A stretch of DNA of 33,982 bases, taken from assembly GCA_018623195.1 (NCBI GenBank), contig JAAZVY010000015.1, positions 1 through 33,982 of the forward strand, read 5' to 3'. Source of the DNA: Flavobacteriaceae bacterium. GTDB lineage: Bacteria; Bacteroidota; Bacteroidia; Flavobacteriales; Flavobacteriaceae. The translations under genes were made by a program, and so were the position numbers. Of the stretch, positions 1-33,982 are shown piece after piece (within the stretch, counting starts at the first letter, position 1; every line of letters starts with the position of its first letter). Below the pieces are notes generated by a model. It did not search any database and was not told the DNA's origin. It saw only the letters and a list, made by a program, of their open reading frames with translations.

Positions 1-740
1 GCACGTGAGGCATCGAAAGATTTAATTCTCATTCCGAATGCTGGAGGATGAATCACACCCGCATAAAGCATTCCGTCTTCTTTATAATCAATACCGAAAA
101 GTGATTCTCCGGTTACAATTTTCTTACTGTCTACATTCTTTCTCGATGTGCCAATAATCTTAAACGCATCAATAGGTTTAAGCTCAACTTCCTCTGGCAC
201 TTCTAAAAGCGCTGCGGCTGAAGCTACCTCACCAAAACCTAACTTTCTTCCTGAAGCATCATGATAGATGAAACCTAGATCTGCACGTAATTCATCTGCA
301 GGTACTTCTAAAGTATTCGCAGCGGCGTTAATTAACATTTGACGCGCTGTAGCTCCTGCCTTTCTAAGCGGAGTCCATGCAGCACTGATCGATGTACTCC
401 CCCCTGCCATTTGGTGAAAGAACTTGTTAGAATTAAGGGGCGCCTGCTCAACAATCACATCGTTCCAATCACAATTCAACTCCTCAGCGACAAGCATCGG
501 CATTGAGGTTTTGACATTCTGACCAATTTCTGGATTTGGAGACATAATCGTAATCAGTCCATTTTCACCAATTTTTAGGTATCCATTGATTTCAAACCAT
601 TCTTTAGGCATTGACTTGATTTGCTCTGCACTAAAATTGCAAGACTCTAACCATGGAAAGGCCAGCATCATACCTCCACCGGCAAGCAATGAGCTTTTGA
701 TAAAAAATCGTCTTCCTTGATTTACCTTATTTGTACTCAT
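1..740 (-). CDS. Molybdopterin-binding large subunit of an isoquinoline 1-oxidoreductase-type hydroxylase (N-terminal part, runs off window)
   Basis: The ATG at 738-740 opens a frame that stays open to the window edge, giving the first 246 residues of a protein whose family is usually 700-770 aa. It begins with a Tat-type signal (GRRFFIKSS, Arg10-Arg11) followed by a hydrophobic stretch, so export of the folded cofactor-loaded enzyme is expected. The segments EIGQNVKTSMPMLVAEEL and MAGGSTS resemble the start of the IorB / xanthine dehydrogenase molybdenum-binding chain. It lies 10 bp downstream of the matching 2Fe-2S subunit, which is the usual IorA-IorB order. It would oxidise an aldehyde or N-heterocycle in the periplasm; the substrate cannot be told. 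The catalytic C-terminal part is outside the window. Confidence 0.85.
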   Translation of the reverse strand, partial: MSTNKVNQGRRFFIKSSLLAGGGMMLAFPWLESCNFSAEQIKSMPKEWFEINGYLKIGENGLITIMSPNPEIGQNVKTSMPMLVAEELNCDWNDVIVEQAPLNSNKFFHQMAGGSTSISAAWTPLRKAGATARQMLINAAANTLEVPADELRADLGFIYHDASGRKLGFGEVASAAALLEVPEEVELKPIDAFKIIGTSRKNVDSKKIVTGESLFGIDYKEDGMLYAGVIHPPAFGMRIKSFDASR

Positions 741-750
741 GATTCAGTGA

Positions 751-1209
751 TTAAAGGTTAGCTGCGGCATCCTTAACCGCTTTTTTGATTCGCACATAGG
801 TTCCACAACGACAAAGATTACCCGCCATTGCAGACTCAATTTCTTCGTCTGTAGGGTTCGGATTCTGTTTAAGCAGAGCGGTAGCCGTCATAATCTGTCC
901 TGCCTGGCAATACCCACATTGCGGCACATCTTGTTTGATCCAAGCCAATTGAACCGGATGATCCCCATTTTCTGAAAGACCTTCTATAGTAATTACTTCA
1001 CCGTTACCCACAGCAGATACGGGTAACTGACAAGACCTAACTGCCGTTCCATTAAGATGAATGGTACAAGCTCCACATTGAGCGATACCACATCCGAACT
1101 TAGTACCCACAAGATCTAAGTGATCACGAAGTACCCAAAGCATAGGTGTTGACGGGTCAACCTCAACGGTCTTCGTCTCCCCATTTACAAACAAAGTATA
1201 TTGTGCCAT
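751..1209 (-). CDS. 2Fe-2S subunit of molybdenum hydroxylase (IorA-like)
   Basis: This 152-aa protein has the classic two-cluster layout of the small subunit of xanthine dehydrogenase-family enzymes. A plant-type 2Fe-2S site uses Cys40, Cys45, Cys48 and Cys60 ([17 protein letters not shown]). A C-terminal helical 2Fe-2S domain uses Cys98, Cys101, Cys133 and Cys135 ([19 protein letters not shown]). It passes electrons from the molybdenum centre of the following subunit to an external acceptor. The length is normal for IorA, and it has no signal of its own, so co-export with its Tat-bearing partner is likely. It is the first gene of the two-gene minus-strand operon and is divergent from the nickel permease at 1418. 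Confidence 0.93.
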
Positions 1210-1385
1210 AACAAACTATTTAGCATCAAGTTATAAAATTTCGGCCCTGTTTTTTAGGCTCAGTCTAAAATTAACATATGCCTCTTTTCACAGAACTACC
1301 TCAATTTCAGGATTAAATACCAAAATTAAGGTGAGTGAAGGTTACTTAACACGATGAATACTACTGGTTTAATTAGGATAAATAG

Positions 1386-1396
1386 TATTTTCGAAA
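1386..1396 (+). promoter_or_regulatory. Possible -7 box of the nickel permease gene
   Basis: TATTTTCGAAA lies about 20 bases before the permease ATG. TATTTTCG is one mismatch from the Bacteroidota -7 consensus TAnnTTTG, but no good TTG is seen at -33. The same 11-mer recurs in front of the DUF4198-like nickel gene (15752-15762, minus strand). Confidence 0.25.
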
Positions 1397-1417
1397 GGCA
1401 ACCAACAACAATTAACT

Positions 1418-2014
1418 ATGCTACTTTCATTCTGGAGTGGATTACTTACCTCGAGTTCACATGTACTGTCAGGTCCTGATCACCTTGCAGCAATAACGCC
1501 TTTAGGCCTTCACTCTACTTCGAAATCCTATCGTGTCGGTTTAAGTTGGGGCGCCGGACACCTCATTGGTATTGGGTTAATTGCTACGCTGTACATTTTA
1601 TTTAGTGATCTAATACCTGTAGATTATATTGCTAGCTATAGTGAACAAGCGGTTGGTTTATTTTTGATACTGGTGGGCCTATGGTCACTTCGACAACGAG
1701 AAGCAAAAACGCATTCGAGTAAAACCCTATTATCTACCTCATTCTCAGTGGGTGTTGTTCACGGGTTTGCCGGAGTAGCACACTTCATTTTATTAATCCC
1801 GGTTCTATCATCGAATAGCACCTTAGAAACCATTCTTTATCTCATCGGATTTATCGGAGGAACCCTAGGCGCCATGACGTTATTCGCCTATTTGTTGGGC
1901 CTTATGTACAAAAGAGGGGCGATTGCCAAAGAATCAGGAGTAAAGAAAATACAGAGAGCAGGAGCAATTTTTGCAATCGTCGTCGGTTGTTACTGGATCT
2001 ATCTTTCGATCTAG
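1418..2014 (+). CDS. UreH/RcnA-like nickel permease, probably serving the hydrogenase
   Basis: This 198-aa integral membrane protein has about six hydrophobic segments. Near the N-terminus it carries H-x4-GPDHLAA (His15, Asp21, His22), which recalls the HX4DH metal-binding motif of NiCoT/RcnA/UreH-type nickel-cobalt carriers. GLSWGAGHLIG (His48) and GVVHGFAGVAH add further membrane histidines typical of the superfamily. Its stop codon overlaps that of the NHL-repeat gene by 4 bp, convergently, so it sits at the tail of the hydrogenase operon. Family and position together point to Ni2+ transport for [NiFe]-centre assembly. The direction (uptake or efflux) and the exact ion are inferred, not seen. 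Confidence 0.8.
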   Translation: MLLSFWSGLLTSSSHVLSGPDHLAAITPLGLHSTSKSYRVGLSWGAGHLIGIGLIATLYILFSDLIPVDYIASYSEQAVGLFLILVGLWSLRQREAKTHSSKTLLSTSFSVGVVHGFAGVAHFILLIPVLSSNSTLETILYLIGFIGGTLGAMTLFAYLLGLMYKRGAIAKESGVKKIQRAGAIFAIVVGCYWIYLSI

Positions 2015-3105
2015 AATTTTAAATCGGCAACTACTATTCGGTGATTTCCGGTATCAGCAATCACCAGCTTTTGACCCATTACACCTATAGAAAAAGGCCA
2101 GTAGATCGCTTTTTCTGTGCCCATGAGCGTCTGAGAATACTCGCTTGAAGTGTTAAAATCAGGTCTACCAATAACGAGTTGAGCTTCTGAATTATTATGG
2201 TCAGGTATTTGATCAAAAAATAAAATCCGACTATTTCCGGTATCATTAATAAGTATCCCGTTTTTATAAAAACAGCTATCATATACCCAATTCAAACATC
2301 GCTTATTAGGTTGTAAAAGAAACTGATTTTGACCCGATTGCTTTAAGTCATTTTGACCAAAGACAATTTCAGCTTTACTACTCAGAGCGTCTTTCCAATT
2401 CTTCCAATAAAGCACTCTAAAAAATTGAGTGTCCGCTATTAACAGCTCTCCCTTCGGACTAATTTTTACCGAGTAAGGCCATATCGGATCGTCTGATTCG
2501 TAATCTCTCTCATCAAAAGAAGGTTTACCTATTACATGATCGGCTGATTGATATGACTGTTCTGGGATGCTGTTATAAACTAGAACTCTTCGATTTCCTG
2601 TGTCGGCTATCCACAATCGCTGACCGTCACAAAAAATACCATAAGGCCAATTCAGTGACTGAGCAGAAGGCGCCTTACCCATTCCTTCCACATTGGGTTG
2701 ATTATTTTCGAAGTCAGGTTGCCCGATAACTACATCTGCAGCGGCACCATTTACGTCAGGAAAATGATTCCAAATAAGCACTCGGTGATTCCAGGCATCA
2801 GCGACGATTATTTTATCTCCTTCACACCAGATACTTGTTGGGTACAACAGTGTAGAAGCACTAGCTACATCCCCTTGATTTCTCGAAGTGGCAGCACCAT
2901 CTGATTGACCTAAAATAAGATCAGGTTCACGACTAAACCCCTCAGCGGGATTCTTCCATATAAGTACTCGGTTCTGACCCGTATCGCATACCGCAAAAAT
3001 CTTGTCGTTCAACAATACTCCTCTTGGGGCTAGAAAGGGCTTTTGATCAGGTCCTTTAAATACAATCGGATTAGCTACATGTTCTCCTAGAGTTTCAAGT
3101 CTCAT
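2011..3105 (-). CDS. NHL-repeat beta-propeller protein, last gene of the hydrogenase operon
   Basis: This 364-aa protein consists of about six repeats of a 50-60 residue unit. Each has the pattern ADTGNxRVLxW, then a variable loop, then A-x-x-VIGQPDF (for example NHRVLIWNHFPD, NRRVLVYNSIPE, NSRILFFDQIPD). These match NHL/six-bladed propeller repeats. There is no signal peptide or membrane segment, so it should be cytoplasmic. It starts 1 bp after the hypE stop and is therefore part of the hyp operon. Its role is unknown. Propellers of this kind are protein-interaction platforms, so a part in assembling or docking the hydrogenase is possible. From memory, NHL proteins also occur in other group 2a hydrogenase clusters; this needs a neighbourhood search. 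Confidence 0.88.
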   Translation of the reverse strand: MRLETLGEHVANPIVFKGPDQKPFLAPRGVLLNDKIFAVCDTGQNRVLIWKNPAEGFSREPDLILGQSDGAATSRNQGDVASASTLLYPTSIWCEGDKIIVADAWNHRVLIWNHFPDVNGAAADVVIGQPDFENNQPNVEGMGKAPSAQSLNWPYGIFCDGQRLWIADTGNRRVLVYNSIPEQSYQSADHVIGKPSFDERDYESDDPIWPYSVKISPKGELLIADTQFFRVLYWKNWKDALSSKAEIVFGQNDLKQSGQNQFLLQPNKRCLNWVYDSCFYKNGILINDTGNSRILFFDQIPDHNNSEAQLVIGRPDFNTSSEYSQTLMGTEKAIYWPFSIGVMGQKLVIADTGNHRIVVADLKF

Positions 3106-3106
3106 T

Positions 3107-4138
3107 TTAACAAATTCTAGGAAGTTGACTACCAGGAAGCATAGAAATGACCCGCTTACCTCCCATAGGAGTATCCATGATTACTTGTTTAGGGTGTTCT
3201 TCTACCATTTTACCGATCATAGCAGGTCTGTGTCCCAAAGCTTTGAGGTTTTCTTGAACCTCCTCAGCTAATTGATCTGGGCAGAAAATAAGATATACAC
3301 CTTCGTTTGCTACGTACAATGGATCTAGACCAAGGAGTTCACATGCGCCAGCAACCTGATCTTCAACAGGTACTTTTTCATGAGTTAATTCAACTCCCAA
3401 ATTTGTTTTTGAAGCGATTTCATTGAGCACCGTTGCTACCCCCCCTCTTGTTGGATCGGTGACTAAATGTATCTGATCCGCGAAAGCATTAATCAAAGAT
3501 TCCACCGAATGGTTTAATGCTCTTGAGTCACTTTTAATCTCAGATTCAAACGCTAACCCCTCACGCTTAGACATGATTGCCATACCGTGATTCGCGATAC
3601 TATCTGTCAAGATAATTGCATCTCCTTTAGACACCCTAGAAGGACTAATTGAGGCCTTCGGTAAATAGGATCCAACTCCTGTTGTATTAATAAATATCTT
3701 ATCTCCAGAGCCTCTATCGACCACTTTAGTATCACCGGTAACAATCTTAACGCCTGCCTTACGACAAGCAATCGCGATATCATCTACAATCTTCCAAAGT
3801 TCACTAACTGCAAGGCCTTCTTCAATGATGAGACTTAGGGTAAGATATAATGGCTTGGCGCCACACATAGCAACGTCATTAACCGTTCCGTTAACTGCTA
3901 AATCTCCAATACTCCCTCCAGGAAAAAATATTGGAGAAACGATGAAACTATCCGTAGACATAGCCATCTTTTCGTCGGTTGCAATGCATGCGCCGTCATG
4001 TTCAGAATTCACCAATACATCGCCTAGAATCTCGAAAACACCTTGATTCAAAAGACGGTGAGTTAAAAGGCCACCACTGCCGTGTCCTAAAGTAACCACA
4101 TCAAAATCAAGCTTTGGGGTCGGGCAAGATAACTGCAT
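3107..4138 (-). CDS. hypE: Hydrogenase maturation protein HypE
   Basis: HypE takes the carbamoyl group made by HypF onto its C-terminal cysteine and dehydrates it with ATP to a thiocyanate, the source of the cyanide ligands of the [NiFe] centre. The 343-aa protein ends in PRIC, the hallmark terminal cysteine (Cys343). It also has the AIR-synthase-like ATP-binding features GHGSGG near residue 20, STDSFIVSP, GDLAVNGTVNDVAMCGA and TDPTRGGVATVLNE. Its ATG directly abuts the hypD stop (TAG-ATG), which implies translational coupling. Length and motifs are normal. Confidence 0.98.
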   Translation of the reverse strand: MQLSCPTPKLDFDVVTLGHGSGGLLTHRLLNQGVFEILGDVLVNSEHDGACIATDEKMAMSTDSFIVSPIFFPGGSIGDLAVNGTVNDVAMCGAKPLYLTLSLIIEEGLAVSELWKIVDDIAIACRKAGVKIVTGDTKVVDRGSGDKIFINTTGVGSYLPKASISPSRVSKGDAIILTDSIANHGMAIMSKREGLAFESEIKSDSRALNHSVESLINAFADQIHLVTDPTRGGVATVLNEIASKTNLGVELTHEKVPVEDQVAGACELLGLDPLYVANEGVYLIFCPDQLAEEVQENLKALGHRPAMIGKMVEEHPKQVIMDTPMGGKRVISMLPGSQLPRIC

Positions 4139-5236
4139 CTAATTGGAGATTGAAGTTCCTGAAAAATGATAATAGGCCGCACATGCTCCTTCACTACTAA
4201 CCATTGGAGCACCTAAAGGATTTTCTGGAGTACATTTTTTACCGAAATGAGGACATTGACTTGGCTTCTTTAACCCCTTCATAATCTCACCAGATATACA
4301 CTCTGTTTTTTCCTCAGGAGCATCTACAGAAATTCCAAATTTCTTGACAGCATCAAAAGCTTCAAAATTATCTTGAATCTTATAACCACTCGAGGGCATT
4401 TCACCAATGCCACGCCATACTTGGTCACTAACCTCAAACACCTGCTCAATAATGGCTCTAGCCTCCTTATTTCCTTCTTCGCGAACAATTCGAGAGTACT
4501 GATTTTCTACTTCGTGGGTTCCTAACTCTAGTTGTTTTACCACCATAAGTATTCCTTGAATCACATCAATAGGCTCAAAACCGGTAACAACAATGGGCAC
4601 CTTATATTCTGAAGCTAAAGGGTAGTACTGTCCGTTACCCATTATGGTACACACGTGACCTGCTGCCAAGAATCCATCAATTTTACTAAGTGGGTCATTA
4701 ATTACGGCTTTAATAGCAGGTGGCACAAGCACATGTGATGCTAGTATGCTATAGTTGGTTATTCCTTCTCTCTTGGCATGTACTAGAGAAAGGGCATTCG
4801 CGGGGGCAGTAGTTTCAAAGCCGACAGCGAAAAAAATAACTTCCTTCGTTGGGTTGTCTTTAGCAATTGCAACCGCTTCTAATGGAGAATATAAAATTCG
4901 AACATCAGCCCCTTGTGCTTTTGCCTCTAATAAATTCTGATTCGATCCTGGTACTCGAAGCATATCTCCGAAAGAACACAAGATCACGTTAGGGCGCATC
5001 GCCAAATCAATGGCCGCATCGATAAGATGTATAGGGGTCACACAAACGGGACAACCAGGACCATGAATCATAGTGATTTCTGACGGTAGAACGTCGATAA
5101 TCCCATTCTTTACAAGACTATGAGTCTGACCTCCACAAACCTCCATTATAGACCAGGGCCTAGTAACTGTTCTGCGAATCTCATCTAATATCTTTCTAGC
5201 TAATACCGGGTCTCGGTACTCCTTCAAATACTTCAT
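4139..5236 (-). CDS. hypD: Hydrogenase maturation iron-sulfur protein HypD
   Basis: HypD, with HypC, is the scaffold on which Fe(CN)2CO is assembled. The 365-aa protein contains the conserved blocks MEVCGGQTHS (Cys34), HGPGCPVCVTP (Cys62, Cys65) and CSFGDMLRVPGS (Cys87). The C-terminal 4Fe-4S region includes CPHFGKKC, ENPLGAPMVSSEGACAAYYHF and further cysteines. Its start overlaps the hypC stop by 4 bp (ATGA), and it is followed without a gap by hypE. This is the usual hypCDE order. Nothing essential appears to be missing. Confidence 0.98.
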   Translation of the reverse strand: MKYLKEYRDPVLARKILDEIRRTVTRPWSIMEVCGGQTHSLVKNGIIDVLPSEITMIHGPGCPVCVTPIHLIDAAIDLAMRPNVILCSFGDMLRVPGSNQNLLEAKAQGADVRILYSPLEAVAIAKDNPTKEVIFFAVGFETTAPANALSLVHAKREGITNYSILASHVLVPPAIKAVINDPLSKIDGFLAAGHVCTIMGNGQYYPLASEYKVPIVVTGFEPIDVIQGILMVVKQLELGTHEVENQYSRIVREEGNKEARAIIEQVFEVSDQVWRGIGEMPSSGYKIQDNFEAFDAVKKFGISVDAPEEKTECISGEIMKGLKKPSQCPHFGKKCTPENPLGAPMVSSEGACAAYYHFSGTSISN

Positions 5237-5508
5237 TCTGTTTTTGGTAGGTATTCATCAATGTCTTCAAGCTCTCCGACTTCTCCGATTTCTCGCAGGT
5301 ACTCGAAGGTTTTCTTAGCCTCTTCTTCATCAACCTTACTGATCGCTACACCTACGTGTACAAGAACATAGTCTCCAATTTCTGCAGTAGGTAACATCTC
5401 AAGGCTTGCCGATTTCATAATACCTCCGAAAGAAACTTGGGCTTTTCTAAGTAGACCCCCATGGAGTTCTTCAATTGATTTAATCTGACCAGGAACTGCT
5501 AGGCACAT
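5233..5508 (-). CDS. hypC: Hydrogenase maturation chaperone HypC
   Basis: This 91-aa protein starts MCLAVPGQ, the family signature. Cys2, exposed after Met removal, binds the iron precursor together with HypD and carries it to the large subunit. The middle segment GDYVLVHVGVAISKVDEEEA is typical of the HypC/HupF OB-like fold. It lies 6 bp after hypF and overlaps hypD by 4 bp. Only one HypC-type chaperone is found in the window, so it probably serves HupL directly. Confidence 0.97.
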   Translation of the reverse strand: MCLAVPGQIKSIEELHGGLLRKAQVSFGGIMKSASLEMLPTAEIGDYVLVHVGVAISKVDEEEAKKTFEYLREIGEVGELEDIDEYLPKTE

Positions 5509-5514
5509 TGTTGT

Positions 5515-7737
5515 TTAGTTTATATGGTGATTATGGTAAAGTTGACCTATCGGAATTCCAGAATCGTTAGGAGAACTTATGCTATTAAAATATAAATTTA
5601 TTTGAACATTACGGGCGTAACCCTCAATGAAATGGATAAGCAACCCGTTCTGAAACACCCCTCCGCTACAAACCACCTCTTTGTATTGGTTCTTCAAAGC
5701 AAAAGAAACCAATTGGTAGGCTATAGTTGCAATAAAATTCAAGGCCAATTCACCGATCGGCCTACCCACTTCTATCCCCTCTTCAATCACCCTCAAATAA
5801 GACTCGAAACTATGGTCAACCTTAAAAGGTTTAGGTTGGTAATGGCTGTGATGCTTTAGATATCTTGCTGCTAATGCTTCAACTTTCATTGCGGCTTCTC
5901 CTTCATAACTATTTACTTGAGTTACACCTAACAGAGCAGCAACAGCATCAAAGAGCCTACCCATAGAACGAATTCTTCCTTTGGAGATCTTTCGAAGTTT
6001 ACGGTATAACTCAAGTTCAACAGGGTTAAATAAAGTGGAGATTGTTTTTGAATCGGGATAGATTGAGAGTAAAGACAATCGTGTTTCAGAAGACATTTTG
6101 TCGCCCGCTATGACTGGATAAAAGGAGAATACCTCTATCGGAGTGATTTTTCCTTGATGGTATTCAAATAGCTCAGCCCCACCTAGTTTTTCACCTTCAA
6201 GAAATCCAACTCCGTCAAGAACAATCCCAAATATACTCGTCTTTCTATGAAACAATCCATGATCCGCCAGGCCTGAGCAAAAATGAGCCTCATGGTGTGG
6301 GATTGATTTTAGCGGAACCTTAAATTCATTTGAAAAAGACTCGGCTAGGGCACGGGAAAAATATCCAGGATGAGCGTCTATTAAGAGCTCTTGCGGTTTT
6401 AGGTCTAATACATTTACCAGATGTCTAAGGCTGAATTTCATTCGCTCCTGAACTTCAAAACTTTCTAAATTCCCGAAATAAGGGCTGAGATAGCACTTGC
6501 CTTCGTGAAAAAGCGCATAATGCGCCTTCATATCTGCACCGAAAGCAATCACCGTATGATCACCAGGTTGAGTATTACTAATGTAATTTGGAGTCAACCC
6601 CCTAGCCGGTCGTATTATGATTGGATGATCCCCTACCATTCTGGTCACCGAATCATCCATAGGGTGAACGATATCTAAGTAGTGATATAGGTATAAATCT
6701 ACAATGCCCTCCAATAAACGTTTTGCTTCGTTAATGCCAGCAATTAGCGGAGATCCGCCTCTGTTACCACTGGTAGCAATTAACGGTTTCCCAAATTGTT
6801 GGCTAATAAGGTACACCAAGGGGTTTGAGGGGAGCATCACCCCTATTTCATTTAATCCAGGAGCTATGTTTTTTGCAAGCTTAGTATTTGAAGCCGATTC
6901 TAAAAGAACGATAGGGCCAACCGCCGAGCATAATAATTCTGCTTGGTTTTTTTCAATTTTGAAGTCTTCAGCAAGACAATCAAAATCTTGGTATACTACC
7001 GCAAAAGGTTTCTGAGGTCTGTTCTTGCGGCTCCGAAGACGTTCAATCACCTTTTCGTTCGTTGCATCCGCCATTAATAGAAAACCTGTCGTTGTTTGAA
7101 CAGCAATGATCTTTCCTTGAGTTAAATAAAGAACTGCTTCCTCGATTAAATCGGTCCCCTTCGGGGCCTCAGGATAGGTAACTAGTTGAGGTCCGCAAGT
7201 TTTGCAACTATTGGTCTGCGAATGAAATCTACGATCGTTAGTATCTGCATATTCTCTTGAACAATCTGCACACATTTTAAAATCAGTGATGCTCAGTTGT
7301 TCTCTATCGAAAGGAAAGCCCTTAGCTATTGCGAATCTAGGACCGCAAATGGTACAAGTAGTAAAGGGATAATCTTTTCTTCTAGGATGCGTTTTTAAAT
7401 CTTCTATACAAGAATCACAAAGCTTAAAATCTGGAGTCAACCGAAGGTTTAAAACTCCCGAATTCATCGATGGATCAATTGAAAAACCATCATCGATCTT
7501 CAAATCTTGCTCTGAAGACTTCTCAAAAGATTCGATCCATGCCGCTGACGGTTTCTCATCAAAAATTCGCTTTCGAAAGTTTTCAGCTAGCAATCTATCT
7601 GCGGCAAATTCAACAACTACCCCCTGTTCAGAATTAAAAACCCTTCCATTGATTTTTAATACGTCAGCGAGTTTTTTAATAAAAGGCCTGAAGCCGACCC
7701 CTTGGACGATTCCACCTATGGTAAATCTCCAATACAA
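5515..7737 (-). CDS. hypF: Carbamoyltransferase HypF
   Basis: HypF uses carbamoyl phosphate and ATP to make the carbamoyl group passed to HypE. The 740-aa protein shows the full domain order. An acylphosphatase domain is at residues 1-90 (GIVQGVGFRPFI). Two zinc-finger pairs are at Cys107/Cys110/Cys128/Cys131 and Cys156/Cys159/Cys178/Cys181. A YrdC-like nucleotide-binding domain spans about 195-380 (includes KNRPQKPFAVV and ATSGNRGGSP). A Kae1/TobZ-like domain follows to the end (HHEAHFCSGL, LDGVGF, CSGGVFQN). The length is standard for the family, with no frameshift. It is 3 bp from hypB and 6 bp from hypC. Confidence 0.98.
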   Translation of the reverse strand: MYWRFTIGGIVQGVGFRPFIKKLADVLKINGRVFNSEQGVVVEFAADRLLAENFRKRIFDEKPSAAWIESFEKSSEQDLKIDDGFSIDPSMNSGVLNLRLTPDFKLCDSCIEDLKTHPRRKDYPFTTCTICGPRFAIAKGFPFDREQLSITDFKMCADCSREYADTNDRRFHSQTNSCKTCGPQLVTYPEAPKGTDLIEEAVLYLTQGKIIAVQTTTGFLLMADATNEKVIERLRSRKNRPQKPFAVVYQDFDCLAEDFKIEKNQAELLCSAVGPIVLLESASNTKLAKNIAPGLNEIGVMLPSNPLVYLISQQFGKPLIATSGNRGGSPLIAGINEAKRLLEGIVDLYLYHYLDIVHPMDDSVTRMVGDHPIIIRPARGLTPNYISNTQPGDHTVIAFGADMKAHYALFHEGKCYLSPYFGNLESFEVQERMKFSLRHLVNVLDLKPQELLIDAHPGYFSRALAESFSNEFKVPLKSIPHHEAHFCSGLADHGLFHRKTSIFGIVLDGVGFLEGEKLGGAELFEYHQGKITPIEVFSFYPVIAGDKMSSETRLSLLSIYPDSKTISTLFNPVELELYRKLRKISKGRIRSMGRLFDAVAALLGVTQVNSYEGEAAMKVEALAARYLKHHSHYQPKPFKVDHSFESYLRVIEEGIEVGRPIGELALNFIATIAYQLVSFALKNQYKEVVCSGGVFQNGLLIHFIEGYARNVQINLYFNSISSPNDSGIPIGQLYHNHHIN

Positions 7738-7740
7738 GAT

Positions 7741-8442
7741 TTAGATGGACTTTTTTTCTTTAACCTTCTCTAGAATCCAATCACACCAAGTATCAATTCC
7801 TTCTTCACTTAAAGATGAAATTTGAATCACCTCTAATTCATGATTGATCTCTCGTGCATCCTTTACTACTGCATCGACAGAGAAAGGAAGATAAGGTAAT
7901 AGATCTGCTTTGGATACTAGCATTAGGTCACTTGTTAGAAACATCTTCGGATACTTCTTGGGCTTATCGTCTCCTTCAGTAGTCGCCATAAGAGTAATTC
8001 TATAGTCCTCACCTAAATCAAATGAAGAAGGACAAACTAAGTTTCCTACATTTTCAATAAACAGAACATCCAAGTTCTCAAGATCAAATTGATCTAAGAT
8101 CTGATGAACCATTTGCGCCTCCAAATGACAAATGCCTCCAGTGACAATCTGTAGCGCAAAAATGCCCGTTTGACGAATACGATCCGCATCACGTTCTGTC
8201 TCAAGATCCCCAACCATCACAGCTAGGTTAAGCTTGTCTTTCAACTTTTCTGCAGTCTTCTGCATCAAGGTTGTTTTACCGCTACCCGCAGAAGAAGTTA
8301 CGTTAATCAGTAAGGTCTTTGTTTCCTTCATTTTAGACCTAATGATTTCGGCTACATAATCATTGGCCTTTAACAAATGAATATTCGTATTCTCACACTG
8401 CACATTCCCACGAGCAGCTTTAGTTGATTTTTCTACACTCAT
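7741..8442 (-). CDS. hypB: Nickel-insertion GTPase HypB
   Basis: HypB is the GTPase that, with HypA, loads nickel into the hydrogenase large subunit. The 233-aa protein has a P-loop (TSSAGSGKTT, Lys56), the GGICHLEA metal site at the dimer interface (Cys105, His106), ENVGNLVCPSSFDLGE (Cys137), and VSKADLLP as the guanine-specificity motif. It lacks both the N-terminal CxxCGC nickel site of E. coli-type HypB and the His-rich nickel-storage stretch of HypB from diazotrophs. Storage or buffering of nickel may instead fall to the His-rich protein at 14752-15732 (inference). It lies 2 bp after hypA. Confidence 0.97.
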   Translation of the reverse strand: MSVEKSTKAARGNVQCENTNIHLLKANDYVAEIIRSKMKETKTLLINVTSSAGSGKTTLMQKTAEKLKDKLNLAVMVGDLETERDADRIRQTGIFALQIVTGGICHLEAQMVHQILDQFDLENLDVLFIENVGNLVCPSSFDLGEDYRITLMATTEGDDKPKKYPKMFLTSDLMLVSKADLLPYLPFSVDAVVKDAREINHELEVIQISSLSEEGIDTWCDWILEKVKEKKSI

Positions 8443-8444
8443 AA

Positions 8445-8795
8445 TTAATCGTCGTTAAATTCTACTTTATGAATCAACATTTCTTCGCCTTGAATAACCT
8501 CCTTAGATGGGGCCCCACAAGACTTACAAATAAATTTATAGTTCTGTACTTCTGAATCGACGTCACAGGATGAACAATGAATGACTAGTGGCGTTGATTC
8601 AATTTCTAAGGATACCTTAGAGAAGGTAGGATAGGTTTGTTGAAACGCTTCAAAGGCGTTCATTAGTAGGCGAGGTTCAATATTAGAAAGAATCCCAACC
8701 TTAAGAAATATCCGTTCAAGAGAGTTCAGTCGATCCTCACCAAACTCCATCTCTAGAGTTCGAGCTACACTGTTTATGATAGAAGTCTCATGCAT
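8445..8795 (-). CDS. hypA: Nickel metallochaperone HypA
   Basis: This 116-aa protein starts MHETSI. His2 with the N-terminal amine is the known nickel ligand of the family. The zinc finger is Cys74-x2-Cys77 and Cys90-x2-Cys93 (HCSSCDVD, FICKSCG). The start codon shares one base with the stop of the preceding TPR gene (TAATG), so the two are translationally coupled. Length and motifs are canonical. Confidence 0.97.
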   Translation of the reverse strand: MHETSIINSVARTLEMEFGEDRLNSLERIFLKVGILSNIEPRLLMNAFEAFQQTYPTFSKVSLEIESTPLVIHCSSCDVDSEVQNYKFICKSCGAPSKEVIQGEEMLIHKVEFNDD

Positions 8796-10267
8796 TATAT
8801 CAATTCTTTTAGGTTAGTAATCATTGTTGAGAATTCATCTACTTTTTCAAGTAAATAATCATCTTTGGTAAGTCCTCTTACTTCATCAACAATGTGTTCC
8901 ATTTGCTCTAAACGTGAGCGTTCTTGGCTCGCGTCTTCATTGTGTAACTTCAATTGGAGCTCTAGATAATTAAGTAAACTTATTACCCGTTTCTGAGGAA
9001 AAGAGTCTGAAGGCCTGTGACTAAGAGCTAATTCAAACAAGTCTTTTGCTTTAGCTAAATGATCATTTAGTTTGGCATCAGGAAAGTTCATGAGTGCGGT
9101 GGCATAGTTATGAGCCACTTCAGAAAGACTAACCGTATCCTCGGCCTCCTCATAGAGGGACATCGCTTCCTTAAAACACGAAGCGCTAAGCGCGTACCAC
9201 ATGGGCTGTTCACTGTCTGATGAAATCATGTCGGTATACAATAACGCCAAATTACCTTTTACCTCGGCACATTCATGGGGGTACTCTGACGGGGTAAACA
9301 CCTTCAGTGCATTCTGATAGGCATTGATCGAAGACTTATAATACTGAGGAGCACCATTCTTTGACCATCCGTAGAGAATTCGTCCTTTTAAAACCGATGC
9401 TTTTGCCATGAAGTACGACAGATCGAATTTTTTCAAAGCCAATAGCGCAGCATTAATCGACTTTAAAGCCTCTTCATATTTAGCCGATAGCAATTGTAAT
9501 TCTGCTAGGTCTAAATTCACAATAGCTGCCCTAAGTTCTTCTCCGTGATGGGTACAAAGCGAACTAAAATCCTTAAATACGGACTCAATTCGGTCTAGAG
9601 AGTCGGCCTGTTCGTCACTTTTCATCGAAACGTATTCAAGCATGGCCTGATCAAATAGTAGCAGCGTCTTGAACGGTTCATTCTGCACGGCAATATCGCG
9701 AGACGAAATCTCTAAACCGTCATCCAAACGATCAACTAACAGTTGATTCTGATGATGAATGAGGTAATACTTTGCATTTTCATCTTGAGCATTGGTGATG
9801 CAGTCTGAATACCACTGATTCTGCTCAAACGAGGAGTCAAAAAGATTCAAATTGTGAATGAATAAACATTGATTAGAAGGATCTAATCGCTCCCAAAACG
9901 GCATCACCTCCTCTTGTTGAATATCGTATCCATTTTGGATTAAGGCATAGATATAAAGCGTAGCAAATAATTCGTCTTCAGGAGATAGCAATTGAAGCGC
10001 ACGCTCATAATTACCCAACTTGAAAAAAACAAGCGCGTTGAAGATAGCCTCATCAAATTCTTGATCCTGAATGATAATAGGGAAGTTATTATCTGCCCAA
10101 TCAGGAAGAATTTCTATTCTCTGATGAGCAAGTTTAATATGATAGTGTTCACTTGCTAAAGCAACGAACTCGACGAGTTCGTTTAAACGGTCATGCTGAT
10201 CGATGATTGATTGAATACGATCCTTCTCTTCAGTTGAGATCGCTATTAAAACTTTCGGAAGTTCCAT
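8795..10267 (-). CDS. TPR-like helical-repeat protein of the hydrogenase operon (function unknown)
   Basis: This 490-aa, probably cytoplasmic protein has no signal peptide or membrane segment. Helical-hairpin repeats are visible: FKLGNYERALQLL near residue 80, KYEEALKSINAALLALKKF near 270, and VKGNLALLYTDM, SEVAHNYATAL and AKDLFELALSHRP towards the C-terminus. These look like degenerate tetratricopeptide repeats. The gene overlaps the 83-aa gene upstream by 38 bp and hypA downstream by one base, so it is locked into the operon. TPR proteins usually hold other proteins, so an assembly or docking role for HupSL is a reasonable guess but is unproven. I do not recognise a named family. Confidence 0.85.
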   Translation of the reverse strand: MELPKVLIAISTEEKDRIQSIIDQHDRLNELVEFVALASEHYHIKLAHQRIEILPDWADNNFPIIIQDQEFDEAIFNALVFFKLGNYERALQLLSPEDELFATLYIYALIQNGYDIQQEEVMPFWERLDPSNQCLFIHNLNLFDSSFEQNQWYSDCITNAQDENAKYYLIHHQNQLLVDRLDDGLEISSRDIAVQNEPFKTLLLFDQAMLEYVSMKSDEQADSLDRIESVFKDFSSLCTHHGEELRAAIVNLDLAELQLLSAKYEEALKSINAALLALKKFDLSYFMAKASVLKGRILYGWSKNGAPQYYKSSINAYQNALKVFTPSEYPHECAEVKGNLALLYTDMISSDSEQPMWYALSASCFKEAMSLYEEAEDTVSLSEVAHNYATALMNFPDAKLNDHLAKAKDLFELALSHRPSDSFPQKRVISLLNYLELQLKLHNEDASQERSRLEQMEHIVDEVRGLTKDDYLLEKVDEFSTMITNLKELI

Positions 10268-10481
10268 TCGATTGTTTGTGGTATTTATTGGCTTGTTGAA
10301 TATAAATAGATCCGTAGAGTTTTGCTAACGATTCTGTACGATGCGTCCCCATATGATGCATCAAATATTCTTGTGGATTATCTGGATTAATAAAGGTCAA
10401 ATAGACATGCCACTGTGATTTCTCTTCTTCAATATGAAAAGATACTGACGCATTTGGCAACCACTTTTCTGACCCCTCCAT
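10230..10481 (-). CDS. Unrecognised 83-aa protein inside the hydrogenase operon
   Basis: This is a small soluble protein with no signal, membrane segment or cysteine. The first part looks like beta strands (ASVSFHIEEE, WHVYLTFINPD), and a helical part follows (TESLAKLYGSIYIQQANKY). A His-Met patch, YLMHHMGTHR, lies near residue 40. The gene starts 2 bp after the 113-aa gene and its 3' end overlaps the TPR gene by 38 bp, so it is probably real and translationally coupled. I do not recognise a family. Its fixed place among structural and maturation genes suggests a hydrogenase-specific role. Confidence 0.75.
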   Translation of the reverse strand: MEGSEKWLPNASVSFHIEEEKSQWHVYLTFINPDNPQEYLMHHMGTHRTESLAKLYGSIYIQQANKYHKQSNGTSESFNSDLN

Positions 10482-10483
10482 TC

Positions 10484-10825
10484 TTAGAAATCAATTTGAA
10501 TTAAACCGGTCTTATCAGAGAATGAAATTTCTAGGTCATCAGTCGCCTTCGAATCAATTTCTAAATCGATAAGAAAAGGCTTGATATTAAGCGATTTAGC
10601 ACCTTCAAGGTTCTTTTGTTTTAACATCATCTGAGCTGCACCTTTGTGAACCTTAGTAAACCAAACTTGGGCTACGGCACAAATGTTCATTCGCTTATGG
10701 TCTAGATCTGTAGCGACATATACATGAGAAACTCTTCCAAAAAACTGATCTACCTGCTCAGGTGTGAAAATGAGATGATCTCCTTTAAATAAAATCTTAC
10801 AAAGGATTTGCTGAGAGTTTGACAT
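10484..10825 (-). CDS. Unrecognised 113-aa protein inside the hydrogenase operon
   Basis: This small soluble protein has mixed alpha/beta character, with no signal or membrane segment. It contains two cysteines (ILCKILF, MNICAVAQ), a central VSHVYVATDLDHKR stretch and an acidic C-terminus ending in IQIDF. Its start overlaps the 3' end of the maturation-protease gene by 29 bp, and it is followed 2 bp later by the 83-aa gene. No family is recognised. The cysteines are too few and too far apart for an iron-sulfur carrier on their own. Confidence 0.78.
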   Translation of the reverse strand: MSNSQQILCKILFKGDHLIFTPEQVDQFFGRVSHVYVATDLDHKRMNICAVAQVWFTKVHKGAAQMMLKQKNLEGAKSLNIKPFLIDLEIDSKATDDLEISFSDKTGLIQIDF

Positions 10826-11279
10826 CTTCTAAAATTTTCTGAACCACTTTTTCCCCAGCCTCTCGAACCACATCACTCAATTGAACTTCTAGTCTAGTAT
10901 CTTCGATAGCGATCAAATAAACCTCTATATCGGTAGGGAACTCATCTCTCATTATTTTTCGTGCATAACTCAGGGCTTGATCCCATTTCATGCTATGCAA
11001 AAAAACCATCGGATCTTCTTCAGGCTCAGCAGCTAATTCCATTGCTGGAACTTTAAAAATACTGCCTACTTCATGGCCACTGTTGATCACAGCATCAACC
11101 ATTATGATACGATCATGCCCTTTGAGTTTGAACAACACCTCAAAGGCCGATGTCCCCATGTCAAACAAAGTAACGGAATCATTTTCTGTGACGTATTTTT
11201 CTAGAGATTTAACCACTTCAACCCCTATAGCATCATCGCTTCTCACTGGGTTTCCAAATCCTAATATTGCTGTCTTCAT
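10797..11279 (-). CDS. hupD: [NiFe]-hydrogenase maturation endopeptidase (HupD/HupW type, family M52)
   Basis: This protease removes the C-terminal peptide of HupL once nickel is in place. I chose the ATG at 11277-11279 (160 aa, MKTAILGFGNPVRSDD). The longer start at 11309 would lie inside the intercistronic hairpin, and family members begin at this motif. The putative nickel-sensing or catalytic residues line up as Asp16 (in RSDDAIG), Asp62 (MVDAVINSG) and His95 (FLHSMKW), matching Glu16, Asp62 and His93 of HybD. The 3' end overlaps the 113-aa gene by 29 bp. In cyanobacteria the equivalent gene is called hupW. Confidence 0.94.
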   Translation of the reverse strand: MKTAILGFGNPVRSDDAIGVEVVKSLEKYVTENDSVTLFDMGTSAFEVLFKLKGHDRIIMVDAVINSGHEVGSIFKVPAMELAAEPEEDPMVFLHSMKWDQALSYARKIMRDEFPTDIEVYLIAIEDTRLEVQLSDVVREAGEKVVQKILEDVKLSANPL

Positions 11280-11293
11280 AAGCTTTAAAATAA

Positions 11294-11325
11294 GAAACCT
11301 GCCCAACATATGCTAGACAGGTTTC
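11294..11325 (-). terminator. Intercistronic stem-loop between hupL and the protease gene (attenuator or mRNA-stability element)
   Basis: On the transcribed minus strand a 10-bp stem (GAAACCTGTC with GGCAGGTTTC, one G-U pair) encloses a 12-nt loop and is followed by TTATTTT. It lies 21 bases after the hupL stop codon. The run of T is short and broken, so partial termination or protection of the hupSL message is more likely than a full stop, because all maturation genes lie downstream. Confidence 0.6.
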
Positions 11326-11346
11326 ATCAAAATTTGATTGAAATAC

Positions 11347-12939
11347 TTAGATTTTGAAGCGGCTTAATTCAACTCCGCTCTTATCGTCATGGGCGTGAAC
11401 TGTACACACCAAACAAGAGTCAAATGAGCGAGCAACAATACCTACTTCAACAGGATCTTTTGGATCCTCTATTTCAGTATCTAGTAAGGCTGCTTCGATA
11501 GGGCCTGGATTATCATCACCATCTTGAGGACCAACATTCCATGTAGTCGGTGCCATCACCTGGTAATTTTTAATCACTCCATCTTTAATCTCAACCCAGT
11601 GCGCTAATGAACCACGAGCGGCTTCGGTAGCTCCGAATCCTTTACCATCCTTCTCAACAGGCTTGATATAGAATTCTCCATCTAGATCGATTTCACTGAG
11701 CCATTGATCAATGAGTTTATAAAGACGCGGTGCTTCGTGAACCCTAGCTAAAACTCTAGTGAAAACACTAGGTCCTAGTTTTTTAATAATATCTCCAAAA
11801 AGTGGATCGTGGATCTGGTGATCTTTCAAATTCGGATTTGCATACATGATACAACGAGCAAGCGGCCCAGCTTCTACCGCATGACCATCATATCGAGGTG
11901 CTTTCGCCCAAGAATATTGACCGTCAAAGTCTGTGTCATGTAAGGTTTGTGATTTAGCCGGATCTGGTAGTGGCTCATCCCAAGGGTGTAAGCCATCCTC
12001 TTGATTGTTGTACCAAGAGTGCTTCACGTGCTCACTAACTTTTAGGTGATCAAACTCATGCCAGTTTTCTCCATCGAAGAATCCGCTAGGGCTTATCAAA
12101 GCATCATTACGACCTTCTATGGTTGGATTATTGTAAAGATCCTTGTGTAAGTAAGTACCAAAAGCTAGGAACTTACCAACTCCCTTACCAAAACCATCTA
12201 AACCGAACTCAAGACCTGCTCTAATTAGCAAACCTAGATCACTGTTTTTATGAGAATCATTTTCTTCAACCCAGGCAAGCATATCGTCCCAAGTTTTGAT
12301 TTCCATGTAACGCTCAATAGAACAACCTAGCCAGATCGGCTCTAACCATTCATTCTTAAACTGAGTCATGATCGCATGGGCTCTAGTGATATCCTTTAAT
12401 GTAGGAGCACACATTACTCCTCCAGGTACCATGTAGCTAGAGTGTGGCCACTGACCACCAAACAAAGCATAAACCTGAACAGGAAGTGCACTTGCGGTTA
12501 ATCCTAATTGGAAGGTTTTACCAACATAAGCAGACCAACGTTCAACTACCTCTTTATAAAGGGGCTTGTCAGCATATTTTTTATTTGCTAGGTCTGTAGC
12601 GAAAATCGCATAAAACCATCGTGGAATACTCTGAATAGTTTCTGTAGCCTGACCAATTGCTCTAAGTAGTAAGGCGTTTGGAGGCAATTTAGTACCCCAA
12701 GCCGTATCTAAGGCCGAAGAAGCACAATACAAGTGAGAACCACCACAAATTCCACAAATTCTTGGAGTAACAATTAGACCTGATTGCGGGTCTTTTCCAG
12801 CCATAATTTTCTCAAATCCGCGAAACATCGCAGCTTGAGTATGTGCTCGAGTTACTTTTCCATTATCGATATATACCTTGACATCTAGATCTCCCTCTAC
12901 ACGTCCTACAGGTGAAATATTTAATTCTTTTACTGCCAT
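11347..12939 (-). CDS. hupL: Uptake [NiFe]-hydrogenase large subunit, group 2a / cyanobacterial HupL type
   Basis: This is the catalytic subunit holding the Ni-Fe centre for H2 oxidation. The 530-aa protein has the L1 motif RICGICGGSH (Cys62, Cys65) and the L2 motif DSCLVCTVHAHD (Cys509, Cys512), the four cysteine ligands. The protease should cut after His515 and release a 15-residue tail. The N-terminal SPVGRVEGDLDV, the segment GGQWPHSSYMVPGGVMCAPTL (here written as GGQWPHSSY and MVPGGVMCAPTL) and WVEIKDGVIKNYQVMAPTTW are, from memory, nearly those of cyanobacterial HupL. This places it in group 2a rather than group 1. It has no signal peptide and starts 8 bp after hupS. Confidence 0.97.
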   Translation of the reverse strand: MAVKELNISPVGRVEGDLDVKVYIDNGKVTRAHTQAAMFRGFEKIMAGKDPQSGLIVTPRICGICGGSHLYCASSALDTAWGTKLPPNALLLRAIGQATETIQSIPRWFYAIFATDLANKKYADKPLYKEVVERWSAYVGKTFQLGLTASALPVQVYALFGGQWPHSSYMVPGGVMCAPTLKDITRAHAIMTQFKNEWLEPIWLGCSIERYMEIKTWDDMLAWVEENDSHKNSDLGLLIRAGLEFGLDGFGKGVGKFLAFGTYLHKDLYNNPTIEGRNDALISPSGFFDGENWHEFDHLKVSEHVKHSWYNNQEDGLHPWDEPLPDPAKSQTLHDTDFDGQYSWAKAPRYDGHAVEAGPLARCIMYANPNLKDHQIHDPLFGDIIKKLGPSVFTRVLARVHEAPRLYKLIDQWLSEIDLDGEFYIKPVEKDGKGFGATEAARGSLAHWVEIKDGVIKNYQVMAPTTWNVGPQDGDDNPGPIEAALLDTEIEDPKDPVEVGIVARSFDSCLVCTVHAHDDKSGVELSRFKI

Positions 12940-12947
12940 TTTATTAA

Positions 12948-13907
12948 TTATTTAGAGGCTTCAGTAAATTGTTTTTTAGTCGGAAGAACCTTGTGGAATC
13001 CAGCCTCAACATAATAAGAGAACTTAGACTGACCTGTTGGTACTTCTTTAGGGAATACTCCTAAATGCTTCATTGTTTTCAGAACACTTCCTTTCATAAG
13101 GTCGTTATGTGGGAAGCCTGGCTCAGTACATCCTAAACATGGGTGATTTGCACGAGTCTTACTCGACTGGCGATTCCATAGGATGTTATTACAACTTGCA
13201 CGAGTCATTGGCCCTCTACAACCAACTTCGTAGAATAGACATCCACCTCGTTTACCAAAGTTTCCTTCGACCTTCTGAGCGAAGTTTACCACGTTGGTAC
13301 ATCCGTTCTGAACAAAGTCAGTAAAGAATGTTTTTGGACGATGATAATCATCGATCAGTACATCACCTATTCTACCTACGGCAATAGCTACCAAAATTTG
13401 GGTAATCCAATCAGGGTGTGCAGGACATCCAGGAATGTTTATTACAGGCAAACCGCCTTTAGACACGTAATCAGCACCTAAGAATCCTCCTTTTTTCTTT
13501 TTGTGAAACTGAAGACCCGTAGACTCTGATGGGTTTGGTGGAACCGCAGGAATCCCTCCCCAAGTTGCACAGTCACCGATAGCGACAACATAACCTGCAA
13601 CTTCAGAAAGCTCTTTGATCCAGTCCATCATCGGACGATCAGCAAAATAGTTCATCGAACCCGTATTGTTCGGCCCTTGAATTAAGGATCCTTCATACAC
13701 TAAAATGTCCATTTGAACTTTGCCCTTGATAATGTCGTTGAGCAAGTCTTGAACTTGATCACCGATTTGAAGACCTGTAGTTGGATGCCAAAGAATGTTT
13801 AACCCGAAGTCAGTGATTAACTCAACAACTGTAGGCTCTTCGGCATTTAAAAACGACATCGTATTGCCGCTACAAGCCCCTCCTTGGAGCCATAAAACAT
13901 TTGCCAT
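12948..13907 (-). CDS. hupS: Uptake [NiFe]-hydrogenase small subunit, group 2a / cyanobacterial HupS type
   Basis: This is the iron-sulfur electron-transfer subunit. I start it at the ATG at 13905-13907 (319 aa, MANVLWLQGG). The frame also extends to a GTG at 13937, but the ten extra residues are not a signal peptide, and cyanobacterial HupS starts at the same place. Proximal-cluster residues are Cys12, Cys113 and Cys161, but the usual fourth cysteine is Asn15 (CSGN). Distal and medial candidates are His189, Cys203, Cys223, Cys230, Cys239, Cys257 and Cys260. No Tat motif and no C-terminal membrane anchor are present, so the enzyme should stay in the cytoplasm. Confidence 0.97.
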   Translation of the reverse strand: MANVLWLQGGACSGNTMSFLNAEEPTVVELITDFGLNILWHPTTGLQIGDQVQDLLNDIIKGKVQMDILVYEGSLIQGPNNTGSMNYFADRPMMDWIKELSEVAGYVVAIGDCATWGGIPAVPPNPSESTGLQFHKKKKGGFLGADYVSKGGLPVINIPGCPAHPDWITQILVAIAVGRIGDVLIDDYHRPKTFFTDFVQNGCTNVVNFAQKVEGNFGKRGGCLFYEVGCRGPMTRASCNNILWNRQSSKTRANHPCLGCTEPGFPHNDLMKGSVLKTMKHLGVFPKEVPTGQSKFSYYVEAGFHKVLPTKKQFTEASK

Positions 13908-13958
13908 GAGAATAGTTTTTGTTTGTTTAAGGTGCACTAATATGTGAAAAAAAATGAC

Positions 13959-13994
13959 ATATTCTCAAATTTAAGTAGCTAAAAATGAGAATAT
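13959..13994 (-). promoter_or_regulatory. Inverted repeat and possible -7 box upstream of hupS
   Basis: A perfect 9-bp inverted repeat, ATATTCTCA (13959-13967) and TGAGAATAT (13986-13994), is split by 18 bases. On the minus strand TAAATTTG at 13966-13973 fits the Bacteroidota -7 consensus TAnnTTTG and overlaps one arm. No TTG is found at the expected -33 position. The layout fits an operator over a promoter 52-87 bases before the hupS start. A 5'-UTR hairpin is the alternative. Confidence 0.45.
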
Positions 13995-14002
13995 AGCATT
14001 AT

Positions 14003-14017
14003 TTAGAATTGTTCTAA
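14003..14017. promoter_or_regulatory. Perfect 15-bp palindrome upstream of hupS (possible regulator site)
   Basis: TTAGAA-TTG-TTCTAA is a perfect dyad with 6-bp arms. It lies just upstream of the other inverted repeat in the 192-bp gap between the HupE-like gene and hupS, where an activator would be expected. The same half-sites with a 9-nt spacer occur at 15844-15866, upstream of the DUF4198-like gene. Confidence 0.4.
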
Positions 14018-14099
14018 GTAATAGAATTACCGAATCAATTCAGCGATCATTTAGGTGATCAAGAAGCCCTTAGTTAAAAAATATCAACTAGATCAAACC

Positions 14100-14762
14100 T
14101 TAAACAAAATACTGATAGAGTTGGTATCCAAGAAGTGCAATACCAGCAACGAGCAAGTAACTATTGATTGCCTTGTAGAGCGAATCATAAGCTCTTTGCG
14201 TTCGAAGAAATTTAATGGCGTAAAGAATGGGTATTAAAGCAGCGACCTGACCTAACTCAACGCCGAGATTGAAGCTTAGAATTTTTAAAAGTACCTGCTC
14301 TTCTCCTAAATGCAAAGATTGAAGTCGTGCAGATAGACCCAATCCATGAATGAGACCAAAAAGTGTTACCATTAAAAGCAAATTCGGAGCCTTACTTGCG
14401 ATGATTTTAAAGCCTCCGAGATTTTCAAATCCTTTGTAAAAAACACTAAATCCAATCACCGCATCAATTAAGTATTCATTGACCTCGATCTTTAGAAAAG
14501 TTGCTGCGATTAGTGTAACACTATGGCCTAAAGTAAAGGCTGAAATGAATTTGACGATATCAGAGAACTTCGATAAGTAAAAAACTACTCCCGTTAAGAA
14601 TAGTAAGTGGTCATAGCCAGTAAGCATATGCTTGGCTCCAACCCATAGATATGCCCAAAGACCCCCATTTATAAGTAATTCATGATCAGCTGATGCAACA
14701 TCATGGGCATAAATAAAAGAGTTGCTCAGTAGCAAAACTAAAAGCAGAATCCTAGTTCTCAT
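14100..14762 (-). CDS. hupE: HupE/UreJ-family nickel permease
   Basis: This 220-aa membrane protein has an N-terminal signal-like segment ending YAHD and about six membrane helices. The motif GAKHMLTGYDHLLFL (His45, Asp51, His52) is the HupE/UreJ signature, followed by FTLGHSVTLIAA and FGLIHGLGLSARL with further conserved histidines. Members of this family import nickel or cobalt in hydrogenase and urease loci. The start overlaps the end of the DUF4198-like gene by 11 bp, making a two-gene unit just upstream of hupS. Nickel as the substrate is inferred from context. Confidence 0.88.
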   Translation of the reverse strand: MRTRILLLVLLLSNSFIYAHDVASADHELLINGGLWAYLWVGAKHMLTGYDHLLFLTGVVFYLSKFSDIVKFISAFTLGHSVTLIAATFLKIEVNEYLIDAVIGFSVFYKGFENLGGFKIIASKAPNLLLMVTLFGLIHGLGLSARLQSLHLGEEQVLLKILSFNLGVELGQVAALIPILYAIKFLRTQRAYDSLYKAINSYLLVAGIALLGYQLYQYFV

Positions 14763-15732
14763 TGTTGCGACTTCTGAAGAAGAAGAAAAGTAGTGCTATG
14801 AGTATAACGCTGACAACAATAAAATAATAAACCGGAATCTCATCATGAGATTCTTCTGAGTGTTCGTGCGAATGGCCTTCTCCAACAGCAAAGGTAAGGG
14901 TTGCCCAATTCGATTCGTGAGTATATTCAGAATCAGCTAACTCTACCAGATGAATAGTTCGCAGATACCAAACTCCTTCTTTATCAATAGGCAATTCAAT
15001 CACCCCGTTTTCGTTGGTTCTAAACTGCTGAAGATCATTATGCTCGTGAGATTCATCAGAATCATGGGTGTGGGTTGACCCATCATGAGTGTGTGTGGTT
15101 GACGAAGCTTGGTATCCGAGATAAACAAGTTGATTTGCCAGTGGCTCTTGATTAGCATATAACTGAACGGGAAGTGTGTGACCAATATGAATATCATAAG
15201 GATTTTCAAGAGGGATAAACTCTATCGGATAGTTCAAAGCCGTCATCCAGTCATCACTTAACGTTTCACCCACCTGAACAATAGTTTTCACATGCTTAGA
15301 ATAAAGTTCTACCGCTCCTGTGTTAAGGGTACCATCTGCCGCTCTTTTCTCTAATAAATCTAATACCCCATCGTGTTTTAAATAATCATTGAATGCCTCA
15401 GCATCCATTTCAATCGTTCTGGCGCGCGTAGATAAACCGATTACATAGGTTCCTTCACCTTTTGTTTCAAAGTCTAAATAGGTAATACTATCTTTTTCAT
15501 ACCAACTATCTTCTGAAGGATGAAATCGCTCTCCGTTCTGAAGAATAGAAACGTCGATCATTCGATCGCGGTCAATCACATTTTCACTCTTGTCGAAGGT
15601 TCCGTTAAATAATTCTACGGTCGATTTGGTGAACGTATCCAAGAAGTAGTTGTTGAGCTTCAAGTACATGTCATGACTTGAAAAAAGAACGAAGGCAATA
15701 GCTACAATAGGGAGGTATATGAATTTTTTCAT
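14752..15732 (-). CDS. His-rich, membrane-anchored DUF4198-like protein, probable extracytoplasmic nickel-binding partner of HupE
   Basis: This 326-aa protein has an N-terminal signal segment after which a mature protein could start at His20 (HDMYLKL), the typical beginning of DUF4198/NikK-like domains. Two histidine clusters follow: His214, 216, 221, 223, 229 and 231, then His287, 289, 291 and 296. A C-terminal membrane helix spans about 300-319. The middle part (YDIHIGHTLPVQLYANQEPL) looks like an Ig-like binding domain. It is coupled to the HupE-like permease by an 11-bp overlap. I infer that it collects nickel outside the inner membrane and hands it to the permease. Confidence 0.82.
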   Translation of the reverse strand: MKKFIYLPIVAIAFVLFSSHDMYLKLNNYFLDTFTKSTVELFNGTFDKSENVIDRDRMIDVSILQNGERFHPSEDSWYEKDSITYLDFETKGEGTYVIGLSTRARTIEMDAEAFNDYLKHDGVLDLLEKRAADGTLNTGAVELYSKHVKTIVQVGETLSDDWMTALNYPIEFIPLENPYDIHIGHTLPVQLYANQEPLANQLVYLGYQASSTTHTHDGSTHTHDSDESHEHNDLQQFRTNENGVIELPIDKEGVWYLRTIHLVELADSEYTHESNWATLTFAVGEGHSHEHSEESHDEIPVYYFIVVSVILIALLFFFFRSRNNEN

Positions 15733-16049
15733 CTATCGGATATTAGGTCGGTTTCGAAAATATAACCATTCGTGCTTTAAAACAATAGTTATATGCTGTG
15801 TAGCCTTTAGATAAATCTTACCACCGGACAATGATTGAAACTTATTAGAACTGTCAGAATTCTAATAGTTCAGATGACTGAGAATACCCTAGGATTAGCC
15901 TCAGTCGTTTCGCTCCTTCGGCTTTTCCTTTACATCCCGAAGTCTAAAGTTGAATAAAGCAATAGAGGAAAACTAATGTATTCTTGCAATATGAGATAAT
16001 TAGGTTTTATTCATGCTTAATTTAGGTAGTCATCGCGTTAAAATGTGTT
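15733..16049. other. 317-bp gene-free region between divergent genes
   Basis: No convincing coding frame is seen. Besides the probable minus-strand promoter near 15755, it holds three inverted repeats: ATTAGAA/TTCTAAT at 15844-15866 (9-nt spacer), GACTGAG/CTCAGTC at 15876-15906, and CTTCGG/CCGAAG at 15916-15942. The last two lie in a relatively G+C-rich patch and lack a T-run, so they are not clear terminators. No good consensus promoter was found for the plus-strand lipoprotein gene. Confidence 0.6.
15752..15785 (-). promoter_or_regulatory. Probable promoter of the DUF4198-hupE operon
   Basis: Reading the minus strand, TTG (15783-15785) is followed after 20 bases by TATTTTCG (15755-15762), one mismatch from the Bacteroidota -7 box TAnnTTTG. 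The gene start is about 20 bases further on. The box sits in TATTTTCGAAA, also found before the other nickel permease (1386-1396). Confidence 0.4.
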
Positions 16050-17741
16050 ATGAAAAACTTCATTTATACCATAACTACCTGTTTTTTAATATTGGTTTTA
16101 GGATGTTCAAAGGATAATCAAATCATTGAAGAACCTGAGATCCCAAAATTCAACGTTGTTATTTTGGCAGGAGAAGGTGGAATCGTCAATTCTTCTGGTG
16201 GCACTTTTAGTAAAGGATCTACTATAACTATAAGTGCTATTCCAAATCAAGAATTTGAATTTGAACAGTGGTCAGACGGTTCTACTGAAAATCCCAGAGA
16301 ATTAATTGTAACTAACAATATTAATCTAACAGCAATTTTTAAGGTAAGAAAGTATGCTTTAACGATCAATATAAATGGTGAAGGAACAGTCGATGAAGAG
16401 ATTTTGGTGCAAAATTCAACACCCTCAGAATATGAATCGGGGAAAACTATTCGTTTGACTGCAATTCCATCAGATTGTTGGGAGTTTACAGGTTGGTCAG
16501 GTGACATTGAGTCAAATGAAAACCCAATTGAAATTGTAATTACTTCATCAACGACTCTTAATCTATCTTTCAATGAAATTCCAATTAGAGAAATAGCGGA
16601 ATTTAACTCTATATCGTATGAATCAAGATCCTTCTACAACAGATCATTTAAAGACTATTTAGAGAATGGAGATGCTCTTGACGCAGTTGTACTGGACTAC
16701 AATATGGACGGCTTTATTGACTTCGTCCATACAGATTCTGAATACGGAGCATCCTTCAATGGAGTTGGGGTAAGGAATAAAATAAAATTCTTTAAAGGCG
16801 ACTGCAATGGTCAATTAGTCCTTGATGAGACACTAACGGGTAAATTTGATGGACTTGAACACGGAAGAAAAGGAATTGTTGGTGATTACAACAACGATGG
16901 CTATCCTGACATATTTTTTGTAGGTCATGGTATTGATGCTAATCCATATCCTGGTGAATATCCAATATTACTAATCAATGAAGGAGGCAGTGATTTTAAA
17001 GAAGAAAGATTCGAAAATCTGATCGGTTTTTTCCATACAACATCTTCTGGCGATTATGACAATGATGGTGATCAAGACATTATTTTAATAAGCCAAGGTG
17101 TTACTTATATTCTAAAAAATGATGGAAACGCCACATTTAACATCATAAAAGATGATATAAATTATGATAGTAGAGCTGTAGTGGAGTTCGAACAAGCACC
17201 AATTGTTCCCCTCATGAATCAAATTTACACCTCGGAATTATTCGATGTTAACTCAGACGGCTACTTAGATCTAATTGTAACAGGCCACGATTTCCCTGAT
17301 CAATATTCAGGGGAATCTGCAGTATTGTTCGGTGATGGGTCAACATTTTTGAATGGCTATAAAACCCTACCATCTTCAGAAGGTTATGGTATCGGTGTTG
17401 ATATCGATTTTTATGACATAAACCTGGATGGCACGTTAGAAATTATTGTTAATAGAACTGGAGACCCAATAAATGGGCTTGGCTTCTATACAGGATGGAA
17501 AATACAAATACTAGAACTTGTTGGTGGTAATTATGTAGATGCTACAGATAAATTTATTGATGAGAGTTCAGGTGTTGATTCTAGCTGGATGTATTGGCTT
17601 CATATAGATGATTTTGATAACGATGGCGTCATTGAGTTGTTTAATGATGATTTAAAGACAGAAGCAAAATCGTCCGTTCGTCCCTATAAGGTTTGGGATT
17701 TAGTTAACGGAAAATTTATACTTCAAACTACGGAGGAATAA
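16050..17741 (+). CDS. Lipoprotein with two InlB-type B-repeats and FG-GAP/VCBS repeats
   Basis: This 563-aa surface or periplasmic lipoprotein has a signal peptide ending LVLGC, with Cys19 as the lipidated residue. Residues about 33-95 and 100-175 are two divergent InlB B-repeats (GEGGIVNSSGG, FEFEQWSDGSTENP; GEGTVDEEIL, WEFTGWSGDIESNENP). The rest contains FG-GAP/VCBS-like calcium-binding repeats with DxNxDGxxD loops (NMDGFIDF, NNDGYPDIFF, DNDGDQDIIL, NSDGYLDLIV, DNDGVIELF), as in integrin-like propellers. Binding of a surface ligand or glycan is plausible but the target is unknown. It is a single gene followed by a strong terminator. Confidence 0.88.
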   Translation: MKNFIYTITTCFLILVLGCSKDNQIIEEPEIPKFNVVILAGEGGIVNSSGGTFSKGSTITISAIPNQEFEFEQWSDGSTENPRELIVTNNINLTAIFKVRKYALTININGEGTVDEEILVQNSTPSEYESGKTIRLTAIPSDCWEFTGWSGDIESNENPIEIVITSSTTLNLSFNEIPIREIAEFNSISYESRSFYNRSFKDYLENGDALDAVVLDYNMDGFIDFVHTDSEYGASFNGVGVRNKIKFFKGDCNGQLVLDETLTGKFDGLEHGRKGIVGDYNNDGYPDIFFVGHGIDANPYPGEYPILLINEGGSDFKEERFENLIGFFHTTSSGDYDNDGDQDIILISQGVTYILKNDGNATFNIIKDDINYDSRAVVEFEQAPIVPLMNQIYTSELFDVNSDGYLDLIVTGHDFPDQYSGESAVLFGDGSTFLNGYKTLPSSEGYGIGVDIDFYDINLDGTLEIIVNRTGDPINGLGFYTGWKIQILELVGGNYVDATDKFIDESSGVDSSWMYWLHIDDFDNDGVIELFNDDLKTEAKSSVRPYKVWDLVNGKFILQTTEE

Positions 17742-17746
17742 AACAC

Positions 17747-17774
17747 AAAACCCATGCAAATGCATGGGTTTTTT
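17747..17774 (+). terminator. Rho-independent terminator after the InlB/VCBS lipoprotein gene
   Basis: A near-perfect hairpin of 12-bp arms (AAAACCCATGCA and TGCATGGGTTTT) with a 2-nt loop ends in a run of six T. It starts 5 bases after the stop codon. Because A-tracts flank the other side, it may also stop transcription from the tRNA side. Confidence 0.9.
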
Positions 17775-17786
17775 CTATCCTTTAGT

Positions 17787-17860
17787 GGGTGTTACAGGAT
17801 TCGAACCTGTGACCTCTACCCTGTCAAGGTAGCGCTCTAAACCAACTGAGCTAAACACCC
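17787..17860 (-). tRNA. tRNA-Val (anticodon GAC)
   Basis: This 74-nt cloverleaf reads on the minus strand. The acceptor arm is GGGTGTT/AACACCC, the D arm is GCTC..GAGC, the anticodon stem is CTACC/GGTAG with loop TTGACAG, and the T arm is ACAGG-TTCGAAT-CCTGT. The anticodon GAC reads GUC/GUU valine codons. The 3' CCA is not encoded. Confidence 0.95.
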
Positions 17861-17933
17861 TTGTATGTTGCGAATTTACAATGAAAGAAATCAAATCGAT
17901 CGAAGAGCATTAAAAATAAAATGTAAATAAAAC

Positions 17934-17963
17934 TTGACATTGATATAAAAACTACTACTTTTG
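17934..17963 (+). promoter_or_regulatory. Consensus Bacteroidota promoter of the membrane protein-XRE operon
   Basis: TTG (17934-17936), 19 bases, then TACTTTTG (17956-17963) matches the sigma-ABfr-type consensus TTG-N19-TAnnTTTG exactly. Transcription should start near 17970, leaving a leader of about a dozen bases before the ATG at 17982. This also rules out the TTG at 17961 as the start codon. Confidence 0.75.
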
Positions 17964-17981
17964 TCAAATAAACTTTACAAA

Positions 17982-18374
17982 ATGAAAGAAGAACGTAAGA
18001 AAAGAATGACCCAATTAGCCATATGGACTTGGACTTGGGTGGCAACTTTGGCCCTAGCCACTTTTGGGCCTGAATTTATTTGGGCAGCCGATAGTCCACT
18101 GACGATTGCCTCAATCGTGCTAAACTTTCTAAACGGAGCCTTAATGATTTGGGCGAATCGAAATCTGTACAATCATTACGATGAGTTAGAGCGTAAAATT
18201 CACCTTGAAGCTATGGCTTTGACTCTTGGAGTTGCGGTAATCGTCGGCCTGACCTATTCCTTATTAGATCAGAAAAATATTATCCAGTCAGATGCAGAGA
18301 TTGGTGTATTGGTTGGTATCATCGGTATCACCTATGGGGTTGCCATGGGTATTAACACAAAACGGTACTCATGA
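17982..18374 (+). CDS. Small multi-spanning membrane protein paired with an XRE regulator
   Basis: This 130-aa protein has a charged N-terminus (MKEERKKRMTQ) and about four hydrophobic segments (WTWTWVATLALATFG, IASIVLNFLNGALMIW, AMALTLGVAVIVGLTYSLL, IGVLVGIIGITYGVAMGI). The function is unknown. The start chosen is the ATG at 17982, because an upstream TTG lies within the -7 box. It overlaps the XRE regulator gene by 4 bp, an arrangement often seen where a small membrane protein and a Cro/CI-type repressor form one unit. Confidence 0.8.
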   Translation: MKEERKKRMTQLAIWTWTWVATLALATFGPEFIWAADSPLTIASIVLNFLNGALMIWANRNLYNHYDELERKIHLEAMALTLGVAVIVGLTYSLLDQKNIIQSDAEIGVLVGIIGITYGVAMGINTKRYS

Positions 18375-18565
18375 ATAACCGAGTAAAAGAACTCAGAAAA
18401 GAAAAAGGATATACTCAGGAAGATCTTGCTGAAATTATCGGAGTTTCGAGGCAAACGGTCAATGCGATTGAGAAACAAAAATTCGATCCTAGTTTGAATA
18501 CTGCTTTTAAAATGGCGAAACTTTTTAAGCTTCCGATCGAATCAATTTTTCTTGGTGAAGATTAG
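18371..18565 (+). CDS. XRE (Cro/CI)-family helix-turn-helix regulator
   Basis: This 64-aa protein is essentially one HTH_3 domain: VKELRKEKGYTQEDLAEIIG, with recognition helix SRQTVNAIEKQ at about residues 25-36, and a short LFKLPIESIFLGED tail. It resembles the small YvaO/YozG-like regulators that are usually encoded next to a membrane protein and may repress their own operon. It is translationally coupled to the membrane protein gene. Its last 4 bp overlap the convergent sialidase gene. Confidence 0.93.
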   Translation: MNNRVKELRKEKGYTQEDLAEIIGVSRQTVNAIEKQKFDPSLNTAFKMAKLFKLPIESIFLGED

Positions 18566-19674
18566 TTGGCAAGATTAATTTCGATTCGCTTAAAGTTAAT
18601 TTGATCATAATCTGCAGACTCGTAGAGAAGGCCCAACTCGGTCCTACTTAATTGAAGTAAATCACTGTAAGCAGCAAAGCCAGGTTCGACAATCTCTAAA
18701 ACACTCCAGTTTCTACCTCGATCAGAAGATTTCCACAAGGTGAGTTGCTCCCTTTTTTCAATTGAAGCAGGCCCAAGATGGTAAAGATGATCTGATTCAG
18801 GTATGTATATTATCGATGATTGGCAAACAGGTGTGGTAAGTTCAGCAACTAAGTCGTATTCATTCCAATGAACCCCGTTGTCTAAACTGCGAGCAATCAT
18901 TTTAGATTGATCCTTATTGTTTTGCATTCGTATAAGCAATAACAGTTCGTCACCCGGCAATTCTACCGCCATAGCTTCATTCGAAGAAGGAACAGGTAGA
19001 TCTTCAGACACCTTCCAGGTTTTCCCAAAGTCATCCGAATAAATACCGTACGAATGATAATCTTTGAAATTCTCTTGAGGGTCACCCAAAGAATGGTTAG
19101 CTGGCAAATAAATTCTTCCCTTATTCGTTCCCATAGCCAGTTGAATGGCATGACCAGGGCCTAGAGCAAAAGTGCGAGCATCTTTGAATTCTATGGTACT
19201 AAAGCGATCGAAATGCACCTCATTCGAGATGTCAATGGGTTCAGACCAAGACCAACCGAAGTCAGAAGAAAAGGTATAATAAGCTTTACGTCTTCCGTTT
19301 CCTGAACGCGTTTCCCACTCAGACTGGGTACCTGTATTGTAGAAAAGCATTAATCTTCCTTCGGGATATTCGGGGTTAAGCATATCAATCACCGGAGTAG
19401 GATTTCCGGCTTGAAGTTCAGCATTGTCAACGATGACTCGAGGCGCAGTCCAGTTTTCTCCTCCATCGTGGCTAATTCTTAGTAAAATATCAACGTCTCC
19501 AAAATCTCCACACCCTGCTTTTCTTCCTTCGGCAAATGCATATAGCTTAGAACCTGAGCCTACCATTGCCGGAATCCGAAAACATTGATAGCCCAAATCT
19601 CCAGACTGAAACAGCGTCTGATACTGCGCACCTAAAGAAGAGCAAATAAGTAGTAATAAAAGGCTAATTCGCAT
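18562..19674 (-). CDS. Secreted exo-alpha-sialidase (GH33)
   Basis: This 370-aa enzyme cleaves terminal sialic acids. A signal peptide (MRISLLLLLICSSLGAQ) is followed by the sialidase FRIP motif (Phe32-Pro35, carrying the first arginine of the triad). Five Asp-box repeats of form S-x-D-x-G-x-x-W are visible: SHDGGENW, SSDFGWSW, SDDFGKTW, SLDNGVHW and SSDRGRNW. SNEAMAVEL and LLIRMQ match the catalytic Glu region and the second Arg, and AAYSDL could hold the nucleophilic Tyr. It follows the nitroreductase gene with no gap. No other sialic-acid catabolic gene lies nearby. Confidence 0.9.
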   Translation of the reverse strand: MRISLLLLLICSSLGAQYQTLFQSGDLGYQCFRIPAMVGSGSKLYAFAEGRKAGCGDFGDVDILLRISHDGGENWTAPRVIVDNAELQAGNPTPVIDMLNPEYPEGRLMLFYNTGTQSEWETRSGNGRRKAYYTFSSDFGWSWSEPIDISNEVHFDRFSTIEFKDARTFALGPGHAIQLAMGTNKGRIYLPANHSLGDPQENFKDYHSYGIYSDDFGKTWKVSEDLPVPSSNEAMAVELPGDELLLLIRMQNNKDQSKMIARSLDNGVHWNEYDLVAELTTPVCQSSIIYIPESDHLYHLGPASIEKREQLTLWKSSDRGRNWSVLEIVEPGFAAYSDLLQLSRTELGLLYESADYDQINFKRIEINLAN

Positions 19675-20403
19675 TTATACTCGTTTGTAAACCTCTTCAA
19701 AAGGAACACGACAACGCTCGCCCCATATTCCCTCATTTCCTTTTCTAATTCCGCACGAGATAATCATATTGATTTTTGCCGAATTAGGAAGATTTAGAAG
19801 TCGCTTTACCCTACGACTATCAAAACCCTCCATAGGGCAAGTATCATAACCTTTCTCTGCCATGGCAAGCATAAAGGTTTGAGCAGCGAGGGCGCAAGAT
19901 TTATGAGCAACCCCGCGCATATGGGTTTCGGTTACCTCTCTAACCACAGGCCTAAACCATCCCATAACGGTCACCACTAACCACCTGAACACCCCCATTA
20001 GTCGAAAGCAACGACTGTATAGAAAAGGCATCAGCTTACCGTAATAAGTCTCTCGAACCGCAATTCGTTTTGCTTTTCGAGCGGCAGGGCTATTTCTGTC
20101 AATATTTCCCTTTTCAAAATTGAGAACAAACTGAGCGCGCGTTCGATGCAGATCTTGTCGAGTGACAAATACCACCCACTGATCAGCAGTTGAGGCCGCT
20201 GTTTGCCCTAGGCAGGCATCCGTAATTGCATCTTTATAGTTCTTATCTGTGATATGTATAAATTCCCATAACTGAAGATTTGAACTATTGGGAGCAAGTG
20301 TGGCCTGCTCTAAACAATCTTTTACCTTATCAGCATCTATTGGTTTTTCACTGTCGTAAATTCTTACAGAACGGCGATATTCTAATAAATCTTTTAAACT
20401 CAT
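19675..20403 (-). CDS. Nitroreductase-family FMN oxidoreductase
   Basis: This 242-aa cytoplasmic flavoprotein has the typical N-terminal motif LLEYRRSVRIYD and the FMN-contact segment APNSSNLQLWEF near residue 37. CALAAQTFMLAMAEKGYDTCPM is the usual helix before the C-terminal FMN-binding loop. It probably reduces quinones, nitro compounds or enones with NAD(P)H; the substrate cannot be told. A segment around residues 125-155 is rich in hydrophobic and basic residues (FLYSRCFRLMGVFRWLVVTVMGWF) and is longer than in standard nitroreductases, so membrane contact is possible. It heads a two-gene unit with the sialidase. Confidence 0.87.
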   Translation of the reverse strand: MSLKDLLEYRRSVRIYDSEKPIDADKVKDCLEQATLAPNSSNLQLWEFIHITDKNYKDAITDACLGQTAASTADQWVVFVTRQDLHRTRAQFVLNFEKGNIDRNSPAARKAKRIAVRETYYGKLMPFLYSRCFRLMGVFRWLVVTVMGWFRPVVREVTETHMRGVAHKSCALAAQTFMLAMAEKGYDTCPMEGFDSRRVKRLLNLPNSAKINMIISCGIRKGNEGIWGERCRVPFEEVYKRV

Positions 20404-20482
20404 ATGAGGTCTTGAAATAAACCAGTAATTTATTCAATAAGAATGAATTGTATCTTGTTATTACCCAAAGTTGGTTCAGATT

Positions 20483-21736
20483 ATGAATAAAAGAAACTTT
20501 TTAAAATCAACAGCTGCAGTACTTGCCACACCGCTATTAAGTTCATTTGATCTAAAGCAAGATCAGTACAATAAACCTCTTTCAACTTTGAAAGGAGAGG
20601 CTCTTTGGAAAAGAGTTCGACAAGATTACCACTTAAAAGAGGACTATATCAATTTAGAGAGTGGTTACTATAATATCATTCCTACTCCTACTTTAAGAAA
20701 GGTTAACGAACACCTCGAACGGGTGAACAAGGAAGGGTCTTACTACATGAGAAATCAACTCGATATCGACCGAAAGGAAGTAACCGATAAGTTGGCCGAA
20801 TTTGTCGGATGTAACCCAAAAGACCTGGCCATAACAAGAAACACTACTGAATCATTAGACCTTGTGATTTCTGGATTTCCTTGGGAGGCAGGAGATCACG
20901 CCATTTATGCTGAACAAGATTACGGTGCTATGCAACTGATGTTCGAACAAATTTCAAAACGACATGGGGTACAGTTAGATGTGGTATCCGTTCCTAATCA
21001 TCCGAAAGATGATGATGAAATAATTGCTCTCTACGAGTCGAAAATCACCTCAAAGACTAAGTTGATTATGGTATGCCACATGATCAATATCACAGGGCAA
21101 ATACTCCCCATCAAAAAGATATGCGATATGGCACACTCCTATGGCGTAGAAGTTTTGGTTGATGGCGCTCACTGCGTTGGACACTTTGATTTTAAAATCA
21201 CAGAATTAAATTGTGATTACTATGGTTCTAGTCTTCACAAGTGGTTGGCAGCCCCATTAGGCAATGGTCTACTCTATATCAAAGACGAACATCGTCCAAA
21301 AATCTGGCCTTTGCTTGCAGACTACGAAAAAGACCTTACTCAAATTCGCAGGTTAAACCATTTAGGGACGCATCCGGCCTACATCACTCTTGGCATAGAA
21401 GATGCCATAGACTACCTCAACGAGATGGGTATTAAACGCAAAGAACAACGCCTTAGTCAGATAAGACAATACTGGATGAAAAATCTTCAAGCAGTTGATA
21501 ATGTTCAGATCAACACACCTTGGAGCAACGAAAGAGCTTGTGGAATAGCAAATGTTGGTCTTAAAAACCTGAAACCTGCAGAAATGGCAAAAAGACTCTT
21601 TGACGAGTTTGATATTTTCACCGTAGCTATTGATTATGCCAACGTTCAAGGTTGCAGAATTACTCCCAATGTATTTACCACTTTCGACGAGTTAGATCGC
21701 TTTTCAGAAGCTGTTATACAACTCTCAAAAGTTTAG
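20483..21736 (+). CDS. Class V PLP aminotransferase with an export-type N-terminus
   Basis: This 417-aa fold-type I PLP enzyme resembles isopenicillin-N epimerase/cysteine desulfurase-like proteins. The start is the ATG at 20483; an in-frame TTG at 20471 is less likely. The N-terminus MNKRNFLKSTAAVLATPLLSS is Tat-like, with KR instead of RR. Core motifs are RNTTESLDLVISG, HMINITGQILPIK, VDGAHCVGHFDF (the Asp that binds the PLP ring) and SSLHKWLAAPLG with the Schiff-base lysine. The reaction is unknown. It converges on, and abuts, the next aminotransferase gene. Confidence 0.87.
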   Translation: MNKRNFLKSTAAVLATPLLSSFDLKQDQYNKPLSTLKGEALWKRVRQDYHLKEDYINLESGYYNIIPTPTLRKVNEHLERVNKEGSYYMRNQLDIDRKEVTDKLAEFVGCNPKDLAITRNTTESLDLVISGFPWEAGDHAIYAEQDYGAMQLMFEQISKRHGVQLDVVSVPNHPKDDDEIIALYESKITSKTKLIMVCHMINITGQILPIKKICDMAHSYGVEVLVDGAHCVGHFDFKITELNCDYYGSSLHKWLAAPLGNGLLYIKDEHRPKIWPLLADYEKDLTQIRRLNHLGTHPAYITLGIEDAIDYLNEMGIKRKEQRLSQIRQYWMKNLQAVDNVQINTPWSNERACGIANVGLKNLKPAEMAKRLFDEFDIFTVAIDYANVQGCRITPNVFTTFDELDRFSEAVIQLSKV

Positions 21737-22852
21737 CTATCCATTATATACCTCGAGCATGCCTTTAATGAATAGATCGACCTCTTCTGCAGTTCCAGTA
21801 CTTATACGACACCAATCATAAAATGGAGGAAAAGGTCTACCGATTCGCACCCCTTTAGCTAACATTTCAGGGCCTAATTCCCTAATGTCTCTTTTCGAAT
21901 GAAAAAAGATAAAATTGGTACTTGAGCGAACGTAATCTAACTGAAGGTGGTCCAATAAATCGTAGATACGCTGTTTTTGTTTGCGATTTTGTTCAAGTGA
22001 AAACTGATAAAAATCACGATCTTCTAAAGAAGCTTCTGCAGCGGCAATGGCAAGTACATTACTCATTGCTACCACATTCTTGCGTATTTGTTGTGCTAAA
22101 TGAGGCGGAGCGATAAGGTATCCTATCCTCGTTCCCGCAAGACCATAAACCTTAGAAAAGGTTTTCGAGACGATCACATTCTTTCCCTGTCTTACCAGTG
22201 CATCCATAGAAGGGTAATGATCTTCTTCTATAAAATCATAGTAAGCTTCATCTGAGAAAACGATGGTACGATCACTTACTGAATTACAAAAATCCGTTAA
22301 GGCATCAGCCGGTAGTAAAGTTCCTGTTGGGTTATTCGGGTTGCATAAAAACACCAGCTTGGTCTTTGAACTTATACGCCTTTCAATTTCATTTAAGTCG
22401 TATCCTTTATCTTCTCCTACAGGAACCCAATTGATAGTCGCATCCCATCCCTTGGCATAATCCATCATAGCTAAGAAAGTGGGCTGACCAGCAATAATCT
22501 CTCCTCCACTGTGAGCAAAGGTGAGCCCTGTAATTTTAAGGCCTTCAGTAGAGCCACCGGTAACAATAATACTTTCAGGTTCAACACCGTGTATTTTTGC
22601 AAGCTTTTCTGCGAGTGCGTCACTGTACTCATAAGGATATCGACATGCGTGATCAAAGGCCTTAATAATTGATTCTTGAACCTTTTTCGAAGGACCATAA
22701 GGGTTCTCGTTTGAACTTAGCCGAACGACACTTTCTAAAGGTCGTGGATTGTAGTCAGCAATTTCCTTTGCTGAAAGCAACGTGGATGGAGCAACTAGTA
22801 ACCCCCCAATTCCTAAGGAGGATCTTAACCAATCTCTTCTTGTTTGTCCCAT
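21737..22852 (-). CDS. Histidinol-phosphate aminotransferase-like enzyme with Tat signal
   Basis: This 371-aa class I/II aminotransferase opens with a clear twin-arginine signal (QTRRDWLRSSLGIGG, Arg5-Arg6) and a hydrophobic stretch. Catalytic motifs are SSNENPYGPS, GSTEGLK, CNPNNPTGT, SDEAYYDF and SKTFSKVYGLAGTRIGY with the PLP lysine. These resemble HisC. However, a Tat signal and the absence of other his genes argue against histidine biosynthesis; a periplasmic amino-acid or amino-sugar substrate is more likely. Its start is about 20 bases after the T-run of the structured element at 22868-22936. Confidence 0.87.
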   Translation of the reverse strand: MGQTRRDWLRSSLGIGGLLVAPSTLLSAKEIADYNPRPLESVVRLSSNENPYGPSKKVQESIIKAFDHACRYPYEYSDALAEKLAKIHGVEPESIIVTGGSTEGLKITGLTFAHSGGEIIAGQPTFLAMMDYAKGWDATINWVPVGEDKGYDLNEIERRISSKTKLVFLCNPNNPTGTLLPADALTDFCNSVSDRTIVFSDEAYYDFIEEDHYPSMDALVRQGKNVIVSKTFSKVYGLAGTRIGYLIAPPHLAQQIRKNVVAMSNVLAIAAAEASLEDRDFYQFSLEQNRKQKQRIYDLLDHLQLDYVRSSTNFIFFHSKRDIRELGPEMLAKGVRIGRPFPPFYDWCRISTGTAEEVDLFIKGMLEVYNG

Positions 22853-22867
22853 AGTGATACGTTAATT

Positions 22868-22936
22868 AAAAAAGCACAGACGAGATACTTCACTTAAGGG
22901 AGGTAACGACCTCCAATATGCATCTTGTCCGTGCTT
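22868..22936 (-). terminator. Long two-part hairpin with oligo-U end (terminator, leader attenuator or small RNA)
   Basis: On the minus strand a 15-bp basal stem (22922-22936 with 22872-22886; one G-U pair, one mismatch) encloses a 6-bp apical hairpin GGAGGT-CGTT-ACCTCC (22899-22914) with asymmetric internal loops. It ends in six U residues at 22868-22873. It could terminate the dipeptidase operon, attenuate the HisC-like gene that starts about 20 bases later, or be the 3' end of a roughly 90-nt RNA. Confidence 0.65.
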
Positions 22937-22956
22937 GTCTCAATAGTAGAGAATCT

Positions 22957-22986
22957 CTAAGATACACAAAATCAGCAAACTACCAA
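22957..22986 (-). promoter_or_regulatory. Possible promoter for the structured RNA / HisC-like gene
   Basis: On the minus strand TTG (22984-22986) is followed after 19 bases by TATCTTAG (22957-22964), one mismatch from TAnnTTTG. It lies between the dipeptidase stop and the long hairpin, at the same spacing as the strong promoter at 17934-17963. Confidence 0.4.
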
Positions 22987-22988
22987 AA

Positions 22989-24269
22989 TTATGATTGCCA
23001 TTGTGCGCTTACAGCCTGTACCTCGTCTAGAACTCTAAGGAGATTTTCTCCCCAAAGCTTTTGGATATCTTCTTCGCTGTAGCCTCTCTTTACGAGCTCT
23101 AAGGTTACATTAAAAGTCTCTGAAGCATCTTGCCATCCGCCTACACCACCTCCGCCATCGAAGTCTGAAGAAATACCTACATGGTCAATCCCTATTAGGT
23201 TTACCATATAGTCAATATGATCTACAAAATCGGCGACGGTTACTCCCGTTGGAGCCTCTGGATCGTTAGCGACTAGTTCATCAGCCTCAGCTACGATTTC
23301 GCGATAATAATTCATAAAAGCAGCTCTCTTATCGGCGTCTAGATTTCTAAGTTCAGAGCGATCATACCACTCTAAACCTTTCTCTTCTGCTAGACGAGTT
23401 CTAATAGCCTGCATGTATTCGTTGCGAGCATTATGCTTCTCCGTATTCAAATAAGAAGAAAATGCTACGGTCTGAACTACACCCCCATTCTCTTTCATCC
23501 AGAACAATTGCTCATCATCGAGATTTCTTGAATGATCACAAAGAGCACGAGCTGACGAGTGCGAAGCAATAATGGGGGCTTTTGACAAGGCAATCATTTG
23601 ACGCATCGCCTCCTTTGAAGGATGTGAAACATCAATCATCATTCCTAGACGATTCATTTCAACGATAGCCTCTTTTCCTAGCTCACTTAAACCCTCATGT
23701 AGAAACCCATCAGCCTCTCCTGTGTTAGAATCAGAGAATTGACTGTGTCCATTATGGGATAGTGAAACATAACGCGCGCCTTTATCTCTGTAAACTTCAA
23801 AATTGCCGAGGTCTTCACCTATCGGATAGGCATTCTCAACACCAATCATAGCAACCTTCTTACCCTCAGCGATAAGCGATCGAACCTCGTCAGAAGAAGT
23901 CGCAAGACCTATTTGATCAGGAGCATATTCCTCTACCAAACGATGAATTGCATCGAACTTAGCCATTGCATTCATCTCTGCACTAGCATAACCTTCTGCA
24001 GTTAAATCACCTTGCCCCGTATAGACGATAAGCCAAGCCACATCAAGCTGACCTTCGTCCATTTTAGGGAGATTCACTTGAGTATTCAAGCGCTGTGTGT
24101 AATTGATACTATCGGTAAAATTGGCCACATTGATATCATCATGGGTGTCAATGGTAATCACCGATTCATGAATTCGCCTAGCTTTTTCCTCTAAAGTCTC
24201 CGGTTGGGTTGTACAGCTCGCTACGATCATAAGACCGAGTAAGCCCAAAATTGAATGAGTTCTTTTCAT
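22989..24269 (-). CDS. Membrane dipeptidase, lipoprotein (peptidase family M19)
   Basis: This 426-aa zinc dipeptidase has a lipoprotein signal ending IVASC (Cys19). The first zinc motif is DTHDDI (His43, Asp45). IGVENAYPIG, MMIDVSHPSKEAM, APIIASHSSARALCDHSRN and GIDHVGISSDFDGGGG are the usual renal-dipeptidase blocks with the remaining metal ligands. It acts on dipeptides, often with D-amino acids, outside the cytoplasmic membrane. Its ATG shares one base with the stop of the upstream ASPIC/UnbV gene (TAATG), so the two are made together. Confidence 0.94.
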   Translation of the reverse strand: MKRTHSILGLLGLMIVASCTTQPETLEEKARRIHESVITIDTHDDINVANFTDSINYTQRLNTQVNLPKMDEGQLDVAWLIVYTGQGDLTAEGYASAEMNAMAKFDAIHRLVEEYAPDQIGLATSSDEVRSLIAEGKKVAMIGVENAYPIGEDLGNFEVYRDKGARYVSLSHNGHSQFSDSNTGEADGFLHEGLSELGKEAIVEMNRLGMMIDVSHPSKEAMRQMIALSKAPIIASHSSARALCDHSRNLDDEQLFWMKENGGVVQTVAFSSYLNTEKHNARNEYMQAIRTRLAEEKGLEWYDRSELRNLDADKRAAFMNYYREIVAEADELVANDPEAPTGVTVADFVDHIDYMVNLIGIDHVGISSDFDGGGGVGGWQDASETFNVTLELVKRGYSEEDIQKLWGENLLRVLDEVQAVSAQWQS

Positions 24270-27200
24270 TAGTAGTTCAGTTTAAGTTGATGTAGGTAAT
24301 CATCATTCAAACCGACAATTACCGCATTCATTGAAGGTAAGAAAACAGATGATTTAATGTTACCCTGAATCTTAATAAACTGGTCGCTAGAAATATTTTG
24401 GTCTAGTTGACCGTTTTCAAAAAGTGCGATAGGCAGGGCACCTACTCCGTCTAATCGAGGAGTTTCTACTTCTGTGTTGTAAATGTTTCCGAAAAGAAGT
24501 AGCTGTCTTTTCTCATCTTCATTAGTGATTACCTCGGCACTCAATATGGGGAATAATTGAGCTTCAAAAGGCAGTTTTTCTACTTCAAAGCTTAATTCGC
24601 CTTTATTTCTAAGGAGAACACTTTCAAAGGTAATTACCTCACGCTCATAGGCTTCTGTTAACTTTTCACCATAGATATCGTCCAAGCTTGCAGAAGCAAA
24701 AGCTTCATAAGTTTTGAATTTATTACTAATAAATGGCATCTGTTGAGTGGAACATTCCTTACCCCTGACCGGCACATAAGTGTCATTATATACTTTACTC
24801 AATACGATATCCGGGGAGCCGTTCTCATCGAAATCATTCGCATAAATCTTGAACGGCTTTTCTTTTGAGGTTTTGAATTTGATTGATTTACCCACATTAC
24901 CAGCGACAAAATCCATTAATCCGTCCTGATCTAAGTCTACCGGTGTTAAGCTATGCCACCAGCCGGTAAGATCTTTTAACGGATGTTCTGACTGATATTC
25001 GAGAATCCCTTTATTATTCATCCAGATCCCGATACCGGTCCATTCACCGAGCATCATGATATCCTTATAGCCATCTCCATTTAAATCAACCACCGCAATA
25101 TCATTGACCATACCAAAAGTGTCGAAGCCTGTGGTTTTATCTTCTGTAACGTTTACCAATCTTCCCCCTTGATTTTCATAAAGAATTGAAGGTGCATGTC
25201 TCGGATAGTTTTTTGGTATAATTCGATTTCCAACAATGATATCTTGATCACCGTCTAAGTCAATATCAATGGCGACCACCTGCTTCCCATTTTCACGATT
25301 TTCTGCAAGAACTTCTGAGCTATGACGAGAGAATTGACCGTCGCCATCATTTAGATACAATCGGTCTTGATAATAAGAAGAATACGATCCGAAGTCGTTT
25401 CCACCGCTAGTTACAAATAGATCTAGATCGCCATCTCCTTCAAAATCAAAAGCAACAGCATCTGCGTCTTCAAACACACGGTCATCTTCGAAACTGGGTT
25501 GCACGCTAGCAACTAGTTCATCGCCTTTCTGAAGAAGCAGTTGGGCCGCTGAACCACTAGATCCTGAAACCCAAACATCTTCAAACCCATCTCCATTAGC
25601 ATCAAATCGAGTTAGAAATGGCCCCTGTGTAGATTGAGCATACGGAAGAAGGATTTCTGTCTCGAACTCGTTAAGTGGGTTTTCCTCATGAGCTATATCC
25701 AAAGTAGTAACCTCAGCAATCAGAGTAGATTCAAACTCACTCGAATCTGGAAGAGCCTTGGAAGCATTCTCTGGCTTATTTATTGTTAAACGCTGATTGA
25801 CCTTTAATTCGGTTTGTACAATCTCTGACCCATCAGGCCAAACTACTCTTAGTCGGTCAATAACGCTTGCATCGCCAAGTCCGAAATAGGCTTTATTTTC
25901 TTGGGAAGAGCGATATCCCCTCACTCTTTTAATTTCTTCAAAATAGTACTGGTCGCCCGCCCATAACTCTACCTTAGGATAATCTTCGCCGAGACCTGAA
26001 TGAGTATCGACAACCAGATAGTTACCTCTCCTATTTTCAACACTTGTATTTCGGTAGACAAAAGCCTCTGTGTCGATATTATTAATGATCATGTCGAGGT
26101 CTCCGTCGTTATCTAAATCTCCCACAGCCATCCCGTTAGAAAAGGTAGGTGTACTAAGCCCCCATTTTTCAGCACTATCTTTTAATTTAAAATCGCCTTG
26201 GTTTTCAAACAGCAGATTAGGCAATTTCTCAGATGGCATAGACTCGTATAGCTCTTCTTTAACCGAAACGGGGATATTTCCACGATAACGCATGCGCGCC
26301 TCATTAACTCGATTTTGAAGGTCATTGTCAAGTGCATATCTACGATATCCGTTGGTTATAAAGAGATCTTTATCAGAATCGAGATCAAAATCTTCCATGA
26401 GTACTGACCAACTCCAATCGGTACTCGCCGTCTTGGTTGCATGTGAAATATTTGAAAAACTCCCATTACCATGATTGAGCTGAAAGGTATTGTACATGTA
26501 TTGGTAATGATAGTCTAGATCGTTAATCAAAAAGTCAAATCGATCGGTATTCATCGAAGCCATCAGCGTTTTTGATCGCTTATGATCTGCCGCGGCCATA
26601 TCCAACACGAATATTTCTTGATGACTATCATTATTAAAATCGGCGATATCTACACCCATTCCATAAAACGAAATATGCTGAGTATACGACTGGATTTCAT
26701 CTTTAAAAGTGCCATCTTTTTGATTGATATAAAGTGCATCAGGAATGTAGTAGTCACTGGCCACATAAAGATCAATCCATCCATCCTTGTTAATGTCTGA
26801 TGCTACGAGCCCAAGTCCAAAGACTGGTGACAAAAGACCAGCTTCAAGAGTAACATCCACAAAAACCCCTTCTTTATTCTCATAAAGTTTAGAGGTATTA
26901 AACTCGCGATCTTCAGGATGTGCTTCTAGATACGCATATAAGCTAAGAGGGTCATAACCGTAAAGTTCATTTTCATTTAATACAAAGCAATCGAGATCTC
27001 CATCGCGATCATAGTCAAAGAAAACCGCCTGGGTACTCTCACCTCTATCATCTAAACCATAAGTCGCAGCTTCTTCGCTAAAGGTCTCGTCTCCATTGTT
27101 AATGTATAAGAGATTGGCGCGATCTTCACGATCGTTGGGCCCTCCTTGAGTGATATAAATGTCCATGAAACCATCAGCATTAATATCGCTGAAGGTTACC

Positions 27201-27541
27201 CCATTAGACCATTGGTTTCCGATCTGTATTCCTGAAGATTCAGAAGCATCACGAAACACAAAGTCACCTTGATTAAAGAACAATTTATTTTCGACTTGAT
27301 TACCAGCGAAAACCACATCTAATAACCCATCATTATTAAGGTCTTCTACTCCAACACCTGCACCATTGTAGAAGTAGTCGTAGTCAAATAGATTTTGTCG
27401 ATTAGAAACATTGTGTGTTAATCGATTTTCAAAGACCAAGCCAGTATCAGCAGACTCCTGTTTTTCAAAAATGGTATCTTTTTGCCCTGAACAAGCGGTT
27501 AGCAGTATAATTGCGCTTAAAAAGTGAAGATATTTGGTCAT
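24269..27541 (-). CDS. Large FG-GAP/VCBS-repeat lipoprotein with ASPIC/UnbV domain
   Basis: This 1090-aa surface lipoprotein (signal ending LLTAC, Cys17) has many calcium-loop repeats of FG-GAP/VCBS type: DLNNDGLLDVVFAGN, DINADGFMDIYIT, DYDRDGDLDCFVL, DLDNDGDLDMIINN, DLNGDGYKDIMML and others. They form integrin-like propellers. A CRTAC1-like ASPIC/UnbV segment lies at about residues 535-590 (VRGYRSSQENKAYFGLG, VDRLRVVWPDGS as IDRLRVVWPDGS). Such proteins are abundant in Bacteroidota and are poorly understood; a role in surface binding or polymer handling is usual speculation. It is translationally coupled to the dipeptidase and divergent from the DUF255 gene. Confidence 0.9.
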   Translation of the reverse strand: MTKYLHFLSAIILLTACSGQKDTIFEKQESADTGLVFENRLTHNVSNRQNLFDYDYFYNGAGVGVEDLNNDGLLDVVFAGNQVENKLFFNQGDFVFRDASESSGIQIGNQWSNGVTFSDINADGFMDIYITQGGPNDREDRANLLYINNGDETFSEEAATYGLDDRGESTQAVFFDYDRDGDLDCFVLNENELYGYDPLSLYAYLEAHPEDREFNTSKLYENKEGVFVDVTLEAGLLSPVFGLGLVASDINKDGWIDLYVASDYYIPDALYINQKDGTFKDEIQSYTQHISFYGMGVDIADFNNDSHQEIFVLDMAAADHKRSKTLMASMNTDRFDFLINDLDYHYQYMYNTFQLNHGNGSFSNISHATKTASTDWSWSVLMEDFDLDSDKDLFITNGYRRYALDNDLQNRVNEARMRYRGNIPVSVKEELYESMPSEKLPNLLFENQGDFKLKDSAEKWGLSTPTFSNGMAVGDLDNDGDLDMIINNIDTEAFVYRNTSVENRRGNYLVVDTHSGLGEDYPKVELWAGDQYYFEEIKRVRGYRSSQENKAYFGLGDASVIDRLRVVWPDGSEIVQTELKVNQRLTINKPENASKALPDSSEFESTLIAEVTTLDIAHEENPLNEFETEILLPYAQSTQGPFLTRFDANGDGFEDVWVSGSSGSAAQLLLQKGDELVASVQPSFEDDRVFEDADAVAFDFEGDGDLDLFVTSGGNDFGSYSSYYQDRLYLNDGDGQFSRHSSEVLAENRENGKQVVAIDIDLDGDQDIIVGNRIIPKNYPRHAPSILYENQGGRLVNVTEDKTTGFDTFGMVNDIAVVDLNGDGYKDIMMLGEWTGIGIWMNNKGILEYQSEHPLKDLTGWWHSLTPVDLDQDGLMDFVAGNVGKSIKFKTSKEKPFKIYANDFDENGSPDIVLSKVYNDTYVPVRGKECSTQQMPFISNKFKTYEAFASASLDDIYGEKLTEAYEREVITFESVLLRNKGELSFEVEKLPFEAQLFPILSAEVITNEDEKRQLLLFGNIYNTEVETPRLDGVGALPIALFENGQLDQNISSDQFIKIQGNIKSSVFLPSMNAVIVGLNDDYLHQLKLNY

Positions 27542-27565
27542 GCTTGCAACTTACAAAATATTGAA

Positions 27566-29575
27566 ATGTTAAAAAATTATAGCCTAGACCTCATTCTAGT
27601 TGCAGTTCTATTTCTAATACTCCATTCTTGCACTGAAAACGAGTACACTATCCACAGAAATAATCTCGATTTAGAGCGAAGCGAGTACCTATTGCAACAC
27701 GCAGAAAACCCGGTTCATTGGCAAGCTTGGAGCGAGCAAGCGTTATCCGTCGCCAAAAAACAGCAGAAACCTATTATTATTAGCATCGGATATTCTTCTT
27801 GCCACTGGTGTCACGTCATGGAGCGTGAGTCTTTTTCTGATGATGAGGTTGCCGACCTTATGAATCAACATTTCATCTCGATTAAAATAGATCGCGAAGA
27901 AAAGCCAGATATCGATTTCTACTATCTAACTGCCGCCCAACTAATCACGGGAAGTCCTGCCGGATGGCCACTAAACATCATTGCCACTCCTGAAGGTGAA
28001 GCGTTTTACGCAGGAACCTACCACAGTAAAGAAGAGTGGATTGAAGTCTTGAACAAAACCATCAATCAATTAGAAAAAAATAAAGATCGATTGTTCGATT
28101 ACGCTAGAATGGTCAAAGAAGGTTTAATCAATCAAACACAACCCATCGAAGTAAGCGACAATTCTGAACTTTTAGATAAAGCAGAACTAGCATTAAGTCT
28201 TAAAACCTGGATGTCAGAGTGGGACTTTGATTACGGGGGAATTCGCGCAGAAGAGAAATTTGTCAATCCGCCTCAACTGGAGTTTCTTTTAGATTATAAC
28301 GAGCTGAACCCCTCAGCAGAAATCGAAGACTTCATTGTCTCTACGCTAAAAAAGATTGCACAATCGGGTCTCATTGACCCCCTCAATGGAGGAGCCTTTA
28401 GGTACAGCACAGATGACCAATGGCATATACCTCATTTTGAAAAGATGCTCTACGACAATGGGCAATTACTCAAGCTCTATTCAAGGGCTTATCTAAAGTA
28501 TAATGAACCGCTCTTTTTAGAAACTGCATCACTGATTTCAAAGTATCTATTCGAAACCTTGAAATTGGATTCCGAGCTCTTTTCTGCCTCACAAAATGCC
28601 GAAAGTGAAGGAAAAGAAGGCTATTACTATTTGTTTTCTAAAGAAGAATTCGAAGAAGAAGTACTCAACCAGATAACAAGGTTTGAGTTTGATGCAGAGT
28701 CGTTTCATTTACCCGCCCAGCCGTTAGGTAGTTCAATCAAAAAGACCTTGAATGAGAGACGAGCTTCTAAAGTTGCTCCGGAAATTGACCATAAGGCAAT
28801 TATTTCATGGAATGCACTAACGATAGAGGGGCTATTCTACTACTATTTAGCTTCGGGTGAGACAGCAATTTTAGATCAAGCAAAGGCTTCATTAAATGCA
28901 GCTCTCAGTGATTCAAAATCTCTTAGGCACGTTGCCGGAGATCCTTCTAGTATTGCTGTTTTAGAAGATTATGCGTTCTTAGCAAAGACAGCACTAACGG
29001 CCTACCAAATTACTGGAGAAAAATACTACCTCGAAGCTACCATCGAACTTGCTGACAAAGCCATCGATCGTTTTGAGATGAGTGAATCTCCACTTTTTGC
29101 CAACAGCCCCAAGAACCTGTCGAGCGGCATTCCTAGAATTATTAATTCAAGTGATGGGGTCTTACCGAATCCGAACGCATCCCTTTCGTCAACGCTTTAT
29201 TACCTCTCACATATCACCGGGGTAGAATCGTACAAGAAACGTCATGAAGCAATGGTCATGGCTATTCAGCCTTGGGTGAGTGAAAGCATAGGTTTCTTCC
29301 CAAGTTGGGCCAACAATCTACTTCATAGTCAGCATCCTTTTTATGAGGTTGTGGTAATGGGTGAAGAGGCTAACTCTTTTGCCGAAGAACTGTTGACCAA
29401 GCAATTTGCCAATACCTTGACATTGCATAGCAGCGAGGAGAGTGAAGAATCACCTTTATTTAAAAATCGCTTTGTAGCTGATGAAACTTTAATCTACATC
29501 TGTATTGACAATACTTGCCTTCAACCACTAAGCGATATTCAAGAGGCTAGAGATTTTCTTACCAAAAGACGGTAG
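27566..29575 (+). CDS. DUF255 thioredoxin-like / SSP411 (YyaL)-family lipoprotein
   Basis: This 669-aa protein starts at the ATG at 27566. An in-frame GTG at 27524 would overlap the divergent gene and would bury the signal. Residues 1-22 form a lipoprotein-like signal (ILHSC, Cys22, with an unusual His at -2). The thioredoxin-like DUF255 domain follows: LQHAENPVHWQAW, GYSSCHWCHVMERESF with CxxC, KIDREEKPDIDFYY and SPAGWPLNI. A long alpha/alpha-toroid region related to N-acylglucosamine 2-epimerases follows (FRYSTDDQWHIPHFEKMLYDNG, ISWNALTIEG). The function is not established. It converges on the M14 gene with a 4-bp gap. Confidence 0.9.
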   Translation: MLKNYSLDLILVAVLFLILHSCTENEYTIHRNNLDLERSEYLLQHAENPVHWQAWSEQALSVAKKQQKPIIISIGYSSCHWCHVMERESFSDDEVADLMNQHFISIKIDREEKPDIDFYYLTAAQLITGSPAGWPLNIIATPEGEAFYAGTYHSKEEWIEVLNKTINQLEKNKDRLFDYARMVKEGLINQTQPIEVSDNSELLDKAELALSLKTWMSEWDFDYGGIRAEEKFVNPPQLEFLLDYNELNPSAEIEDFIVSTLKKIAQSGLIDPLNGGAFRYSTDDQWHIPHFEKMLYDNGQLLKLYSRAYLKYNEPLFLETASLISKYLFETLKLDSELFSASQNAESEGKEGYYYLFSKEEFEEEVLNQITRFEFDAESFHLPAQPLGSSIKKTLNERRASKVAPEIDHKAIISWNALTIEGLFYYYLASGETAILDQAKASLNAALSDSKSLRHVAGDPSSIAVLEDYAFLAKTALTAYQITGEKYYLEATIELADKAIDRFEMSESPLFANSPKNLSSGIPRIINSSDGVLPNPNASLSSTLYYLSHITGVESYKKRHEAMVMAIQPWVSESIGFFPSWANNLLHSQHPFYEVVVMGEEANSFAEELLTKQFANTLTLHSSEESEESPLFKNRFVADETLIYICIDNTCLQPLSDIQEARDFLTKRR

Positions 29576-29579
29576 TAAA

Positions 29580-32072
29580 TCAAGGCGTATTGATGTGTTC
29601 ACCAAGAAATAGTGCATTTAAGAAGAACCGATTCATCCCATAAGAGGTTCCTCTAAAGTTCGGATTATCAGCAAACATCACCACTCTTCCTGAACCGACT
29701 GAACTTACTAAAATAGAGGCGGCTTTGGAGAGATATTCATTACGGTTCTTTTTAGAAATATATCCATCGATATGGGCGTTTTCTGTGTATTTCGCTACCG
29801 TTGAATAGACGTTCTCACTGGGAGATAGCCATACCGTATTGTTCTTATAAAAAGCGAGTTCATCAGAAGAATATCCGAAGGCAACCGGATGTGTTCGATC
29901 GATTTTAGCTTTAATAAATACCCCTCCGAGAGATTCTCTACCACGGTGTTCGCTGGCCTCAACATAAGGTAACTGGGTGGTAGAATCTTTTACTTTTTCA
30001 AGGGTAGTTTCATTAACCAATTTAGAATTGATTGCCCAAGATGAGCCTGTTCCAATAGTGACGAGTGTATTTCCTCTAGAAACCCAATCTTTTAATCTTT
30101 TTTGAAAGGACTCTGGGTAATTACCCGATACTAAAACAAGTACGTTATACGGATCAAGTGAAACTCTCGACAGATTGCGAACCGGGAGTTTGGTGATAGG
30201 CATGTCAATTCGAGTATCTAACAAATGCCAAATTTCACCCGCTTCATAAGATCGAGTTCCTGTTCCGATGACCATCGCAGCTTTAGGTTGTTTAAGTGGT
30301 CGCATAGAGCGGCTACCCAAATCAATGCCTGAAGTGCTCCATCCGGTGGTTGCCGAATGTACTTTCAGATTGAATCGAGAAGCTTCACGAGTCACAATCT
30401 TAGCTAGAGCTTCTTTCGATAGTTTTTGAAGCGATACGGGAATTACTAGGGATCCGTAACTAAAATTCATTTTACCCTCTTCGGTATTTACCTCAAAAGG
30501 CTTAAATGCTGCCATAGGCACTACTCCATGCTTCTGAAGGGCATAAGTAAAAGCAGGAACATTATAATCTAAGGCGTCAACGATGTATGCATAAGCGCTA
30601 TCATCCACTTCAGTCTCAATAATTAAATCTGTCGAACTTATTGGCTTGGCTGAAGAAGGTGATTTTGAAACCCCTCGGTAATTCAACTGATAAAAGTTGG
30701 CTAGCGACCACGCTGAAGCATCGTAATAAACACTATCTCTGTATTTTTCGTAGGTCTCAAAAGCAGTTTGAACCATTCGATATTGGGGCTGTTTGGTAGG
30801 TACCACGTAGTCATTACCCTCCTTGTAAACAGCCACCTTATGGTGTTCCATAAGCTCTAAAAAGGCCTTTGCTTTGTTTCTATCTGGTTCAGAAAAACGA
30901 TAAGCCTTAACCGGGTCTTTGGCTGCTCTAGAAAGAGCCGAATCAAAAAACATCTTCTGATATGCTCGCATCATCTGACGGTTATCGACAGCAGCCTTTA
31001 GGGTAGTCATGCTCGATACATATTGGTTACGGATCGTGAATGGGAAGGTGATTTCCCCAAAAGCCGTCGTCTGTTTAAGCCCTCGCGAACTTGCTTGTTC
31101 AAACAAAAGACCTAGCCCTCCTTGTAAGTCAGGATAAGAAGAGCCGTATCCTGGATAGGTACCATCGAAGGCCTCTCGAGTAAAATAAAAAGACCCTATC
31201 GAGTCTAAGGCTTTCGAAAAATAACTTCCATACAACTCGTTCAAGTCTTCATAATTCTCACGAGGCATGATCGGGTCAAGTGAGCCATTAGGTTTCATCG
31301 GCTCAAAAAAGTAAGTACTCTGAGATCCCATTTCATGAAAATCAGTCACCACATTCGGATACCACTGATGATACCAATTTAATTTGCCTTGGCTCTCTGG
31401 GTTTACAGCTAACACCCAATCTCTATTGAGGTCAAACCAATAGTGATTCGTTCTCCCTCCCGGCCAGTACTCATTGTGCTCTGCGTCTTGAGGGTCTGCC
31501 ACTAGCGGGGAACCTTTATACATGTTTGCCCAATAAGTATGTCGATCTCTTCCGTCAGGGTTAATGGTTGGATCTATAAAAATCACCGCATGCTTTAGAA
31601 AATTAGCAACCTCCGCATTGGTTGAAGCGGTAAGTGTGTAAGCTGAAAGCAATGCAGCTTCTGAGCTAGAAGGCTCATTTCCGTGCACATTGTAGGCCAG
31701 GTTAATAATTAGCGGGAGTTCCTCATCCGTACGCTCTTTCGATAGTGGATTTACCGACTTCAAATGTTCGGTTCTTATCTCTTCTAATCGACCCAAATTT
31801 TCTTCACTAGAGACCACAAGCATAACAAGTCTGCGTCCCTCATGCGTCTTTCCATAATCGATAAGGGTGGCACGTGAACTTTGCTCTGCTAACTTCTCTA
31901 AGTATGCAACAATGAGATCGTGTCTGGTATGCTGTTCTCCAATGCCATAACCAAGAAAAGATTCTGGGGTTGAAATACCTGTTTGATAAGGTTCAAATCG
32001 CTTTAGAAAATAATCCTGAGCCAGTGAAGCCTGAAAGAATAGGATAGATAAGAGTAATAGGATACGTTTCAT
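29580..32072 (-). CDS. Secreted M14-family zinc carboxypeptidase
   Basis: This 830-aa protein has a signal peptide (MKRILLLLSILFFQASLAQ) and an N-terminal M14 domain. The zinc motif VHGNEPSSSEAAL gives His130 and Glu133. NPDGRDRHTYW, FDLNRDW and DFHEMG (possible third His ligand) follow. The long C-terminal half (about 380-830) includes PVRNLSRVSLDPYNVLVLVSG and looks like an added class-I-glutamine-amidotransferase-like or similar accessory domain, common in the large secreted M14 peptidases of Bacteroidota. It cleaves peptides outside the cell; the specificity is unknown. Confidence 0.92.
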   Translation of the reverse strand: MKRILLLLSILFFQASLAQDYFLKRFEPYQTGISTPESFLGYGIGEQHTRHDLIVAYLEKLAEQSSRATLIDYGKTHEGRRLVMLVVSSEENLGRLEEIRTEHLKSVNPLSKERTDEELPLIINLAYNVHGNEPSSSEAALLSAYTLTASTNAEVANFLKHAVIFIDPTINPDGRDRHTYWANMYKGSPLVADPQDAEHNEYWPGGRTNHYWFDLNRDWVLAVNPESQGKLNWYHQWYPNVVTDFHEMGSQSTYFFEPMKPNGSLDPIMPRENYEDLNELYGSYFSKALDSIGSFYFTREAFDGTYPGYGSSYPDLQGGLGLLFEQASSRGLKQTTAFGEITFPFTIRNQYVSSMTTLKAAVDNRQMMRAYQKMFFDSALSRAAKDPVKAYRFSEPDRNKAKAFLELMEHHKVAVYKEGNDYVVPTKQPQYRMVQTAFETYEKYRDSVYYDASAWSLANFYQLNYRGVSKSPSSAKPISSTDLIIETEVDDSAYAYIVDALDYNVPAFTYALQKHGVVPMAAFKPFEVNTEEGKMNFSYGSLVIPVSLQKLSKEALAKIVTREASRFNLKVHSATTGWSTSGIDLGSRSMRPLKQPKAAMVIGTGTRSYEAGEIWHLLDTRIDMPITKLPVRNLSRVSLDPYNVLVLVSGNYPESFQKRLKDWVSRGNTLVTIGTGSSWAINSKLVNETTLEKVKDSTTQLPYVEASEHRGRESLGGVFIKAKIDRTHPVAFGYSSDELAFYKNNTVWLSPSENVYSTVAKYTENAHIDGYISKKNRNEYLSKAASILVSSVGSGRVVMFADNPNFRGTSYGMNRFFLNALFLGEHINTP

Positions 32073-32080
32073 TGAAGAAG

Positions 32081-32959
32081 CTATTTAGTTGAGGTGTTTA
32101 AGTAACTGTAATAAAGTCTAATAATTGCATAACCAAAGAGACCGCCAAGAATAATTAATAGGGCATTCATAACGCCTTGGGCTCCGAAAGATAAACGAAG
32201 AAGTATTGTAGAAATCACAAAGCCCGTATTTCTTAAGAGCTTAAAATGGTTTGAAGTAAGGCCGTAAGAAAGCAAAAGAATCAAAACGTCTGATAAAATC
32301 AGAAGTGTAAAGAAGTCTTGATAAAATATGGTATTGAGATTATTATTCATACCCTTAATTAGATGCTCATCGTTGATTTCTAAATACACAAAATCAATAA
32401 GGTGAATTACACTAACTAGAAGAATAACAATCAATAAGATAACCGCAATCGCCTTTTTAAAATAAGGAAAGGTTTCTTTCTCCTCAGTAACGGTTTTACT
32501 GGTTAATTCAATAATTCTACGATTGGTTTTATGAAACCAAACGATAATTAACATGAGTAATAACACGCAGCCTAAGTCGACCAAAAGATTGATCAGTGAT
32601 GAATCATCAAAACTAGCATTCGGAAAATCGATTAACGTAACATCGTTAAAGACCTTTCGAATCAGAATGAGGCAAATAATCTCAAACTGTTTGATCAGCG
32701 ATGTTGTAAACGATCGTGGCAAATAATACACCAGCAAGAAGATCTCATAAATAAGAATAAATGAGAATGGGGTATAAATTGCGCTAATAGGATTTTTAAG
32801 CAGTTCTCTATCGAGCAACTCAAAGTCAAAAAATGAATTGACCCCAATTAGTGTAGCATGAATAACAAAACCTATTAAAGAAAGTAGAAGCGTAATGCGC
32901 TCTACTGCCTCGCGATTTCTCGAGGAGAAAATCACTGCAAAATAATCATGTACTTTCAT
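32081..32959 (-). CDS. Multi-spanning membrane protein of unknown function
   Basis: This 292-aa protein has about seven predicted membrane helices, for example ITLLLSLIGFVIHATLIGV, FSFILIYEIFLLVYYL, VLLLMLIIVWF, AVILLIVILLVSVIHLI, LLILSDVLILLLSYGL and ALLIILGGLFGYAIIRLYY. No family motif is recognised. Charged loops between the helices are short. It is 8 bp upstream of the M14 gene on the same strand, so the two may be co-transcribed. Confidence 0.75.
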   Translation of the reverse strand: MKVHDYFAVIFSSRNREAVERITLLLSLIGFVIHATLIGVNSFFDFELLDRELLKNPISAIYTPFSFILIYEIFLLVYYLPRSFTTSLIKQFEIICLILIRKVFNDVTLIDFPNASFDDSSLINLLVDLGCVLLLMLIIVWFHKTNRRIIELTSKTVTEEKETFPYFKKAIAVILLIVILLVSVIHLIDFVYLEINDEHLIKGMNNNLNTIFYQDFFTLLILSDVLILLLSYGLTSNHFKLLRNTGFVISTILLRLSFGAQGVMNALLIILGGLFGYAIIRLYYSYLNTSTK

Positions 32960-33020
32960 CTAGTTAAGGTACTCGATTATTTCAATTAATTGATAATCAG
33001 TTTTCTGTAGTGAGTAAAAC

Positions 33021-33419
33021 CTATTGTTTCTTAGGGAGTTTCAAGATCTTTCCGATTCCGAAAGCGAGATTCCAAGGTTCGTTAGCAGAATCGTAATATC
33101 CTAAAAAGGTCAGTTTTAATCCAGATTTTTTGCTTTGCCAAAAAATCCCGGCTCCATTCGCCGGAGCAACCTTTAAACTTTCTTGATTCTTAAATTTTAG
33201 GGAAGGTGCAAACAAAATGCCTGATTTACTACTGGGAGAATCAAACAAATAGAGTGTCGGCCCTCCTATATTTAAGTAAAAGGATTGCTCTTCATCAACC
33301 ATAAGGTTAACCTGACCTGTAGGCATGAATTCGAAGGATGTTTGGCCTTTAACTTGAAAGGATAATACAAAAAAACCTACACTAACTAGTGCGCGATAAA
33401 ATGTCTTTGATATTCTCAT
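33021..33419 (-). CDS. Small secreted protein of unknown function
   Basis: This 132-aa protein has a signal peptide (ALVSVGFFVLSFQVKGQ, cut after KGQ). The mature part is rich in alternating hydrophobic and polar residues (FYLNIGGPTLYLFD, GLKLTFLGYYD, NLAFGIGKILKL), suggesting beta strands in a small periplasmic or outer-membrane protein. No family is recognised. The start overlaps the stop of the upstream DUF6526-like gene by 4 bp. Confidence 0.7.
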   Translation of the reverse strand: MRISKTFYRALVSVGFFVLSFQVKGQTSFEFMPTGQVNLMVDEEQSFYLNIGGPTLYLFDSPSSKSGILFAPSLKFKNQESLKVAPANGAGIFWQSKKSGLKLTFLGYYDSANEPWNLAFGIGKILKLPKKQ

Positions 33420-33844
33420 ACTCTATGATAATCCCCTTTCCAATTTTTAATCTGGGCCTTGATTTCTTTCGCAGAAAGCTGCTCCTTAATCGCTCGATCT
33501 AGAAGCTCTAAATATTCCTCATCTGAAGCAAATCGAAGGGCGATTATTTGAGAAAATCTTAGTTCGGCGGGTAATGGTTTGCCCGTCATTATGAAATATC
33601 TCAAGCGTTCTTCGGCTCTAATAGCTCTATCTTGCGCCTTGAGTGCGAAGGTTCTGGTGAACCACATGAATAGAATGAAGATCGGGAACAACACGAGTAA
33701 CAAAGTAGCGATGTAAAAGTTATCCTCTGATGAGAAGATAAGATGACTCAATGTGCCTCCTGCAAAAAGGAGTATAAGAACGAAGAGTGCCCCGTGAAAA
33801 CCAGGAACCATTCGCGTGTGATTTTTAAAATTCTGTTCTTTCAT
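33416..33844 (-). CDS. DUF6526-like membrane protein
   Basis: This 142-aa protein begins MKEQNFKNHTRMVPGFHG, which I recognise as the start of a small two-helix membrane family of Bacteroidota (DUF6526, from memory). Two membrane helices (FVLILLFAGGTLSHLIF, ATLLLVLFPIFILFMWF) are followed by a charged cytoplasmic tail (RAIRAEERLRYF, LRFSQIIALRFASDEEYLEL). The function is unknown. It is coupled to the small secreted protein that follows it. Confidence 0.78.
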   Translation of the reverse strand: MKEQNFKNHTRMVPGFHGALFVLILLFAGGTLSHLIFSSEDNFYIATLLLVLFPIFILFMWFTRTFALKAQDRAIRAEERLRYFIMTGKPLPAELRFSQIIALRFASDEEYLELLDRAIKEQLSAKEIKAQIKNWKGDYHRV

Positions 33845-33944
33845 GTCAATTCTTTTGAAAAGGTGAATTTAAGCATTAAGATTCATTAGCTCCTTATCAA
33901 ATCTTTTTCATCTTTGCGGCAGTCAATCAAAGACTGTTTTTTCG

Positions 33945-33982
33945 ATGAGTTCACTGGGTCTTATTTTAAGTAATCGTCGGTA
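33945..33982 (+). CDS. Start of a plus-strand gene cut by the window edge
   Basis: An ATG opens a frame of 12 complete codons (MSSLGLILSNRR) to the end of the window. Upstream, CATCTTTGC near 33910 is one mismatch from the Bacteroidota -7 box, at a fitting distance. Too short to name. Confidence 0.4.
   Translation, partial: MSSLGLILSNRR

Follow-up and report, generated by a model that had tools for sequence, protein, structure and literature searches.

Many aerobes, those of the sea included, use group 2a [NiFe]-hydrogenases to oxidise atmospheric H2, and the hydrogenase maturation protease acts on the large subunit. A classical protease of this kind works without a domain of the p113 type described below. 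Class-specific accessory genes between the structural and the hyp genes are known from the group 1 uptake hydrogenases (HupGHIJK/HoxOQRTV), and group 2a clusters have non-catalytic genes such as HucM (DUF1641) and HucE (NifU-Rieske). In the group 2a cluster of Nostoc, the extended hyp operon (asr0689-asr0690-alr0691) likewise has two small open reading frames before a TPR gene. In other group 2a clusters, 'hypothetical proteins' adjoining hucL have been noted (Islam et al. 2020, PMC7784904), and in Parageobacillus a hypothetical gene likewise placed between the protease and TPR genes is induced together with hupL at near-zero growth (PMC12976888).

The window, the whole stretch of 33,982 nucleotides that was analysed, comes from a Flavobacteriaceae assembly (GCA_018623195.1, contig JAAZVY010000015.1) of 1.7 Mb and 87% completeness. 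Its nearest named relative is a Flavobacteriaceae MAG (L016), the HupL of which is 100% identical. On the minus strand the window carries, in order, hupS, hupL, hupW, p113, p83, a TPR gene, hypA, hypB, hypF, hypC, hypD, hypE and an NHL gene, and the features needed here are as follows.

12948..13937, minus strand: HupS, small subunit
11347..12939, minus strand: HupL, large subunit of the group 2a (Huc-type) [NiFe]-hydrogenase, matched best in the PDB by HucL (7uus, 7utd)
10797..11282, minus strand: HupW, HycI/TIGR00072 hydrogenase maturation protease
10484..10825, minus strand: p113, 113 aa, group-2a-specific accessory protein with an MraZ/AbrB-like pseudobarrel model
10230..10481, minus strand: p83, 83 aa, predicted alpha-beta-beta-beta-alpha fold, 'down' paralogue
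8795..10267, minus strand: TPR-repeat protein of 490 aa, from the gene that follows in the cassette
8445..8795, minus strand: HypA, next gene in the conserved operon order
2011..3105, minus strand: NHL-repeat protein, which ends the hyp run in many clusters

Both small reading frames were exactly as the first-pass annotation had given them, including the 29-bp overlap of hupW with p113 (10797-10825), the 2-bp gap between p113 and p83 (10482-10483) and the 38-bp overlap of p83 with the TPR gene (10230-10267). Directly upstream of hupS, at 14100-15732 of the window, lie two genes, one for a membrane protein of the HupE/UreJ type and one for a DUF4198 protein, which may together serve nickel uptake.

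Gene order and occurrence with group 2a hydrogenase

Using HupL, genome contigs were scanned and 80 loci were obtained, nearly all from Bacteroidota, while a scan of viral contigs gave no match. Profiles were built from seven seed sequences for p113 and nine for p83, which converged at 82 and 95 members, respectively. Counts were limited to hupL genes with 3 kb or more of sequence downstream, of which there were 76, mostly of Bacteroidota. In 73 of these loci hupL is followed, in order, by hupW, p113, p83 where present at this place, and the TPR gene. The three exceptional loci without p113 are also without hupW, and throughout the 76 loci p113 is always found with HupW and HupW with p113. Two loci (L089 and L092) have a second hupSL pair without its own p113, with the full set elsewhere in the same locus, which fits p113 acting in trans as a shared factor.

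The placement of p83 is more variable. It was found near hupSL in 69 of the 76 loci and was undetected in seven; 43 loci have it among the genes that follow downstream, 41 of these immediately behind p113, and 42 loci have it upstream of hupS. In many loci it does not adjoin p113. Upstream and downstream copies separate once on the tree (support 88/71, and in 97% of bootstrap trees), so the p83 family was probably duplicated early, with each copy keeping its place. The surroundings of hupS show further recurrent genes. TetR regulators occur there in 52 loci (for example L012:2791-4090, L010:12693-13950 and about 50 others), and the second p83 copy adjoins them; a bifunctional nuclease is found near hupS in 19 loci. 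In clusters of the Saprospiraceae/Lewinellaceae type (L045, L052, L054, L055, L059, L064, L065 and L076), a second full-length hupS precedes hupS-hupL; the copies from the seven loci that were checked share 64-71% identity and all nine cysteines with the HupS of the window.

Among 395 genomes of the class, p113 was found in all eight with a full-length group 2a HupL match and in none of the 387 others, including nine which have only more distant [NiFe]-hydrogenases. Several of the eight genomes had contributed to the profile, which makes the presence partly a matter of construction and leaves the absence elsewhere as the informative half. The same eight genomes have p83, and one more (G207) has a divergent orphan relative; two further matches (E 0.007-0.008) look like noise. 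This orphan of 159 aa (L096:8449-8928) has no hydrogenase gene nearby, and its genome is without a group 2a HupL. The first-pass annotation had named homologues commonly found far from hydrogenases as a refutation; p83 partly fits this, with its one divergent relative and with several loci from which it is missing. The proposed link to group 2a has strong support, which for p113 extends over several phyla and for p83 is looser.

Homologues and fusions in other phyla

Group 2a clusters outside Bacteroidota were taken from a plasmid collection and cover Mycobacterium, Thermus, Sulfobacillus and five Alphaproteobacteria. With these clusters, p113 was found with group 2a in Bacteroidota, Actinomycetota, Deinococcota, Bacillota and Pseudomonadota, and also in one MAG labelled Gemmatimonadaceae (L095). 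The p113 alignments from Bacteroidota and from the other phyla match each other in profile-profile comparison (E 3.6e-11) and have a common signature, LLKxRNxxGD(K/R). In Thermus, the homologue after the protease is an unannotated open reading frame (L099:12092-12412), and five Alphaproteobacteria (Sphingopyxis, Novosphingobium, Bradyrhizobium, Mesorhizobium and Octadecabacter) have a p113 homologue at the same place.

Two fusions were found, each in a single record. On a Mycobacterium plasmid, the annotated maturation protease ends in a C-terminal p113 domain; this tail matches the Bacteroidota p113 profile (hhalign E 2e-5) and is 52% identical to the stand-alone p113 of Thermus (E 4e-27). 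The fusion gene is followed by an 85-aa p83 (E 7e-9) and then by a TPR-like gene. In Sulfobacillus, Sulac_3577 (165 aa) combines a p113 N-terminus, which matches Thermus p113 at E 1e-14 and the Mycobacterium protease tail at E 4e-9, with a p83 C-terminus (E 5e-11). In nearly all clusters p113 directly follows the protease, which is of the HupW/HyaD-HybD type (HycI, TIGR00072), and on the Mycobacterium plasmid the two are joined. By itself, p113 has no protease domain.

The alphaproteobacterial clusters contain other small genes. In Sphingopyxis, two membrane proteins of about 70 aa lie between the TPR-like and NifU genes (L101:14280-14725), and one or two occur in other Alphaproteobacteria; they are candidate membrane anchors and possible counterparts of Nostoc asr0689/asr0690, which they resemble by description. 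Between hupL and hupW, Alphaproteobacteria have two related, Cys-containing small proteins (L101:11680-12389), which end ...CMYYL..RR.CDLPEL....EP.W.CRLWRI.

Sequence families, selection and predicted folds

The first-pass annotation recognised no family for either protein, and this agrees with our searches, as neither p113 nor p83 has a sequence match in Pfam, NCBIfam or the PDB. Together with their homologues they gave no Pfam or NCBIfam match above cut-off, the HupGHIJK families included, and so differ from the HupGHIJK/HoxOQRTV set, which is also another set of genes. As annotated, a signal peptide and a membrane helix are lacking in both, as judged from sequence and model without a dedicated predictor. 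No paper on these families, their fusions or their fold was found in a literature search which left out most subscription journals. Both families appear new, although accessory factors of a hydrogenase class are already known as a kind.

With a low dN/dS against L016, p113 and p83 are under purifying selection, and dozens of genomes have homologues at the corresponding position; both are more than chance open reading frames. Compared with L016, p113 has 17 synonymous and one non-synonymous differences (dN/dS 0.01) and p83 has eight and two (dN/dS 0.05). This strong constraint is seen despite the unusual sequences of the window, where p113 has GAK in place of the GDK of the family signature and p83 is without the DxRGTL tail motif. 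As a separate observation, p113, p83 and the TPR protein (8795-10825 of the window) have diverged together in this lineage, with 30-33% identity to other Flavobacteriaceae, among which they share 54-67%, while HupL of the lineage is 90% identical to that of other Flavobacteriaceae. The co-divergence of p113, p83, the TPR protein and HupW is real and at first seemed specific to this set. With HypF, HypE and the NHL protein as controls, however, HypE and HypF showed correlations of similar strength, and the signal, being unspecific, was dropped as evidence for binding.

Using 67 homologues, AF2 gave a model of p113 (pLDDT 92, pTM 0.83) with two strand-helix-hairpin repeats. With VIA-align, MraZ was the first match (9sz7; Z 9.1, rmsd 2.7, 93 of 113 residues) and plant B3 DNA-binding domains the next fold class (Z 5.8); Foldseek agrees weakly on MraZ (E 0.03, probability 0.99). 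We predict, on the basis of this model, that p113 is a pseudobarrel of the MraZ/AbrB type, with a tandem swapped-hairpin AbrB-type fold. Membership of the MraZ family itself was rejected on sequence. The MraZ Pfam family (PF02381) did not match p113 or its 66 homologues, and hhalign against 19 MraZ sequences gave E 0.1 or worse, that is, no sequence-profile relation. MraZ carries a DxxxR DNA-contact motif in each repeat, and the motif is visible in the MraZ of this genome; it is absent from the p113 alignment, where LKxxHL and RNxxGD(K/R) stand instead. The gene context also differs from that of mraZ, and the genome retains a normal mraZ on another contig (G000:C94). For p83, the model has an alpha-beta-beta-beta-alpha fold with a disordered tail (pLDDT 78), and the fold search, with a dsRNA-binding or HPF-like fold in view, gave mixed weak matches (best Z 6.5) and no clear one, including, in Foldseek, dsRBD-like matches to DHX29/DCL4 (E 0.02-0.05).

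Candidate functions of p113 and p83

We consider it probable that p113 and p83 are maturation or assembly factors dedicated to group 2a hydrogenase, which work as a unit with HupW and the TPR protein. The fusion to the protease, the strict neighbourhood of HupW and the joint occurrence with p83 and a TPR protein suggest a role in the maturation of HupL. Aligned with the HupL of the window, which has 530 residues, the HucL chains of solved structures stop at its residue 515, and therefore HupL has a C-terminal extension of about 15 residues. In the proposed scheme, HupW would remove these last residues (about 15) from the HupL precursor, and the p113 pseudobarrel may serve as its substrate-recognition or checkpoint partner on the nickel-loaded precursor. 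Further, p83 would bind p113, and the TPR protein would hold the complex during cleavage, after which HupL would be passed on to HupS. In this mechanism we infer direct binding, the substrate (HupL over HupS) and the step. A bolder version, which we regard as tentative and rather doubtful, is that p113 is a co-protease, in which a non-DNA-binding AbrB/MraZ-type recognition domain restricts the protease to nickel-loaded group 2a HupL, and p83 and the TPR protein complete a previously unseen processing complex for hydrogenases of the atmospheric-H2 type.

The first-pass annotation had proposed undescribed subunits or assembly factors in a locus with no visible electron acceptor or anchor. The description of the locus was right as far as HucM and HucE are concerned. 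Nowhere in the genome, an assembly which is 87% complete, was there a match to HucM, and of HucE the NifU part alone gave two short matches; the Bacteroidota loci yielded no homologue of either. A role as a structural, anchoring or electron-transfer subunit in place of HucM and HucE can be considered for p113 or p83, and the second p83 paralogue upstream of hupS does stand at the position of the HucM gene in Mycobacterium and Thermus. We judge this unlikely, because both proteins coexist with HucM and HucE on the Mycobacterium plasmid, as p113 does in Thermus. The DUF1641 protein of that plasmid matches HucM, and p83 was accordingly downgraded as a HucM replacement. Moreover, p113 and p83 have no sequence relation to HucM or HucE; their profiles matched no chain of the Huc complex in the PDB, while HupL and HucM queries do match, and the cysteines of p113 are not conserved in the alignment. 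That p113 and p83 are the missing electron carriers of Bacteroidota group 2a is likewise unlikely, since in Mycobacterium they occur beside both HucM and HucE. Of the two proposals, assembly factors are supported by the gene order and the two fusions; subunits find no support, in view of the Huc chains, the p113 cysteines and the second hupSL copies without their own p113.

A regulatory function was also considered, with p113 as a transcription factor of the MraZ/AbrB type that binds DNA and autoregulates the hydrogenase operon, and p83 as its partner. The fold of p113 is best known from DNA-binding proteins, MraZ and plant B3 domains being its best structural neighbours, TetR-type genes stand in 52 loci, and the second p83 paralogue adjoins such genes. 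We find this reading improbable, as p113 has neither the DxxxR motif nor a profile relation to MraZ, a normal mraZ lies elsewhere in the genome, the median pI of p113 is near-neutral (6.3), and in Mycobacterium p113 is fused to a protease. Alternatively, p113 and p83 may act on HupS in the insertion of iron-sulphur clusters, in line with the maturation of the small subunit proposed by Lindblad's group for the Nostoc genes asr0689-alr0692, which lie between hupSL and hyp. To this we give a low probability, as the fusion partner of p113 in Mycobacterium is the protease and the Nostoc small proteins each carry, by their description, two membrane regions, while p113 and p83 look soluble. An identity of p113 and p83 with asr0689 and asr0690 was rejected on that description.

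In conclusion, p113 and p83 are undescribed families that accompany group 2a hydrogenase, one of them fused to the protease. Making oxygen-tolerant group 2a enzymes in other hosts requires knowing every maturation factor, and these two families are direct candidates for the missing ones, with roles that can be tested in cultured strains.
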